The translations under genes and the position numbers were made by a program. This document shows, piece by piece, positions 1-64,000 of a DNA stretch of 64,000 bases. Each line of letters starts with the position of its first letter. The stretch's first letter is position 1. Below the pieces are notes generated by a model. That model was given only the letters and a program-made list of their open reading frames with translations, was not told the origin of the DNA and did not search any database. Where the stretch lies: positions 3,220,060-3,284,059 of the forward strand of contig OU015322.1 of the NCBI GenBank assembly GCA_907163225.1. The letters are read 5' to 3'. This DNA is from an uncultured Rhodocyclaceae bacterium (GTDB lineage: Bacteria > Pseudomonadota > Gammaproteobacteria > Burkholderiales > Rhodocyclaceae).

Positions 1-1711
1 CCATGGTGATCAGGCGCGAGGTTTGTTCGAGCCGCTTTTGCTGCTGCAAACTCACTTCTTCGATGTGCTTCTTGTCGGTTATATCGGTGGAGATCTGAAC
101 GCGCACGGTACGCCCGTCCACCCAGCGGATGGCGCGCTCGTGAAGGTGGTACCAGTGGCCGGACAGGATGTGCTGGATTTCGCCGTCGAACAGATCGCAC
201 GGGAGTTCATCCGGGCTGATGTGCTGTGGGTCGCGCACCAGTGATTCCTGTGCCGGACGGCAGGCAGCGCTGATGAGTTCCGAGTCGCGCCCCACGCAGT
301 CAAAGCCGAAAATGTTCTGGAAAGCCCGGTTGGCAAAAAGGATTTCGCCGGTATTGACGTCGGCCACATGTACTGCGGCGTCGAGGCCGTTGATGACCGT
401 GACAAAGCGCTCATGGGCGCGTTCGAGCTCGACGCGCACCCGCTTCGGTTCGGTGATGTCATTCATCGAGGCGATCCAGCCGATCTGGGCGCCATGGGTG
501 TCGATCAATGGCGAGAAATAGAGGCGGACGTCGAAGCGCTCGCCGCTCCGGCGCATGATCCGCATCTCGAAGCCGGCAGCCGGGGCATTGCCGGCCAGCG
601 CGGTGTCGATGTTGTGCTGGAGGTGGTCGAATTCTTCGGGCGGCCAGTAGGGGTAGGGGGGCTTGATGCCGACCAGCTCGCTCTCGTTAAAGCCGGTCAT
701 CCGGCAGAAGGCGGCGTTGACGAAGGTGATGCGGCCTTCGAGGTCGATGGCGCGCATGCCGGTGATCAGCGATTGCGACATGGCCTGGCGGAAGGCGTAG
801 GCGGCACGCAGCTCTTCCTCGGTGGCGGCGCGCAGCTTGGCGTGGCGGCGCAGCTGGATCAGCGTGACGGTGGCAATCAGGGTCAGGACGAGGATCAGTG
901 CGGCCGGTACGAAGGGCAGCCAGGCGCCGCCGCTGCGGTAGGCGACGATGTTCAGTCCGAGGCGGTTGTTGGGCAGCTCAAGGTTGATCTGACCGGAAAT
1001 CTGGCGGTCGGTGGGTCTGATCGATGAGTTGCTGTAAACCTCGCGGTTTTGGGTGTCGACCACGGACAGGCTGTAGCGGGTGGTGAATACCGTCGGCAGC
1101 GTGGCGCGCAGCAGGGTTTCGAGCGACTGGATGGCAATGAAGGCACCAAGATCGGCGCTGCCGCGCTGGACGGGAAAAACGATGTCGTGGGTAGGGCGCT
1201 GCGTGGCGTCGCGGTAATCGGCAGAAACCACTTCGTGGCGTACGCGCAGGGCTTCCTGCAAGGCGGTGAGTCGTTCGCTGGCGAGTTGTTCGCCGACAAA
1301 GACAGCGGTGGCTTCATTCGGCGCTACCCAGTCAACCTTGCCGTCAGTGTCGACCCAGATAATTGCCTGGATTTCCGGTGTGTCGCGAACATAGCGCGCT
1401 GCCCGTACCTGGAAGGATTCGTAGGTGAGTTGCTTGAATTCCTGCTCACGGCCGAGCTCGGCGAGAAAATCGAGATGCCCGCGCAGGCGGTTCTCGATGG
1501 TTCGTTCAGCCCAGTGCATGTCGCCTTCCAGGGCCGAACGGGCGGTGTCGAGTTCGCGCCATTGCAGCAGGCCCGTCAGCACCAGCATGGCCAGCGCAAA
1601 GATGCCGATGGCGACATACGGCGCCAGCCATAGCCGGGTCTGTTTGGGGGGAGGGGCGGGGGATCGAAGGAGCATGGTCAAATTCTTCGCTGCTGGCGCT
1701 TCGTCGGCCAT
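1..1711 (-). CDS. PAS-domain sensor histidine kinase (3' end outside window)
   Basis: Membrane sensor whose reading frame stays open from the ATG at 1711 to the window edge (about 570 residues visible). A first membrane segment lies near residues 28-50, followed by an extracytoplasmic sensory region of about 210 residues and a second membrane segment near 262-284. Two PAS domains follow (about 307-420 and 425-545; the first contains VNAAFCRMTGF, the second ANRAFQNIFGF). The visible part ends in LEQTSRLITM, the usual lead-in to a HisKA H-box in kinases of the 'GEMASSLAHELNQPL' type, so the catalytic part should lie just beyond position 1. It starts 11 bp after the lrgB stop and is probably co-transcribed with lrgAB. 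Kinase identity is inferred because the catalytic domain is not in the window. Confidence 0.75.
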   Translation of the reverse strand, partial: MADEAPAAKNLTMLLRSPAPPPKQTRLWLAPYVAIGIFALAMLVLTGLLQWRELDTARSALEGDMHWAERTIENRLRGHLDFLAELGREQEFKQLTYESFQVRAARYVRDTPEIQAIIWVDTDGKVDWVAPNEATAVFVGEQLASERLTALQEALRVRHEVVSADYRDATQRPTHDIVFPVQRGSADLGAFIAIQSLETLLRATLPTVFTTRYSLSVVDTQNREVYSNSSIRPTDRQISGQINLELPNNRLGLNIVAYRSGGAWLPFVPAALILVLTLIATVTLIQLRRHAKLRAATEEELRAAYAFRQAMSQSLITGMRAIDLEGRITFVNAAFCRMTGFNESELVGIKPPYPYWPPEEFDHLQHNIDTALAGNAPAAGFEMRIMRRSGERFDVRLYFSPLIDTHGAQIGWIASMNDITEPKRVRVELERAHERFVTVINGLDAAVHVADVNTGEILFANRAFQNIFGFDCVGRDSELISAACRPAQESLVRDPQHISPDELPCDLFDGEIQHILSGHWYHLHERAIRWVDGRTVRVQISTDITDKKHIEEVSLQQQKRLEQTSRLITM

Positions 1712-1722
1712 AGGTACTTACC

Positions 1723-2448
1723 CTATATGACGATCAGCCAACCGGCGACGCCAGGTACCAGCAGGGCGGTCAAAGCGCCGTTCATGCCCATGGCCAGGGC
1801 GGCGAAGGCGCCGCTTTGCTCGCTGACCTGAAAGGCGCGGGCGGTGCCGATGCCGTGCGAGGCGATGCCGATGGCAAAGCCGCGGATGGCCGGGTCGCGC
1901 ACTTGCATCGCATCGAACACGGTGCGCGCGCCCACTGCACCGAGGATGCCGGTAACAATGACCAGCACGGCGGTCAGCGATGGAATGCCGCCGATCCGTT
2001 CGGCAATCCCCATGGCGATCGGCGTCGTCACCGACTTGGGGGCGAGCGAAAGCTGCGTAGACGTGCTGGCGTCAAACAGGCGGGCGACCAGCACGGCCGA
2101 TGCAATGGCGGTCAAGCTGCCGGCGAGCAGCCCGGCTACGACCGGCAGCAGCATCGAGCGCACGCGCTTGAGCTGCATGTAGAGCGGGATGGCGAGCGCC
2201 ACGGTGGCCGGGCCGAGCAGGAAATGCACGAACTGGGCGCCGGCGAAGTAGGTTTCGTACGATGTTGCGGTCAACGTCAAAAAAAGCACCAAAACGGAAA
2301 CGGCAATGAGCACTGGATTGGCCAGTGGATTGCAGCCGGATCGCTGGTAAATCCAGAAAGCGCCCTGGTAGGCGAGCAGCGTGACGGTCAGACCCAGCAG
2401 CGGTGAGGCGGAGAGGTAAACCCAGATCTGATTGATTTCCTGGGTCAT
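1723..2448 (-). CDS. lrgB: LrgB-family membrane protein (CidB/LrgB)
   Basis: 241-residue multi-membrane protein of the LrgB/CidB/YohK family, the larger partner of LrgA. The family is linked to murein hydrolase control and more recently to transport of small organic acids such as pyruvate or glycolate. The conserved region GTARAFQVSE near residue 190 and the short hydrophobic segments match the family. A longer upstream frame exists, but the ATG at 2448 overlaps the lrgA stop by 4 bp (ATGA) and gives the standard family length. The sensor kinase follows directly, suggesting one transcript. Substrate is not visible from sequence. Confidence 0.88.
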   Translation of the reverse strand: MTQEINQIWVYLSASPLLGLTVTLLAYQGAFWIYQRSGCNPLANPVLIAVSVLVLFLTLTATSYETYFAGAQFVHFLLGPATVALAIPLYMQLKRVRSMLLPVVAGLLAGSLTAIASAVLVARLFDASTSTQLSLAPKSVTTPIAMGIAERIGGIPSLTAVLVIVTGILGAVGARTVFDAMQVRDPAIRGFAIGIASHGIGTARAFQVSEQSGAFAALAMGMNGALTALLVPGVAGWLIVI

Positions 2449-2801
2449 GATGCCTCCCCGGTGGCCGGGGTGCGCTGGCAGAGTTTCATGACCAGCGCCG
2501 TTACAACGAGCGTGGCCAGGGTGCTGATCAGCAACGAAAGCAGAAGCGGCAGCCATTCGTCGGCGACCCGGTGCAGATGCACCATGATGCCGGTGCCAGC
2601 CGGCACGAAAAGCAGTGACAGGTGTTGCAGCAGGGTCAGGCCGGTGCCTTGCAGTTCCTTGTCTGGCCCGCCCTTGATCACCAGCGCGACGAACAGGAAA
2701 AGCATCCCGAGCACCGGGCCGGGAATCGGCAAGGCAAGGCCGCGGGCGATCACTTCGCCAGCGAGTTGAAAGAGCAGCAGTTGGGTGAGTGCAGAGAGCA
2801 T
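2445..2801 (-). CDS. lrgA: LrgA/CidA-family holin-like membrane protein
   Basis: Small integral membrane protein of about 118 residues with four hydrophobic segments. The family signature region LPIPGPVLGMLFLF is near the N-terminus and FVPAGTGIM lies in the third segment. LrgA/CidA proteins act with LrgB in the inner membrane. The ATG at 2801 follows AAGGA with 7-bp spacing and is preferred over an in-frame TTG seven codons upstream. Its stop overlaps the lrgB start, so the pair is translationally coupled. Confidence 0.88.
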   Translation of the reverse strand: MLSALTQLLLFQLAGEVIARGLALPIPGPVLGMLFLFVALVIKGGPDKELQGTGLTLLQHLSLLFVPAGTGIMVHLHRVADEWLPLLLSLLISTLATLVVTALVMKLCQRTPATGEAS

Positions 2802-3108
2802 GGCGCAATCCTTGTCGAACAAGGTTTGTAGTTTATTGCCCCTTATTTGTCGCGGCTAGGCGCTATTTTGTCGCTTTATCCGATACAAAAAGTATCAGGT
2901 TGGCGAAGGAGGCTGCGGCGCTCAGTGCTGTTTGGGTGCAGATCTGCCTCCGGCAGGCGCGCGAACCGCGATTGCTGGACAAATCGGGGAACGATGCCAG
3001 GATGTCCGGGCTTTCAGTCGAAATGAACCGGAGGGAACTGTCTGGCAGCGGTGTAATCTACCGACTAGACGGCGAGCAAATTGTCGTCTTTGAACAAGGA
3101 GCGCAATC
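2802..3108. promoter_or_regulatory. Intergenic region upstream of lrgA with GATAC-N5-GTATC inverted repeat
   Basis: The gap between divergent lrgA and the DUF2789 gene holds an inverted repeat, GATAC at 2882-2886 and GTATC at 2892-2896 around AAAAA, about 80 bp upstream of the lrgA start. It could be an operator for lrgAB. An AAGGAG ribosome-binding site for the DUF2789 gene lies at 3098-3103. Nothing else recognisable is seen. Confidence 0.3.
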
Positions 3109-3342
3109 ATGGAATTTCATTACCACACCCTGCCCAATCTGTTCGAACAACTCGGCCTGCCCGCCGAGCCCAACGCTGTCCAGCATTTCATCGACGTGCA
3201 TAGCCCCATGCCGGCAGCGGTACAACTCGCCGACGCACCATTCTGGAAACCGTCGCAGGCGGCTTTTCTCCGCGAGGAAATTTTGGAGGATGGCGACTGG
3301 GCGGAGGTGGTCGATGACCTGAACGCGCGCTTGCATTCGTGA
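3109..3342 (+). CDS. DUF2789 family protein (copy 1)
   Basis: 77-residue soluble protein of the DUF2789 family, function unknown. Recognisable motifs are NLFEQLGLP near the N-terminus, APFW in the middle and EEILEDGDWAEVVDDLN at the C-terminus. A strong AAGGAG precedes the ATG. A second family member lies at 61007-61237 in the same window, with the same length and the same motifs. No operon partner is visible; a dispersed-repeat copy follows 29 bp after the stop. Confidence 0.85.
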   Translation: MEFHYHTLPNLFEQLGLPAEPNAVQHFIDVHSPMPAAVQLADAPFWKPSQAAFLREEILEDGDWAEVVDDLNARLHS

Positions 3343-3371
3343 CCGCAGGCATTCAGAGAGGGCGGAAAATT

Positions 3372-3408
3372 TCAGTTTTGGCCAAAATTTCCGGTTGACC
3401 GTGGAAGT
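3372..3408 (+). repeat. Dispersed repeat, copy A
   Basis: Contains TTTTGGCCAAAATTT followed by CCGGTTGACCGTGG, matching the family consensus seen in ten places in this window. It lies just after the DUF2789 stop codon in the same orientation. Confidence 0.85.
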
Positions 3409-3466
3409 TCGCAGCTAGCGAACTGAGTGTTTTTCAGGCTTCGACTTTCTGTACGACCATAAAAAA

Positions 3467-3488
3467 AACGCCGGGTTGCCCCGGCGTT
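3467..3488. terminator. Bidirectional intrinsic terminator downstream of aceB
   Basis: A perfect 9-bp stem (AACGCCGGG / CCCGGCGTT) with a 4-base loop is flanked by an A-run on one side and a T-run on the other. It can stop transcription from aceB and from the opposite direction. Confidence 0.85.
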
Positions 3489-3492
3489 CTTT

Positions 3493-3523
3493 TTTTGACC
3501 TTTTTTCCGGTCGACCGTGGGAA
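3493..3523 (+). repeat. Dispersed repeat, copy B (diverged)
   Basis: TTTTTTCCGGTCGACCGTGG matches the repeat core with one change (GGTCGACC for GGTTGACC). It abuts the aceB stop codon. Confidence 0.7.
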
Positions 3524-5122
3524 TTACGCCATTGCTTCGTACAGCGGCAGGGTCAGGAACTCCGGGTATTCCGGGGTCAGTGACATTTCGTCGAAAATTA
3601 CGGCGGCCTTGTCGTAGCTGGCGGTGTCTTCGCCCTGGGCGGTGACGAAGGCCTTCACCTTGGCCAGTTCTTCGGCAATCATCGGGCGGACCATTTCGAC
3701 GGTGACCTTGCGGCCGTCGTCGAGGATGCCCTTCGGCGAAACAACCCACTGCCACACTTGCGAGCGGGAGATTTCAGCGGTGGCGGCGTCTTCCATCAGG
3801 TTGTGGATGGGCACGCAGCCGTTGCCGGCCAGCCAGCTGCCGAGGTAGTGAATGCCGACGTTGATGTTGTTGCGCAGGCCGGCTTCGGTGATCGGGGTTT
3901 CCGGCTGGAAGTCGAGCCACTGGGCCGGGCCGAAGTTGCCGGAAACCTGCTTTTCCCACTGGTTCGGCTTGTCGCCCAGCACCTTGACGAATTCTTCCAT
4001 GGCGATCGGCACGAGACCCGGGTGAGCCACCCAGCCGCCGTCGAAGCCGTCGTTGGCGTCGCGGGTCTTGTCGTGACGGATACCGGCCAGCGCCTTTTCG
4101 TTGGCGACCGGGTCGTTCTTGATCGGGATCAGGGCCGACATGCCGCCCATGGCCGGGGCGCCGCGCTTGTGGCAAGCCTGCACCAAAGCGAGAGCGTAGC
4201 CGCGCATGAAGGGCACTTCCATGGTGATGGCGCTGCGCTGGGCCAGGCAGAAGTCCTTGTTCTTCTTGAACTTCTTGATGCAGGAGAAGATGTAGTCCCA
4301 GCGACCGGCATTCAGGCCGGAAGAGTGGTTGCGCAGTTCGTAGAGGATTTCTTCCATCTCGAAGGTGGCGAGGATGGTTTCGATCAGCACGGTGGCCTTG
4401 ATGGTGCCCTGCGGCAGGCCGATGTGGTCCTGCGCCATCACGAATGCATCGTTCCACAGGCGGGCTTCGAGGTGGCTTTCCATCTTCGGCAGGTAGTAGA
4501 ACGGGCCGGCGCCGCGAGCGATCTGTTCCTTGGCGTTATGGAAGAAGACCAGGCCGAAATCGAAAAGGCCGCCGGAAACGCGCTGACCATCTACCAGCAT
4601 GTGCTTTTCGTCGAGGTGCCAGCCGCGCGGACGGATCTGCAGGGTGGCGATCTGGTCGTTCAGCTTGTATTCCTTGCCGTTTTCGTTCTTGAACGACAGT
4701 TCGCGGCGAATGGCCTTGTACAGGTTCATCTGGCCGACGATCTGGTTGTCCCAGTTCGGCGAGTTGGAGTCCTCGAAGTCGGTCATGTAGGAGTCAGCGC
4801 CCGAATTGAAGGCGTTGATGATCATCTTGGCTTCGACCGGGCCGGTGATTTCGGTGCGACGACGCTCCAGCGCCTTGGGCAGCGGGGCGATCTTCCAGTC
4901 ACCTTCGCGGATGGCCTTGGTTTCCGGCAGGAAGTCGGGCATTTCACCGGCGTCGATGCGCGCCTGGCGGGCAACGCGGGCCTTCAGGAGTTCCTGGCGG
5001 CGGGCTTCGAAAGCGCGGTGCAGCTTGGCGACCAGTTCGAGGGCTTCGAAGGTGAGAACGGATTCGTAACCCGGTTTGATCGGACCGGTGATTTGCACGC
5101 CTTGGGGCAGGTTGAGGGCCAT
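3524..5122 (-). CDS. aceB: Malate synthase A
   Basis: 532-residue malate synthase of the A type, condensing glyoxylate and acetyl-CoA to malate in the glyoxylate shunt. The family signature NHSSGLNAGRWDYIF lies near residues 260-278, and IRPRGWHLDEKH holds a conserved active-site arginine region. Length equals that of the E. coli enzyme. A GGAG lies just before the ATG (CAGGAGTTCCTCATG). It is divergent from a LysR gene, and isocitrate lyase lies 1.5 kb away on the same strand, so the shunt is complete but not a simple operon. The promoter region carries a 14-bp palindrome-like site shared with aceA. Confidence 0.97.
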   Translation of the reverse strand: MALNLPQGVQITGPIKPGYESVLTFEALELVAKLHRAFEARRQELLKARVARQARIDAGEMPDFLPETKAIREGDWKIAPLPKALERRRTEITGPVEAKMIINAFNSGADSYMTDFEDSNSPNWDNQIVGQMNLYKAIRRELSFKNENGKEYKLNDQIATLQIRPRGWHLDEKHMLVDGQRVSGGLFDFGLVFFHNAKEQIARGAGPFYYLPKMESHLEARLWNDAFVMAQDHIGLPQGTIKATVLIETILATFEMEEILYELRNHSSGLNAGRWDYIFSCIKKFKKNKDFCLAQRSAITMEVPFMRGYALALVQACHKRGAPAMGGMSALIPIKNDPVANEKALAGIRHDKTRDANDGFDGGWVAHPGLVPIAMEEFVKVLGDKPNQWEKQVSGNFGPAQWLDFQPETPITEAGLRNNINVGIHYLGSWLAGNGCVPIHNLMEDAATAEISRSQVWQWVVSPKGILDDGRKVTVEMVRPMIAEELAKVKAFVTAQGEDTASYDKAAVIFDEMSLTPEYPEFLTLPLYEAMA

Positions 5123-5176
5123 GAGGAACTCCTGAGTGAAGGATGAAGGAATGTTGCGTTGCAGCGAATTCTATGA

Positions 5177-5190
5177 CTCTTCTATAAGAC
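5177..5190. promoter_or_regulatory. Candidate glyoxylate-shunt operator (aceB/lysR intergenic)
   Basis: CTCTTCTATAAGAC matches 12 of 14 positions of the perfect palindrome GTCTTATATAAGAC upstream of aceA (8036-8049). It lies between aceB and the divergent LysR gene. A shared regulator is inferred. Confidence 0.5.
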
Positions 5191-5235
5191 TTGAAAGACG
5201 GCTAGAATCATTTCATCTTTTACCTGGGGTATTAA

Positions 5236-6138
5236 ATGGACCGTCTCAAGCAGATCGAAGCCTTCGTTTCGGCAGCTACTCGGGGCAGTTTGTCCGCTGC
5301 CGCAAGGCTTGAGGGCGTTACCCCGGCGATTATCGGGCGCCGGCTGGATGCGCTGGAAACCCGGCTGGGCGTCAAGTTATTGCTGCGTACGACACGCAAG
5401 CTGACGATCACTTTCGAGGGCCAGGCATTTCTGGAGGATTGCCAGAAGACGCTGAACGACCTGGCCAACGCGGAGGCCGCCGTTTCGCTGGGTAGCGTGC
5501 GGGCCAGCGGCCAGTTGCGGGTGTCGGCGCCCTCCGGTTTTGGGCGGCAGCATGTGGCGCCGCTGGTGGGCGATTTCATGCTGGCCAATCCCGAGGTGCG
5601 GGTCAACCTGAACCTGAGCGACCGTCTCGTCGATCTGCTCAACGAAAACATCGATTGCGCCATCCGCATCGGCGAATTGACCGATTCGAGCCTGATCAGC
5701 GTCCGCCTTGGCGAAATGCGCCGCATGGTCGTCGCTAGCCCGGCTTATCTGGTTGCCCGTGGCGTGCCGCGTGAGCCGGCTGATCTGGCAATGCATGAAT
5801 GCCTGTCGCTCGGCCAGCAGCGCGGCTGGGTGTTTCGTGATCCGCAGGGCGGGCAGGTCGATACCATCAAGGTCGGCGGCAGCTTTGAATGCAACGACGG
5901 CGCCGTGCTGCATGAATGGGCGCTGGCTGGTCGAGGCCTGGCCTGGCGTTCGCTGTGGGAAGTCGGTCAGGACTTGAAGGAAGGCCGGCTAACCTCGGTG
6001 CTCGACGCCTGGCAGGCGCCGCCAATGGGCATCTACGCGGTCTTTCCCCAGCGCAAGCACCTGCCGCTGCGCGTGCGCCTGTTCATCGATCTGCTCAAGG
6101 AAACCTACAGCCGGCCGAGTTACTGGGAATTGCGCTGA
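5236..6138 (+). CDS. LysR-family transcriptional regulator
   Basis: 300-residue LysR regulator. The winged HTH occupies about residues 1-60 (FVSAATRGSLSAAARLEGVTP, ending ETRLGVKLLLRTTRKL), with a periplasmic-binding-like effector domain from about 90 to 290. It is transcribed away from aceB with 113 bp between starts, the usual arrangement for a LysR gene controlling its divergent neighbour. aceB, and possibly aceA, are therefore plausible targets. The effector is not predictable. The DUF454 gene follows 7 bp downstream. Confidence 0.92.
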   Translation: MDRLKQIEAFVSAATRGSLSAAARLEGVTPAIIGRRLDALETRLGVKLLLRTTRKLTITFEGQAFLEDCQKTLNDLANAEAAVSLGSVRASGQLRVSAPSGFGRQHVAPLVGDFMLANPEVRVNLNLSDRLVDLLNENIDCAIRIGELTDSSLISVRLGEMRRMVVASPAYLVARGVPREPADLAMHECLSLGQQRGWVFRDPQGGQVDTIKVGGSFECNDGAVLHEWALAGRGLAWRSLWEVGQDLKEGRLTSVLDAWQAPPMGIYAVFPQRKHLPLRVRLFIDLLKETYSRPSYWELR

Positions 6139-6145
6139 GATCGCC

Positions 6146-6499
6146 ATGAAAACACCCATCTACCGTGGCCTGGGCGTGTTGTGCGTCGTTCTCGGCGTGA
6201 TTGGCGCCGTCCTGCCCTTGCTGCCGACAACGCCCTTCCTGATTCTCGCCGCTTACTTTTTTGCTCGCTCGCACCCTGAGTGGGAAGCCCGTCTGCTGGC
6301 GCACCCGACTGCCGGCCCGGCCATCCGTGCCTGGCGCGACCATGGTGCCATTCCGTTGGTCGCCAAGCGCCTGGCAACGGTTCTCATGGCAATCAGCGCC
6401 ATCGGTGGCTGGTTTGGCCTGCCCGAGCCTTGGCGATATGTGCCAATGGCCGTCGCCGTAATGGTGTTGAGCTGGATGTGGACGCGGCCGTCGGTTTGA
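6146..6499 (+). CDS. DUF454 (YbaN-like) inner membrane protein
   Basis: 117-residue membrane protein. The N-terminal hydrophobic segment contains GVIGAVLPLLPTTPFLILAA, a hallmark of the DUF454/YbaN family, followed by ARSHPEWEARLLAHP, also family-typical. Two further hydrophobic stretches form the C-terminal half. Function of the family is unknown. It starts 7 bp after the LysR stop and is likely co-transcribed. Confidence 0.88.
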   Translation: MKTPIYRGLGVLCVVLGVIGAVLPLLPTTPFLILAAYFFARSHPEWEARLLAHPTAGPAIRAWRDHGAIPLVAKRLATVLMAISAIGGWFGLPEPWRYVPMAVAVMVLSWMWTRPSV

Positions 6500-6502
6500 G
6501 CA

Positions 6503-6540
6503 TTTCAATTTTGGCCATTTTTTCGGTTGACCGTAGCAAT
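6503..6540 (+). repeat. Dispersed repeat, copy C
   Basis: TTTCAATTTTGGCC, a T-run, then CGGTTGACCGTAGCAAT. It begins 4 bp after the DUF454 stop codon in the same orientation. Confidence 0.85.
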
Positions 6541-6556
6541 CACCTATATGAAATGA

Positions 6557-6588
6557 AAAAGGCCGGCCCCTTGTGGGAGCCAGCCTTT
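6557..6588. terminator. Intrinsic terminator downstream of aceA
   Basis: An imperfect hairpin (AAAGGCCGGCCCC / GGGAGCCAGCCTTT) lies in the gap between the aceA stop and the convergent DUF454 gene. Confidence 0.6.
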
Positions 6589-6628
6589 ATTGCTGCCCGA
6601 TGAGGCAGCAAGCTTAAGCGGTCAGTTC

Positions 6629-7927
6629 TTAGTGGAACTGTTCTTCTTCGGTCGAGCCGGTCAGCGCGGTAACGCTGGACTTGCCACCCTGGATCACGGT
6701 GGTGACATCGTCGAAGTAACCGGTACCGACTTCCTGCTGGTGCGACACGAAGGTGTAGCCACGGTCGCGGGCAGCGAATTCCGGCTCCTGAACCTTCTCG
6801 ACGTAGGCCGACATGCCGCGCTTGGCGTAGTCCTGAGCCAGGTCGAACATGTGGTACCACATGTTGTGGATGCCAGCCAGGGTGATGAACTGGTACTTGT
6901 AGCCCATGGCGCCCAGTTCCTTCTGGAACTTGGCAATGGTGGCGTCGTCCAGGTTCTTCTTCCAGTTGAAGGAAGGCGAACAGTTGTAGGCCAGCATCTT
7001 GCCCGGGTGAACCTTATGCACGGCTTCGGCGAACTTGCGGGCAAATTCCAGATCCGGCGTACCGGTTTCGCACCACACCAGGTCGGCGTAGTCAGCGTAG
7101 GCGATGGCGCGGGAGATGGCCTGATCCAGACCCTTCTTGGTCTTGTAGAAGCCTTCAGCGGTACGCTCGCCAGTCAGGAACGGCTTGTCGTTCTCGTCGT
7201 AGTCGGAGGTCAGCAGGTCAGCAGCTTCAGCATCGGTACGGGCGATAACCAGGGTTGGCACGCCATAGACGTCAGCAGCCATACGGGCAGCGATCAGCTT
7301 CTGGATAGCTTCGGTGGTCGGAACGAGAACCTTGCCGCCCATGTGGCCGCACTTCTTGACGGAAGCCAGCTGATCTTCCCAATGCACGCCGGCAGCGCCG
7401 GAGCGGATCATGGCCTTCATCAGTTCGTAGGCGTTCAGCACGCCGCCGAAACCGGCTTCAGCATCAGCAACGATCGGCAGGTGGTATTCAACGTGGCCAG
7501 CATCGCCCTTGTTGATGTTCTTGGACCACTGGATTTCGTCGGCGCGGTTGAAGGCGTTGTTGATGCGCTCGACAACCTTCGGCACGGAGTCAACCGGGTA
7601 CAGGGACTGGTCCGGGTACATGGCGGCGTATTCGTTGTTGTCAGCAGCAACTTGCCAGCCGGACAGGTAGATGGCCTTGATGCCGGCCTTGGCTTGCTGA
7701 ACGGCTTGACCGCCGGTCAGGGCGCCCAGGCAGTTGACGTAGGGGGTGTTGTTGACCAGATCCCAGAGCTTCTCGGCGCCGCGACGGGCCAAGGTGTGCT
7801 CGACCTGGAAAGAACCGCGCAGGCGGACGACGTCAGCAGCGGAGTAGCCGCGCTTGATGCCCTTCCAGCGGGGGTTTTCAGCCCAGTCTTTTTCGAGGGC
7901 GGCGATTTGCTGTTCGCGAGTGCTCAT
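6629..7927 (-). CDS. aceA: Isocitrate lyase
   Basis: 432-residue isocitrate lyase, cleaving isocitrate to succinate and glyoxylate. The catalytic motif KKCGHMGGK is near residue 191, equivalent to Cys195 of E. coli AceA. The N-terminal GLOG-like region [22 protein letters not shown] is replaced here only in part by its standard form and the length is normal for the family. It lies on the same strand as aceB but is separated by lysR and DUF454. A well-formed promoter with a palindromic site just upstream of the -35 box precedes it, pointing to activator or repressor control with carbon source. Confidence 0.97.
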
Positions 7928-8145
7928 GTGAATTCCTCAGGTAATTTGGTTTTGGGGGTTTCGGTGAAGAACCGAGTCGCTATGGTGCAATGGCGATGGA
8001 AGAAAGTATAGTGATTTTTTTGCGGGGCAGCAATAGTCTTATATAAGACATAAGACATTATTTTATTCAATAAAAACAGAGCTATGCGTTGTGCTTTTCA
8101 CGATATAAAACGCTGTTTGTGTTTTTGAAATAAAACTGCGCTGCG
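7928..8145. promoter_or_regulatory. aceA promoter with upstream palindrome
   Basis: Reading on the minus strand, TTGCTG (8028-8033), a 17-bp spacer and TATACT (8005-8010) form a sigma70-type promoter for aceA. The perfect 14-bp palindrome GTCTTATATAAGAC (8036-8049) ends 2 bp upstream of the -35 box, and a further TAAGACA half-site follows at about 8051-8057. This geometry suits an activator site. The rest of the gap is AT-rich with no other recognisable element. Confidence 0.6.
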
Positions 8146-8640
8146 TCAGCACAATGGTTTTTCGCTGACCAGCACGCCATCCTCATCGGCGTAGAGATAT
8201 TCACCTGGGTTGAAGGTGACGCCGCCAAAGGTAACCGCTACGTTCCTGTCGCCAACGCCTTTCTTTAGCGTCTTCTGTGGGTGGGTATTCAGCGCGCGGA
8301 CGCCGAGGTCAATGCCGTTGATGTCGCCCGAGTCGCGGATGCAACCATAGACGACAGCGCCAGCCCAGCCGTTTTTAGCTGCCAGGATGGCGAGTTGGTC
8401 GCCGACCAGTGCACAACGCAGCGATCCGCCACCATCGATCACCAGCACCTTGCCTCGGCCGTCTTCGCCGAAAATTTCGCGAACCGGCGAGTTGTCCTCA
8501 AAAATCTTCAACGTGACGATCTGACCAAAGAAGCTGGTACGTCCGCCGTAACGCTGGAACATCGGGGCAACGACGCGAACGGTCTTGCCCAGTTCGCTCT
8601 CGAATTCGTCGCAAAGGTCAGGGGTCTTGAAGGTCATCAT
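8146..8640 (-). CDS. rraA: RraA-family protein (ribonuclease E inhibitor / HMG aldolase fold)
   Basis: 164-residue member of the RraA family. Some members bind RNase E; others are divalent-metal-dependent 4-hydroxy-4-methyl-2-oxoglutarate / oxaloacetate aldolases. The region [25 protein letters not shown] carries the conserved G-x(3)-A and the R-D pair of the aldolase site near residues 80-105. AAGGACTCC precedes tandem ATG codons; the first is used. The clpA terminator lies between this gene and clpA, so rraA is probably expressed on its own. Confidence 0.88.
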
Positions 8641-8657
8641 GGAGTCCTTGAAATAAA

Positions 8658-8683
8658 AAAGCCGTGCAATGTTGCACGGCTTT
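8658..8683 (-). terminator. Intrinsic terminator downstream of clpA
   Basis: A perfect 12-bp stem (AAAGCCGTGCAA / TTGCACGGCTTT) with a 2-base loop is followed on the minus strand by a T-rich run. Confidence 0.85.
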
Positions 8684-8702
8684 CGGGGTGGAAGGCAACC
8701 GT

Positions 8703-10961
8703 TCAGACGACTGCTTCGGTCTTTTCTTCCTCGAAATCGAGTGTGATTTTTCCGTCTTTATCCAGGTTGACCGTGACACGACCGCCATTCGCCAGCTTTC
8801 CGAAGAGCAGTTCGTCCGCCAGCGCTGAGCGGATGGTGTCCTGAATCAGACGCGACATTGGGCGGGCGCCCATCAGCGGATCGAAGCCCTTTTCGGCCAG
8901 CATTTCCTTCACGGCTTCGCTGAAGTGCGCGTCGACCTTTTTCTCGTGCAGCTGCTCTTCAAGTTGCATCAGGAACTTGTCGACCACACGAAGGATGACT
9001 TCGTGATCCAGCGGGGCGAAGGAGATCGTCGCATCAAGACGGTTGCGGAATTCCGGGGTGAATAGCCGCTTTATCTCGGCCATTTCGTCGCCGGTCTGCT
9101 TCGAGTTGGTGAATCCCATACTCGATTTCTGCAGATCGGCTGCCCCGGCATTGGTGGTCATGATGATCACCACGTTGCGGAAATCAGCCTTGCGACCGTT
9201 GTTGTCGGTCAGCGTGCCGTGATCCATGACCTGCAACAGGATGTTGAAGATGTCCGGGTGGGCTTTTTCGATTTCGTCGAGCAGCAGCACCGTGTAGGGC
9301 TTCTTGGTGATCGCTTCGGTCAGTAGTCCGCCCTGATCGAATCCGACGTAGCCCGGCGGGGCGCCGATCAGGCGGGAGACCGCATGGCGTTCCATGTATT
9401 CCGACATGTCAAAACGCTGTAATTCGATACCAAGGGCATAGGCCAGTTGCTTGGCGACTTCGGTCTTGCCAACGCCGGTCGGGCCGCTGAACAGGAAGGA
9501 GCCGATCGGCTTGCCTGGATTGCCCAAGCCAGAACGGGCCATTTTGATCGCCTTGGCCAGCGCATCGATGGCCTTATCCTGGCCGAAAACGACGGCTTTC
9601 AGGTCACGGTCAAGATTCTTCAGTGCGCCACGATCGTCCAAGGACACATGCTGCGACGGAATGCGGGCGATCTTGGCGACGATTTCCTCAATGTCCGTCT
9701 TGTTGATCACTTTCTTCTGCTTCGACTTGGGCAGGATGCGCTGGGCGGCACCAGCCTCGTCGATGACATCAATTGCCTTGTCAGGCAAGTGGCGATCCGT
9801 GATGTAGCGGGCAGAGAGTTCCGCCGCCGACGAAATGGCCGTGGCGGAATATTTTATGCCGTGGTGCGCCTCGAACCGGGCTTTCAAACCCTTGAGGATT
9901 TCCACCGTTTCAGCGACTGACGGCTCATTCACATCGATTTTCTGGAAGCGACGGGATAGCGCGCTATCTTTCTCGAAAATGCCGCGGAATTCGGTGTAGG
10001 TCGTCGCTCCGATGCACTTCAGTTGCCCGGAGGAAAGCGCAGGTTTCAACAGGTTGGATGCATCCAGCGTACCGCCGGAAGCCGAACCGGCACCAATCAG
10101 TGTATGGATTTCATCGATGAACAGAATGGCATGCGGATTGTCCTGCAAGGCCTTGAGAACGCCTTTCAGTCGTTGCTCGAAATCGCCGCGATACTTGGTG
10201 CCGGCCAGCAGCGAGCCCATGTCCAGCGAATAAACATTGGCCTTGGCGAGGATTTCCGGTACTTCGCCCTCAACGACCTTACGGGCAAGACCTTCGGCGA
10301 TGGCCGTCTTGCCAACGCCAGCTTCACCGACCAGCAGCGGGTTGTTCTTGCGGCGGCGGCAGAGCGTTTGAATGACGCGCTCAAGTTCCTTATCACGACC
10401 AATCAGAGGGTCTATCTTGCCCTGTAGCGCCAAAGCGTTGAGATTGATAGTGTATTGCTCCAGCGGGCCGGCTTCGGCTTTTTCGCCCTCGGTTTCAACC
10501 TCGCCCTCTACAGCAGCCTTGGGTTGCGGTACCTTGCTGATGCCATGCGAAATGAAATTGACGACGTCAAGGCGGGTTATGCCCTGTTTTTGCAGGAAAT
10601 AGACTGCGTGCGAATCCTTCTCGCCATATATCGCAACCAGCACGTTGGCGCCGTTAACTTCTTTTTTGCCTGACGACTGAACGTGCAGGATGGCGCGCTG
10701 AATGACGCGCTGAAAGCCAAGCGTTGGCTGCGTATCGATGTCATCTTCGCCCGAAACGGTGGGCGTGTGCTCATCGATGAAAGTGCTCAGATCCTTGCGT
10801 AGCGCGTCGGTTTTTGCCCCACAGGAACGCAGTGCTTCAATTGCCGACGGGTTATCTATCAAGGCCAGCAGCAAGTGTTCGACAGTGATGAACTCGTGGC
10901 GTTTTTGACGCGCCTCGACGAAGGCCATGTGCAGGCTGACTTCGAGTTCCTGGGCAATCAT
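8703..10961 (-). CDS. clpA: ATP-dependent Clp protease ATP-binding subunit ClpA
   Basis: 752-residue AAA+ unfoldase that feeds substrates into ClpP. The Clp N-domain occupies about residues 1-150. The first AAA module has Walker [10 protein letters not shown] near 210, and the second has GPTGVGKTE near 490 with [22 protein letters not shown] typical of D2. The start is set at 10961, where ATG overlaps the clpS TGA by 1 bp (TGATG); the longer upstream frame would add 35 unrelated residues. The clpS-clpA coupling is standard for proteobacteria. Confidence 0.97.
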
Positions 10962-11269
10962 CAGTTTTCCTCCATGATGCAAGCAAGCGGGTGTTGGTGC
11001 TGGCGGGCGAATGCTGTTACTTGATCCACTTTGGTCGCGGCGATGTCGCGCGGGAAAACGCCGCACACACCTCGACCATCGTTGTGAACTTTGAGCATGA
11101 TTCGCGTCGCTTGTTCAGTATCCAGAGAAAAAAACCGCTGCAGAACGGCAATGACAAACTCCATCGGTGTGTAGTCATCGTTCAGCAGCACCACTTTGAA
11201 CATCTTTGGCGGGCCAAGCTTGCTGCGCTTTGCCTCAAGTTGTCCGCCTTCCTGAAACTTCGTAGCCAT
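10961..11269 (-). CDS. clpS: ATP-dependent Clp protease adaptor ClpS
   Basis: 102-residue adaptor that delivers N-degron substrates to ClpA. The core [18 protein letters not shown] and the later [13 protein letters not shown] are family hallmarks, containing the residues that form the N-degron pocket. The unstructured N-terminal extension (about 22 residues) is normal. Its stop overlaps the clpA start. Confidence 0.96.
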
Positions 11270-11541
11270 GCGCTCGATTTTATACAGTCCGCCTTAATCT
11301 GCAACCACAAATGTGGGGGCAAATTGGCTGAATTCCACGTCAGCAGGGCGATTGACGCAAAGAGGTTTTGTTGCGCCGCCGCATTTAAATGTGTTGACGG
11401 AAAAATTCAACTGGCGTAGAAAGCAATCGTGTTTGGCTTCAAGCTGTATCGAGGTTGCTGCAATGCACCGGGTCACTGAGTTCAAACAGGGAGTCGGGGA
11501 GACCCGTAAATTTGTTAGTCTTTTGTAAGAAAGTTGCAAAC

Positions 11542-11745
11542 ATGGCAATCGGTACAGTTAAATGGTTCAATGATTCCAAGGGTTTTGGTTTTATCACCCC
11601 TGATGATGGCAGCGAAGATCTCTTCGCACATTTCTCCGCCATCAACATGAATGGTTTCAAGACCCTGAAGGAAGGTCAAAAAGTGTCCTTCGACGTCGTG
11701 CAAGGCCCTAAGGGTAAGCAGGCTTCCAACATCCAGAGCGCCTAA
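11542..11745 (+). CDS. Cold-shock domain protein (CspA family)
   Basis: 67-residue single-stranded nucleic-acid-binding protein. RNP1 (KGFGFITP) and RNP2 (DLFAHFSAI) motifs are intact, and the start [11 protein letters not shown] is family-typical. The longer upstream frame is not used. The clpS-csp gap of 272 bp suggests a leader of roughly 100-150 nt, a length seen in cold-shock mRNAs that fold to regulate translation, although no specific structure is assigned here. A strong terminator follows. Confidence 0.95.
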
Positions 11746-11765
11746 GCTTCGGATTGCAGCACGTT

Positions 11766-11796
11766 AAAAAGCCCGTCTGATTTCAGGCGGGCTTTT
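11766..11796 (+). terminator. Intrinsic terminator of the cold-shock gene
   Basis: A 15-bp stem with one wobble pair (AAAAAGCCCGTCTGA / TCAGGCGGGCTTTTT) ends in a T-run. Confidence 0.85.
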
Positions 11797-11808
11797 TTGT
11801 TGACCATT

Positions 11809-12120
11809 TCAGCTGACCGTAATGTCGTCCTGGCGACGCTCGCCAGCACTGTCCACCCAGGTGACCGACAATTTGTCACCGGCCTTGATGCCGCGGGCCT
11901 TGAAGGTGAATAGCGGGTTTTTCGATATCGACGTGTTGAGTTGTCCGTCGATGATTGGTTTTCCATTCAGGTTGACCGTAAATGCCTGAATGAAGTGCAT
12001 GGGAAGGGCCTGCCCCTTGTCGTCCTTGCGTTGACCTGTTTCCATCGGGTGCTGCATCAGGATGCGAATATCGCTGGTTTCGCCCTGGTTCTGGACGCGA
12101 ATCTTGATCTGCTCTGCCAT
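11809..12120 (-). CDS. soxZ: Thiosulfate oxidation carrier complex protein SoxZ
   Basis: 103-residue SoxZ, the partner of SoxY in the periplasmic carrier of the Sox thiosulfate-oxidising system. The start MAEQIKIRVQ and the segments MQHPMETGQRKDDKG and FTVNLNGKP are family-typical. The ATG at 12120 sits 2 bp after the soxY stop, so an upstream in-frame start is rejected. SoxZ has no signal peptide of its own and is normally exported with SoxY. No soxA, soxX or soxB is in the window. Confidence 0.93.
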   Translation of the reverse strand: MAEQIKIRVQNQGETSDIRILMQHPMETGQRKDDKGQALPMHFIQAFTVNLNGKPIIDGQLNTSISKNPLFTFKARGIKAGDKLSVTWVDSAGERRQDDITVS

Positions 12121-12122
12121 GG

Positions 12123-12596
12123 TTATCCTCCACACCCGCCAAGCGTTACCTTGATTTCACGGAAGGCGACGTAGGTTTTGCCATCGGATGATTTTGCGAC
12201 GGCGCGAATGCGCGTGGTTTCAGCCAGTTTGAGCTGGGCTTTGAGGTAGGGCAGCACCGGGCCGGAAAATTCGATGGCCGAACACATAGGCATTGGGTTT
12301 TTGTCCGCAAAGATCGCCAGGCTGCGGGTGTTGGCGATATTGCTGGTGATTTCCACTTCCACCTTGGCCCCGTTTTCCGATATTTCCGGGGCATTGATCT
12401 GAATGTCGCGCGATTCGATTGCGTTGTTTGCACCGTAGGCCTTCAATGCGTCATTGAGGTTTCTGGCGCTGAAGGCGCTTTTGTTCCATTCAGCCGCCAG
12501 CAAACGAGTCGGCATCAGGAGTCCGGCCGCCAGCAGGGGGGAGAGCAGCGCTGCGGATGCACTGCCTTTCAGGAGTTTTCTGCGAAATTCTGACAT
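12123..12596 (-). CDS. soxY: Thiosulfate oxidation carrier protein SoxY
   Basis: 157-residue SoxY. The twin-arginine signal (FRRKLLKGSAS, then a hydrophobic stretch to about residue 35) directs export. The C-terminus ends in GGCGG, the swinging arm whose cysteine carries sulfur intermediates. Both features are complete, so the protein looks functional. It is coupled to soxZ. With no other sox genes nearby, it may act with Sox components encoded elsewhere or in a truncated Sox pathway. Confidence 0.95.
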   Translation of the reverse strand: MSEFRRKLLKGSASAALLSPLLAAGLLMPTRLLAAEWNKSAFSARNLNDALKAYGANNAIESRDIQINAPEISENGAKVEVEITSNIANTRSLAIFADKNPMPMCSAIEFSGPVLPYLKAQLKLAETTRIRAVAKSSDGKTYVAFREIKVTLGGCGG

Positions 12597-12612
12597 GGGC
12601 TTTGCTTAAAAA

Positions 12613-13095
12613 TTATTCGGCGATCCAGTGGCCGGATTTGCCACCTGTTTTTTCGATGAGGCGGATGTTTTCTATTCGCATGCCGCGGTCGACAGCCTTG
12701 GTCATGTCGTAGATCGTTAACAGTCCAACCGATGCAGCGGTTAGCGCTTCCATTTCGACACCGGTACGGCCGAAACATTCGGCGGTTACTTCGCAATGTA
12801 CGGCATTTTTTGTTTCGTCGATGATGAAATCGGCGGCAACACGGGTTAGTGCGATCGGGTGGCAAAGCGGGATCAGGTCGCCTGTTCGCTTGGAGGCCTG
12901 AATGGCCGCAATGCGGGCGATGCCAAGGACATCGCCTTTCTTGGCGGAGCCGGAGCGGATCAACGCCAGGGTCTCCGGCTTCATGAATATGCTGCCGGCT
13001 GCACGGGCGACACGGGCGGTTTCGGCTTTGGCGCCGACGTCGACCATGTGGGCTTGGCCGGTGGTATCGAAATGGGTCAGGGTCTGATTGGTCAC
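12613..13095 (-). CDS. moaC: Cyclic pyranopterin monophosphate synthase MoaC
   Basis: 160-residue MoaC, converting the MoaA product to cyclic pyranopterin monophosphate in molybdenum cofactor synthesis. The conserved [10 protein letters not shown] near residue 75 and [20 protein letters not shown] near 110 are intact. It is the only molybdopterin gene in the window. It is divergent from the M48 protease, with 64 bp between the two starts. Confidence 0.96.
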
Positions 13096-13159
13096 GGGAT
13101 TTTGGGTTGGTTACGATCCGCTACACGAGCGGCTTTCAGGGCTGCGGTATCATAGCACC

Positions 13160-14611
13160 ATGCTTCTTTGCCGACGCTTGATTGCCACTGTACTTGCCTG
13201 CGCGCTGACCGTGCAGCCGCTGCGCGCAGATGATTTGCCGGAGTTGGGCGATGTGGCCAGCAATGAACTTTCACTGAGTGCCGAGAAAAAAATCGGTCTG
13301 CAGATCATGCACGAGATTCGCTGGCGTGAGCCGTCGTATCTGGATGATGCCGACGTCGAGGGTTATCTGAATCAATTGGGCGGGCACCTGGCGGCGGTCA
13401 GCAGTGACCCAGGATTCGGTTTCTATTTTTTCCCGATCAACGATCCGGCTATCAACGCCTTCGCGATGCCGGGCGGCTACATAGGCGTGCATACCGGCTT
13501 GATCGCATCGGCCCAGACCGAATCGGAATTGGCTGGCGTGCTGGGGCATGAGATATCGCACGTGACGCAGCGGCACATCGCCCGCCAGGTTTTTCAGTCG
13601 AAGCAGATCGGCATGGCCTCCATGGTGGCCATGGCTCTGGCGCTGCTGGCGGCCCGTTCAAGTGGGCAAATGGCGGGCGCTGCGATAGCTACCACCCAGG
13701 CCGGTGCAATTTCGGCGCAGCTTGCTTTTTCGCGGGATTTCGAACGCGAGGCTGATCGGCAGGGTTTCGATGTGTTGCGCAAGGCAGGCTTTGACGTCCG
13801 TGGCATGGCGGCATTCTTCGAGCGCCTGCAAAAGGCCGTGCGCCTGTATGAGAACAATGCAACGGCCTACCTGCGTACCCATCCGCTGACCGGTGAGCGT
13901 CTGACCGACATGCAGAATCGCGAGCAGGCGGTTCCTTATCGGCAAGTGGCGGGCAGCGTTGAATTTCAACTGGTGCGCGCCAAGGTACGGGCAATTCAAG
14001 GTACGCCTGGCGACGCGATCAAGGATCTGGAGGCGCTGTTGCGCGAGCGGAAGTATGCTTCGGAAGCGGCCGTTCGCTATGGTTTGGCCTATGCTCATTT
14101 TCGCAATCGAGACTGGAACGCGGCGGAGCGTGAGATGGAGGCTATTCGCCGACTCCAGGTGTCGGCACCGATGCTGGAGCATTTGCGGGCTGATATCCGA
14201 ATTGCACGAGGTGATCAAGTGGGCGGATTGACGATTTATCGTGATGCGATGGTTCGTTTTCCACTGAATCATGGTCTGGTTTATGGTTATGGTGGTGGCT
14301 TGATCGGAGCCCGGCGTTTCGAAGAAGCTCGCCGTTTTTCCGAGGCGCAGTTGGGCAACTATCCGGAAGACGTACGGCTGCACAAAATGCGTGCGGAGAG
14401 TTACGCCGGGCTGGGCAAAAAAGCCATGCAGCACCGGGCGCTGTCTGAAGTCTTTGCTTTGCAGGGCCAGACCGCGGGGGCCATTGAGCAACTGGAGTTG
14501 GCGCAAAAGGCCGGAGACGCGAATTTTTTTGAATTGTCTTCAATCGATGGGCGTTTGCGCGAACTCAAGCAGCGCCAGATTGAGGAACTCAAGGAAAAGC
14601 GTAGCTGGTAG
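13160..14611 (+). CDS. M48-family metalloprotease with TPR repeats (BepA/YfgC-like)
   Basis: 483-residue periplasmic protease. A signal peptide ends around residue 22 (VQPLRA-DD). The zinc site HEISH is near residue 133, with the third ligand in FEREADRQG near 195. The C-terminal half is helical and TPR-like (repeated A-x-R-x-G/L pattern from about 270). Proteins of this architecture, such as BepA, maintain outer-membrane protein assembly. The ATG at 13160 is chosen because it begins the signal peptide; an upstream in-frame start would overlap moaC. tusA follows after 33 bp. Confidence 0.9.
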   Translation: MLLCRRLIATVLACALTVQPLRADDLPELGDVASNELSLSAEKKIGLQIMHEIRWREPSYLDDADVEGYLNQLGGHLAAVSSDPGFGFYFFPINDPAINAFAMPGGYIGVHTGLIASAQTESELAGVLGHEISHVTQRHIARQVFQSKQIGMASMVAMALALLAARSSGQMAGAAIATTQAGAISAQLAFSRDFEREADRQGFDVLRKAGFDVRGMAAFFERLQKAVRLYENNATAYLRTHPLTGERLTDMQNREQAVPYRQVAGSVEFQLVRAKVRAIQGTPGDAIKDLEALLRERKYASEAAVRYGLAYAHFRNRDWNAAEREMEAIRRLQVSAPMLEHLRADIRIARGDQVGGLTIYRDAMVRFPLNHGLVYGYGGGLIGARRFEEARRFSEAQLGNYPEDVRLHKMRAESYAGLGKKAMQHRALSEVFALQGQTAGAIEQLELAQKAGDANFFELSSIDGRLRELKQRQIEELKEKRSW

Positions 14612-14644
14612 GGGTAAAATAAGGCTTCTAATCCGTTACGCAAA

Positions 14645-14878
14645 ATGACCATGGAATTTGATCGCGATCTCGATGTAAAGGGCCTGAACTGCCCGCTGCC
14701 TATCCTGCGGACCAAAAAGACGCTTGCCGAGATGGAGTCGGGCAAGGTTTTGCGTGTCCTGGCGACCGATTTCGGCTCCCAGAAGGATTTTCCTGCCTTT
14801 GCCAAACAGACCGGAAACGAACTGTTGGCGCAAAAGGAAGAAAATCGCGTTTTTGAGTTTTATCTGAAGCGCAAATAA
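14645..14878 (+). CDS. TusA-family sulfurtransferase
   Basis: 77-residue TusA/SirA-like protein that carries persulfide sulfur on a conserved cysteine. The signature CPLPILRTKKTL is at residues 16-27, with the C-P-x-P motif complete. Possible roles are sulfur relay for tRNA thiolation, cofactor synthesis or sulfur oxidation; the nearby soxYZ makes a sulfur-related context plausible but not proven. An MTMEFD start is used; the second ATG two codons on is an alternative. Confidence 0.9.
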   Translation: MTMEFDRDLDVKGLNCPLPILRTKKTLAEMESGKVLRVLATDFGSQKDFPAFAKQTGNELLAQKEENRVFEFYLKRK

Positions 14879-14886
14879 ACAGCGAA

Positions 14887-16614
14887 TTGATCGCGTTTTT
14901 CGAGGATCGACGGGCACTCGCAGGCGAACCCGCCGCTTGGCGTTTTGACGGCCTGATCGAGTGCCTTGAAGTCAGCGACGCCACGTCGTTGCAGGCAAGC
15001 TTGCAAGGCATGCAGGATGATCCGCAGTGGACGGTCGCTGCCATCGAATACGAACTCGGCTATCTGCTGGAGCCGAAATCTGCACCGCCAGGATGGTTGC
15101 CAGGTAACAGGCCATTGGCCCGTTTCTGGCGCTTCGCCCAACGTATTGTCCTGAGCGCTGACGAGGCCGAAGCCTGGCTGAGCGGGCGGGTGGGCGATGC
15201 CGCGGCTGGTGTTGGCGGCTTGCGCTCAGCGATTGACGAGGAAAATTACATTGCTGCGGTCAACCGGATAAAACGCCTGATTTTTGACGGTGACTGTTAT
15301 CAGGTCAATTTGACCTTCCCGCTTGAATTCGAATGGTTCGGGGAGCCGCTGGCTCTCTACGCACGCTTGCGCGAGCGACAGCCTGTTCGCTACGGGGGTT
15401 TCGTCGGCGATGATCGGCAGGGTCTGGTGTCGCTGTCGCCGGAACTGTTTCTGGAACGCTGCGGCGAGCGGCTGCGAACGAAGCCGATGAAGGGCACGGC
15501 GCCGCGTAGCGCGCCGCCCGAGCATCTGCGCAATTCCGACAAGGACTGTGCGGAAAACCTGATGATCGTCGACCTGTTGCGCAACGATCTTGGTCGGGTC
15601 GCCAAAAAGGGCAGCGTTGTGGTGGACCGGTTGTTCGATATCGAGGAATACCCGACGCTTTGGCAGATGGTTTCGGAGATTTCGGCCGATGTCGGGGACC
15701 GCAGTTTCGGCGAAATCCTGCGCGCCCTGTTCCCCTGCGGTTCGATCACCGGAGCACCGAAGATCCGCGCCATGCAGATCGCGGCCGACCTGGAAAATCG
15801 CGAACGCGGCATCTATACCGGCGCCCTGGGCTGGCTGGCGCCGGACGGCGATTTCCGGCTCAACGTGGCGATCAGGACCTTGTCGCTGGGAGCGGATGGA
15901 CGTGGCAGCCTGGGTGTGGGTAGCGGCATTGTTGCCGACTCGGAACCGGTCGCCGAATGGCAGGAATGTCTGCTCAAGGCCAATTTTCTGCGTGACTGTG
16001 ATCCGGGTTTGAAGCTGATCGAAACCCTGCGCCGGGATGGCGGGGTGTATCCGATGTGGGCCGGGCATTTGAGTCGTCTGAGACGGTCGGCTGCGTATTT
16101 CGGCTTCCCGCTCGACGAGCAATCGTTGTTCAGGGTACTTGGGGAGCAGCCGTTTAAAGGAACCTGGCGTGTTCGCCTGACGCTCGACAAGGCTGGCGCC
16201 ATAGAGGTTCAGGCGGCGGCCTTCGATGGCGCGGAGCCTGATATTCGTCGCACAGCCCTGGCCGAACAGGCCATAGATTCCCGCGATGTGCTGCGCCTGC
16301 ACAAGACAACGGTCCGGCCGCTTTACGATGCAGCCTTGCGCAGCCTGGCGGCGGACTCACCGGTTTTCGACTTTGTTTTTCTCAATGAGCGGGGCGAGGT
16401 CGCCGAGGGCGCGCGCAGCAATGTCTTTGTCGAGCGCGATGGCGTGCTCCTGACGCCGCCAGTGGAGAGCGGTGCCTTGCCAGGCGTGCTGCGTGCCAGT
16501 TTGCTGGCTGCTGGCAAGGCGCGGGAAGCGGTTTTGTGGCCGGCGGATCTGGCCGATGGCTTCTGGCTGGGCAACGCCTTGCGCGGTTTGGTCCGCGTGG
16601 CGCTGCTGCCGTGA
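14887..16614 (+). CDS. pabB: Fused aminodeoxychorismate synthase component I / aminodeoxychorismate lyase (PabB-PabC)
   Basis: 575-residue two-domain enzyme of p-aminobenzoate (folate) synthesis. Residues 1 to about 365 form the PabB chorismate-binding domain: KPMKGTAPRS near 200 and GSITGAPKIRAM near 285 are its active-site signatures. From about 375 the class IV aminotransferase-like PabC domain follows (WAGHLSRLRRSAAYFGF, later LNERGEVAEGARSNVFV), giving 4-amino-4-deoxychorismate lyase activity. The start is a TTG at 14887, 8 bp after the tusA stop; no better ATG exists at the domain start. PabA must be encoded elsewhere. Confidence 0.93.
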   Translation: MIAFFEDRRALAGEPAAWRFDGLIECLEVSDATSLQASLQGMQDDPQWTVAAIEYELGYLLEPKSAPPGWLPGNRPLARFWRFAQRIVLSADEAEAWLSGRVGDAAAGVGGLRSAIDEENYIAAVNRIKRLIFDGDCYQVNLTFPLEFEWFGEPLALYARLRERQPVRYGGFVGDDRQGLVSLSPELFLERCGERLRTKPMKGTAPRSAPPEHLRNSDKDCAENLMIVDLLRNDLGRVAKKGSVVVDRLFDIEEYPTLWQMVSEISADVGDRSFGEILRALFPCGSITGAPKIRAMQIAADLENRERGIYTGALGWLAPDGDFRLNVAIRTLSLGADGRGSLGVGSGIVADSEPVAEWQECLLKANFLRDCDPGLKLIETLRRDGGVYPMWAGHLSRLRRSAAYFGFPLDEQSLFRVLGEQPFKGTWRVRLTLDKAGAIEVQAAAFDGAEPDIRRTALAEQAIDSRDVLRLHKTTVRPLYDAALRSLAADSPVFDFVFLNERGEVAEGARSNVFVERDGVLLTPPVESGALPGVLRASLLAAGKAREAVLWPADLADGFWLGNALRGLVRVALLP

Positions 16615-16653
16615 TATCAATTTTGGCCGTTTTTTCCGGTTGACCGTAGCAGT
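16615..16653 (+). repeat. Dispersed repeat, copy D
   Basis: ATCAATTTTGGCCG, a T-run, then CCGGTTGACCGTAGCAGT. It starts immediately after the pabB stop codon in the same orientation. Confidence 0.88.
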
Positions 16654-16680
16654 CTCGCTGCCACAGCAAACCGGCCGAAA

Positions 16681-17160
16681 TCAGCCGCGCAGTCTGCGCA
16701 GGTAGAGGCCGATCAGCGAGAACAGGCCGGCGGCGATGCCGTAATAGAAGGCGCGCGGGACATCGACGTCCTGATATTCGAGCAGAATCGGTAGGTCGTT
16801 TTCGACCGTGTAGCGGATCTTGGTCTGGAAATGCCAGGACGAAGCCTTGACCTCGGTCACCCCCTTTTCGATCTTCCACTGCAGCCAGCCGGTCGTTTCC
16901 TCGAGGTCGCCAGCCGGTGCGTTCGGGGTCAACGAGGTGTAGAGGCCCTTGGCCTTGCCTTCGGCGATGTCCTTGTAGGCCGCGCCGCAATTTTCGTTGT
17001 TGGCACAGGTTACAACGAGACGGAATTCAGGCTTCCAGACATCAGTCTTGTCCCACGGCCAGGAAATCATGAAGGCGACACTCCAGACGCCGACCAACGC
17101 CGAAAAGATCATCAGTGCGATGAATATCTGCGCGAGCGTGCTGCGTTTGTCTTGAGACAT
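16681..17160 (-). CDS. Small two-helix membrane protein, function unknown
   Basis: 159-residue protein not assigned to a family. A membrane helix spans about residues 11-33, and a second lies at about 138-155 followed by RRLRG. The loop between them should face the periplasm and holds two cysteines (CANNENC, near 52 and 58) that could form a disulfide. It starts 10 bp after the valS stop and is probably co-transcribed with it. The coding pattern is good, so the gene is likely real. Confidence 0.72.
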   Translation of the reverse strand: MSQDKRSTLAQIFIALMIFSALVGVWSVAFMISWPWDKTDVWKPEFRLVVTCANNENCGAAYKDIAEGKAKGLYTSLTPNAPAGDLEETTGWLQWKIEKGVTEVKASSWHFQTKIRYTVENDLPILLEYQDVDVPRAFYYGIAAGLFSLIGLYLRRLRG

Positions 17161-17170
17161 GTGAATCCTT

Positions 17171-20005
17171 TTAGTTTCCCAGCTTGGCCAGCTGTGGCTT
17201 GAGTTGTTCCAGCGTCGCCGAGAATTCGGCCACCCGCTGTTTTTCCTGATCGATCACGGCGGCCGGCGCGCGGGCGACGAAACCTTCGTTGGCGAGCTTG
17301 CCCTGGGCAATCGAAATCAGCTTTTCCAGCTTCTCGATTTCCTTGGCCAGGCGCACGCGTTCGGCGGCAACGTCGATCTCCACCTTGAGCATCAATCGGG
17401 TTTCACCGACCACTGCCACCGGCGCCATGGCATCGGCCGGCATGTCGGAAACGATTTGTACCTCGGAGAGCTTACCCAGAGCTTGCAGGATGGCCGCGAA
17501 CTCGGAAATCTCGGCGCCGCCACCAGCCACCAGCAGCGGCATGCGCAGGGCGGGCGAGACGTTCATCTCACCGCGCAGGTTGCGGGTCGCGTAGGCCAGG
17601 GCCTTGAGGCGCTCGACCTTGGCTTCCGACGCCGGGTCGAGCTTGTACTCCTCGGCACGCGGGTAGGCGGCGAGCATGATTGACTCGTGCGTCTTGCGGC
17701 CGGCGATCGGGGCAACGGTCTGCCACAGTTCTTCAGTGATGAACGGAATGAGCGGATGGGCCAGGCGCAGCACAGCTTCCAGCGTCCGCACCAGCGTCCG
17801 GCGGGCACCGCGCTGCTGGGCATCATTGCCAGTCTGGATTTCGACCTTGGCGATTTCCAGATACCAGTCGCAGAACTCGTCCCAGATGAATTTGTAGATG
17901 GCCTGGGCGACCAGGTCGAAACGGTAGTCGGTGAAATGCTGTTCAACTTCCTTCTCGACGCGCTGCAGCTGGCTGACGATCCAGCGGTCGGCGAAGCTGA
18001 ATTCAAGCGGGGCGGAACCGCCGCAGGCCGGGCCGTTCTGCTGGTGCTCAAGGGCCAGGTCGTGGCCTTCAACATTCATCAGCACAAAGCGCGTGGCGTT
18101 CCACAGCTTGTTGCAGAAATTACGGTAGCCGTCGCAGCGGTTGAGGTCGAACTTGATGTCGCGACCCGGCGAGGCGAGGCTGGCAAACGTGAAGCGCAGG
18201 GCGTCGGTGCCGAAGGAAGCGATGCCTTCCGGGAATTCCTTCTTCGTCTTCTTGGCGATGCTCTCGGCCTGCTTCGGGTTCATCAGGCCGGTGGTGCGCT
18301 TTTCGATCAGCGCTTCAAGGCCGATGCCGTCGATCAGATCGATCGGGTCAAGCACATTGCCCTTCGATTTCGACATCTTCTGGCCTTCGCCATCGCGGAT
18401 CAGGCCATGCACGTAAACGTGCTTGAACGGGATCTGGCCGGTGATCTGCTTGGTCATCATGACCATGCGCGCAACCCAGAAGAAGATGATGTCGAAGCCG
18501 GTGACCAGCACGGTCGACGGCAAATATTGCTGCAAAATCGGGTTGGCGGCGTCGATGGCTTCGTCGCCCGTCCAGTCCAGCGTCGAGAAAGGCCACAGGG
18601 CGGAAGAGAACCAGGTGTCGAGGACGTCTTCGTCACGGCTCAGCGTGCCGGTGTAACCCTGCTTGGCGGCTTCGGCCTTGGCTTCTGCCTCGCTGTGGGC
18701 GACGAAAATCTGGCCGTTGTCACCGTACCAGGCCGGAATCTGGTGGCCCCACCACAACTGGCGGGAAATACACCAGTCCTGGATGTTGTTCAGCCACTGG
18801 TTGTAGGTATTGACCCAGTTTTCCGGATAGAACTTGATTTCGCCGGAATGGACGACATCGAGCGCCTTCTCGGTGATCGACTTGCCGTCATCGCCCGGTT
18901 TCGACATGGCAACGAACCACTGGTCGGTGAGCATCGGTTCGATGACCACATTGGTTCGGTCACCGCGTGGCACCTTGAGTTTGTGCTTGTCGGTCTTTTC
19001 CAGGATGCCGAGGGCTTCGAGGTCGGCGACGACGGCCTTGCGGGCGTCGAAGCGGTCGAGGCCGCGGTATTTCTCGGGGGCGTTCTCGTTGATCTTGGCG
19101 TCGAGCGTCAGGATCGAAATCATCGGCAGGCCATGGCGCTGGCCAACCGCGTAGTCGTTGAAGTCATGCGCTGGCGTAACCTTGACGCAGCCCGTACCGA
19201 ATTCGAGATCGACGTAGCTGTCGGCGATGATCGGGATTTCACGGTCGGTCAGCGGCAGCTTCACCATCTTGCCGATCATGTGCTTGTAGCGCTCGTCTTC
19301 CGGATGAACCATGACGGCGGTGTCGCCGAGCATGGTTTCCGGACGCGTTGTGGCGACGACCAGGCTATCCGAGCCGTCAGCCAGCGGATAGCGGATGTGC
19401 CACATGAAACCGTCTTCTTCCTCCTGCACAACTTCGAGGTCGGAAACAGCCGTGTGCAGCTTCGGGTCCCAGTTCACCAGACGCTTGCCGCGGTAGATCA
19501 GGCCTTCCTTGAACAGGCGGACGAAGGTTTCGGTGACGACCTTGTTGAGGCCGGCATCCATCGTGAAGCGCTCGCGCTTCCAGTCCGGGCTGGTGCCCAT
19601 GCGGCGCATCTGCTTGGTGATGGTGTTGCCGGAGTATTCCTTCCATTCCCAGACTTTTTCCAGGAACTTCTCGCGGCCGAGGTCGTGGCGGGAGATACCC
19701 TGCGCGTCCAGCTGGCGCTCAACGACGATCTGCGTCGCTATGCCGGCGTGGTCGGTACCCGGCTGCCACAGCGTGTTGTGGCCGCGCATCCGGTAGTAGC
19801 GGGTCAGCGCGTCCATCAGGGTCTGGTTGAAGCCATGGCCCATGTGCAGCGTGCCGGTCACATTGGGCGGCGGCAGCAGGATGCAGAAATTTTCGTCAGC
19901 TGCCTTGCTGCGGTCAACGCCAGCAGCGAAGTAATTCTGGGCTTCCCACTCGGGATACCAGCGGCGTTCAATGTCGGCGGGTTCGAAGGCTTTGGCGAGT
20001 TCCAT
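17171..20005 (-). CDS. valS: Valyl-tRNA synthetase
   Basis: 944-residue class I aminoacyl-tRNA synthetase. The HIGH-type motif is in [15 protein letters not shown] near residue 47 and KMSKSKGN is near 550. The editing domain lies between them. The C-terminal coiled-coil arm ([22 protein letters not shown]...) typical of ValRS is present, so the gene is full length. A long open frame on the opposite strand is only a composition shadow. Confidence 0.98.
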
Positions 20006-20067
20006 GGGCTTGTCGGAAAAGGGGAAAACCCATGATTATACCCGCGATTGTTAGCCGGCCTTGCTTG

Positions 20068-21609
20068 CTAGTTGGATGTCTCCATGATCGCCGTCCCCCA
20101 GCTGGATGTCCGGTAGCCGAGCGGTTTCCACAGGTGCTTCCAGGGCAATTCGATGATTTCCGGTGACATCAGCGTATGCGCAGCGGCAGTGGCATTTCGC
20201 AGGTCAGCTGGCATTTCGGCGTTTTTGTCCGATACCGGCCAGACGACGGCGATTTTTCGGTCGTCACCGGCCGGAACGGGCAGGCCGGACATCAAGATAC
20301 GGGAATCGGGGAAGAAGCGGCGGAGGTTGCCGCCGACGTGCGGGTCGTTAACGAAAATAGATCCGCGGTCGAATCCTTGCTCGCGCAGCTTCTCGGCAAG
20401 GTCGGCGTAGGGCACGGCCCAGCGGCAACGTGAGCAGAACGGCTCGTAGACGAAGAGGTTGCCGCTGCGAACGGCGTAGGCGGTGATCGTGAAACCAAGC
20501 AGGACGGCCATGAAAACTTGCACCCGGCGCGGCGTCGGGTTGGTTTCGCGGGCTTTCTCAGTCAGCCAGGGGATGGCGATGACGAGCATCGGCAATATAC
20601 TGTGCACGGCATAGTTCGAGCGCGAATAGAGGAGGCCATTAAACAGGATGAGTCCGCTCAGTTCGATCAGCAGTAGGTGAAGCAGAAACAGTTTTGGGTC
20701 AAAAATGGCCGGATCGGCTGAGCGAAGGGTGGATTTCCGGAAAATCGTCCGGAAAATGGCCGGAAAGACGATTGGCAGGATAACTACGTAGGGGGCCAGG
20801 ACGAGTAACGGAAACGTAAACGCATCGCGCAGGCCGCCGGCGATACCGGCCAGCGAATGGGCTGGAATTGCTGGAAGGATATTTATCCCCAGGGACGCCG
20901 CCCGTTGCGGATCGGCCGCCAGCCAGAGTGCGTAGGGGGTGACGATCAGCAAGGTGAGCGGCAAGGCCGCCAGCATCCGCAGCGTGAAAACCGCTTTTCG
21001 CATGGACGGTTGCAGCCAGGCCGCCAGCAGCGTCGCGAACAGTGCAAAGGCGTAGATGTGCTCGGTGAGCAGGCCCAGACCGATCAGTGCAGATATCAGG
21101 AGGTAATTGCCGCGATGCTGGCGATCAACCAGCCGAAAAATTGCCCAGACGGTGGCGACAGCCAGCGCCATGGCGCCAACGCGGTGGGTGAAGCCTTCAT
21201 GAAAACGCCAAAATATCTGGTAGACCGTGGCCATCGATTCGACGGCGATGAAGGCCCACAGCGCGCTTTGAGTGACTTTGCGCGTAATTTGAAACAGGCA
21301 AGCGGCCATGCAGACCAGCAGGGCGTATTTGAGGAACAAAAAACCCGAAAGGCCGGTGCCGAAAACCTGTTGTACAAGCCACAGGGCCCAATCGTAAAGG
21401 GGGCCTTGCTGGGTGCTATAACCCGGCGCCAGGGCCTGGATAAGCAGGTTGTCAAGCGGGTCATCTTCACCGAGGTTGCCCGACGAGAACAAGCGGGTCA
21501 ACGCATGAATCGCGGCATAGGTGGCGACGATCAAGACGACGGCAGGTAGCGTGAATGGAAAGCTGGCTCGCTCTGCGCTGGCAGATGCGATTGAGTTACT
21601 GGGTTTCAT
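20068..21609 (-). CDS. GT-C type membrane glycosyltransferase (ArnT/PMT-like)
   Basis: 513-residue polytopic protein with about 10-12 hydrophobic segments. The first periplasmic loop carries LGEDDPLDN followed by a QGPLYDW segment, matching the acidic and (Y/L)-x-x-x-P-L-(L/Y)-(Y/D)-W motifs of PMT/ArnT/GT39-like transferases, which use lipid-phosphate sugars. The C-terminal part is soluble and probably periplasmic. Acceptor and donor cannot be predicted. It lies upstream of valS on the same strand with a 62-bp gap. Confidence 0.75.
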   Translation of the reverse strand: MKPSNSIASASAERASFPFTLPAVVLIVATYAAIHALTRLFSSGNLGEDDPLDNLLIQALAPGYSTQQGPLYDWALWLVQQVFGTGLSGFLFLKYALLVCMAACLFQITRKVTQSALWAFIAVESMATVYQIFWRFHEGFTHRVGAMALAVATVWAIFRLVDRQHRGNYLLISALIGLGLLTEHIYAFALFATLLAAWLQPSMRKAVFTLRMLAALPLTLLIVTPYALWLAADPQRAASLGINILPAIPAHSLAGIAGGLRDAFTFPLLVLAPYVVILPIVFPAIFRTIFRKSTLRSADPAIFDPKLFLLHLLLIELSGLILFNGLLYSRSNYAVHSILPMLVIAIPWLTEKARETNPTPRRVQVFMAVLLGFTITAYAVRSGNLFVYEPFCSRCRWAVPYADLAEKLREQGFDRGSIFVNDPHVGGNLRRFFPDSRILMSGLPVPAGDDRKIAVVWPVSDKNAEMPADLRNATAAAHTLMSPEIIELPWKHLWKPLGYRTSSWGTAIMETSN

Positions 21610-21650
21610 CAGGTATTTGAATAAGAACTTCCAACCAGCGAACGAGTCTG

Positions 21651-22031
21651 CTAGTTGTTCGCCATCATTTCCTGCTCGGCGAGGAAGTCTTTGACGGTCG
21701 AATTGATAATCTGGGGAAGCGCAGCCCTGAGGCGCTCTTCAATGCGGCTGGCGAGCTCATGCACTAGTTGGTCGCGCAGGCCCGGATCAATGAGTGGGGA
21801 AGCTGCTGGCGCATCCTGCTGTTCGTTGATGACTATCTCGCCAGCGCTGGACTCTGACTCGAGAGCGACTGCATCCTCAAGTACAGGGTCGGGGTCGATG
21901 TCGGTCAACAATGGAATATCGTCGTCTTCATCAACGGCATCGGTCAGAACAGGGATATCGTTCAGTTCGCTGCTGCTCTGGCGCTTGCGATGCATCAGAG
22001 CGTCTGCTCGGGCGATGATTGGGCTGGACAA
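21651..22031 (-). CDS. Acidic conserved protein of the DUF2486 type
   Basis: 126-residue, strongly acidic N-terminal half (repeated LTD and DDD, for example IPVLTDAVDEDDDIPLLTDI) and a C-terminal amphipathic helix region (ELASRIEERLRAALPQIINSTVKDFLAEQE). This layout resembles DUF2486, a betaproteobacterial family found beside holC/pepA. Function is unknown. It lies 9 bp downstream of holC and is likely in the pepA-holC transcript. Family assignment is from memory of architecture. Confidence 0.65.
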   Translation of the reverse strand: MSSPIIARADALMHRKRQSSSELNDIPVLTDAVDEDDDIPLLTDIDPDPVLEDAVALESESSAGEIVINEQQDAPAASPLIDPGLRDQLVHELASRIEERLRAALPQIINSTVKDFLAEQEMMANN

Positions 22032-22040
22032 TGTGTTTCC

Positions 22041-22463
22041 TTAGCGGTCGCTGAGATCGAAATAGCGGACTTCGCAGCCCTGTTCTTTGTAGAACTTCAC
22101 ACGGTCGCGGGCCGTCGCACGGTCTGTTTCTTCCTGACCAACGACTTCGATCAGACTTTGAAACCGCGAAAATCCCGGCGGGATTTCCTGGCTGAGGTTC
22201 ATCAGCCGCTCGTCCTGAGGGATCGTTTCCAACTTGTCGGTGATCAGGATGGGCGTTTCAGCAGCCAGTGGCGAGTCGGCCCGGCAGTGCGGCACGAAGC
22301 TGAGTGCGGAATGCGTCCAGAGCATGCGGTCGACACTGCTGGCGACTGCATTTTCGTTGGCGTAAACCAGCATTGCCTTCTTTTTTGCGTAAGCGCCACT
22401 GAGCAAGGCACAGGCGGCGGCGATTTTGTCCGCCGCGCCGTGATAGAAAAAAACCTGGGTCAA
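22041..22463 (-). CDS. holC: DNA polymerase III subunit chi
   Basis: 140-residue HolC, the clamp-loader-associated chi subunit that contacts SSB. The family start VFFYHGAADKIAAACALLSGAY and the C-terminal RVKFYKEQGCEVRYFD are recognisable. The start is TTG, overlapping the pepA TGA by 4 bp (TTGA). Pairing of pepA and holC is common in beta- and gammaproteobacteria. Confidence 0.9.
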   Translation of the reverse strand: MTQVFFYHGAADKIAAACALLSGAYAKKKAMLVYANENAVASSVDRMLWTHSALSFVPHCRADSPLAAETPILITDKLETIPQDERLMNLSQEIPPGFSRFQSLIEVVGQEETDRATARDRVKFYKEQGCEVRYFDLSDR

Positions 22464-23956
22464 TTGAGCTTGCCGGCGCGTTGCAGGAGGTAATGCGTGA
22501 GTAAAGGAACCGGTCTTCCGGTTGCACCCTTGCTTGCCCCAGATTTCCAGGCAGTGCCGGCGATATCGAGGTGGGCCCAGTCAAATTTCTTGGTGAAGCG
22601 CGACAGGAAACAGGCGGCCGAAATGGCGCCGCCCCAGCGACCGCCGATGTTGGCCATGTCAGCGAAGGGGCTTTTCAGCAATTCCTGGTAGTCGTCCCAG
22701 AGCGGCATGTGCCAGGCGCGGTCATAGGCCTCGTCGCCCGCATCGAGCAGTTCACGGGCCAGAGAATCCTTGTTGGCGAACAGGCCGCTGGCTACGCCAC
22801 CCAGTGCAACGACACATGCGCCGGTCAACGTAGCGACATCGATCACCGTGTCCGGATCGAAACGCTCGGCGTAGGTCAGTGCATCACACAGGATCAGGCG
22901 ACCTTCCGCATCGGTGTTCAGGATTTCGATGGTTTGTCCGGACATCGAGGTGACGATGTCCCCTGGCCGCGTTGCCTTCCCGTCGGGCATGTTCTCCGTT
23001 GCAGGAACGATGATGGTCAGATTGATCGGTAACGCCATCCGGGCAACGGCATGCATGGTACCGAGGACGCTGGCAGCCCCGCACATGTCGTATTTCATTT
23101 CATCCATTTCGGCACCTGGTTTCAGCGAAATGCCGCCGGTGTCGAAAGTGACGCCCTTGCCTACGAGGACGATCGGCTTTTCGGCCGCCTTGCCGCCCTT
23201 GTAGCTGAGAACGATAAGCTTGGGCGGCTGGTGCGAACCGTGGGCGACGGCGAGCAGGGAATGCATGCCCAGTTTTTCCATGTCGGCACGATCCAGAATT
23301 TCGCAGCCGAGCTTGAATTCATTGGCCATGGCCTGGGCCTGCTCGGCCAGGTAGGTCGGGTGGCAGATATTGGGCGGCAGGTTGCCCAGATCCTTGGTCA
23401 GCGCCACGCCTTCGGCGATGGCCAGCCCCTGGCTAAGCGCTTCTTCGGCGGGAGCAAGCTCGTTGCGTCTTTCGACACTGAAAGTCAGCTTGCGCAGCGG
23501 GCGCCGAATTTCTTCCTTTTTGCTTTTGAATTGCTCGAATTTGTACGTTGAATCCAGCGCAAGCAGGGTCGCCTGCCGGACTCGCCAGCCGACACTGCGT
23601 TTCTTGACCGGAAGTTCGGTCAGAAAGATCGAGGCATCAAAGGCGCCAGTCTCGTTGAGCATTTTGACGGTCGCACTGATTGCGCTACCGAACTCTTTTT
23701 CGCGGAAATCTTTTTCCTTGCCCAGTCCAACCAACAAAATGCGGTCACACAGTGTGCCGGGAACGTTATGCAGCAACAGGGTAGTGGCCGATTTGCCCTC
23801 CATGTCGCCGCGTCGAATAATGTCGGAAATGTAGCCACCGGAGGCTTTGTCGAGCAACTCCGCCGGTAGCGTAAGTTTCCTCGATTCAAAAACCCCGACG
23901 ACGACGCAGGCGCTACGCTGTTTCTCCGGGCTGCCACTTTTTATGCTAAATTCCAC
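22460..23956 (-). CDS. pepA: Leucyl aminopeptidase (M17 family)
   Basis: 498-residue cytosolic aminopeptidase, hexameric in the family, with two metal ions. The M17 signature NTDAEGRL is present near residue 345, and KGVTFDTGGISLKPG near 265 carries the metal-binding and catalytic lysine. Length is normal. It is divergent from lptF with a 71-bp shared promoter region, as in E. coli. E. coli PepA also binds DNA; that role is not assessable here. Confidence 0.96.
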   Translation of the reverse strand: MEFSIKSGSPEKQRSACVVVGVFESRKLTLPAELLDKASGGYISDIIRRGDMEGKSATTLLLHNVPGTLCDRILLVGLGKEKDFREKEFGSAISATVKMLNETGAFDASIFLTELPVKKRSVGWRVRQATLLALDSTYKFEQFKSKKEEIRRPLRKLTFSVERRNELAPAEEALSQGLAIAEGVALTKDLGNLPPNICHPTYLAEQAQAMANEFKLGCEILDRADMEKLGMHSLLAVAHGSHQPPKLIVLSYKGGKAAEKPIVLVGKGVTFDTGGISLKPGAEMDEMKYDMCGAASVLGTMHAVARMALPINLTIIVPATENMPDGKATRPGDIVTSMSGQTIEILNTDAEGRLILCDALTYAERFDPDTVIDVATLTGACVVALGGVASGLFANKDSLARELLDAGDEAYDRAWHMPLWDDYQELLKSPFADMANIGGRWGGAISAACFLSRFTKKFDWAHLDIAGTAWKSGASKGATGRPVPLLTHYLLQRAGKLN

Positions 23957-24027
23957 AAGCTGCTCCTGGTCAAGGAAATATCAGTTTCCGAGGGATTATC
24001 CTCGCATTTTTTCGGTTTCGTCAAAGC

Positions 24028-25113
24028 ATGATATTCGAACGCGCCGCACGGCGCGAATTTGCTCAGGCAGCCGCCGGCATCAGTGTTGCGCTGCTGGCTA
24101 TCCTGGCCTCCATCCTGTTGATTCGCCTCCTTAAAGAGGCCGTTGGAGGCCGCATCGTGCCCGAGGCGGTGGCCTCGCTGCTCGGTTTCGCCTTGTTGAA
24201 CCTGATGCCGCTGGTGCTGAGTCTGATGCTTTTTGTGTCGATTTTGCTGAGCCTGACCCGGGTTTACCGGGATTCGGAGATGGTTGTCTGGCTTTCCTGC
24301 GGTCTGCCGCTTACTGCCTGGGTACGCCCGGTTCTCAGCTTCGCGTTGCCTTTCGTGCTGGTGATTGCTGTTCTTGCTGGTTTTCTCTCGCCATGGGCCA
24401 ATTTGAACACGGCGCAGTACCGACAGGTGTTGTCGGCCCGGAGTGATGCGTCTCAAATCTCTCCAGGGGTTTTTCAGGAAACCAAGGCTGGCAAGCGAGT
24501 GTTTTTCGTTGAGGCGCTGGCTGATGGGGAAACAGCGCTCGGCAATGTTTTTGTGTCCAGCTTTCAGGATGGCAAGTTGGGTGTCGTGGTGTCTGATCGT
24601 GGGTACCAGGAATTTGCCGAAAATGGCGATCGTTTCGTGGTTCTGGAAAACGGGCGTCGCTATGAAGTTGAGCCGGGGTCACCGGAATTTCGGGTGATGG
24701 AGTTTGAGCGATACAGGGTTCGTACCGAAGATGGCGAAGCCAAGCCGACCGAGCGCTTGCCGAATCGCATGGCGACGACTGAATTGTTACAGGAAAATAG
24801 TAATAAAGCGCGTGGCGAACTCTTGTGGCGAATTGGTATTCCGGTCTCGGCGCTGATTTTGGCCTTGCTGGCCATCCCTCTTTCCTATGTCAATCCGCGC
24901 GCCGGACGTTCTGCCAACATGTTGATTGCAGTTCTGATTTATGCGATCTACAGCAACCTTTTGTGGGTTGCCCAAGCTTGGGTCGCTCAGGGAAAGCTGT
25001 CATTCGGGATCGGCGTTTGGGCTATTCACGCCCTTATGCTCGTGCCTTTGCTCTACCTTTTTTACCGGCGAATCGCAGTTAGCATGCCTTGGCAGAGGAG
25101 GTCAGGTGTTTAG
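24028..25113 (+). CDS. lptF: LPS export ABC transporter permease LptF
   Basis: 361-residue inner-membrane permease that with LptG and LptB extracts LPS and passes it to LptC/A. Six membrane helices flank a periplasmic jellyroll domain (about residues 135-245). The start MIFERAARREF is typical. The gene overlaps lptG by 8 bp and the pair is divergent from pepA, as in most proteobacteria. Confidence 0.95.
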   Translation: MIFERAARREFAQAAAGISVALLAILASILLIRLLKEAVGGRIVPEAVASLLGFALLNLMPLVLSLMLFVSILLSLTRVYRDSEMVVWLSCGLPLTAWVRPVLSFALPFVLVIAVLAGFLSPWANLNTAQYRQVLSARSDASQISPGVFQETKAGKRVFFVEALADGETALGNVFVSSFQDGKLGVVVSDRGYQEFAENGDRFVVLENGRRYEVEPGSPEFRVMEFERYRVRTEDGEAKPTERLPNRMATTELLQENSNKARGELLWRIGIPVSALILALLAIPLSYVNPRAGRSANMLIAVLIYAIYSNLLWVAQAWVAQGKLSFGIGVWAIHALMLVPLLYLFYRRIAVSMPWQRRSGV

Positions 25114-26191
25114 GTTGAGTATTTATCAGCGCTACCTGATGCGAGAGGTGCTCGCATCCGTGCTCCTGGTTCTGCTCGCCTTTCTGGCGCTATTCAGTTT
25201 TTTCAATTTCGTTGACGAACTTCGCAATGTCGGCCGGGCTGATTACACGGCAGGGCGCGCCGCCTTGTTTGTGGCGCTAGGATTGCCCGGCTTGGTCTAT
25301 GAGCTGATTCCGATTGCGGCGCTAATTGGCTCTCTGTACGCGTTGTCTACGCTGGCCAGGCATTCGGAGATCACCGTTTTGCGGGCCTCTGGCCTGGCTA
25401 CCCGGGAGTTGTTGCTCACTTTGTTTCGAGCCGCGATAGTGTTGGCGGTGTTCACGTTTTTGGTCGGCGAGTTGCTCGTGCCGTTCAGCGAACGCCTTGC
25501 TCAGGAAATCAAGGCGAAGGCGCTGAGCAAGGTGGTGGCACGTAGCGGCCTGGATAGCGGTTTGTGGATCAAGGATGGGCGCAGCTTCATCAATATTCGC
25601 AAAGCCAACCCGGATGCCACGCTGGAAGGGGTAAGAATCTACCGTTTCACCGAAAAAAATATGCTGGAGTCCGTCACCGATGCCAAGGAGGCTAGTTTTC
25701 ATTTGCCGGATATCTGGACGCTGAAAGAGGTGGTTACCACGGCGCTGAAAGGCGATGTCTCCAGCGTTGAGTCGAGTAGCACCATGGAGTGGCGTTCTGC
25801 GGTCAACCCGGATTTGTTGGCAATTTTGATGGTTTCCCCGGAGCGAATGTCGCTCTATGGCTTGTTCAATTACACCCAGCATCTTGTCGATAACAAGCAG
25901 AAAGCGGAGCGCTATCAGATCGCGCTCTGGAAGAAGTTAATCTATCCACTGACCGCGCTGGTGATGGTTGCCCTGGCCTTGCCGTTTGGATATTCCCATG
26001 ATCGGGTCGGTGGCGTCAGCCTCAAGATATTTGCCGGCGTCATGCTGGGCATTCTCTTTTACGCACTTAATGGACTATTTTCAAATCTGGGTGTGATCAA
26101 TTCATGGCCGCCATTCGCCAGTGCGACAGCGCCAGCAGCCTTGTTCTTGGTGACCGCGATGGGCATGCTGTGGTGGGTCGAGCGCCGCTAA
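25106..26191 (+). CDS. lptG: LPS export ABC transporter permease LptG
   Basis: 361-residue partner of LptF. The N-terminus VFRLSIYQRYLMREVL, the coupling-helix region ITVLRASGLATRELL and the final membrane helices fit the family. The start is a GTG at 25106 preceded by AGAGGAGG, inside the lptF end; upstream in-frame codons belong to a different frame of lptF and are rejected. The RDD gene converges on it with a 5-bp gap. Confidence 0.94.
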   Translation: MFRLSIYQRYLMREVLASVLLVLLAFLALFSFFNFVDELRNVGRADYTAGRAALFVALGLPGLVYELIPIAALIGSLYALSTLARHSEITVLRASGLATRELLLTLFRAAIVLAVFTFLVGELLVPFSERLAQEIKAKALSKVVARSGLDSGLWIKDGRSFINIRKANPDATLEGVRIYRFTEKNMLESVTDAKEASFHLPDIWTLKEVVTTALKGDVSSVESSSTMEWRSAVNPDLLAILMVSPERMSLYGLFNYTQHLVDNKQKAERYQIALWKKLIYPLTALVMVALALPFGYSHDRVGGVSLKIFAGVMLGILFYALNGLFSNLGVINSWPPFASATAPAALFLVTAMGMLWWVERR

Positions 26192-26196
26192 TCGAA

Positions 26197-26610
26197 TCAG
26201 TCGGTGCTGATTATTTGCGTTCCGGCAATTCTGTCGTGCAGAAACTGCTTGTCATTGTCGAAGACTGCCCAAAAAATGCCGACCCCAAATAAAACAATGC
26301 TTGGACATGCTGCCAGGTAGCGCAGAATTGCTTGCGTTGGGCGTAGTCGGGTGCCGTCCGCATTCACGACGCGAAGTTTCCAGGTCTTCATCGGAAGCGT
26401 CTGGCCGCCATTTAGCCAGCACCAGACAAAATAAATCATCAGCAACACCAGCACGTGAAGCCACAGCATTCTTGGGAGCATGGAATATCCGAAGCCCGAG
26501 AGGACAATCTGAGGTAATAAAAAGCCGACGAGCAGGATCGAAAACACGACAAGGCCTTCGTAAAGCATGCAGACCAAGCGACGCCTGATGCCAGGGAGAG
26601 AGTTAGGCAT
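26197..26610 (-). CDS. RDD family membrane protein
   Basis: 137-residue protein with three hydrophobic segments and the RDD layout: R-R-L near the N-terminus (GIRRRLVCMLYEGL), WCWLNGGQTLPMKTWKLRVVNADG in the middle and DNDKQFLHDRIAGTQII at the end. The first position of the family's name motif is kept as arginine, while the aspartate is replaced by glutamate (YEG). Function is unknown, though some RDD proteins take part in ion transport. The start overlaps the DUF3106 stop by 1 bp (TAATG), so it closes the sigma-factor operon. Confidence 0.85.
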   Translation of the reverse strand: MPNSLPGIRRRLVCMLYEGLVVFSILLVGFLLPQIVLSGFGYSMLPRMLWLHVLVLLMIYFVWCWLNGGQTLPMKTWKLRVVNADGTRLRPTQAILRYLAACPSIVLFGVGIFWAVFDNDKQFLHDRIAGTQIISTD

Positions 26611-27164
26611 TAGCGGTATGTCGATTCTGTCGTCGTTGACTTGGTTGTTGCTTCTGCGGGTAGCGAGGGAGTTGTTGGTGTACTGGCTGCTGCACTTGTG
26701 GGGCCGTCCCCAGGAGTCAGCAACCTGGATGATTTTCCGCTTTCGCGAACCCGTTGTTGTTGCTCCGGTGGCAGGTTTGTGTAGGCTTCCCATTTCTGCT
26801 TGACCACTTGCTTTTGTTCCGGCGGCAGTTGGTTGAAATCCTTGTAAGAACCTCGGATTTTGGCACGCTGATCGGGTGTAAGGGTGGCCCACTCCTGCAT
26901 ACGGTCCTGCATGCGCTGTTGCTCATCCCGCTTCATCGAAGGGTAGCGTTCAGCAATGCCCAGCCATTTTTTTCGGCGAATATTCTCCATCTTGTCCCAA
27001 TCTTTGGCGAGCGGGGCAAGTGTGTCTTTCTGTTGCGAATTCAGCTGACTCCATGCCGGTTGGGGTGGCGTGCCAATAATGGCCGTCGTTGGAGGTTCGG
27101 CGGCAATGACTGTGGTCAGCGCAAAACAGAGGATTATTCCTCCGATGAGTCGTCTTTTAACCAT
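26610..27164 (-). CDS. DUF3106 exported protein
   Basis: 184-residue protein with a signal peptide cleaved near residue 21 (TTVIAA-EPP). The central region is helical with repeated W..L...Q.... and LPPEQKQ/LPPEQQQ elements, typical of DUF3106. The C-terminal 35 residues are Thr/Ser/Pro-rich. It overlaps the DUF3619 gene by 31 bp. The set sigma factor, DUF3619, DUF3106 and RDD recurs in betaproteobacteria, with no established function known to me. Confidence 0.85.
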   Translation of the reverse strand: MVKRRLIGGIILCFALTTVIAAEPPTTAIIGTPPQPAWSQLNSQQKDTLAPLAKDWDKMENIRRKKWLGIAERYPSMKRDEQQRMQDRMQEWATLTPDQRAKIRGSYKDFNQLPPEQKQVVKQKWEAYTNLPPEQQQRVRESGKSSRLLTPGDGPTSAAASTPTTPSLPAEATTKSTTTESTYR

Positions 27165-27517
27165 TCGAAAAAGTCGTTATCCAGAAAAGCATCGGGGGGG
27201 AGTTCGTCGGTGAGCAGGGCACTATCGACTTGTTCAAGTTCGTTGATGTACTGAACGCTGTGCCAGTAAAAGGATATCCACATGCCTAGCAGCAGTGCCA
27301 GCGCCGCAAGAAATTGCTTGAGATAGGGCGCATGGTGGCCAGACCAAAATGAAGGCGCTCCAGCGACTGCCAAGGCTTCTTGTGGCGCGGCTTGTTTTTG
27401 TCGGGCAATGGCCAGGTGGCGGGCAGCTTCGAGCCGCCGTGCTGCTGCCGGTGGGATGTCCTTCAGCCCGTGATTCAGTGTTTGCCGAATTCGATAGGCG
27501 CAACGTTCTTCGTTCAT
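27134..27517 (-). CDS. DUF3619 membrane protein (putative anti-sigma partner)
   Basis: 127-residue protein with a cytosolic N-terminal half (about residues 1-65, Ala/Arg-rich), one membrane helix near 70-88 (LAALALLLGMWISFYW) and a short acidic periplasmic tail (FFEWLKDDSSEE). The ATG at 27517 overlaps the sigma-factor stop by 4 bp. Position and single-helix topology match anti-sigma factors; that role is inferred, not shown. Confidence 0.82.
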   Translation of the reverse strand: MNEERCAYRIRQTLNHGLKDIPPAAARRLEAARHLAIARQKQAAPQEALAVAGAPSFWSGHHAPYLKQFLAALALLLGMWISFYWHSVQYINELEQVDSALLTDELPPDAFLDNDFFEWLKDDSSEE

Positions 27518-28092
27518 AGTTTGATACCTCGTGCCGACAGGGCGGCTGCCAGCGCGTGTGTGGCGCGCGAACAATGAGTTTTGACGCTGCCTTCTGAGCA
27601 GCCCATCGCGGCCGCGGTTTCGGCTACGTCCATGTCTTCCCAGTAACGCATGAGAAAGGCTTCGCGTTGACGTGCGGGCAGTTTTTTAATTTCATCATCT
27701 ATCAAATTCAGCGTTTGAGCCTGTTGCAACTTGCTTTCCGGTGTCCTTGGGCCAGCGTCATCTTCGTCGGCTGCCAGTGTTTCCAGTGGGTCGTAGTCAT
27801 CGTCGTCGTCGGGGCTGAATGCCGATAGCAGCGTGGTCCACATCGACCGTACCTTGGTCCGTCGATAGTAGTCGCGAATGGTGTTTTGCAAAATGCGCTG
27901 AAAGAGCATCGGATACTCTTCCTCTGGCCGGTCCCCGTATTTTTCGGCCAGCTTGAGCATCGAGTCCTGGATGATGTCCAGAGCAGCCTCTTCGTCACGA
28001 ACGGCATAAATCGCCTGTTTAAAGGCTCTGCGTTCGACTGACTCTAAAAAGCTGGCGAGTTGTTGAGGTGATGACAGGGGCGTCTCTTCCAA
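27514..28092 (-). CDS. RNA polymerase sigma factor, ECF (RpoE-like) type
   Basis: 192-residue sigma70-family factor. Region 2 lies at about residues 20-85 (DEEAALDIIQDSMLKLAEKY, then FQRILQNTIRDYYRR) and region 4 at about 130-185 (LPARQREAFLMRYWEDMDVAETAAAMGCSEGSVKTHCSRA). They are joined by an acidic linker containing DDDDDYDP. The start is TTG at 28092; no upstream ATG fits. It heads the cassette with DUF3619, DUF3106 and RDD proteins, all coupled by short overlaps. Its inducing signal is unknown. Confidence 0.9.
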   Translation of the reverse strand: MEETPLSSPQQLASFLESVERRAFKQAIYAVRDEEAALDIIQDSMLKLAEKYGDRPEEEYPMLFQRILQNTIRDYYRRTKVRSMWTTLLSAFSPDDDDDYDPLETLAADEDDAGPRTPESKLQQAQTLNLIDDEIKKLPARQREAFLMRYWEDMDVAETAAAMGCSEGSVKTHCSRATHALAAALSARGIKL

Positions 28093-28194
28093 AAGTTCTT
28101 GAGCATTATAGGGATATGCCGGGAAACCTTGACCGAAAATGGTCGGTCGATTAAGGTTACGCCCTTTTAAGCAATAGCTTTTTTGGGCTCAAGA

Positions 28195-29895
28195 ATGATG
28201 ATCAGCGGTGCAGAAATTGTAATCAGGTGCCTGCAAGAAGAAAAGGTTGATTGTGTTTTCGGTTACCCCGGTGGGTCCGTATTGCACATTTATGACGCGC
28301 TTTTCAAGCAGGATCAGGTGAAGCACATTCTGGTTCGCCACGAACAGGCGGCCGTTCATGCTGCGGACGCCTATTCGCGCTCTTCGCAGCGGGTCGGTGT
28401 GGCGCTGGTGACGTCTGGGCCGGGGGTAACCAATACGGTAACCGGTATCGCCACTGCTTACATGGATTCCATCCCGATGGTGGTTTTGACCGGGCAGGTG
28501 CCATCGTTCTACATCGGCCAGGATGCTTTCCAGGAATGTGACACGGTTGGTATCACCCGCCCCTGCGTCAAGCACAATTTCCTGGTCAAGGATGTCAAGG
28601 ATCTAGCGGTCACCATCAAGAAGGCTTTTCACATTGCATCAACCGGCCGGCCAGGCCCTGTAGTAGTCGATATCCCCAAGGATATTACTGCTCAGATGTG
28701 TGAATTCGATTACCCAAAAACGATCCAGATGCGTTCCTATAACCCGGTGGTCAAGGGGCATTTGGGGCAGATCAAGAAGGCCGTGCAGATTCTTCAGGAA
28801 GCGAAGCGCCCGATTATCTATACCGGAGGTGGTGTCATTCTCTCCGATGCGGCCGAGCAACTGACCAAGCTGGCACATAAGCTGAACTTCCCGGTAACCA
28901 ATACCCTGATGGGATTGGGTGGGTATCCGGCAACGGACAAGCAGTTCATTGGCATGCTCGGCATGCACGGCACCTTCGAAGCCAATAATGCCATGCACTA
29001 TGCCGATGTGATTTTGGCTGTCGGCGCTCGTTTTGATGATCGGGTGATTGGCAATCCTGAGCACTTCAGTGAAGAGAAGCGTCGCGTGATCCATATTGAT
29101 ATCGACCCCTCGTCTATATCCAAACGTGTCAAAGTCGATGTTCCCATCGTTGGCAACGTGCCAGACGTGCTAGAAGAGCTCGTCAAATTAATGGATGGTG
29201 GTTTCAGAACGGATCCGGAAGTTGCAAACTGGTGGAAGCAGATCGACGAATGGCGTGGTCGTGATTCGCTACGCTACAAGCAGTCAGAGCACATCATGCC
29301 GCAGTTCGTCATGGAAAAACTCTATGAAGTAACGGGCGGCAATGCGTTTGTAACTTCGGATGTTGGCCAGCATCAGATGTTTGCCGCGCAGTATTACAAG
29401 TTCGACAAACCGCGCCGCTGGATAAACTCAGGTGGCTTGGGCACCATGGGTGTCGGCCTTCCGTACGGGATGGGCGTGCTGATGGCAAATCCGGATGCAC
29501 AGGTGGCCTGCGTGACCGGCGAAGGCTCGATCCAGATGTGTATCCAGGAGCTGTCCACCTGCAAGCAGTACGGCTTCCCGATCAAGATCATCAATCTGAA
29601 CAATGGCATGCTGGGCATGGTGCGGCAGTGGCAGGAAATGTTCTATTCCAAGCGCTACTCGCAGTCCTACGTTACTTCCCTGCCCGATTTCGTCAAGCTC
29701 GCCGAGGCCTACGGTCATGTCGGCATGAAGATAGAAAAGCCGGAAGATGTTGAGCCGGCATTGCGCAAGGCCTTTACCGAGCATAAGGATGATCTGGTCT
29801 TCATGGACTTCATCATCGATCCAGTTGCCAATGTCTTCCCGATGGTGGCCGCCGGTAAGGGCCTGACTGAAATGATCCTCGCTGAAGATCTGTAA
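28195..29895 (+). CDS. ilvI: Acetolactate synthase large subunit
   Basis: 566-residue thiamine-diphosphate enzyme starting valine, leucine and isoleucine synthesis. GYPGGSVLHIYDAL near residue 28 contains the glutamate-proximal loop, and GEGSIQM...NLNN near residue 445 forms the ThDP site with GEG in place of the usual GDG. The start MMISGAEIVI is chosen at the ATG 28195 (a TTG lies four codons upstream). It heads the ilvI-ilvH-ilvC-pssA-leuA cluster. The 100-bp leader was examined, but no clear leucine- or valine-rich leader peptide was found. Confidence 0.96.
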   Translation: MMISGAEIVIRCLQEEKVDCVFGYPGGSVLHIYDALFKQDQVKHILVRHEQAAVHAADAYSRSSQRVGVALVTSGPGVTNTVTGIATAYMDSIPMVVLTGQVPSFYIGQDAFQECDTVGITRPCVKHNFLVKDVKDLAVTIKKAFHIASTGRPGPVVVDIPKDITAQMCEFDYPKTIQMRSYNPVVKGHLGQIKKAVQILQEAKRPIIYTGGGVILSDAAEQLTKLAHKLNFPVTNTLMGLGGYPATDKQFIGMLGMHGTFEANNAMHYADVILAVGARFDDRVIGNPEHFSEEKRRVIHIDIDPSSISKRVKVDVPIVGNVPDVLEELVKLMDGGFRTDPEVANWWKQIDEWRGRDSLRYKQSEHIMPQFVMEKLYEVTGGNAFVTSDVGQHQMFAAQYYKFDKPRRWINSGGLGTMGVGLPYGMGVLMANPDAQVACVTGEGSIQMCIQELSTCKQYGFPIKIINLNNGMLGMVRQWQEMFYSKRYSQSYVTSLPDFVKLAEAYGHVGMKIEKPEDVEPALRKAFTEHKDDLVFMDFIIDPVANVFPMVAAGKGLTEMILAEDL

Positions 29896-29913
29896 GCGGG
29901 GAGAGGATAAACT

Positions 29914-30408
29914 ATGCTGCGTCACATTATTTCCATCCTGATCGAAAACGAATCGGGGGCACTATCCCGCGTTGCCGGGTTGTTCTCGGCACGCGGCTAC
30001 AATATCGAATCGCTGACCGTGGCTCCGACGGAAGATCCCTCGCTGTCACGCATGACCATCCTGACTTCCGGCTCCGACGAGGTGCTTGAACAGATCACGA
30101 AACAGCTCAACAAGCTGGTCGACGTGGTCAAGGTGGTTGATCTCTCCGAAGCGGCTCATGTTGAGCGCGAACTGATGTTGATCAAGGTTCGCGCTACTGG
30201 CAAGGATCGCGAAGAGATGAAGCGGATGGCCGATATTTTCCGTGGTCGCATCATTGACGTCACGGAATCGACCTATGTTATCGAGTTGACCGGCGCAAGT
30301 TCCAAGCTGGACTCCTTCATCGCCGCGCTCGATGCGGGCCTGATTCTCGAAACCGTCCGTACCGGTGTCTGTGGCATTGGTCGTGGCGATCGTATTCTTA
30401 AAATTTAA
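29914..30408 (+). CDS. ilvH: Acetolactate synthase small subunit
   Basis: 164-residue regulatory subunit. An N-terminal ACT domain (LRHIISILIENESGALSRVAGLFSARGYNIESLTV) binds the feedback inhibitor valine, and the C-terminal domain activates the large subunit. It lies 18 bp after ilvI, with GGGGAGAGG as ribosome-binding site. Confidence 0.97.
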   Translation: MLRHIISILIENESGALSRVAGLFSARGYNIESLTVAPTEDPSLSRMTILTSGSDEVLEQITKQLNKLVDVVKVVDLSEAAHVERELMLIKVRATGKDREEMKRMADIFRGRIIDVTESTYVIELTGASSKLDSFIAALDAGLILETVRTGVCGIGRGDRILKI

Positions 30409-31449
<1,041 letters not shown>

Positions 31450-31593
31450 TCTTGCTGGCACCTTGTTAGGGCTGGCTTGATTGCTGGCGCTATCCCGCGA
31501 TGGGCGGTGTGGAAATCTGCACCGCCCTTGTTATTTGCGGATTTTGGTTGTCCAGGGTGTATCCTTTTGTGATCCTAGTTCTAATAGTGACCC

Positions 31594-32346
31594 ATGACCG
31601 AACTCAAGCCCCGCAAGACTTTATTTAATCCTGAACTAAAGCGGCGTGGCATTTACGTGCTGCCCAATTTGTTTACTACGGCGGCACTGTTTGCCGGATT
31701 TTTTGCCATTGTTCAGGCAATGCAAGGTGATTTCGAGCGCTCTGCCATGGCGATTTTTATTGCCATGATCCTGGATGGCCTGGATGGTCGTGTGGCGCGC
31801 CTGACCCATACCCAGTCTGCATTCGGCGCGGAATATGATTCGCTGTCCGATATGGTCAGCTTCGGCGCCGCGCCGGCGCTGGTTATTTATGAATGGGCCT
31901 TGCGTGATATGGGGCGCCTGGGCTGGATTGCGGCCTTCGTCTATTGTGTCGGTGCGGCACTGCGTCTGGCTCGTTTCAACACGACGCTTGAAGTGATGGA
32001 CAAACGCTATTTTCAGGGGCTTCCTTCCCCCGCTGCGGCCGCTTTGGTGGCCGGTCTGGTCTGGGTGATGATCGCCTCTGGTATTCCGGGGAGCGATGTG
32101 CGCTGGTTGGCTTGCGGGCTGACTATTTTTGCTGGGGTCACGATGATTTCGAATATTCGTTACTACAGTTTCAAGGATATCAACTTGCGCAAGAGCGTTC
32201 CCTTCTTTGCGGTTGCGGCGATTGCACTTGGTTTTGCCCTTGTGTCGCTTAGCCCTGAGATGGCCTTGTTCGGGTTTTTCCTGATTTATGGCTTGTCGGG
32301 CTATGTGCAGGCTGCCATCGGGTTGGCCAAGCGCAAGACTGTGTAA
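31594..32346 (+). CDS. pssA: CDP-diacylglycerol-serine O-phosphatidyltransferase
   Basis: 250-residue membrane enzyme making phosphatidylserine, the precursor of phosphatidylethanolamine. The CDP-alcohol phosphotransferase signature D-G-x2-A-R-x8-G-x3-D-x3-D is complete within DGRVARL...[10 protein letters not shown] near residues 68-88. Several membrane helices follow. In many betaproteobacteria a psd gene sits between ilvC and pssA; here the 144-bp gap holds none. leuA follows 16 bp downstream. Confidence 0.95.
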
Positions 32347-32362
32347 TACCGCGGAGCAAAAA

Positions 32363-33904
32363 ATGAAACAGCACCTTGTTATTTTTGATACCACGCTGCG
32401 CGATGGTGAGCAGAGTCCGGGTGCCTCAATGACCCGGGAAGAGAAAATCCGAGTTGCCCGACAGCTGGAGAAAATGCGGGTTGATGTGATTGAGGCCGGT
32501 TTCGCTGCAGCATCGCCCGGTGACTTCGATTCCATTCAGGCGATCGCGCATGCGATCAAGGATTCGACGGTTTGCTCGCTGGCACGGGCCAATGAAAACG
32601 ATATCCGTCGCGCGGGCGAGGCGATAAAGCCGGCGAAGTCCGGGCGGATTCACACTTTTATTGCTACCTCTCCGATCCACATGGAGAAGAAGCTGCGCAT
32701 GTCGCCGGATCAGGTGGTCGAGCAGGCGATCAAGTCTATCGCCTGGTCACGCGAATACACTGATGATGTCGAGTTTTCGGCGGAGGATGCCGGTCGTTCG
32801 GAAATTGATTTTCTCTGCCGCATTTTTGAGGCTGTCATCAAGGCTGGCGCAACGACCATCAATGTGCCTGATACAGTCGGCTACAACATTCCTTTCCAGT
32901 ACGCAGAGACCATGCGCCAGTTGATTGAGCGCGTCCCAAATGCCGACAAGGTGGTTTGGTCGGTTCATTGCCACAACGATCTCGGGCTGGCAGTGTCCAA
33001 TTCGTTGGCCGCCGTGCTGGCTGGCGCGCGCCAGGTTGAGTGCACTATCAACGGCCTTGGCGAACGCGCCGGTAACGCTGCGCTGGAAGAAATCGTCATG
33101 GCTGTGCGTACGCGCAGCGACGTATTTCCGGTCGAAACCCGGGTGGATGCGACGCAGATCGTCTCTGCCTCCAAATTGGTTTCACAAATTACCGGTTATC
33201 CTGTGCAACCCAACAAGGCGGTGGTTGGTGCCAACGCCTTTGCGCACGAATCCGGTATTCATCAGGATGGCGTGCTGAAGCATCGCGAAACCTACGAAAT
33301 CATGCGGGCGGAAGATGTGGGCTGGAGCCAGAACAAGCTGGTCCTCGGCAAACATTCAGGTCGAAATGCCTTCAAGAGTCGCCTGCAGGAGCTCGGAATC
33401 GAGCTGGAAAGTGATGAGGTGGTGAATGCTGCCTTCGCTCGCTTCAAGGAGTTGGCCGATCGTAAGCACGAAATTTTCGATGAAGACTTGCATGCACTCG
33501 TTTCAGACGAAGTGGTGACGCCGGATCAGGAACATTTCAAGCTGCTTTATTCCCGTGTCTGCTCCGAAACTGGTGAGATGCCTCACGCCAAGGTGATTTT
33601 GAGCGTCGGTGGCGTTGAGCGTAAGGGTGAGGCAGGTGGAGGCGGCCCGGTCGATGCAAGCTTCAAGGCCATTGAAAGCATCGTCAACAGCGGCGCTGAG
33701 TTGATGCTTTATTCCGTCAACGCGATCACGACGGGTACGGACGCCCAAGGTGAAGTGACAACACGGCTTGCCAAGGATGGTCGCATCGTTAACGGTAACG
33801 GGGCTGATACGGATATCGTTATCGCTTCGGCACGCTCGTATCTGAATGCACTGAACAAGCTGCATTCGTCACGAGACAAGGTCAAGGCCCAGGGCGACGT
33901 CTGA
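32363..33904 (+). CDS. leuA: 2-isopropylmalate synthase
   Basis: 513-residue enzyme committing 2-ketoisovalerate to leucine synthesis. The TIM-barrel start [18 protein letters not shown] and the metal-binding HCHNDLG near residue 203 are intact. A C-terminal leucine-sensing domain starts around residue 390 ([12 protein letters not shown]). The ATG at 32363 follows GCGGAG and is preferred over an in-frame start inside pssA. Confidence 0.97.
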
Positions 33905-33934
33905 TTTCGTGACGTTTGTCTGAGAAAAGCCGCT

Positions 33935-34312
33935 TCAGCTTTGCTGGGCGGCTTTTTCTACTTTTGGCCCGCGCGTGGCGCGGATAAAAAGGATGGTTGA
34001 TACGAAGAGAATTGCGGCAAGCAAGGCTTCGCCAATTGCCAATTGCTGAATCAGTCCGTGGTCGCTGGTTGCACGCAAAGCGCCCTCCATCAGGTAGAAC
34101 TGGATGAACAGAGAGAGCCACTTGTAGGTGTAGCGTTTGCCGCGCAGGATGCCGAACAGCGGGATCAGCAGGAAGGCACCTTTGAGAATCATCCATGAGC
34201 CACCTGGCTTGAGCGGGGCCAGCCAGCCTTCCCACGCCAGGCACAGGAAAATCAGTGCGATGAGGCTGGCGCTGGCAGAAATTTGGTAGCGGGTGGCGAT
34301 TGTCACGGTCAA
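33935..34312 (-). CDS. DUF2069 membrane protein
   Basis: 125-residue protein with four hydrophobic segments, the layout of DUF2069 (for example WEGWLAPLKPGGSWMILKGAFLLIPLFGILRG near residues 28-58 and QFYLMEGALRA near 72). Function is unknown. The start is TTG, overlapping the wrbA TGA by 4 bp; a GTG two codons downstream is an alternative. Pairing of wrbA with a DUF2069 gene is common in betaproteobacteria. Confidence 0.82.
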   Translation of the reverse strand: MTVTIATRYQISASASLIALIFLCLAWEGWLAPLKPGGSWMILKGAFLLIPLFGILRGKRYTYKWLSLFIQFYLMEGALRATSDHGLIQQLAIGEALLAAILFVSTILFIRATRGPKVEKAAQQS

Positions 34313-34899
34313 CTCAATTTTTTGGCGAAATTTGCAAGGCGCTGCCCCTGGAGAAATGCCAGGCGGCTCTCGGTTTCAGTCAGCAGGGGATTGCCGGTGG
34401 GGCCGGAGACATGGCTTGGGCCGTAAGGCGTTCCGCCAGTGCTGGTCGACGAGAGCTCGGGTTCGGTGAATGGTAAGCCGACGATCAGCATGCCGTGGTG
34501 GAGCAGGGGAATCATCATCGACAGCAGCGTGCTTTCGTTGCCACCATGCTGGCTACCGCCAGAAGTGAACACACAAGCTGGCTTGCCTGCAAGCGTGCCG
34601 TTCTGCCAGGCTGCGATGGTGCTATCCCAGAAGTACTTCATCGGTGCAGCCATGTTGCCGAAGCGAACGGGGCTGCCCAGGGCTATACCGGCGCATTCCT
34701 GAAGATCGCATAATTCGACGTAAGGCGCACCTGCGTCCGGAACATCAGGTTCGGTCGCCTCGCAGGTGGTTGAAACCCGCGGCACGGTGCGTAGACGGGC
34801 CTGGATCCCGGGCACGGTTTCGATGCCACAGGCGATGCGTTCAGCCAGAGCACGAACCGAGCCGCGGTGGCTGTAATAGAGGACGAGTATGTCTTGCAT
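34309..34899 (-). CDS. wrbA: NAD(P)H:quinone oxidoreductase, WrbA family
   Basis: 196-residue flavodoxin-like FMN enzyme that reduces quinones with two electrons. The FMN phosphate loop is YYSHRGSVRALA near residue 8-19. GSPVRFGNMAAPMKYFWD near 75 and FTSGGSQHGGNESTLLSMM near 110 are WrbA signatures. A TATAAT box lies so close upstream (34908-34913) that the mRNA may be almost leaderless. It is divergent from yihY with 21 bp between starts. Confidence 0.93.
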   Translation of the reverse strand: MQDILVLYYSHRGSVRALAERIACGIETVPGIQARLRTVPRVSTTCEATEPDVPDAGAPYVELCDLQECAGIALGSPVRFGNMAAPMKYFWDSTIAAWQNGTLAGKPACVFTSGGSQHGGNESTLLSMMIPLLHHGMLIVGLPFTEPELSSTSTGGTPYGPSHVSGPTGNPLLTETESRLAFLQGQRLANFAKKLS

Positions 34900-34907
34900 G
34901 GTCGGCT

Positions 34908-34915
34908 ATTATACT
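34908..34915. promoter_or_regulatory. Overlapping divergent -10 boxes of wrbA and yihY
   Basis: On the minus strand TATAAT (34908-34913) lies 8 bp before the wrbA ATG. On the plus strand TATACT (34910-34915) lies 5 bp before the yihY ATG. Either promoter would give a near-leaderless transcript. No good -35 box was found for either, so this is tentative. Confidence 0.35.
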
Positions 34916-34920
34916 GCCCC

Positions 34921-35754
34921 ATGCAAAACCCCTCCCGATCTCGTCGCGGCCGCCTGAAACCCAAGCAGGCGGGGAGTATTTTTCGACGCTTCCGTGACGA
35001 GAACATGATGCAGACCAGTTCTGCTCTGGCTTTCACGACGCTGATGGCATTGGTGCCTTTGGTGGCAGTGGTGCTTTCGGTGGCTGGCGCAATACCCTAC
35101 CTAGATCTGCTGGTAGCGAAGCTTGAGCTATTGATCCGCGGTACCTTGCTGCCGCCAGGTGCAGCCGGCGCCATTGCCGGCAATATTGGCAAGTTCTCGC
35201 ACAAGGCCCAGCAGCTGACACTGGCCGGCATTGCGGTGCTCAGTGTGACGGCGCTCTTGTTGATGAACACGATTGAGCGGGCATTCAATCATTTATGGCA
35301 AGTCGAGCCGCGCCCCATCCTGGCACGCTTGCGCTTGTATGCCTTCGTGACGGCAGTCTGGCCATTTATTTTGGGCGCTGTGGCCGGCGTCATTTCATTT
35401 GCTGTCACGACCTCCCTCGGGTTGTTCGACGAACCAGCCTGGTTTCGACGGGTTGCCCTGAAGGTCGTAGCCACGCTGATGTTGGGTCTGTTTTTCTCGT
35501 TTCTGTATTACGCGGTGCCAAATGCCAAAGTTTCCAGAAGAGCGGCGCTGACCGGCGGTGTTTTCGCTATGCTTGCGTTCTCTGCCATGCAGAAAGTCTT
35601 TGAGCTTTTTCTGGTCAGTTCGGCAATGCTAAAGAGCATTTACGGCGCATTCGCTGCCTTTCCCGTATTTCTGGTTTGGCTCCACTTGTCGTGGGCGGTG
35701 GTGCTGTTTGGCGGGCTGATTGCCGCTACCGTAAATCGTCCGGGGCAACGCTGA
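34921..35754 (+). CDS. YihY/virulence factor BrkB family membrane protein
   Basis: 277-residue protein with about six membrane helices. NMMQTSSALAFTTLMALVPLVAV near the N-terminus and WLHLSWAVVLFGGLIAA at the C-terminus are family hallmarks. Once called RNase BN in error, the family has no settled function. The ATG at 34921 is used; ATG codons at 35005-35010 are possible alternatives given the lack of leader. Its 3' end overlaps the convergent neighbour by 29 bp. Confidence 0.9.
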   Translation: MQNPSRSRRGRLKPKQAGSIFRRFRDENMMQTSSALAFTTLMALVPLVAVVLSVAGAIPYLDLLVAKLELLIRGTLLPPGAAGAIAGNIGKFSHKAQQLTLAGIAVLSVTALLLMNTIERAFNHLWQVEPRPILARLRLYAFVTAVWPFILGAVAGVISFAVTTSLGLFDEPAWFRRVALKVVATLMLGLFFSFLYYAVPNAKVSRRAALTGGVFAMLAFSAMQKVFELFLVSSAMLKSIYGAFAAFPVFLVWLHLSWAVVLFGGLIAATVNRPGQR

Positions 35755-37243
35755 AAATTTCGATGGCGCTGGTTTGCTCGTCGAGATGCGTTGCCTGAAT
35801 CTCCCGAATTTCAAGATTTATAGCTTCGTGCATGACAATGATTCGCCGCGTGTATTCCTTCAGCAGGCCAGCGGGAAGCACAAGCGATTGCATTGGACGC
35901 AATGGCGGGGTTGCGGGGAGTATCAACGCTTCGACCTTGCTTGAGGGGTCGATGGCGTAAGGGTGGGCAATTTCGACGGCCACTGCCTTGGGGGCGAGAA
36001 CCTGCAGTCCAAGTTCGACGTGTTCCGGATTTTCAGAAATGGCCCAGCGAATGATGCAGACATGCCACGCCGGAGGTGTTTCAGCATACTCGCCAGTAGC
36101 TTGTAGTGCGATGATGTCGCCAACCCGCAGATGGTCTGTCTGGCCGGATATGTGCATCAACGCGTAGCCATCCGGGCTTTCATTGGTCACCATCCATTCG
36201 CTCAGATCCCTTGCTTTTTCGGGATATCTGATCAGCTGCCAGAGATTGCCGAGGCCGGAGCAGAGATTTGCCCGGTACGACTGACGACGCCGCGGGAATC
36301 GTCGTTTTGCCGGATGCCCCCAAAGCTGGCTCAATCGCAGAAGAACGCCGGGGCCGCTGTGCTTGTCGGCAAATGACGGCAAACCAAGTGTTTTGGATGT
36401 AACGCCTTGCAGTAGCTCGGTTCGATGCGTTAGGGCGAGTTTTGCAATGGCATCGCACGAAAAATAGAGAACCCGGGCATCCGCGCCAGGGCTGCGACGG
36501 ATCAGGGCGTGGGCAGGAAAGTCTTTGTCAAGATCAATCCAGAAAATGCCGTCGCTGTTGAGCGGGGGGGCTTCCAGAAGATCAATCGGGGGGGTGCAAT
36601 GGCCGATATATTTGCTGATGAACTCCAGTTCTGCCGGGGAGAAGGAGGCAGGCTGAGCGATCCCTGCCAGCAGTATGCCGGTATATATTTCCAGAATACT
36701 CGGCGTTCCGTGGGGCCCGGGTATCTCATCAAGGCCAAGTCGCTTGGACGTTAGATAGGCTGAGTGTAGCTGCTGCCAGAGCCCAATAGCGGTGGGGGCG
36801 GCGATCAGGTGCGTAATTCGGACTTGCCAGGCAATGGTGTGCATCGCTCGTCGCAAAGATGTGTGCGGCGTACGTGGCACGCTTGGGCCTTCAGGGTCGA
36901 ATAGGTCGGCGAGTGTGTTGAAATAATCCTGTGTTAGGGTTGCGAGCAAGTCTAGGAGAATGCGTACACGTTGCCGCAGTTTGCGCGAAATCGGTAGTGA
37001 AACTTCGTGCAGCCTAGGCAGTTCACAGTTGGCTATTCGCTCCGCCTGTACGTAGAGCAAATCAAGCAATTTGAGACGCTGGGCATTGGGAACCGGCGCC
37101 TCCCTCAGCAGAAGTAGCTGGCGGTAGAGTTGGTCGGCATCTTCGGCGCCTGTGCGGCCATGCGCAAGTGCCAGCCATTCAAGAATACTCTTGATATTGG
37201 TTTCGGAAGAGGAGGGCGAAAGTGCTTCTGGCGTGGCGCTCAT
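35726..37243 (-). CDS. Unrecognised 505-residue protein, possible C-terminal PilZ-like region
   Basis: Soluble protein with no confident family. The N-terminal about 220 residues look all-helical (RKLRQRVRILLDLLATLTQDYFNTLADLF). The middle is mixed, and the region from about 330 (RRRQSYRANLCSGLGNLW, then VTNESPDGYALMHISG...LRVGDIIAL) recalls a PilZ domain: an R-rich start, N-x-S-x-x-G and VGD-x-(V/I)-x-L. If so it may bind cyclic-di-GMP; a GGDEF protein lies elsewhere in the window. The ATG at 37243 is chosen; a start 16 codons upstream is possible. Its 3' end overlaps yihY. Confidence 0.55.
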   Translation of the reverse strand: MSATPEALSPSSSETNIKSILEWLALAHGRTGAEDADQLYRQLLLLREAPVPNAQRLKLLDLLYVQAERIANCELPRLHEVSLPISRKLRQRVRILLDLLATLTQDYFNTLADLFDPEGPSVPRTPHTSLRRAMHTIAWQVRITHLIAAPTAIGLWQQLHSAYLTSKRLGLDEIPGPHGTPSILEIYTGILLAGIAQPASFSPAELEFISKYIGHCTPPIDLLEAPPLNSDGIFWIDLDKDFPAHALIRRSPGADARVLYFSCDAIAKLALTHRTELLQGVTSKTLGLPSFADKHSGPGVLLRLSQLWGHPAKRRFPRRRQSYRANLCSGLGNLWQLIRYPEKARDLSEWMVTNESPDGYALMHISGQTDHLRVGDIIALQATGEYAETPPAWHVCIIRWAISENPEHVELGLQVLAPKAVAVEIAHPYAIDPSSKVEALILPATPPLRPMQSLVLPAGLLKEYTRRIIVMHEAINLEIREIQATHLDEQTSAIEIFSVAPDDLR

Positions 37244-37408
37244 GGAGTCGCCAGAATAGCAAATATTTGCACTCTGACGATGAATCCGCATGTCGAAACT
37301 GGCTGCGGAATGCAGATGTCGAGTATTTTCTACTACCTAAGTGGTTTGTTTTTCCTTGGTAAAGCGCTATAATCTCCGGTCTTTTTTCCAGCTAACGAAA
37401 GTATTCCC

Positions 37409-37663
37409 ATGGTTGTTATCCGTCTTGCCCGTGGTGGCGCCAAGAAGCGTCCGTTCTACAACATGGTTGTTACCGATTCCCGCAATCGTCGCGATGGCCG
37501 TTTCGTTGAGCGTATCGGCTTCTACAACCCGGTTGCTTCAGGCAATGCAGAAGCGCTGCGCGTTTCCACCGATCGTCTGGCCTACTGGCAGAGCAATGGC
37601 GCCCAACTCTCCCCGACTGTTGCCCGTCTGGTCAAGCAACACGCTGCTCAGCAAGCCGCCTAA
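37409..37663 (+). CDS. rpsP: 30S ribosomal protein S16
   Basis: 84-residue ribosomal protein with the canonical start [21 protein letters not shown] and the ERIGFYNP motif. It heads the conserved rpsP-rimM-trmD-rplS operon. Confidence 0.98.
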
Positions 37664-37672
37664 GTTTTAGTT

Positions 37673-38185
37673 TTGACCAGCAACGATATCGTCGTACTGG
37701 GTCGGCTGGCCGACCCCTACGGGATTCAGGGCTGGCTTTGGTTGTACCCCTTCGGAGATGATCCGCTGGCCTGGGCTGAAATGCCCGTCTGGTGGATCGC
37801 GCGAGAAGGAGAGTCGTGGCGCGAGTGCAGGCTGAAAAGCCTGAAAGCCCACGGTAACGGTGTGGTGGTGCTGTTAGATGGCGTTGCTGATCGTTCTGCT
37901 GCTGAAGTGATGAAGGGTGTTTTAGTCGGGGCGCCGCGCGAAGCGCTGCCCACGACTGACAAGAACGAGTTTTACTGGGCTGATCTGATCGGTCTGGATG
38001 TCATCAATACCGCTGACGAGCGGCTCGGCAAGGTGGTCGGGTTGATCGAAACTGGGGCCAACGCTGTGTTGCGAGTGCTGGGTGATGACAAGGTCGAGCG
38101 CTTGTTGCCATTTGTGTCGGCAGTGGTGCTGGCAGTAGAGAAGGAAGCCGGGCAGATTCGAGTGGAGTGGGGCAGCGACTGGTGA
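37673..38185 (+). CDS. rimM: Ribosome maturation factor RimM
   Basis: 170-residue 16S rRNA-processing factor that binds S19. The N-terminal barrel ([18 protein letters not shown]) and the C-terminal PRC-barrel ([14 protein letters not shown]...[16 protein letters not shown]) are both present. The start is TTG at 37673, 9 bp after the rpsP stop. The stop overlaps the trmD GTG start. Confidence 0.95.
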
Positions 38186-38946
38186 TCCGGTTTGACTGCA
38201 TTACCCTCTTTCCGGAGATGTTCGCTGCGGTAACGGAAAGTGGCATTACCCGTCGGGGGCTGGAAGAGCAGCGCTGGGTGTGGCAAGGCTGGAATCCGCG
38301 TGATTTCGCTGAAAATGCCTGGCGACGCGTCGATGATCGTCCTTTCGGGGGCGGGCCGGGCATGCTGATGCAGCCCGGGCCGCTGGAGAAGGCGATCAGC
38401 GCGGCGAAGTTGCAGCAGCATGAGGCAGGGCTGGCGAAGAGCCGGGTCATCTACCTCTCGCCGCAGGGTGCGCCGCTCACTCATGAGCGGGTGATGCAAC
38501 TGGCGACGGGCGATGAAGGGCTGATCCTTCTTTGTGGTCGTTATGAAGGGATTGACGAGCGGCTGATCGAGCGCTGTGTCGATGAAGAAATTTCGATCGG
38601 GGATTTTGTGCTTTCCGGTGGCGAGTTGCCGGCGATGGCCTTGATTGACGCCGTTGTCCGCCAGTTGCCGGGGGTGCTCGGAGATGCCGCTTCGGCGGTG
38701 GAAGATTCGTTTGTCGGTGGTTTGCTGGATTGTCCGCACTACACCCGCCCGGAGGTTTACGAGGGCGAGGCGGTGCCGGCGGTTTTGCTTTCAGGAGACC
38801 ACAAAAAAATTCGTCGCTGGCGGCTCAAACAGTCGCTGGCCCGAACCCGGAAGCGCCGGCCGGATTTGCTGGCGCACCGCAGTCTGACCGCGGAAGAAGC
38901 GCAACTACTCACGGAAATTTCCGGAGAGGAGCAATGCGGTGAGTAA
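38182..38946 (+). CDS. trmD: tRNA (guanine37-N1)-methyltransferase
   Basis: 254-residue SPOUT methyltransferase for m1G37. [11 protein letters not shown] at the start, YLSPQGAPL near 90 and the knot motif [14 protein letters not shown] near 115 are canonical. The GTG at 38182 overlapping the rimM TGA by 4 bp is taken as start; another GTG five codons earlier is less likely. Confidence 0.97.
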
Positions 38947-38971
38947 GTGTTTATAAATTAAAGGATCTCAC

Positions 38972-39352
38972 ATGAACCTGATTGAACAGTTGGAAAAAGA
39001 AGAAATTGCTCGTCTGGGCAAGACCATTCCTGACTTCGCACCGGGCGACACTATTGTCGTTCAAGTGAAGGTTAAGGAAGGTAACCGCGAGCGTCTGCAG
39101 GCTTACGAAGGCGTCGTTATCGCCAAGCGTAACCGCGGCCTGAACTCTGCTTTCACCGTGCGCAAGATTTCGTCCGGTGAAGGCGTCGAGCGTACTTTCC
39201 AGTCCTATTCTCCGCTGGTCGCTTCCATCGAAGTGAAGCGTCGTGGTGATGTCCGCCGCGCCAAGCTGTACTACCTGCGCGAGCGTTCTGGCAAGTCTGC
39301 ACGTATCAAGGAAAAGCTGGTCCGCAAGGAAAAGCCGGTCGCTGCTGCTTAA
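38972..39352 (+). CDS. rplS: 50S ribosomal protein L19
   Basis: 126-residue L19 with [14 protein letters not shown] and [23 protein letters not shown] motifs. It is the last gene of the operon and is followed by a strong terminator. Confidence 0.98.
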
Positions 39353-39369
39353 GCGATTGTTCCGGATTG

Positions 39370-39396
39370 AAAAAGGGCGCCTCGGCGCCCTTTTTT
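39370..39396 (+). terminator. Intrinsic terminator of the rpsP operon
   Basis: A 12-bp perfect stem (AAAAAGGGCGCC / GGCGCCCTTTTT) with a 2-base loop and trailing T-run lies 17 bp after the rplS stop. Confidence 0.9.
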
Positions 39397-39407
39397 ATTG
39401 CTTTCGG

Positions 39408-39443
39408 TTTTGCTCGATTTTTCTGGTTGACCGCAGGAGTCAG
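39408..39443 (+). repeat. Dispersed repeat, copy E
   Basis: TTTTGCTCGATTTTT then CTGGTTGACCGCAGGAGT. It differs from the consensus by CT for CC before GGTTGACC. It lies between the rplS terminator and the folE2 stop. Confidence 0.78.
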
Positions 39444-39477
39444 TTTTGTGGCTCCCGCGCCGGATTGTCGGCAGTAA

Positions 39478-40296
39478 TTAAGGCTGGCAGTGGGTGCTGG
39501 GGTTCTTTTTGTCGTTCTCAATCAGCGCGTAGGCCGAGTGATTGTGGATTGACTCAAAGTTTTCCGATTCCACGACATAGGCGTCGACGCGGGTTTCTGC
39601 ATTGAGGCGTGCCGCTACGTCACGAACCATGTCTTCGACGAACTTGGGGTTGTCGTAGGCGCGTTCGGTGACATATTTCTCATCAGGTCGCTTGAGCAGG
39701 CCGTAGAGCTCGCAGGAGGCTTCCTGCTCGACGAGCTGGACGATTTCCTCGATCCACACGAATTCGTTGGTACGGGCCGTGACGGTGACGTGCGAGCGTT
39801 GGTTGTGGGCGCCGTACTCGGAAATTTTCTTGGAGCAGGGGCACAGGCTGGTGACCGGAACGACGACTTTGGTCGAGGTGACGATTTCGCCATTGCAGAT
39901 ATCGCCGATGAAAGTGACGTCATAGTCCATCAAACTCTGCACGCCGGAAATCGGGGCTGTCTTGTTGATGAAGTACGGGAAATTCATCTCGATGTGACCG
40001 GTTTCGGCTTCGAGCTTGACGAGCATTTCGCGCAGCATGATCGGGAAATTCTCGACCGAAATCTCGCGTTCGTGGCTGTTCAGGATCTCCACGAAGCGCG
40101 ACATGTGCGTGCCCTTGAAGTTATGCGGCAGGCCAACGTACATATTGAACATGGCGATGGTGTGCTGGACGCCGGTCGATTTGTCCTGCACCTTGATCGG
40201 GTGGCGGATGGACTTAATGCCGACCTTGTTGATGGCGATATGGCGCGTGTCGGCGGAGTTCTGGACGTCGGGGATGCTGGTGTTCGGGGTGTTCAT
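39478..40296 (-). CDS. folE2: GTP cyclohydrolase FolE2 (type IB)
   Basis: 272-residue GTP cyclohydrolase I of the metal-promiscuous IB type, making dihydroneopterin triphosphate for folate or queuosine. The active-site cysteine lies in [23 protein letters not shown] near residue 150. [30 protein letters not shown] is also family-typical. It follows dxs by 18 bp in the xseB-ispA-dxs-folE2 run; queG, a queuosine gene, is also in this window. Confidence 0.96.
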
Positions 40297-40314
40297 GGGC
40301 TGTTCTTCAATGAA

Positions 40315-42171
40315 TTATTGTGGGGTTGTCCGGGCACGTACTGCACGCACGATGCCGTCCTTGTCGAGGCCGAGTTCGGCCAGCAATTGTCCTTGTTCGC
40401 CGTGATCGATGAAGCGGTCGGGCAGGCCGAGGCGAAGTACCGGCACGTTCAGCCCGCGTTCCGCCAGCACGCGCTCGATTTCCGAGCCGGCGCCGCCGAT
40501 CACAGCGTTTTCTTCGACGCTGACAAGCAGCGAATGGTTCCCGGCCAGTTCGACAATCAGCTCGATATCAAGCGGTTTGACGAAGCGCATGTTGGCGACG
40601 GTGGCGTCGAGTTCCTCGCCGGCAGCCAGCGCAGCCGGCACCAGGCTGCCGAAGGCGAGCAGGGCGACATCCTTGCCCTGACGGCGGATTTCGCCCTTGC
40701 CGACGGGTAGCGTATCGAGATTGGTTGCCGGAATCTTGCCTGTGCCGCCACCTCGTGGGTAACGCACCATGCTCGGGCAATCCAGGGCATAGGCGGTGGA
40801 CAGCATCTGGCGGCATTCGGCTTCGTCGGCCGGGGCCATGACGACCATGTTCGGGATGCAGGTGACGAAGGAAAGGTCAAAAGTGCCGTGGTGGGTCGGG
40901 CCGTCGGCGCCGACCAGGCCGCCACGGTCGACCGCGAAAACGACTGGCAGATTCTGCAAGGCGACGTCGTGGACCAGTTGATCGTAGCCGCGTTGCAGGA
41001 AGGTCGAATAGATGGCGACGACCGGCTTGAGGCCCTCGCAGGCGAGGCCGGCGGCGAAAGTGACGGCGTGCTGTTCGGCGATACCGACATCGAAATAGCG
41101 GTCAGCGTGTTCGGCCGAGAAGCGCACCATGCCGGAACCTTCGCGCATGGCCGGGGTGACGGCGACGAGGCGGGAGTCGGCTTTCGCCATGTCGCACAGC
41201 CAGTCGCCAAAAACCTGCGTGTAGGTCAGCTTGGCCGGGCCCTTGGCCGACTGGATGCCAACGCAGGCGGCGAACTTGCCGACGCCGTGGTACAAAATCG
41301 GGTCGTTCTCGGCCAGCTTGTAGCCCTGGCCCTTCTTGGTGATGACGTGCAGGAACTTCGGGCCCTTCAGTTTCTTCAGGTTTTCCAGCGTCGGGATCAG
41401 GGCGTCGAGGTCGTGGCCGTCGATCGGGCCGTAATAGTGAAAGCCGAATTCCTCGAACAGCGTGCCGGGGGCGATCATGCCCTTGACGTGCTCTTCGGCG
41501 CGGCGCGCCAGTTCGAGCAGCGGCGGCGCGAAGCCGAGCATGTGGCGGCCGGCCTCGCGGGCGACGTTGTAGGTCTTGCTGGAAGTCAGGCGGGTCAGGA
41601 TGTTGTTCAGCGCGCCGACCGGCGGCGAAATTGACATCTCGTTGTCATTGAGGATGACCAGCATGTCGGCATCGGCGACGCCGGCATTGTTGAGCGCCTC
41701 GAAGGCCATGCCGGCCGACATCGCGCCGTCGCCGATAATGGCGATTGACTTGCGGTCCTCGCCCTTGTGTTTGGCGGCCAGTGCCATGCCCAGCGCCGCC
41801 GAAATCGAGGTCGACGAATGGCCAACGCCGAAGGTGTCGTAGGGGCTTTCGCTACGCTTGGGGAAGCCGGAGACGCCGTTGTGCATGCGCAATGTACTCA
41901 TGCCTTCGCGGCGGCCGGTGAGTATTTTATGGGCGTAGCACTGGTGGCCGACGTCCCAGACCAGCCGGTCGTCCGGCGTCTTGAAGACGGCGTGCAGGGC
42001 GATGGTCAGCTCGACGGTGCCGAGGTTGGACGACAGATGGCCGCCCGTTTTCGAGACGGAGTCGATGAGGAAGGCGCGCAGTTCAGTCGCCAGTTGCGGC
42101 AACTGCTTGCGGTCCAGTCGGCGCAGATCGGCCGGGCTGTTGATGTTTTCGAGCAGGCGGTAGGCGGTCAT
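40315..42171 (-). CDS. dxs: 1-deoxy-D-xylulose-5-phosphate synthase
   Basis: 618-residue thiamine-diphosphate enzyme, first step of the MEP isoprenoid pathway. The ThDP motif [18 protein letters not shown]...LNDNEMSI is near 150-182, and the transketolase-like [15 protein letters not shown] is near 425. Its ATG overlaps the ispA stop by 1 bp (TGATG). Confidence 0.97.
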
Positions 42172-43064
42172 CAGAATTGCCGGTGGCAGATGAAATCGGC
42201 CAACTGGGTCAGGCGCGTGGCCCGTTCGCCGAAAATGGAGAGGGCGTCGAGGGCGTCGGTACGCAGTTCGTCGGCGTAGGCGCGGGCGGCTTCGAGGCCG
42301 AGCAGGCTGACGTAGGTCGGCTTGGCTGCCGCTTCGTCCTTGCCGGCGGTCTTGCCGAGCGTGGCGGTGCTCGCCGTGCAGTCGAGGATGTCATCGACGA
42401 CCTGAAAGAGCAGGCCAGCGCGTTTGGCGAAGCGGTCGAGGTTGGCACGTTCCTCGGTCGAAAGCGGGTTGCCGGCCAGCGCGCCGAGCAGCACGGCGGC
42501 GCGGATCAGGGCGCCGGTCTTTAGCGCGTGCATGAGCTCCAGCTCAGGCTGGTTCAAGGGCTTGCCAACCGAGGCGAGGTCGATGGCCTGGCCGCCGGCC
42601 ATGCCGCGCGAACCGCTGGCGTGGGCGAGCAGGGCGATCATCTCGAGTTGCTGTTTCGCTTCGCCGATCGGCTGGCTTGCCAGCAGCTCGAAGGCTAGCG
42701 TCTGCAGGCTGTCGCCGACGAGCAGGGCGGTCGGTTCGTCGAATTCGACGTGGCAGGTCGGGCGGCCGCGGCGCAGCACGTCGTCGTCCATGCACGGCAG
42801 GTCGTCATGAACCAGCGAGTAGGCGTGGATCATTTCGACGGCGCTGGCGACGATGTCCAGCTTGTCAGGCGTAGCGCCAGTCAGTTGGCCGGCCGCATGG
42901 GCGAGTAACGGGCGGACGCGCTTCCCGCCACCGAGCGTGGCGTAGCGCATCGCGTCGTGCAGGCGGGCGGGAATGCTGTCACTGCCGGGCAGGAAGCGGG
43001 CGAGGGCGGATTCGGCGTGATCCTGCGTGACGGCCATCCATTCGGCAAACGGGATGGCGCTCAC
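42171..43064 (-). CDS. ispA: Farnesyl diphosphate synthase
   Basis: 297-residue polyprenyl synthase. The first aspartate-rich motif is DDLPCMDDD (near residue 92) and the second is DDILD (near 233). The short-chain product fits the IspA family. The start is GTG at 43064, overlapping the xseB TGA by 4 bp. Confidence 0.95.
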
Positions 43065-43300
43065 TGAGCCTCCAGCGTCTTGCGGTCGACGTCCTTGAAT
43101 TCGCCGTTTTCAAGAATGCGAATCTGTTCTTCGGCGTTGGCGAGCTGGCCCTGGCAGTGCTTCATCAGTTCCATGCCGCGCTTGTAGGCTGCGATGGAGG
43201 CTTCGAGCTCGAGTTTGCCGCCTTCCATGCTGGAGACGATGTTTTCAAGCTCGGCGAGCGCCGTCTCGAATTTCATGTCGGCGATGGGCTTTGTGGCCAT
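43061..43300 (-). CDS. xseB: Exodeoxyribonuclease VII small subunit
   Basis: 79-residue helical protein with FETALAELENIVSSMEGGKLELEASIAAYKRGMEL, the family signature. The ATG at 43300 gives the normal length; a longer in-frame extension would run into the divergent Rieske gene. xseB-ispA-dxs coupling is widespread in proteobacteria. Confidence 0.95.
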   Translation of the reverse strand: MATKPIADMKFETALAELENIVSSMEGGKLELEASIAAYKRGMELMKHCQGQLANAEEQIRILENGEFKDVDRKTLEAQ

Positions 43301-43406
43301 GTTTGAGGCGATCAAGGAAACAGGCGAAAATACTCCATCAAGGGGCACCCGGTCAAATATCAGGGTAAAATATGTACCCCTTTTTAACCCCCGCTGAAGG
43401 CTTGGC

Positions 43407-44540
43407 ATGACCGACATGGCGACTCTGTCCCGGTTGGCCCCCGCAGTTTCCCAACTGCCGGTGGACTGGTATTTCGACGAGAAGATTTTCGAGCTGGAGA
43501 AAAAGCTCATCTTCGATGCCGGTTCGGGCTATGTCGGGCACCAGTTGATGGTACCGGAGGCAGGGGATTACCGTTCGCTCGAGTGGAAGGATCACGGTCA
43601 GATGCTGCTCAACGGCGGCAACGCAGGGCCGAATGCCGGCAACTGGCAGATGTCGAACGTCTGCCGCCATCGCCAGGCGATCATGCTGCAGGGATCGGGC
43701 ACGTTGAACGGGCCGATTGTCTGCCCGATTCATCGGTGGACCTACAACCAGGGCGGGGAACTGATCGGCGCGCCGCATTTTCCGCAGAATCCCTGCCTCA
43801 ATCTGAACAAGGCGAAGCTGGAGAGCTGGAATGGTCTGCTCTTCAAGGGCCCGCGCTCGGCCAACGCCGACCTGGCCGGCATGAAGGTCGCGCCGGAACT
43901 CGATTTCACCGGCTACAAGCTCGACCACGTCGAGATGCACGAGTGCAATTACAACTGGAAGACTTTCATCGAGGTCTATCTCGAGGATTACCACGTTGCC
44001 CCTTACCACCCGGGCCTGGGAAATTTCGTCACCTGCGACGATCTGACCTGGCAGTTCGGCGACTGGTATTCGGTACAGCGCGTAGGTGTCACCTCGCTGC
44101 AGAAGTCCGGCTCCAAGGCCTATGAGCGCTGGCAGAAGGCTGTTCTCGACATTTATGGCGCTGAAGGCAAAACGCCCGAGCATGGCGCCATCTGGCTGAC
44201 CTATTTCCCGAACATCATGGTCGAGTGGTATCCGCACGTGCTGGTCGTATCGACGCTGATTCCGCAGGGTGTAAACAAGACGCTCAATGTCGTCGAGTTT
44301 TACTATCCGGAGGATATCGTCGATTTCGAGCGTGATTTCATCGATGCCGAGCGCGCTGCCTACATGGAGACGGCCATCGAGGACGACGACATCGGCGAGC
44401 GCATGGACCGTGGGCGCTATGCGCTCATGAAGGAAGGGCGCAACGAGGTCGGGCCGTATCAAAGCCCGATGGAGGACGGCATGCAGCACTTCCACGAGTT
44501 TTATCGTCGGATCATGCAGTCGGCCATTGAGACGCGCTGA
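43407..44540 (+). CDS. Rieske 2Fe-2S aromatic-ring-hydroxylating-type oxygenase, alpha subunit
   Basis: 377-residue Rieske oxygenase. The cluster ligands are in CRHRQAIM (near residue 90) and CPIHRW (near 110). The mononuclear iron site follows in NWKTFIEVYLEDYHVAPYHPGL near residues 186-207 (E-D-Y-H-x4-H). The C-terminal domain is about 180 residues. It is a single-component alpha subunit; no ferredoxin or reductase lies beside it. It is divergent from xseB-ispA-dxs. The substrate is unknown. A terminator hairpin follows. Confidence 0.9.
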   Translation: MTDMATLSRLAPAVSQLPVDWYFDEKIFELEKKLIFDAGSGYVGHQLMVPEAGDYRSLEWKDHGQMLLNGGNAGPNAGNWQMSNVCRHRQAIMLQGSGTLNGPIVCPIHRWTYNQGGELIGAPHFPQNPCLNLNKAKLESWNGLLFKGPRSANADLAGMKVAPELDFTGYKLDHVEMHECNYNWKTFIEVYLEDYHVAPYHPGLGNFVTCDDLTWQFGDWYSVQRVGVTSLQKSGSKAYERWQKAVLDIYGAEGKTPEHGAIWLTYFPNIMVEWYPHVLVVSTLIPQGVNKTLNVVEFYYPEDIVDFERDFIDAERAAYMETAIEDDDIGERMDRGRYALMKEGRNEVGPYQSPMEDGMQHFHEFYRRIMQSAIETR

Positions 44541-44581
44541 CATTTCAATTTCGGGCCGTTTTTCCGGTTGACCGTAGCAAT
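44541..44581 (+). repeat. Dispersed repeat, copy F
   Basis: CATTTCAATTTCGGGCCG, a T-run, then CCGGTTGACCGTAGCAAT. It starts directly after the stop codon of the Rieske gene. Confidence 0.88.
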
Positions 44582-44582
44582 G

Positions 44583-44610
44583 AAGGCGGCGGGGTAAAAT
44601 CCGCCGCCTT
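44583..44610 (+). terminator. Intrinsic terminator downstream of the Rieske gene
   Basis: A perfect 10-bp stem (AAGGCGGCGG / CCGCCGCCTT) with an 8-base loop is followed by a T-rich stretch. It directly follows repeat copy F. Confidence 0.82.
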
Positions 44611-44636
44611 TGTCATTTTTCGAGCCCTACCGCCTG

Positions 44637-45488
44637 ATGCAATCCCTGTGGATGATCGCCGCCAGTTTTCTCTTCGCCTGCATGGGCGTCTGCGTCAAGT
44701 TTGCCGCGCAGAGCCATTCGGCCGTGGAGATCACTTTTTACCGCAGCTTCATCTCGCTGATCCTGATGTTCGGGCTGGTTCGCCTTAACAGCGTATCGCT
44801 GGCGACGGTCCATTGGTGCTGGCAGATTACGCGCGGCACGGTTGGTTTTATTGCGCTGTTTTCGTATTTTTACGCCATCACGCTGCTGCCGCTGGCCACT
44901 GCCGTGACGCTCAATTACACCTCAGCGATCTTCTTGGCCCTTTACCTCGGTTTCGCCGGCATGCAGCTGCGTAAGGGCATCATGGGCGCCCTTGTTCTCG
45001 GCCTCGTCGGTGTCGTGCTGCTGCTCAAGCCGACCATGAACGCTGATCAGCTGGTCGGTGGCCTGATCGGCTTGGGCTCCGGCATCATGGCCGGCATGGC
45101 CTATTTCAGCGTGCGCGAACTCGGCGCGCGCGGCGAGCCAGAAATGCGCACGGTGTTCTATTTTTCGCTGGTTTCGTCGGTTGGTGCCGGTGCCTGGCTG
45201 CTGTTCAGCGACATTCATGCGGTCGACCTCAGAAGCGGCCTGCTTCTGCTCGGCGTCGCCTGCTTCGCCACGGTTGCCCAGCTGGCCATGACGCGCGCCT
45301 ACACGCGCGGCAAGACACTCATGTCGGCGGCGCTGGCCTACAGCACGGTGATCTTCTCCAGCCTGTTCGGCATGGCCTTTTGGGGCGAGGTGCTCGATGC
45401 CTCGGCGTGGGCGGCTATCGCCTTGATTATTCTGTCAGGCATTGCAGCCACGCACTTTTCCCGCGCCAGCCCGGTGGAACAGGATTAA
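44637..45488 (+). CDS. EamA/RhaT-type DMT superfamily transporter
   Basis: 283-residue permease with ten hydrophobic segments in two EamA repeats; the second repeat begins around residue 145. Conserved FYRSFISLILMF and ITLLPLATAVTLNYTSAIFLAL segments are DMT hallmarks. The ATG at 44637 is chosen, as the upstream TTG falls in the terminator. Substrate is unknown; drug/metabolite export is the family theme. Confidence 0.9.
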   Translation: MQSLWMIAASFLFACMGVCVKFAAQSHSAVEITFYRSFISLILMFGLVRLNSVSLATVHWCWQITRGTVGFIALFSYFYAITLLPLATAVTLNYTSAIFLALYLGFAGMQLRKGIMGALVLGLVGVVLLLKPTMNADQLVGGLIGLGSGIMAGMAYFSVRELGARGEPEMRTVFYFSLVSSVGAGAWLLFSDIHAVDLRSGLLLLGVACFATVAQLAMTRAYTRGKTLMSAALAYSTVIFSSLFGMAFWGEVLDASAWAAIALIILSGIAATHFSRASPVEQD

Positions 45489-45524
45489 ACTTTCTCCAGA
45501 CAAAACCAACAACGGAGCAAAACC

Positions 45525-45866
45525 ATGATCGTCATCGACCACCAACCGAGCCGTGTCAACGTGGCTGTGTTCGGCGAATTCACTTTGGCCGATTACAAGG
45601 AGTTTGAGGAAGTCGTCAATTTCAAGGTGAAGTTCGAAGGCCCGGTCGATCTCTGCTTCGATCTGAGCCAGATGGCCGGCCTGACGCTGGATGTGGCCTG
45701 GGAAGAGGTCAAGTTCTCGCGCGCCCATGCCAACGACTTCAAGCGCGTCGCCGTCGTCACCGACAGCCAGTGGGTTACGTGGAGCGCCTGGCTGTCGCAG
45801 ACTTTCGTCAACGCCGATGTCGAGGTCTTCACCAACGCCGAAGAAGCCAGGGCCTGGCTGGACTGA
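45525..45866 (+). CDS. SpoIIAA-like (DUF3478/STAS-fold) protein
   Basis: 113-residue cytosolic protein resembling the SpoIIAA-like family with an alpha/beta STAS-type fold. The segments RVNVAVFGEFTLADYKEFEEVV, MAGLTLDVAWEEVKFSRAHANDFKRVAVV and ADVEVFTNAEEARAWLD match. CGGAGC precedes the ATG. The rhodanese gene follows 6 bp downstream, so the two are likely co-transcribed. Function is unknown; some family members bind lipids. Confidence 0.82.
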   Translation: MIVIDHQPSRVNVAVFGEFTLADYKEFEEVVNFKVKFEGPVDLCFDLSQMAGLTLDVAWEEVKFSRAHANDFKRVAVVTDSQWVTWSAWLSQTFVNADVEVFTNAEEARAWLD

Positions 45867-45872
45867 TCGGGC

Positions 45873-46712
45873 ATGAGCTTCACCACGCTGGTTGATGTCG
45901 CGACGCTGCAGGCGCATATCGATGACCCGAACTGGCTGATCGTCGATGTCCGCCACCAGTTGGCCGACACCGGCTACGGCGAGCGAGTTTATGCCGAGAG
46001 CCACATTCCCGGCGCGGTCTTCCTGCATTGCGACCGTGACCTGTCCGGGTCGATGAACGGCTGTAATGGCCGTCACCCGTTGCCCGATCCGGAAAAGCTG
46101 GCGCACAGGCTCGGTGAAATCGGCATCGGGGTGACAACGCAGGTCGTGGTCTACGACGACGCCCAGGGGATGATCGCCGGCCGCCTGTGGTGGTTGCTGC
46201 GCTGGCTCGGCCATGACCGCGTGGCGCTGCTCGACGGCGGGCTGCAAGCCTGGTTGGCGGCGGGCGGGGCAATGACCGACGTCGTGCCCACGCTCTCGCC
46301 GCGTCTCTTTGTGCCGCTCCGGCAAAACCAATTGGTCGAAGCCGATTACGTCCTGGAGCGCATTGAAACGCCGCACATGCGCCTCGTCGATGCGCGTGGT
46401 TCGGACCGTTTTCGTGGCGAGAACGAGACCATCGACCCGGTCGGCGGCCACATTCCCGGTGCGGTCAATCGTTTCTTCAAGGACAACCTGCTGTCCGACG
46501 GTCGTTTCAAGCCGGCAGCCGAGCTGCGCGCCGAGTGGCTGGCCATCCTGGCCGGTTCGCCGCCCGATCTGGTTGTGCATCAATGCGGCTCGGGCGTATC
46601 GGCTTGCCTTAACCTGCTCGCCATGGAAATCGCCGGCCTGCCAGGTTCTTACCTCTACGCTGGCTCGTGGAGCGAGTGGTGCGCCGATACCGGTCGCCCG
46701 GTAGAGCGCTGA
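45873..46712 (+). CDS. Sulfurtransferase with two rhodanese domains (SseA-like)
   Basis: 279-residue tandem rhodanese. The inactive N-terminal domain covers about residues 1-125 and the catalytic C-terminal domain 150-275. The active-site cysteine is in HQCGSGVSAC near residue 232; CGSGV(S/T)A is the loop of mercaptopyruvate sulfurtransferases. The protein is therefore probably a 3-mercaptopyruvate or thiosulfate sulfurtransferase. Confidence 0.92.
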   Translation: MSFTTLVDVATLQAHIDDPNWLIVDVRHQLADTGYGERVYAESHIPGAVFLHCDRDLSGSMNGCNGRHPLPDPEKLAHRLGEIGIGVTTQVVVYDDAQGMIAGRLWWLLRWLGHDRVALLDGGLQAWLAAGGAMTDVVPTLSPRLFVPLRQNQLVEADYVLERIETPHMRLVDARGSDRFRGENETIDPVGGHIPGAVNRFFKDNLLSDGRFKPAAELRAEWLAILAGSPPDLVVHQCGSGVSACLNLLAMEIAGLPGSYLYAGSWSEWCADTGRPVER

Positions 46713-46726
46713 TCGGCCGGTAGGTC

Positions 46727-46900
46727 ATGGAAAGCCCGAAGACTGGCATCATCCTTCTCTCGCTGGTTGCCATCACCACGGCATCTGGCGCTTTTCTCGG
46801 CTGGACCCTGCGGCCGCCAGCGCTGCCGGCCGAAATGGCCAAGCCTGCTGCTGAAATGCCAGCCGAAAAACCGGCCAACCTCAAGGCGCCAGGCGAGTAA
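46727..46900 (+). CDS. Small single-helix membrane protein, function unknown
   Basis: 57-residue frame with one hydrophobic helix (IILLSLVAITTASGAFLGW, residues 8-26) and an Ala/Pro/Glu-rich tail with two AEM-x-A/P-type repeats. GGTAGG lies before the ATG, 14 bp after the rhodanese stop. Its last 20 bp overlap the 3' end of the convergent queG. No homologue is recognised; translation is plausible but unproven. Confidence 0.45.
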   Translation: MESPKTGIILLSLVAITTASGAFLGWTLRPPALPAEMAKPAAEMPAEKPANLKAPGE

Positions 46901-47927
46901 GCGCCCATTCGACATGCTCGCGGATCAGTGCCGAGGGATGATCCAGTTTCATTTTTAGCGCTTTTTTCCGGTTGACCGTGGAAGTCCCGTTACCAAGGGC
47001 CACGGCGATATTGCGCAGCCAGCGTTCGTGTCCGATCCGGCGGATCGGGTTGCCGGCCAGCCGTTGGTCAAATTCCGCTTCCGTCCAGGCGAACAGGTCG
47101 ATCAGCGTCGCGGTGTCCAGTCCGTGGCGTGGTGAAAACTCCGGGTCGCCGATCTGGGCGAAGCGGTTCCACGGACAGCAAAGCTGGCAGTCGTCGCAGC
47201 CGTAAATGCGGTTGCCAATCAACGGACGGAATTCTTCGGGGATCGGGCCGGCCAGCTCGATGGTCAGGTAGGAAATGCAGCGTCGGGCATCGACCTGGTA
47301 CGGTGCGACGATGGCGCCGGTTGGGCAGGCGTCGAGGCAGGCTGTGCAGGTGCCGCAATGCTCGTCGATCGGTTCGTCGGGCGGCAGTGGCAGGTCGGTG
47401 TAAATGTCGCCAAGAAAGCGCCACGAGCCTTGCTTGGAGAGCAGCAGCGTGTGCTTGCCGCGCCAGCCGAGGCCGGCCTGGCGGGCAAATTCCACTTCCA
47501 TGACCGGGGCCGAATCGGAAAAGACGCGGTAGCCGAACGGCCCGGTTAGTTCGCTGATCGAGTCGGCCAGCTTCTGCAGCCGGCTGCGGATCAGTTTGTG
47601 ATAATCGCGCCCCTGGGCGTAGCGTGAAATCGCCGCCTGCTCGGGCCCGTCGGTGGTTTTGCGGTGCGGCAGGTAGTCGATGGCCGCACTGATCACGGTG
47701 ATCGTTCCCGGATGCAGTTGCTGCGGGTCGGCGCGCAATTCGGCATGGCGAGCCATATAATCCATCTCGCCGTGGCAGCCCGCCGCCAGCCATTCCCGCA
47801 TTTTCTCGACGGCGGGGCCGGGTTCGGCCCGTGCCACGCCAATGGCAGCAAAGCCGAGTTCCTTGCCGGCCTCGCGGATTTTTTCCTTGAGCGCCGCGTA
47901 TTCCACCGTGGAGTCCTGATTGTGCAT
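46881..47927 (-). CDS. queG: Epoxyqueuosine reductase QueG
   Basis: 348-residue cobalamin- and 4Fe-4S-dependent enzyme, last step of queuosine synthesis in tRNA. Two cluster motifs, CGTCTACLDACPTGAI (near 192-207) and CDDCQLCCPWNRFA (near 242), are intact, and the C-terminal HEAT-like region ends in SALIREHVEWAL. A copy of the dispersed repeat lies inside the coding region at 46950-46985 and is read in frame as STVNRKKALKMKL, in the linker before the last helix pair. Its ATG overlaps the divergent tsaE GTG start by 6 bp. Confidence 0.95.
   Translation of the reverse strand: MHNQDSTVEYAALKEKIREAGKELGFAAIGVARAEPGPAVEKMREWLAAGCHGEMDYMARHAELRADPQQLHPGTITVISAAIDYLPHRKTTDGPEQAAISRYAQGRDYHKLIRSRLQKLADSISELTGPFGYRVFSDSAPVMEVEFARQAGLGWRGKHTLLLSKQGSWRFLGDIYTDLPLPPDEPIDEHCGTCTACLDACPTGAIVAPYQVDARRCISYLTIELAGPIPEEFRPLIGNRIYGCDDCQLCCPWNRFAQIGDPEFSPRHGLDTATLIDLFAWTEAEFDQRLAGNPIRRIGHERWLRNIAVALGNGTSTVNRKKALKMKLDHPSALIREHVEWALTRLAP
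46950..46985 (+). repeat. Dispersed repeat, copy G (inside queG)
   Basis: CATTTTTAGCGCTTTTTT then CCGGTTGACCGTGGAAGT. This copy lies within the 3' part of the queG coding sequence without breaking the frame. Confidence 0.82.
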
Positions 47928-48437
47928 AGCCCCGATGTTACCGCCGTTTTCGAATTGCCCGACGAGGCGGCCACCCAGCGCCTGGGCGAAATGTTGGCGC
48001 CATTGCTGCAGCCGGGGGCGGTCATTTTCCTCGAAGGCGACCTCGGGGCGGGCAAAACCACGCTGTCACGAGCCATGATCCGTGCCCTCGGTCACACCGG
48101 TTCGGTCAAGAGTCCGACCTATTCACTGGTTGAAGTTTACGTAATTTCGAGCTTATACTTATATCACTTTGATTTTTATCGTTTCGAGTACCCTGAGGAG
48201 TTTCTCGATGCGGGCTTTGATGAATACTTTAATGACACTGCGATCTGTCTGGTCGAATGGCCGGAAAGGGCTGCTGGCTGCGTTCCGGCGCCAGACCTGC
48301 GGTTGCGTATTCATCATGCAGGTGTCGGGCGTGTCCTCGAAGCCGTGGCAAATTCACCGAAAGGGCAGGCATGTCTAAACACGCTCATCCCAGCCATGGC
48401 CGTCGCCAACTCCTCCGCTACGCCGGCGCCTCTCTGA
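47922..48437 (+). CDS. tsaE: tRNA threonylcarbamoyladenosine biosynthesis ATPase TsaE
   Basis: 171-residue P-loop protein for t6A37 synthesis with TsaB and TsaD. Walker A GDLGAGKTTLSRA is near residue 40, followed by VKSPTYSLVEVY and the family's YHFDFYR and CLVEWPERA. The start is GTG at 47922 with GGAG 8 bp upstream; it overlaps queG. The last 67 bp overlap amiC. The stretch 48133-48250 is markedly AT-rich compared with both sides. Confidence 0.9.
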   Translation: MHSPDVTAVFELPDEAATQRLGEMLAPLLQPGAVIFLEGDLGAGKTTLSRAMIRALGHTGSVKSPTYSLVEVYVISSLYLYHFDFYRFEYPEEFLDAGFDEYFNDTAICLVEWPERAAGCVPAPDLRLRIHHAGVGRVLEAVANSPKGQACLNTLIPAMAVANSSATPAPL

Positions 48438-49720
48438 TCCTATCCGTGACGCCCCTGGCCGGCGCTGCGGCCAAGCTGCCGTCCGTTCTCGCCGTGCGCA
48501 TCTGGCCGGCCGCCGACTACACACGCGTGACGCTCGAACACGATGCGCCGCTCAAATTCACGCATTTCACGGTTGAAAATCCTGACCGTCTCGTCGTCGA
48601 TATCGAAGGCGTCGAATTCAACAGCGTTCTCGATGGTCTGGCCCGCAAGCTGACGACGGATGATCCGAACATCAAGCTGCTGCGTGCCGGCCGCTTCAAG
48701 CCGGGCGTCGTACGTCTGGTGATGGAGCTCAAGGGCAAGGTCAATCCGCAGGTGTTTACGCTGGAACCGGCTGGTGAATACGGCCGCCGTCTGGTACTTG
48801 ATGTCTACCCGGTCAACCCGCCCGACCCGATGATGGCGCTGCTCGAAGGGCGCAAGGACGCCGTCGAGCCGTTGAAAAATGAGCCGGATTTCCAGCTTCT
48901 CGAAAAGCGTCAGGATGAATTGGCGGCTAAGAAGCCTGACAAGGCGCCGATTGAGGCACCGGAAGTTCATACCAGCAAAAAATCAGGCAAACCGATTGTC
49001 GACCGCATGGTGACCATTACCCTCGATCCGGGGCATGGTGGTGAGGATCCCGGCGCTGTCGGCAAGGCCGGCAGTTTCGAAAAAAATGTCACCCTTGAGG
49101 TTGCCCGTCGCCTGAAAGCCCGGATCGATGCGGAGCCAAACATGCGCGCCGTGCTGACTCGGGATTCCGATTTCTTTGTACCGCTGCAAATGCGCGTCCA
49201 GAAGGCGCGGCGGGTGCAGTCCGACCTATTCCTGTCGATTCACGCTGACGCCTGGATAAAACCGGATGCCAGGGGCTCGTCGGTATTCGTGCTGTCTGAA
49301 AAAGGCGCTTCCAGTACGCAGGCCCGCCTGCTTGCCCAGAAGGAAAATCAGGCTGACCTGATCGGTGGCGTCAATATCGGTAACAAGGATATTTTTCTCG
49401 CCCGCACCCTGCTTGATCTGTCGCAGACCGGCACGATCAACGACAGCCTGAAACTGGGCAAATATCTGCTCGGCGAATTAGGTGCGATCAACACGCTGCA
49501 TAAAGCGCACGTCGAGCAAGCCGGTTTTGCCGTGCTCAAGGCGCCGGATATTCCGTCGGCGCTGATCGAAACGGCCTTCATCTCCAACCCGGAAGAAGAG
49601 GCCCGGCTGAACGACGATGCCTATCAGGAAAAACTGGCCGGAGCGATCGTTCGCGGTATCCGGCAATATTTCATCAAGCATCCGCCCGGGCCTAAAGCCA
49701 AACTGGCCTTGCTCGGCTAG
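48371..49720 (+). CDS. amiC: N-acetylmuramoyl-L-alanine amidase (AmiC-type, AMIN domain)
   Basis: 449-residue periplasmic amidase acting in cell separation. A twin-arginine-like signal (GRRQLLRYAG plus hydrophobic stretch) spans residues 10-35, an AMIN domain about 40-145, and the Amidase_3 domain 215-440 with zinc motif LDPGHGGEDPGAVG, SIHAD and the late glutamate in LIETAFISNPEEE. The ATG at 48371 lies inside the tsaE end. tsaE-amiC is a common pair. Its stop shares the CTAG with the convergent GGDEF gene. Confidence 0.95.
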   Translation: MSKHAHPSHGRRQLLRYAGASLILSVTPLAGAAAKLPSVLAVRIWPAADYTRVTLEHDAPLKFTHFTVENPDRLVVDIEGVEFNSVLDGLARKLTTDDPNIKLLRAGRFKPGVVRLVMELKGKVNPQVFTLEPAGEYGRRLVLDVYPVNPPDPMMALLEGRKDAVEPLKNEPDFQLLEKRQDELAAKKPDKAPIEAPEVHTSKKSGKPIVDRMVTITLDPGHGGEDPGAVGKAGSFEKNVTLEVARRLKARIDAEPNMRAVLTRDSDFFVPLQMRVQKARRVQSDLFLSIHADAWIKPDARGSSVFVLSEKGASSTQARLLAQKENQADLIGGVNIGNKDIFLARTLLDLSQTGTINDSLKLGKYLLGELGAINTLHKAHVEQAGFAVLKAPDIPSALIETAFISNPEEEARLNDDAYQEKLAGAIVRGIRQYFIKHPPGPKAKLALLG

Positions 49721-50754
49721 AACAGCTCCACTTCGCCCTTGGCGATTTCCTTGATGGCCACGTCGCCTGAGGCAACCAGTTTTTCATAGCAGTCGACCCG
49801 GTTCCGGCCATGGCGCTTGGCGAAATACAGCGCTTCGTCGGCCCGGTCGATGACATCGGTGGGTGTGTCGTTGGGCATTAGTGCGCTGAAGCCGATGCTG
49901 ACGGTAATGTGCCCGACCCGGCTGAATAGCTGTTTTTCAACATTGGTTCGGAAGCGTTCCAGCGTGGCGAGAGCGTACTGCGCTTCCGTTGGCTGCAACA
50001 GGGCGATGAATTCCTCGCCGCCAAAACGAAATAGTTGGTCATCGAAGCGGAAGGACTGGCGCATTTCCTGGGCGAGCATGATCAGGACTTCGTCGCCGAT
50101 CAGGTGGCCGAAGTTGTCGTTTACCTGCTTGAAGTGGTCGATATCGCAGACCGCCAGCCAGTGACTGCTATCGGGGGTGCCGCGGCGCCGGCTTTCCGGG
50201 CCGCTGAGCAGATCGTCGCTGGCGGCCTTGCCGAGTAGTTCGAAGAGGTGCTTGTCGAAAGTCTTGCGACTGGCCAGCCCGGTCAGCGTATCCGCCTCGC
50301 CGTAATCGAGCAGGGCAATGTGGTTACCAAAATATTCGATCAGCCCCATCAGGGTCACGCGCTGTTGGGCCGAAAACTCGTTCGAGAGAGACAGGTCAAC
50401 CAGGTAGATGGGTGCGTCGAGCCGGATAACCGGAAAAACAATACGATGCGAACCGTTTTCCTGGTGGTCAAGGACGGCTGAACGCTCCTTCCGGCAACGG
50501 TTGAGCAGCGGGTCGCGCTCGATCGGATGGCAGTAGCGGTGGTCCGGCAGGTAGGCGTTTCGCAGGAATGGGCCGTTCGGCCCGGCACCCGCACAGGCAA
50601 ATACCATCGCTTTTTTGTTTCCCGCGTAGCAGCGGTAGATGACGAGGCGCTCGGGGTGAAAGAGATCAAGCATCGCGTCAACCATGGCCGAGTTGATTTC
50701 AGTGCGGTCGCGGCGCGCTGAAATCCCGACAACATGGTTGATGAGTTCGAGCAT
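49717..50754 (-). CDS. GGDEF-domain diguanylate cyclase with N-terminal GAF-like domain
   Basis: 345-residue cytosolic protein. The N-terminal about 150 residues look like a GAF-type sensor; the GGDEF domain starts near residue 160. The active site is intact (RFGGEEFIALL) and an I-site RxxD (RFDD) sits five residues upstream, so cyclic-di-GMP synthesis with product inhibition is expected. No membrane helix is seen. Signal is unknown. It converges with amiC, sharing a 4-bp stop overlap. Confidence 0.93.
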   Translation of the reverse strand: MLELINHVVGISARRDRTEINSAMVDAMLDLFHPERLVIYRCYAGNKKAMVFACAGAGPNGPFLRNAYLPDHRYCHPIERDPLLNRCRKERSAVLDHQENGSHRIVFPVIRLDAPIYLVDLSLSNEFSAQQRVTLMGLIEYFGNHIALLDYGEADTLTGLASRKTFDKHLFELLGKAASDDLLSGPESRRRGTPDSSHWLAVCDIDHFKQVNDNFGHLIGDEVLIMLAQEMRQSFRFDDQLFRFGGEEFIALLQPTEAQYALATLERFRTNVEKQLFSRVGHITVSIGFSALMPNDTPTDVIDRADEALYFAKRHGRNRVDCYEKLVASGDVAIKEIAKGEVELF

Positions 50755-50916
50755 TATTTCTGGAGAATGGTGATTTTGATAAACAAGTTAATTATATCAA
50801 TATTTTTGGGTGAATGGCTTGCGGACTATGCAATAAATGAGCGACATGCAGGAGTGCTCCGCCTGTGCCGCGCAGGGAGTGGCTATTGCAGCGACGAGTA
50901 GGCGGCGTGCCTGATG

Positions 50917-52128
50917 CTATGCATTTCGTCCGTGCATGACAATGCGCGAGGCGATCCAGATGGCGAGCAGATTCGCTCCGATGGCGACGTAGCCGACCAG
51001 CGGGTAGCCGACGATTCGTCCGTCGGCATCGAGCGAGGTGAGGAAGCCGGCCAGCGTCGTGGCCAAGCCCATCGCCAGCGATTGGGTGGTGCCGTTGAGT
51101 GACATGAAGGTGCCGCGCAGTTTGGGTTGCGCGGAGGAGGCGATGATGGCCATGGCCGGGATCATGCGCCCTGAAATCAGCACGAAGAAGCTGGCCGAGA
51201 TGATCAGCCAGCCCCAAAGCGGCACGACGCCGGCGTGGGTGAGGATCAGCGTCGGCACCATGGCGAGCAGCGCTACCCGGCGATAAACTTCCACCTTGCC
51301 GTGTTTGTCGGCCCAGTGCCCGATCAGGCGGGCGCTGATGAAGGTGGCCGAGCCGCCGACCAAATAGACGATGGGGATGTCCGCCTGCGCGATACCGACG
51401 TTATTCACCGCATAGACGGTAATGTACGGAATGACCGTGAAGCCGGAAAAAATGATCAGTGCCGAGAAGAGCAGGGCGCGCAGGTGGTTGCTGTCGCCGA
51501 GAACGCTGAAGGTGGTCGAGAACAGGTGGGCGTGTTTTTCTTCGCTCAGGTGCTGGCGAAGTTCGGGCAGGAAGCGCAGGCCGACGATGAGGAAAACGAC
51601 GGTCAGCGCGGCGATCAGCACGAAAGGCGCACGCCAGCCGAGGTGATTGGCCAGCCACAGCGAGAGCGGCACGCCGGCAATGGTCGAAATCGAAAAGGCG
51701 CTCGACACGATGCCGCTGGCGCGCGCCCGGCGCGAAAATGGAATGGTGTCGGCAATCATGGTCTGCACCAGCGCGCCCATGATGCCGCCGAACACCCCGG
51801 CCAGGCCGCGCGCCACGATCAGCGTGGAATACCCCGGCGCCAGACCGCAGGCCAGTGTCGCCAGTCCAAACAGGGTGAAGACCAGCAGCAACAGGCGCTT
51901 GCGCTCGAAGCGATCGACGAAGGTCGCCGCCAGAATGCCGGAAGCCGCTGCGCTGAAACTGTAGGACGCCACCAGCAGCCCGAACTCGTGCGTTCCGATG
52001 CCAAACGCTGCCATCAGGACAGGCCCGAGCGGCATCATGATCATGAAATCAAGAATATGGCTGAACTGGATCCCGGCCAGTGTCAGCAGGAAAAAGCGTT
52101 CGGTACGGGGTGAAAGCTCGGTGGTCAT
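50917..52128 (-). CDS. MFS transporter (DHA1/AraJ-like)
   Basis: 403-residue permease with 12 hydrophobic segments. The loop 2-3 motif appears as FVDRFERKRLLLLVFTLFG, and ARGLAGVFGGIMGALVQTMIADTIPFSRRARASG matches the drug-efflux type antiporter region. Substrate is unknown. It is divergent from the old-yellow-enzyme homologue; the 308-bp gap carries repeat copy H. Confidence 0.9.
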   Translation of the reverse strand: MTTELSPRTERFFLLTLAGIQFSHILDFMIMMPLGPVLMAAFGIGTHEFGLLVASYSFSAAASGILAATFVDRFERKRLLLLVFTLFGLATLACGLAPGYSTLIVARGLAGVFGGIMGALVQTMIADTIPFSRRARASGIVSSAFSISTIAGVPLSLWLANHLGWRAPFVLIAALTVVFLIVGLRFLPELRQHLSEEKHAHLFSTTFSVLGDSNHLRALLFSALIIFSGFTVIPYITVYAVNNVGIAQADIPIVYLVGGSATFISARLIGHWADKHGKVEVYRRVALLAMVPTLILTHAGVVPLWGWLIISASFFVLISGRMIPAMAIIASSAQPKLRGTFMSLNGTTQSLAMGLATTLAGFLTSLDADGRIVGYPLVGYVAIGANLLAIWIASRIVMHGRNA

Positions 52129-52436
52129 GGCGGGCCTAGGGTTTGGCGTGGCGCCAAGGATACCCCCGGTTTGCGGCGGCGGCGTGATGGCTGTTTCGCT
52201 TGCTGGGTGGATTCGAGCGGGTTTCTGCGGTCAACCGGGATTTTGGTCGAATTTTCCGGTTGACCGCAGAAAGCTGCTGCGCTGCGGGGCGGTGGAAAGA
52301 ATGTCGCTCGCCGCCCTGCAAACCGTGAACCAAACGGAATATTGCGGCTCGAAGCAGGAGGAGGATAAAGACAAGGATAAAGACAAGGATTCGGGGCGCC
52401 ATGCCCGTCACCCCGCAGCAACGCCGGGAGATTCTG
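52129..52436. other. Intergenic region with repeat hairpin and short tandem repeat
   Basis: Between the MFS and OYE genes. It holds the paired repeat hairpin (52222-52272) and a tandem GATAAAGACAAG repeated 2.25 times at 52364-52390. A GGGAG ribosome-binding site for the OYE gene precedes its ATG at 52437. No promoter was clear. Confidence 0.6.
52222..52272. repeat. Dispersed repeat, copy H (two opposed copies forming a hairpin)
   Basis: TTTCTGCGGTCAACCGG (52222-52238) and its exact reverse complement (52256-52272) flank a 17-base loop containing TTTTGGTCGAATTTT. It is a 17-bp perfect stem built from two inverted repeat cores. Confidence 0.92.
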
Positions 52437-53705
52437 ATGAATACCGAAAATAGCCTTCTGTTTTCGCCCATCCGCATCGGGCAACTCACGCTGCCGGCGC
52501 GGCTGTTCAAAACCGCCACGGCGGAAACGCGCGCGACGCTTGATGGCTTTGCCACGCCGGCGGTGGTCGATTTCTACACGCTGCTCGCCCGTGGTGAAAC
52601 GCCGCTGATCATCACCGGCAACATCTATGTCAGCCGCGATGGCAAATCGGCCCCGATGCAGCTCGGTGCTGACCACGACGACAAGATTGCCGGCCTCGCC
52701 GAGGTCGTTGATGCGGTGCACGCCCACGGCGGCAAATTCTTCGCCCAGCTCAACCACTGCGGGCGCCAGGTGATACCGCGCTTTGCCCAGTCGCCGGTTG
52801 CCTACTCGGCCTCGAACGTCAAAGACCTGCTCACTGGCACCCAGCCGCAAGCCCTCAGCGTGGCCGAAATCCAGCGCTTTGTCGCTTGCTACGCCGATGC
52901 CGCCGCGCGCTGCCAGCGGGCCGGCTTCGACGGTGTGCAACTGCATTCGGCCAACGGCTACCTGCTCAGCCAGTTCCTCACGCCTTACACCAACCGCCGA
53001 ACCGACGACTACGGCGGCTCCATGGAAAACCGCACGCGCTTCCACCGTGAAATTCTCCAGGCCATCCGCGCCCGTCTCGGCCCGGATTTTCCCGTCATCA
53101 TCAAAATGAACGGCGCGGACTGGCTACCCCTGCGCGACGGCCTGAAAACCGGCCAGCTGGTTGACGCCGCCGTGATGTTCGAGCGCGCCGGTTTCGATGC
53201 CGTCGAGATTTCCGTGGGTCACTACGAATCCGGATTTCCCATGGTCTGCGGCACCTTCGAGCTGGGTCTGCGCCACATGGTCGACGGCAGCATGCGCTAC
53301 CTGCCGGAGCCGCGCCGCACCCTGCTGCGCGTCTTCCGGCCGCTCGTCACGCTGGCCTCCAATCTGCTCTGGCCGGGGCGTCAGGGCTACAACCTCGACT
53401 ACACGCCGCAGTTCAAGGAAAAATTGAGCATTCCGGTCATCTGCGTTGGCGGTTTTCGCACCCGCGACGCGATGGAGGCGGCCATTGCCGAAGGCAAATG
53501 TGATGCAGTCTCGGCCGGCCGCGCTTTCATCGCCGATCCCTTCTTCTACCGCCACACCCGCGACCGGCAGCTCGGCCCGCGCTGCGTTGACTGCAACGGC
53601 TGCGTCGGCCACCTCGGCGCCCAGCCCGCCGAGTGCTACCACCCGACCGTCAAGGCGGACAAGGACGCCATGCTGGCGCGCGAAGGCGGGCTGCTAGCGC
53701 GCTGA
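52437..53705 (+). CDS. NADH:flavin oxidoreductase, old yellow enzyme family
   Basis: 422-residue FMN TIM-barrel oxidoreductase. QLNHCGRQV near 103, QLHSANGYLLSQFLTP near 175 and RRTDDYGGSMENRTRF are OYE hallmarks. The C-terminus has CVDCNGC and a later cysteine, reminiscent of but not equal to the CxxCxxxC iron-sulfur site of dienoyl-CoA reductase types. A region around residues 270-325 (SMRYLPEPRRTLLRVFRPLVTL) is an insertion relative to classic OYE. Substrate is unknown. Confidence 0.88.
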   Translation: MNTENSLLFSPIRIGQLTLPARLFKTATAETRATLDGFATPAVVDFYTLLARGETPLIITGNIYVSRDGKSAPMQLGADHDDKIAGLAEVVDAVHAHGGKFFAQLNHCGRQVIPRFAQSPVAYSASNVKDLLTGTQPQALSVAEIQRFVACYADAAARCQRAGFDGVQLHSANGYLLSQFLTPYTNRRTDDYGGSMENRTRFHREILQAIRARLGPDFPVIIKMNGADWLPLRDGLKTGQLVDAAVMFERAGFDAVEISVGHYESGFPMVCGTFELGLRHMVDGSMRYLPEPRRTLLRVFRPLVTLASNLLWPGRQGYNLDYTPQFKEKLSIPVICVGGFRTRDAMEAAIAEGKCDAVSAGRAFIADPFFYRHTRDRQLGPRCVDCNGCVGHLGAQPAECYHPTVKADKDAMLAREGGLLAR

Positions 53706-53750
53706 GTGGCCAGCCAGTCCTTGTCTGAACTACTGCCGGAAACGGTGGCG

Positions 53751-54397
53751 TCAGGCCACGCGCTCTTCTTGCCGCGCCTGTTCCCAGGCGTGAATCGCCT
53801 GCTTCCGCGTTATGCCCCAGTGGTAGCCGCCCAGTTCTCCGCTCTGCTGGATGACGCGGTGGCAGGGGATGAGAAACGCCACGGGGTTGGCGCCAACCGC
53901 CTGGCCGACGGCCCGCGCCGAATGCGGACGGCCTACCGCCGCCGCCACCTGCGCATAGCTGGCGACCGAAGCCGGACTGATCTGCAGCAAGGCCTTCCAG
54001 ACGCTGACCTGAAAGTTGGTGCCGGAAACATGCAAGGAGATTGGCGCCGTGCCATTGCTCCCCACTTCTCCGCCAAACATGGCATTGATGACCGCCAATG
54101 ACTGGACTCGATCTTCAAGCAGTTCGGCATGTGGCCACTGATTGCGCAACTCAGCCAGCGGCGCCGCGATTTCGCCATCATCCACAAACGAAAATTTGCA
54201 GATGCCTTTTTTCGTGATGGCAATAAACGCCTTGCCGAAAGGCGTGTCGTGCACCGCAAACCGGATGCGCAGGCCGGCGCCTTTTGCCTTGAATTCGCCC
54301 GGCGTCACCGCCTCAAGATGAATGAAATGGTCGTACAGGCGCGACGCACTGCTCAAACCGAGCGTGTCCGACACTTCAAGCAGGGGCTTCGCCTCGC
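53751..54397 (-). pseudogene. Ada-like methyltransferase gene, C-terminal fragment
   Basis: The 3' part of an AraC-HTH/O6-alkylguanine-DNA methyltransferase gene split by the 5.1-kb element. It begins inside the HTH (AKPLLEVSDTLGLSS...AVTPGEF) and retains the whole methyltransferase domain with the active-site PCHRV near its C-terminus. Joined to the 59529-59739 fragment after removing the element and one CCTCGC copy, the frame runs without a break through LLREAKPLLEV and gives 283 residues, the usual family length. A GTG at 54374 or read-through from the element end could still express the repair domain (up to 207 residues). Confidence 0.88.
54392..54397. repeat. Target-site duplication, left copy
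   Basis: CCTCGC directly abuts the left end of the element; an identical copy abuts the right end at 59529-59534. Confidence 0.85.
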
Positions 54398-54451
54398 TGC
54401 AGAATATCCATCCAGTTGACCACCCAAACCTATCCGACCTGACCGGGCAAT
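54398..54451 (+). repeat. Left terminal inverted repeat region of the element
   Basis: It reads inward as TGCAGAA, then GACCACCCAA, then CTGACC, then CAATC, and aligns to the reverse complement of the right end with a 1-base offset. Repeated TGACC words are compatible with the multiple terminal repeats of IS21-family elements. Confidence 0.8.
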
Positions 54452-54460
54452 CTCACCAGA

Positions 54461-54844
54461 TCACTGATTTCGAGCAACTGACCATCCTGCCGAAACGAGG
54501 TGGTAATCTGAGGCTACCGGAATCAGCTTTTCTTCGCCCGCACCCTTCCGCATCGATTCTCCCTTCAGTTCCATAAAATGCGCCCGACGCACAATCCGAT
54601 CCAGGATGGCATCTGCGACGCTCGGATCGTTGAACAGGTCATGGATGACCATCCAGCTCCTGGATTCCCCCCAATGGACCTGCATTCTCGTGGGCGGGAA
54701 CTCCTCGCCGCGGATGCCGGCCTGGATGTTGCGGATCTCCTGTTTGATGCGCTTCCTGGTATCGGTATTGCAGTCAGGGCGGGACAATAGGGCTTGCAGG
54801 GCTTGTCTCGCGGATTTCTTATCGTCGGCATCTTTGATGATCAT
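54461..54844 (-). CDS. Chimera: NERD-domain N-terminus fused to an IstB C-terminal remnant
   Basis: 127-residue frame. Residues 1 to about 70 (MIIKDADDKKSARQALQALL, later RIKQEIRNIQAGIRGE and GESRSWMVIHDL) match the start of NERD-domain nuclease-like proteins. From FNDPSVADAILDRIVRRAHF to LKGESMRK it matches the C-terminus of IstB, the ATPase helper of IS21 transposition. The join is in frame near 54634. It is probably a deletion or recombination scar rather than a working protein. An upstream extension to 54916 is possible. Confidence 0.6.
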   Translation of the reverse strand: MIIKDADDKKSARQALQALLSRPDCNTDTRKRIKQEIRNIQAGIRGEEFPPTRMQVHWGESRSWMVIHDLFNDPSVADAILDRIVRRAHFMELKGESMRKGAGEEKLIPVASDYHLVSAGWSVARNQ

Positions 54845-54995
54845 CGTGCCAACAGGTGGCTTCTCAACCGCTCGAAAGCGTAGCCCGCCCCATGGGCTCA
54901 AGCATCCCCCTTGCAAGCGTCATTTTGCCGCCCAAGGGCGATTCGAGACGGTCAAGTCGAGCAATCCTGATCAACAGAATACAATCTGGCATGGG

Positions 54996-55937
54996 TCAGC
55001 GGAAATGGCGTTTAACGACCGAAGGCGGAACACCTTTGAGGCGGATAAAGGCACGCCGCATTCGCTCTACGTCCGTGAAGCCACATTGGCGCGCTACAAC
55101 CTGTACCGAGCCGTTGCCGCTTTCTAATGCGGCGCTCGCAGCCTCGACTCTTAGCCGCTCAACGGCCCGGGCCGGGGTTGTGCCGATCTCTGAAGCGAAG
55201 CATCGGGCGAAATGCCTTGGACTCATGCACGCCTGATCCGCGAGGTCGCCGACCGAGAGCGGTTTGTCCAGATTGCTGCGGATGTAATCGAGTAGACCAG
55301 CGAAGCGACCATCGCCCATGCCCATTTCCAGCAATGCGGAATACTGGGATTGCCCGCCTGGGCGACGGTAATAAACCACAAGTTGGTGGGCAACGTGACG
55401 AGCGATCTGCTCTCCGAGGTCATCGGCGATCAAGGCTAAAGAAAGATCGATGCCCGCACTAATTCCCGCCGAGGTCCATAGATTACCGTCATTGACATAG
55501 ATACGGTTCTCATCGAGGAACACGTTGGGAAATCGGCGTCTGAAGTCGGCGCTACGCCGCCAGTGTGTTGTCGCCTTCCGTCCATTGAGCAACCCAGCTG
55601 AGGCGAGCAGGTAGGCTCCGGAACACACGCTCGCCATGCGCCGCGCTTTCTGCGACAGATCGCGGATGAAGGCAAGCACCTCTGCCGAGGCCGTAGCTTC
55701 AATGACACCCTCGCCACCAACAGCGATTACGGTATCCGCATCGAACACTTGGGCGAACGGCATGGTGAGCAGCGTAGTACCGGCCGAACTTTCCACCGTA
55801 CCGCCTTCCTGGCTGACCAAAATCAGTTCATATGTTGTCGATTCCATCCGGTTGGCCATCTCGAAAGCAGCAATCGGACCGGCCACATCCAACAATTGAA
55901 AATCAGGGAATACGACGAAAACCAGCTTGTGTGCCAT
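54996..55937 (-). CDS. GlxA/FtrA-type AraC-family regulator with DJ-1/PfpI domain
   Basis: 313-residue regulator. The N-terminal DJ-1/PfpI-like domain (about 1-170) has the nucleophile-elbow segment VCSGAYLLASAGLL near residue 104-117, retaining the cysteine. A C-terminal AraC HTH occupies about 215-313 (SVGDLADQACMSPRHFARCFASEIGTTPARAVERLR). It is divergent from the PvcA-like operon with 89 bp between starts and is the obvious candidate regulator of it. It lies wholly within the mobile element. Confidence 0.9.
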   Translation of the reverse strand: MAHKLVFVVFPDFQLLDVAGPIAAFEMANRMESTTYELILVSQEGGTVESSAGTTLLTMPFAQVFDADTVIAVGGEGVIEATASAEVLAFIRDLSQKARRMASVCSGAYLLASAGLLNGRKATTHWRRSADFRRRFPNVFLDENRIYVNDGNLWTSAGISAGIDLSLALIADDLGEQIARHVAHQLVVYYRRPGGQSQYSALLEMGMGDGRFAGLLDYIRSNLDKPLSVGDLADQACMSPRHFARCFASEIGTTPARAVERLRVEAASAALESGNGSVQVVARQCGFTDVERMRRAFIRLKGVPPSVVKRHFR

Positions 55938-56026
55938 GGCAGAAAACGAGGGAACTATGTCTTTTACACTGTAGCCTATCCATGCAATATGTCAATGGCA
56001 ACTATTCACAACACAAGGAGGAAGCC

Positions 56027-57247
56027 ATGTCGATGTCTGAACCGCTGTCTGCACCTGTATCCGCTGCCTACCAGCAGCTTCCGGTAGGATTGAGTGGGGA
56101 GATCATTTCTCGGTCCCAGATCGGGCAGGAATTTGTCTGGCCGAAGAGCGACCCTCGTTCGCAGTGGCAGCCGCAGCGTACCTACGGCCCCAGTGACGAT
56201 GCCCGGATTCGGCACCTCGGCATCTCACCCCACTTCGACATGGATGCGTTTTTGGAGCGAACCCAAACATTTGATTTGCCATCGCGGATCATCGAATTGC
56301 TGAACCACAACGCCTTTCAGTTCAATTCACGAAAGAAATTCCGCGAATGCGACCAGTGGCGGCAGATGGTTATGGAGGCTTGCGAAAAAGGTACTCCAAT
56401 TGAGATTCTGATCCTCGCGTTCTGCGTAATCAGTAATCCGACCAAGCGGGTGCAACCGACCGAGGTGACCACGGCAGATGATGTATCACTACTCCACATA
56501 GACAATATTGCTCGCCACATCGCGAACATCTACCCACCGGGAGCTGTTTTCCATGTGATCAGTGATAGCACCTTCTATGCGCTGCCGCTGGGGGTTACAT
56601 CAGTCGAAGCTCAGAATTATCTGGTTCAGCTACGTCAGCGTACCGAAGACCTGCAGATTGCGGACACCATCAAGATTCACGATATTTCCGACTATCTGTC
56701 CCACTATAACCAGTTCTTCCACGAACGGTTCGAGATTTGGCGCGCCAAGTTCCTTGCCGATCCGCTGTCGCATGATTTGCCTGCGGACGAATACCAGCGC
56801 TGGCATGCCAGCATGCGCGCCACGCTCAATTCCCGGCGTATGGGATTCTCCTACGAGCAGTTGGCGGCCATTTTCTGTGCCGATTCCGGCATTTCCCTGG
56901 CTTACCTCGATGACAGTGCCACTCTGGTGCTGGCCGAGTACCGGGCCTTGAAGGCGGCGGCCGCCGATACGAACTGGGAGAAACGCCATTTCCCGAACGC
57001 CATTCGGGCTACGATCCACGCTAAGAAAATTCCGGTTTTAGGTCTTCGCCTGTATCCGGAATACAAGCGGGGCTCCCGTCTCCTCCCTTACTATGGAATC
57101 GCAGTCCTGGTGCCAGGCGATAGTGATGGCGCCGAGCGGATGGAAATCCGGCACGAGATAACCGTGATCGGTAATCCATCCTTCACCCGGGTGGTCGATG
57201 AGAAGGGGCTGACGCAATTCTACGAACCGTCGAAGCCCAGCATATGA
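56027..57247 (+). CDS. PvcA/DIT1-family (isonitrile synthase superfamily) protein
   Basis: 406-residue protein. After an about 85-residue N-terminal extension, the core RIIELLNHNAFQF, ECDQWRQMVMEACEKGTPIEILIL, SLLHIDNIARHIANIYPPGAVFHVISD and NYLVQLRQRTEDL (87-210) follows the DIT1_PvcA layout. Characterised members turn tyrosine or tryptophan into isonitriles using ribulose-5-phosphate. Two usual core motifs are altered here: the 'KSxNP' stretch reads VISNPTK and 'SDG' reads SDS (179-181), so chemistry may differ. AAGGAGG precedes the ATG at 56027. The stop overlaps the MFS start (ATGA). Family assignment is by pattern, not by search. Confidence 0.72.
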   Translation: MSMSEPLSAPVSAAYQQLPVGLSGEIISRSQIGQEFVWPKSDPRSQWQPQRTYGPSDDARIRHLGISPHFDMDAFLERTQTFDLPSRIIELLNHNAFQFNSRKKFRECDQWRQMVMEACEKGTPIEILILAFCVISNPTKRVQPTEVTTADDVSLLHIDNIARHIANIYPPGAVFHVISDSTFYALPLGVTSVEAQNYLVQLRQRTEDLQIADTIKIHDISDYLSHYNQFFHERFEIWRAKFLADPLSHDLPADEYQRWHASMRATLNSRRMGFSYEQLAAIFCADSGISLAYLDDSATLVLAEYRALKAAAADTNWEKRHFPNAIRATIHAKKIPVLGLRLYPEYKRGSRLLPYYGIAVLVPGDSDGAERMEIRHEITVIGNPSFTRVVDEKGLTQFYEPSKPSI

Positions 57248-58416
57248 ACCGCAACATCTTTCTGCTGGCGCTCTCCCAGGCGGCGATGATGACCACGGTC
57301 AGTCTCGTGCTTTCATCGTCGGCCCTGGTGGGGGCTCAACTCTCGTCGCCGGATTTAGCCACCGTGCCACTCGCTGTCCAATACCTGGGGACCATGGTGA
57401 TGCTTTATCCGGTGGCCAGGCTCATGGAGCGCTTTGGACGCCGCTTCATCTTCTGTTGCGGAGCCCTGGTCGGTGCAGCGGGCTTGGCATGCGCAGCTTT
57501 CGGCGTCCGGATTGGCAGTTTTGCTCTGTTTGCAACGGCTGGGTTCTTGATCGGCACCTTTGGTGCGGTCGGGCAATACTACCGGTTTGCGGCTGTCGAT
57601 TCGGTGACTCCGGAAAGAAAAAGCCTGGCTATCTCCTGGACGCTGACTGGCGGACTCCTTGCTGCTGTGGCAGGGCCGATGCTCGCTCGGTGGACGAAGG
57701 ATGCGCTTGAGCCGGCCTTCTACGCCAGCTTTCTTTCATTGGCGGGCGTGGCGTTGTTGGGCGCCCTGTTCGCGACGGGCCTCAGCTTGCCGCCAATGGA
57801 AAGGGCGGAAGACAAGCAAGCGCGGCGATCATTGTCGGAGATTGCCCGTAATCCCAAGTTGACCATGGCTATTTTGGGAGGTGTCGTTGGCTATGCCGTG
57901 ATGAATCTCCTGATGACCGCCACGCCTCTGGCCATGATGTGTTCACGGCTCGGTTTCTCCCAGACTGCCGTGGTTATTCAATGGCACGTGCTCGCCATGT
58001 TTGCCCCTTCATTTTTCACCGGAACCCTCATTCAGAGAATCGGCACCATACCGGTCATGCTATTGGGCTGTCTCTTGAACCTCGGGAGCATTGCAGTCAG
58101 CCTGACTGGGATTGAGTTGGTTCACTTTGAGGCTGCACTGATTCTGCTGGGGGTCGGCTGGAATTTTCTCTACATCGGAGCCACTGCTCTGCTGACCGAA
58201 AACTGTCGCAAGGAGGAAGCTGCCCGCGTTCAGGCCCTGAATGATACGCTCGTCTTTCTGGGCGTCACGACCGCGACCTTACTCTCCGGTGCGATGGTCA
58301 ATGCGCTGGGATGGCAGACAGTCAATCTGTATGCCGTCTTTCCGATCCTGCTCGTCGTGGCAGGGCTCGTTCGATTGATGAATCGGCCTCGTCTCTCATG
58401 GTTGCGCGCGGGGTGA
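57244..58416 (+). CDS. MFS transporter of the element cargo
   Basis: 390-residue permease with 11-12 hydrophobic segments. The loop 2-3 motif is ARLMERFGRRFIFCCGALVG. The ATG at 57244 overlaps the PvcA-like stop by 4 bp, so translation is coupled. The natural reading is an exporter of, or uptake system for, the product of the PvcA-like enzyme. It is distinct from the MFS gene at 50917. Confidence 0.88.
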   Translation: MNRNIFLLALSQAAMMTTVSLVLSSSALVGAQLSSPDLATVPLAVQYLGTMVMLYPVARLMERFGRRFIFCCGALVGAAGLACAAFGVRIGSFALFATAGFLIGTFGAVGQYYRFAAVDSVTPERKSLAISWTLTGGLLAAVAGPMLARWTKDALEPAFYASFLSLAGVALLGALFATGLSLPPMERAEDKQARRSLSEIARNPKLTMAILGGVVGYAVMNLLMTATPLAMMCSRLGFSQTAVVIQWHVLAMFAPSFFTGTLIQRIGTIPVMLLGCLLNLGSIAVSLTGIELVHFEAALILLGVGWNFLYIGATALLTENCRKEEAARVQALNDTLVFLGVTTATLLSGAMVNALGWQTVNLYAVFPILLVVAGLVRLMNRPRLSWLRAG

Positions 58417-58497
58417 TTGATGAAGATCGAGAAACCGCCCACCGAAGACTTTGTAGCGCCCCTCTTCACTCCCGATGCTCCGGATGGAGGCAGCGCC

Positions 58498-59184
58498 ATG
58501 ACCTCCCCGGTAAGAGCTTTGATTTTTGATCTGGATGGCACACTGGTAGATACGCTTGACGGCATCGCGAACGCGATCAACTGCGCGTTGATGCGCCATG
58601 GTCTTGCACCGCTGACTATTTCAGAGGTTGCTGATCGTGTAGGCGAAGGCGGCACGGCCCTGGTGGAATACGCATTGAAGAAAACCGGACACGAAGGCCA
58701 CTCGGAAAGAGTCGCCCAATTACAGGAAAGTTATTTCCAAGCTTATCTTTCCGCACCCATCCATGGGACGAGGATTTTTCCGGACGTGATTCCGATGCTG
58801 GAACGCGCCGAAGCCCGAAACTTGGATCTTGCCATTTGCACCAACAAAGCAGGAGTCCTTGCCGAGGCGGTACTGGAAGGCTTAGGCTTGACTCGATACT
58901 TTCGTTTTTTGGTCTATGGTGACTCGTTGCCGTATCGCAAGCCCCATCCGGGGCCGATTAAGTGGATCGTCGGGCAAATGGGGGTTCCACTAGAGGCCTG
59001 TGTCATGGTTGGAGATACCGAAAACGATGTTCTTGCTGCTCGAAACTCTGGTGTGCGGTCCGTTTTCGTGAGTTTTGGCTACAGCAAATTGGAATCCTTG
59101 AGGAGCCAGCCGGATTGGGTTGTTCATCACTTTGATCAACTGGATCCCATATTGCGTAATTTCGACCGTCAGCGGCATACTTGA
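58498..59184 (+). CDS. HAD-superfamily phosphatase (phosphoglycolate phosphatase-like)
   Basis: 228-residue HAD hydrolase. Motif I FDLDGTLVDT near residue 10-19, motif II CTNKAG near 117, the motif III lysine in RKPHP near 148 and motif IV GDTENDVLAA near 172 are all present, and a Gph-like cap lies between I and II. GGAGG 9 bp before the ATG at 58498 supports this start; an ATG at 58420 would add 26 residues. It is third in the PvcA-like unit. A phosphatase could process a phosphorylated sugar by-product or intermediate; that is inference. Confidence 0.88.
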   Translation: MTSPVRALIFDLDGTLVDTLDGIANAINCALMRHGLAPLTISEVADRVGEGGTALVEYALKKTGHEGHSERVAQLQESYFQAYLSAPIHGTRIFPDVIPMLERAEARNLDLAICTNKAGVLAEAVLEGLGLTRYFRFLVYGDSLPYRKPHPGPIKWIVGQMGVPLEACVMVGDTENDVLAARNSGVRSVFVSFGYSKLESLRSQPDWVVHHFDQLDPILRNFDRQRHT

Positions 59185-59482
59185 GAATGAGCCGGAGCAT
59201 CAAATTTGAACTGAGACGTTCGCGGTTGTGACAACGGTTGTGCTTCGCAGGTGATGTTGGAACCTGTCCAATTCAGGGAGCGATATCGAGGAGCGACATG
59301 CCGTAATAAATAGGGAGACGTGACCATATGACAAATGAGCTGGAGGTTGGCGCGCTCCGCTTCTTGCTGCCTGGCTCGTTCGGCTTCGCCGAGCCGAGAC
59401 CACAGGGAAATCGTGACAAATCACGATAGATGTTTCGTAAAAAAGGCGAAGACAACCTGGTCAGGTTGGATGCGATTGTATG
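59185..59482. other. Non-coding or degraded stretch at the right end of the element
   Basis: No intact gene is seen. On the minus strand about 59340-59400 reads as an Ala/Glu/Arg-rich helix (LGEAERARQQEAERANLQL), like the C-terminal coiled coil of Uma2-type proteins, without start or partner; it may be a gene remnant. Confidence 0.4.
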
Positions 59483-59528
59483 GGTCAGATCCGAGAAGAT
59501 TGGGTGGTCTGTTCAGTGCGGTTCTGCA
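59483..59528 (-). repeat. Right terminal inverted repeat region of the element
   Basis: Read inward on the minus strand: TGCAGAA, then GACCACCCAA, then CTGACC. It mirrors the left end. Confidence 0.8.
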
Positions 59529-59534
59529 CCTCGC
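59529..59534. repeat. Target-site duplication, right copy
   Basis: CCTCGC, identical to 54392-54397. Confidence 0.85.
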
Positions 59535-59739
59535 GCAGCAATTGTTTGGCGCGCTCCACCGTCAGCACCTGCAGGAATCGCTTCGGCGTCACACCCGCCC
59601 AGCGGCAAAACAGGCGCTGGAAATGAAACGGACTCAAATGCAGGTGCGCCGCAATTTCTTCCAGCGTCGGCTGTCTGTCGACCCGGCTGGCGATGAAGTC
59701 GATGGCGTTTGCGATGCGGTCGTAATCGGTCGTGGGCAT
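59529..59739 (-). pseudogene. Ada-like gene, N-terminal HTH fragment
   Basis: The 5' part of the interrupted Ada-like gene. It starts MPTTDYDRIANAIDFIA and runs through the first half of the AraC-type DNA-binding domain (HLSPFHFQRLFCRWAGVTPKRFLQ...AKQLLRE), where the element is inserted. Beyond the junction the frame reads 14 element-derived codons and stops at 59485, giving an 84-residue truncated product. The matching remainder is at 53751-54397. Confidence 0.88.
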
Positions 59740-60234
59740 GGTTTGCTCGTATGTTACCTCGTGGCTGGCATCGAGATCGGCGTGAGCTTGCCGCTTCCGT
59801 TTTCGTTCCGAGGGTTGCTCAGAACGACTGGCGTGCCGAAGTACAAAATGGGTGGAGCGCAGGATTTGTGCATGGCTGATTCCCGGTAAAGTTTGGTGTC
59901 CGCAAAAACAGGGGGGTGATTGCGCGACAGCCCCAGTATCGCCAGCCTGTCGTGCCGCGGCGACCCGAATCTTGCGGCCTTGCGCTGCGGCCAACGCCGA
60001 GCGAAGCCAAGCCCCTTCCTCAAGGGCCGGTGGCATGTTTGGGTATGTCGATTTCGACCAAAATTTCCGGTTGACCGCAGGCGTTGAATCGCCGGCACGT
60101 TCGCCCCGGTGATTCCAGAACCAAATTGGGTATTGCCACTCAAACACCATGTAGCCGTCAGCCAACGACACTCATTGCTCCACATGCGCCTATCTCCCGG
60201 CTACTTTCTCCAATTCCAGAATGAGAGGCATGCC
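59740..60234. other. Intergenic region containing repeat copy I
   Basis: Upstream of the Ada-like fragment. It contains dispersed repeat copy I near 60050-60085. Several open frames cross it, but none has a family match or convincing start. Confidence 0.5.
60050..60085 (+). repeat. Dispersed repeat, copy I
   Basis: GATTTCGACCAAAATTT then CCGGTTGACCGCAGGCGTT. Confidence 0.85.
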
Positions 60235-60339
60235 ATGAAATCATCACTGAACTTCCGCCTGGTGCGGCCTGGCATTTTTGCTGCAGTGGCCATCGTCCTC
60301 GCATCGTTTGCCCTGCCGGCCATCGCTGACCGTCCATAG
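60235..60339 (+). pseudogene. Signal-peptide ORF, probably a frameshifted small exported protein
   Basis: A 34-residue frame with GAGAGG before the ATG encodes a near-perfect signal peptide (FRLVRPGIFAAVAIVLASFA, cleavage after ALPAIA) and then stops two to three residues later. In another frame the next 85 bp continue as TVHSAKHKPGEIRGQLIPP up to a stop near 60411. This suggests a small secreted protein broken by one indel, or a chance frame. Confidence 0.4.
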
Positions 60340-60430
60340 CGCCAAGCACAAGCCCGGCGAGATTCGCGGTCAGTTGATACCCCCGAGTGCCGCCGCCCCT
60401 AAATATTCCTACTGAAACCAGCCCGATCAA

Positions 60431-60919
60431 ATGCCCATGCCCCAATCCCTCTACGACTTCAGCGCCCAGCGCCTGAACGGTGATGAGCAACCCCTTGATG
60501 CCTACCGTGGCAAGGTTCTGCTCATCGTCAATACCGCCAGCCAATGCGGTTTCACACCGCAATACACAGGCCTTGAAGCGCTCTACCGACGTTTCAGGGA
60601 TCAGGGTTTTCTTGTGCTCGGCTTTCCCTGCAACCAGTTCGGCGGGCAGGAACCCGGCGACGCCGAGGCCATCGGCCAGTTCTGTCAGACCAGCCATGAC
60701 GTCACCTTCCCCCTCTTCGCCAAGATCGACGTCAACGGCGACAACGCCCACCCGCTCTACAGCTGGCTCAAGCATGAAGGCACCGGCATCCTCGGTACCG
60801 AGGCCATCAAATGGAATTTCACCAAATTTCTGGTCGACCGTGGCGGCAAGGTCGTCCACCGCTACGCCCCGGCCACTCGGCCCGACGAATTGGTGGATGT
60901 GATTGAAGAGCTGCTCTGA
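60431..60919 (+). CDS. Glutathione peroxidase (cysteine type)
   Basis: 162-residue thioredoxin-fold peroxidase. The catalytic cysteine is in NTASQCGFTPQY (about residue 37), with the glutamine in FPCNQFGGQEPG near 72 and tryptophan in WNFTKFLV near 133 completing the tetrad region. It reduces hydroperoxides, probably using thioredoxin as most bacterial Cys-GPx do. Start ATG at 60431; the ATG two codons on is an alternative. Confidence 0.95.
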   Translation: MPMPQSLYDFSAQRLNGDEQPLDAYRGKVLLIVNTASQCGFTPQYTGLEALYRRFRDQGFLVLGFPCNQFGGQEPGDAEAIGQFCQTSHDVTFPLFAKIDVNGDNAHPLYSWLKHEGTGILGTEAIKWNFTKFLVDRGGKVVHRYAPATRPDELVDVIEELL

Positions 60920-61006
60920 AGCGCCATCCTGCACCGCATGTTGTCGACGGAATCGATCCCGTTCGTATCAATCGATCCATCAGCCCATCGCCCAAAAAGG
61001 AACCCC

Positions 61007-61237
61007 ATGCAAACCCAAATGCACACCATGAGCAACCTGTTCGCACAGCTCGGCTTGCCCAGCGACGATGCGGCCGTTGAGCGCTTCATTGCGAGCCATC
61101 GACCACTGGAAAACGGCATTGCCCTCTACCGCGCGCCTTTCTGGAGTGCGGCGCAACGCGCGTTTCTCAAAGAGGAAATCATCGAAGATGCGGACTGGGC
61201 ATCGGTCATCGACGAACTCAACGGGCGCCTGAGATAA
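61007..61237 (+). CDS. DUF2789 family protein (copy 2)
   Basis: 76-residue protein matching the 3109-3342 gene in length and motifs: NLFAQLGLPSDD, APFWSAAQRAFLKEEI and EDADWASVIDELNGRLR. AAAAAGGA precedes the ATG at 61007. The upstream in-frame extension is rejected on the basis of length and this ribosome-binding site. It is a paralogue, not a local duplication, since flanking genes differ. Confidence 0.87.
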   Translation: MQTQMHTMSNLFAQLGLPSDDAAVERFIASHRPLENGIALYRAPFWSAAQRAFLKEEIIEDADWASVIDELNGRLR

Positions 61238-61391
61238 CGCCGTTGGCATCCTGCAGAAATGTTTGCTCCAGGAATTCGTTCGCCTGAAAAATATGCCAAA
61301 CATTGCAATCAATTGGCATCAATCTTGCGCTAAACTGCATTGACCGTTTCCATCTGGAGATGGCATTAAACCAATAATGTGAGGAGCTAAA

Positions 61392-61838
61392 TTGAAAAAA
61401 ATCATCGCAATTAGCCTGGTTGCCGTAGCAGCCGGATTCAGTACTACGGCTATCAGTGCCGGAGAGTTTGGCAGCGCCGCTGAAGCCAAGGCCATGCTCG
61501 AAAAGGCCGTTTCTGCGGTCAAGGCCAACAAGTCGGCCGCCCTGGGTCAATTTGCCAAGGGCGAAGGCGGCTTCCGGGATCGTGACCTCTATCCCTTCTG
61601 TGGCGGCCCTGACGGCAACTTTACTGCGCATCCGAGCCTGACCGGAAAAAGCATGAAAGACCTGATGAGCAAAGCCAATGAACCGATTGGCGCCAAGCTC
61701 TACGAAGCGGCCAAAGAGGGCAGCATCGCTGAAGTCCCCTACATGTGGCCGCGTCCGGGCACGACTGAGCCGGTTCAAAAGTTGAGCTACGTGACCAAGA
61801 TCGGCGATCAGGTCTGTGCCGTGGGTTACTACAAGTAA
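61392..61838 (+). CDS. Periplasmic single-cache-domain protein
   Basis: 148-residue exported protein. A signal peptide (MKKIIAISLVAVAAGFSTTAISA) ends near residue 23. The mature part resembles small soluble cache (sCache/DUF-cache) proteins: AKAMLEKAVSAVKANKSAALGQFAKGEGGFRDRDLYPF and YMWPRPGTTEPVQKLSYVTKIGDQVCAVGYYK. It is likely a small-molecule-binding protein. The start is TTG with GAGGAG 8 bp upstream. A strong hairpin follows. Confidence 0.85.
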   Translation: MKKIIAISLVAVAAGFSTTAISAGEFGSAAEAKAMLEKAVSAVKANKSAALGQFAKGEGGFRDRDLYPFCGGPDGNFTAHPSLTGKSMKDLMSKANEPIGAKLYEAAKEGSIAEVPYMWPRPGTTEPVQKLSYVTKIGDQVCAVGYYK

Positions 61839-61891
61839 GTCACCTGGTTAGCTACCGCCGGCGATCTTCCGGCGGCAACTGAGCTGGAAAC

Positions 61892-61925
61892 ACAATGGCC
61901 CGCCTCATTTGAGGCGGGCCATTGT
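61892..61925 (+). terminator. Terminator hairpin after the cache gene
   Basis: A perfect 16-bp stem (ACAATGGCCCGCCTCA and its complement) with a 2-base loop. The T-run is short. Confidence 0.75.
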
Positions 61926-62025
61926 CGTTCATGAGCGACGCTATTGGTGTGGAAAGCAGTTGCAACGCCCATTTGGAAGGGCTTTGCCTGTCGTCAGGCA
62001 GCGACGGCCTGTCACGCGCTGCCGC

Positions 62026-62406
62026 TTATTTGCTGCCGCCCTCCAGCCCCAGCTTGGCGCCCGACGCCATCACCCGGTCGCCCAGTTGCTGCAGCGTTTC
62101 CTGAGCCTCGTCGGCGGCTTCCTGCATCTCTTCGGCGGTCAAGGGCCGAAGCAACGCATCCAGTTCAATCCGCTGAATGTTCGGGCACTTCGCGACGACA
62201 CCGTGCAGGATGCCGTCCACCTTCTTCGCGCCCAGCCCGAACAGCACCTTTTCCAGCACAAACACGCGGACGACAATGATGTCCTCCTCATTCTGCGCCG
62301 TCGCCTGTACCGCCTCGATTTCCCTGCGCAGATAGCCGCGGAACTTGAGCGGCGTGATAGCGGCCGGCACCTGCAGGATGGAAGAACGGAATTGGCCTTG
62401 GATCAT
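62026..62406 (-). CDS. Conserved-looking protein of unknown function
   Basis: 126-residue cytosolic protein starting MIQGQFRSSILQVPAAITPLK. No family is recognised. The middle contains EDIIVVRVFVLEKVLFGLGAKKVDG, and the C-terminus is rich in Ala/Glu (LTAEEMQEAADEAQETLQQLGD). Codon use on this strand is regular, and a long frame on the opposite strand looks like its shadow. It stands alone, with repeat copy J upstream. Confidence 0.6.
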   Translation of the reverse strand: MIQGQFRSSILQVPAAITPLKFRGYLRREIEAVQATAQNEEDIIVVRVFVLEKVLFGLGAKKVDGILHGVVAKCPNIQRIELDALLRPLTAEEMQEAADEAQETLQQLGDRVMASGAKLGLEGGSK

Positions 62407-62743
62407 GATTGGGCTGAAGACTGGAAAACGGCGATTTTCGCAGAAGGGCGGGAGATGAGAAAGCACCAATCCAGGCCAGGTGCCTGCTTAGCCGGAGCGG
62501 ATGGCCTTGGCTCGCAATTCCGTGAAATACGCCTGGGATTAACTGCGGGATTTTTGGAGGGTCGGTAGCGCTGGATAAGCAGGCGCAGGCAGCAGCGGAG
62601 CGGATTCGGCGGCAGGGGGAGGGAGCCTGCGGTCAACCGGAAAAAACGGGCAAATTTAAAAAATCAGCCGCGAAAAAAAGAGGCTACCCAAAAAACTGCC
62701 AACAATCGGCATGACCTTCCCAAAGGTCAGCCTGATTTTTACC
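62407..62743. other. Intergenic region containing repeat copy J
   Basis: Holds dispersed repeat copy J (62626-62665). Otherwise no gene or clear regulatory element is visible. Confidence 0.5.
62626..62665 (-). repeat. Dispersed repeat, copy J (inverse orientation)
   Basis: CCTGCGGTCAACCGG then AAAAAACGGGCAAATTT; it is the only single copy in the window with minus orientation. Confidence 0.85.
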
Positions 62744-63448
62744 TCAAACCAGCACTCGCCGCAGCGCCCGTATCTTGCTCCACAGCACCGCCTTGGGAAG
62801 CGTCACTGCCATCACCAGCAGGCAGCGCTCCAACCAATCCGGGCGATTCTGCAAACGCTCGATGGCGCGCTCGAGATCGCGGGCAATTGCATCGCCGTAA
62901 GCCCCTTGGGCCTTGAGCAACGCCTTGCGCAGCAAGGGCAACGAAGGGTTCATCATCGCCAGATCGATCACGTCGCCGCTGAACACACTGTCGTCGCTCC
63001 AGCGATCCGAATTCGCCAGCAACTTGCTCGTCGCCATGTCCAGTGCCGTCAGTGTCGAAACTCCGCAAACCTGATCTTTTGCGCTGGGCGCATCAAGCTC
63101 GATTCGTCCCTCAAGGACAATCTCGAATTTGATCGGTAACTCATCGACCCGCAGCGCCGCGCGAATGCCGTACTGATCGGCCCGCACCTCCCGCGCCAGC
63201 CGAAACCGCTCACCATCCGGCCGCAACAACCCGGCAAAACCCGCTTCGCCAGTCAACAACTGGCGCAGACGACGATAGCTGTCGAGATCCGAAACCAGAA
63301 AATCCATATCCACCGACTCGCGATACTCGCCAAAACGCAACGCCATCGCCGTGCCGCCGCCAAACAGGCAATTCGCCTCACGCAACAAATCACCATCCAG
63401 CGCCGACAACACCCGGGCAATCCGGCGATGGTGCGGGCGCTCAAACAT
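62744..63448 (-). CDS. Nucleotidyltransferase, AbiEii/AbiGii toxin family
   Basis: 234-residue protein. The nucleotidyltransferase core motif GGGTAMALRFGEYRESVDMDFLVSD (near residues 30-55) contains the G-G and D-x-D-F residues of AbiEii toxins. RVDELPIKFEIVLEGRIEL supplies the third acidic position. It overlaps the upstream XRE gene by 8 bp. Characterised relatives transfer nucleotides to tRNA or act in abortive infection; this pair may be a type IV-like toxin-antitoxin or phage-defence unit. The start MFERPHHRR at 63448 is preferred over a start 17 codons upstream. Confidence 0.85.
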   Translation of the reverse strand: MFERPHHRRIARVLSALDGDLLREANCLFGGGTAMALRFGEYRESVDMDFLVSDLDSYRRLRQLLTGEAGFAGLLRPDGERFRLAREVRADQYGIRAALRVDELPIKFEIVLEGRIELDAPSAKDQVCGVSTLTALDMATSKLLANSDRWSDDSVFSGDVIDLAMMNPSLPLLRKALLKAQGAYGDAIARDLERAIERLQNRPDWLERCLLVMAVTLPKAVLWSKIRALRRVLV

Positions 63449-63944
63449 CGCCGGCTCCGGGCGACTCCGCGCCACCGAAAGCCAGCCGCAAGGCATCAAT
63501 CAAGTTCCGCTCACGCGGCAACAAGGCAGCCTCATCGACATGCCGCCAGTTGCGCTCATAAATCCCCAGCGCCTCGCGCGGCGTCAATTCACCCGTGCCC
63601 TGAACCTGCCACGCCAGCTGCTTCAACGTCGGGTAATCAGCCAGCCGAACCCGTGCTGGCAACCAGCCAGCCTTCTCGTCCGCCGTGCTTTTAGCCGCCT
63701 CGTCGCCTACAACTGCCACCGAAAAAGTCATCCCCAGCGAAGCCAGCACATTCAGATAAGCCCCCATCGTCACCGACGGCTCGCCCTGCTCGATGCGATG
63801 CACGCTCACCCGCGACATCCCGGCCGCCTCCGCCAACGCCGTCGCGCTCACCCGCAAAGCCTTGCGCTGGGCACGAATACGGGCGCCGAGAGCGGTAAGC
63901 TGCTCGGCAACAATAGCGGGATTTTCTGGGGATTTAGCTGGCAT
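63441..63944 (-). CDS. XRE-family HTH protein (antitoxin/repressor of the AbiEii pair)
   Basis: 167-residue protein with an N-terminal Cro/CI HTH at about residues 14-70 (ALRVSATALAEAAGMSRVSVHRIEQGEPSVTMGAYLNVL) and a C-terminal helical domain (GELTPREALGIYERNWRHVDEAALLPRERNLIDAL). It lies directly upstream of and overlaps the AbiEii gene, as in antitoxin-toxin operons. The ATG at 63944 is used because the upstream ATG lies inside the predicted -10 box. Confidence 0.85.
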   Translation of the reverse strand: MPAKSPENPAIVAEQLTALGARIRAQRKALRVSATALAEAAGMSRVSVHRIEQGEPSVTMGAYLNVLASLGMTFSVAVVGDEAAKSTADEKAGWLPARVRLADYPTLKQLAWQVQGTGELTPREALGIYERNWRHVDEAALLPRERNLIDALRLAFGGAESPGAGDV

Positions 63945-63947
63945 TGT

Positions 63948-63993
63948 GTTTCTCATACTAGGCAAATATTTATATTTGTCAATATTGAGAAAC
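63948..63993 (-). promoter_or_regulatory. Promoter/operator of the XRE-AbiEii operon with nested palindromes
   Basis: On the minus strand TTGACA (63977-63982), a 16-bp spacer and TAGTAT (63955-63960) make a strong promoter. It is enclosed by an outer inverted repeat GTTTCTCA (63948-63955) / TGAGAAAC (63986-63993) and contains an inner one, CAAATA (63963-63968) / TATTTG (63973-63978). Autorepression by the XRE protein is inferred. Confidence 0.65.
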
Positions 63994-64000
63994 ATATTTT

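Follow-up and report, generated by a model that had tools for sequence, protein, structure and literature searches.

The window analysed here is a 64,000-nucleotide stretch from the genome of an uncultured Rhodocyclaceae bacterium, which consists of one contig of 3,463,890 bases. It contains an element of 5.1 kb at positions 54398–59528, which starts with TGCAGAA, ends with TTCTGCA and has the hexamer CCTCGC on either side. The junctions, marked by a slash, read ..GCTTCGCCTCGC/TGCAGAATATCC.. on the left and ..GGTTCTGCA/CCTCGCGCAGC.. on the right. These coordinates, tips and direct repeat had been described in a sequence-only reading of the stretch, and re-reading the sequence gave the same result. 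The GC content of the element was 55.7%, which is not distinctive against a mean of 58.1% (sd 2.6) per 5.1 kb outside it. The features of the locus are as follows:

53751–54397, minus strand: 3′ part of an AraC-HTH/O6-methylguanine-DNA methyltransferase gene; methyltransferase domain with PCHR motif (PF01035 4.3e-30, 53751–54374)
54392–54397, no strand: target-site duplication copy 1, CCTCGC (6-bp flank overlap at the empty site)
54398–54490, no strand: istB-side end; tip TGCAGAA, repeats from 54416, 54439 and 54478 (spacing 23, then 39)
54403–54640, minus strand: end region and istB 3′ fragment (helper ATPase C-terminus; PF01695 200–232 of 238)
54635–54640, minus strand: deletion junction with 6-bp microhomology GACCTG, where the alignments to istB of G658 (L064) and to L051/L052 overlap
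54635–54889, minus strand: 5′ fragment of another gene, aligning with a 379-codon open frame in G522 and G611 (L051/L052)
54996–55937, minus strand: DJ-1/PfpI and AraC-HTH regulator (PF01965, PF12833; nearest NCBIfam FtrA, below its cut-off)
56027–57247, plus strand: PvcA/DIT1 (isonitrile synthase) family protein, 406 aa (PF05141 2.9e-15)
57244–58416, plus strand: MFS transporter (PF07690 1.3e-35)
58417–59184, plus strand: HAD phosphatase, phosphoglycolate-phosphatase-like (PF13419 1.1e-33)
59456–59528, no strand: istA-side end; minus-strand tip TGCAGAA, repeats from 59511, 59488 and 59464 (spacing 23, 24)
59529–59534, no strand: target-site duplication copy 2, CCTCGC (6-bp flank overlap at the empty site)
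59529–59739, minus strand: 5′ part of the same AraC-HTH/methyltransferase gene, AraC-type HTH (PF12833/PF00165, 59485–59739)

Each half of the AraC-HTH/methyltransferase gene had an open frame in one phase. The rejoined frame of 283 residues (852 bp) predicted by the sequence-only reading was reproduced, as 211 + 647 − 6 gives 852 nt, or 283 codons and a stop. The earlier label Ada-like fits the gene only loosely: it has a methyltransferase and an AraC-HTH, but it matches the Ada model from position 85 of 354 onward, so the Ada N-terminal domain is absent. The methyltransferase half was matched to some degree in 56 of the 60 genomes searched, the host's own counted, and the closest (73% identity) came from another species of the same genus, G029, whose genome is 74% complete. 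The uninterrupted gene of this species (locus L009) represents the empty site: when the flanks were aligned singly, 54298–54397 matched 2033–2132 and 59529–59628 matched 2127–2226, and the two overlapped by exactly 6 bp, CCTCGC, which is present there in a single copy. The sequence-only reading had proposed to look for an intact gene in sister strains; it was found in another species of the same genus. The listed G029 match crosses one TGA, which was taken as the gene's own stop because a 294-codon stop-to-stop frame contains both the HTH motif and PCHR. A perfect 6/6 duplication would occur by chance about once in 4096 (arithmetic), a figure that applies because the complete G658 element described below fixes the positions of the tips. 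The empty site with its single CCTCGC supported the earlier claim that an insertion into the AraC-HTH/methyltransferase gene had duplicated 6 bp of its target.

The repeats in the ends have the form (C/T)TGACC, and the istA-side copy at 59511 is CAGACC. The inverted similarity noted earlier was present but by itself just moderately rare: the local score of 36 was reached in 1 of 2000 shuffles and in 11 of 4958 pairs of random windows, and the two ends are only moderately alike. Inverted repeats alone were too weak as proof, and the empty site and complete relatives were therefore sought. The motif GACCACCCAA-N(6–10)-GANCTGACC occurred at two places in the whole genome, which were the two element ends in opposite orientation, and its backwards-read control gave no match in the host genome. 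This genome-unique motif, together with the match of both ends to a complete element elsewhere, makes the case for the inverted similarity strong. The available part of PMC10122671 reports direct repeats at IS21 ends, two at the least, and a need of IstA for two complete repeats and the terminal CA; the ends in the window agree with this description (PMC10122671) in having at least two direct repeats and a terminal CA. A short target duplication, another mark of IS21 elements, was found as 6 bp in the window and in the G658 and Escherichia coli elements.

Across the order, the tip pattern occurred in 2 of 399 genomes, those of the host and G321; the latter was rejected as a transposon end, its neighbouring sequence looking by eye like an ordinary coding gene. 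Single repeat pairs at 3580 of the window (minus strand), at 10299 of L036 (inside the MFS gene) and at 10209 of L038 had no tip and were taken as chance. On a plasmid of Azonexus hydrophilus, an end (L029, 8001–8127) stood alone, with no partner within 41.5 kb to the right and 8 kb to the left, and one end motif searched in viral contigs gave 0 matches.

Within the family, a DNA query of the left 303 bp matched 11 of 249 genomes, the host's own counted, and the best non-self match was G658, from another genus of the family (87% over query positions 6–243). Positions 54403–54640 were 87.2% identical in DNA, over 243 columns, to the istB-side end of a complete element in G658, compared with which the third repeat (54478) is displaced; the istA-side end of the window matched the istA-side end of the same element. 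The G658 element (C21:39970–50856; 10,887 bp) has the tips TGCAGAA/TGCGAAA and CCCAGT duplicated at both sides. Its terminus at C21:39970 (TGCAGAATCGCG..) resembles the right end of the window element, and that at C21:50856 (TGCGAAATCTCC..) the left end. Among the cargo, Pfam recognises a MacB-like permease as well as an HlyD-type protein; a putative ABC ATPase and a putative outer-membrane protein were read from the ORFs themselves, and at least two further ORFs have no assignment. The core consists of a repressor that matches HTH_3/Phage_CI, a small winged-HTH protein (best PHROG: phage transcriptional repressor), IstA and IstB. We call this small protein, there and in the E. coli element, Ner-like on the presumption that it is of that type.

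An IncC plasmid of E. coli (NZ_CP026207.1) carries the second complete element (L071 5061–14418; 9,358 bp), with tips TGCGTAAT and the duplication GCTGGC. It shares with G658 66% identity in IstA, 69% in IstB, 75% in the Ner-like protein and 61% in the repressor, and its cargo encodes RcnA nickel/cobalt efflux, a metal-sensing repressor, HupE/UreJ, a membrane anchor and TraX proteins. The same gene set spans the record start of NZ_CP026405.1, and further plasmid relatives (IstA 48%) carry comparable end arrays. A P. syringae element (L073) was not counted, its duplication being 6 or 8 bp depending on the choice of tip and one end being nested; in P. fluorescens (L045), arrays lay on both sides and a duplication was not found, and in Citrobacter (L069) and Serratia (L070) the istB-side array alone was found. 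Similar termini with other cargo, which the sequence-only reading had proposed to search for, were thus found in G658 and on the E. coli plasmid. The three elements have a common end design, different cargo and a 6-bp duplication each.

A trace of the transposition genes is left in the window. The 151-aa ORF at 54461–54916 (minus strand) is a fusion, its C-terminus being that of IstB by the PF01695 match. The fragment at 54635–54889 gave no Pfam match at E ≤ 1, and the 379-codon gene with which it aligns is one that we take to encode a NERD-type protein. IS21 membership is judged by istA (DDE transposase) and istB (AAA+ helper); the G658 element has both, and the window copy does not. A search of the host genome for relatives of G658's IstA (E ≤ 1e-5) found none, whereas the same search recovered G658's own. 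The element contains only the C-terminal fragment of istB and the genome no G658-type IstA; therefore, we regard it as a derivative and not as a full IS21 member. Among six IstB-family matches in the host genome, one was full length, and it belongs to an IS21 element whose ends are unrelated to those in the window. The window element probably cannot move by itself, because no G658-type IstA was found and the sole full-length IstB comes from an element with unrelated ends. In the class, IstA was found in 0 of 369 genomes at E ≤ 1e-170, a very strict cut in a set without a known positive.

The cargo consists of the DJ-1/AraC regulator gene and, divergent from it, an operon of the PvcA-type, MFS and HAD genes. 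The start codon of the PvcA-type gene was picked by eye. Its product is a family member by PF05141 (56.9 bits against a gathering score of 26.4; residues 115–345 matched), and it matched PvcA-type chains in the PDB at E of about 1e-7 to 1e-6. Against the NCBIfam equivalog NF045653 (TyIsonSynPvcA, L-tyrosine isonitrile synthase), it scored 37.3 bits with a cut-off of 600; this is far under the equivalog score, and the substrate is therefore not to be assumed. The structure model (mean pLDDT 38.5) was too poor to be of use. The PvcA-type enzyme would form an isonitrile or a related product, the isonitrile being suggested by family membership alone; the MFS protein would export it, and the DJ-1/AraC protein would control the operon. 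Isonitriles are able to bind copper, according to the available part of PMC5974471. A metal-binding role of the product is possible, and nothing in the operon points to metals.

Genome contigs were scanned with six peptide patterns, a method sensitive to close relatives alone. The operon was found at six loci in five genomes, i.e., Thauera butanivorans, a Sideroxydans MAG (two contigs), Oceanospirillum sediminis, Parazoarcus communis and O. beijerinckii. An order-wide profile built from five close homologues (E ≤ 1e-8) matched 1 of 399 genomes, and a single-protein search matched 1 of 60 relatives; in both cases this was the host's own. The cargo protein patterns had no match in viral contigs. 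The distribution of the operon is very sporadic. No IS21-type ends were recognised in the fetched flanks of the six loci, and the homology of the best one, in Thauera, covered 54934–59173 only, ending inside the transposon ends of the window. The O. beijerinckii operon has duplicated tyrosine-integrase sequences on both sides. This locus was not kept as a second gene-splitting insertion, because repeats in direct orientation, 151 nt (96%) and 101 nt (85%) long, lie on both sides.

Simple pairwise dN/dS values between the window and these loci were 0.07–0.13 for the regulator (six loci), 0.09–0.17 for the MFS transporter (five loci) and 0.22–0.49 for the less conserved HAD protein (four loci). 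The PvcA-type gene gave 0.07–0.08 against four complete copies (404–406 codons), and 0.10 and 0.18 against two deleted ones. The cargo is under purifying selection. No HAD gene was found in L036, the one in L038 is short, and L035 and L037 reach contig ends. Three of the eight PvcA-type copies examined (the window, the six loci and one distant copy on a Moraxella plasmid) were broken: those of Parazoarcus and O. beijerinckii have internal deletions, and the Moraxella gene has an IS5-family transposase gene annotated within it.

We consider the interval to derive, by deletion and with loss of the transposase, from an IS21-family cargo transposon with a PvcA-family operon, at a probability of about 0.9. 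The sequence-only reading had recognised neither the IS21 affiliation nor the transposase lost through an internal deletion nor the PvcA-family cargo. By analogy with the G658 and E. coli elements, the order in the parent would have been istA-side end, cargo, repressor, Ner-like gene, istA, istB and istB-side end. Judged by the ends, IstA and IstB would have inserted the element into the AraC-HTH/methyltransferase gene, with the 6-bp duplication that the empty site shows. An internal deletion at the GACCTG microhomology, the junction of which is seen in the sequence, ran from within another element gene to within istB. It took the remainder of the 379-codon-type gene and most of istB, along with what presumably were the repressor gene, the Ner-like gene and istA. 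The DJ-1/AraC regulator and the divergent PvcA/DIT1-family, MFS and HAD operon are the cargo left. Both ends are retained, so that a matching IstA/IstB pair in trans could in principle mobilise the element. Counted against this explanation were the operon loci elsewhere without recognised IS21-type ends, the Thauera homology that stops inside the ends, an empty site taken from another species with a 74% complete genome, and window ends that are only moderately alike, as well as an isonitrile role that follows from family alone.

The first two of these points favour a reading in which the operon is mobile by itself or via another recombinase and entered an IS21-type element or its remnant, the IS21 ends not being its carrier between species. 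The duplicated integrase sequences around the O. beijerinckii copy point the same way. However, the operon sits at the position that cargo occupies in the G658 and E. coli relatives, and no convincing repeats bracket the operon alone: a loose direct pair (54968–54990 and 59133–59155, 74%) and a loose inverted pair (54587–54604 and 59140–59157, 78%) each have one arm within the HAD gene and were taken as chance. We regard independent movement of the operon as unlikely. That an ordinary rearrangement or an assembly join split the gene, with CCTCGC repeated by chance, is improbable in the extreme; the inverted similarity by itself is only moderately rare, but the exact 6-bp overlap on the empty site contradicts such an origin, the ends match complete elements, each flanked by a 6-bp duplication of its own, and the genome is a single contig.

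There is more room for doubt about the function of the cargo. The DIT1/PvcA-type protein might use another substrate and make no isonitrile, or the MFS protein might be a plain exporter with its regulator; the weak family match (Pfam E 2.9e-15, PDB chains about 1e-7) agrees with this, as do the two genomes in which the MFS gene is open though the PvcA-type gene lacks its middle. However, residues 115–345 match the family domain, and the low dN/dS over 404–406 codons in four complete copies argues for a selected protein. A cargo that does not make isonitriles seems to us a real possibility, albeit a doubtful one.

Descriptions of IS21 elements usually present them as insertion sequences with two genes. 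The window element resembles this family (IS21, IS5376; IstA/IstB) in its multiple direct repeats per end, TG...CA tips, short duplication and istB remnant, and its complete relatives possess istA and istB; it differs in carrying cargo without istA and most of istB, and the relatives differ in adding a repressor and a Ner-like gene within 9–11 kb. In both relatives, the divergent repressor and the small HTH gene lie immediately upstream of istA, a region which we liken to the control region of phage Mu (c repressor/Ner). Unlike Mu, the relatives have IstA/IstB transposition genes and ordinary cargo, and this region is missing from the window copy. In PvcA/IsnA/DIT1 isonitrile synthases, the PF05141 domain is shared; the window protein differs in its score far under the TyIsonSynPvcA cut-off, and its operon has MFS and HAD genes instead of an oxygenase gene. 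IS derivatives with passenger genes are already known as transporter IS (tIS), as given in the available part of PMC9330008, and the IS ends around four cargo genes in the window correspond to the passenger genes by which that text (PMC9330008) defines them; however, the transposase is gone from the window copy, and the relatives bear phage-type regulators. Among the matches listed in a literature search that covered few subscription journals, there were no IS21 elements with repressor/Ner-like genes and cargo, and no PvcA-type gene or operon in an IS21 element.

IS21-type transposons with a phage-style switch may form a recurring class of cargo carriers (Ni/Co efflux, MacB-type export, PvcA-family operon), in which the window would show the decay to a transposase-less cassette able to spread a small metabolite pathway; we would put the odds of this at even. 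The complete relatives described here, 9–11 kb long, carry cargo together with phage-like control genes. The putative metabolite-type operon in an IS21-type transposon is readable here, with the empty site, the complete relatives and the deletion joint all at hand in sequence. The product of the PvcA-family operon is worth identifying, because the operon is very sporadic yet under purifying selection in unrelated genera.

Further IS21-type elements and ends were located on plasmids and in the genome of the window.

L070 777-6425, plasmid of Serratia marcescens: istB-istA pair belonging to the window-element group, with adjoining genes
L073 7017-15722, plasmid of P. syringae: element bordered at both sides by end arrays
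L029 8001-8127, Azonexus hydrophilus plasmid: solitary IS21-type end
L048 2842-5212 (G000:C1:1453000-1461500), genome of the window: other IS21-family element

The istB-istA pair in S. marcescens adjoined frmR, frmA, a VOC protein gene and fghA, the names of which indicate formaldehyde detoxification; these genes are possibly a further cargo set of this istA/istB group. The far end of the element was looked for on the S. marcescens plasmid locus and was not found. The P. syringae element held a nested additional right end, and its passenger genes were located downstream of istB, not upstream. The solitary end in A. hydrophilus shared 78% identity with the left end of the window element across ~100 bp. 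There was no istA or istB among its annotated neighbours, and no partner end was found in the 41.5 kb covered rightward. The inverted ends of the other element in the genome of the window (21-bp, 95%) showed no relation to those of the window element.

The operon carried by the window element was compared with its loci in Parazoarcus communis (L038) and Oceanospirillum beijerinckii (L039).

L038 8201-8341: internal deletion in the PvcA-type gene
L039 8201-8303: internal deletion in the PvcA-type gene
L039 6500-6979 and 10508-10783: duplicated tyrosine-integrase sequences flanking the operon
Window 59358-59408: ~50-bp stretch within the window element, close to its right end

The two PvcA-type deletions differed from each other, and the regulator and MFS frames were open in both species. 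The integrase duplication in O. beijerinckii comprised a 151-nt repeat at 96% and a 101-nt repeat at 85%, and the operon between the two copies had an island-like context. The ~50-bp stretch was similar to operon-adjacent sequence in P. communis (L038 6884-6936) and also to one site on an Azospira plasmid. Judged by eye, this stretch was hairpin-like.
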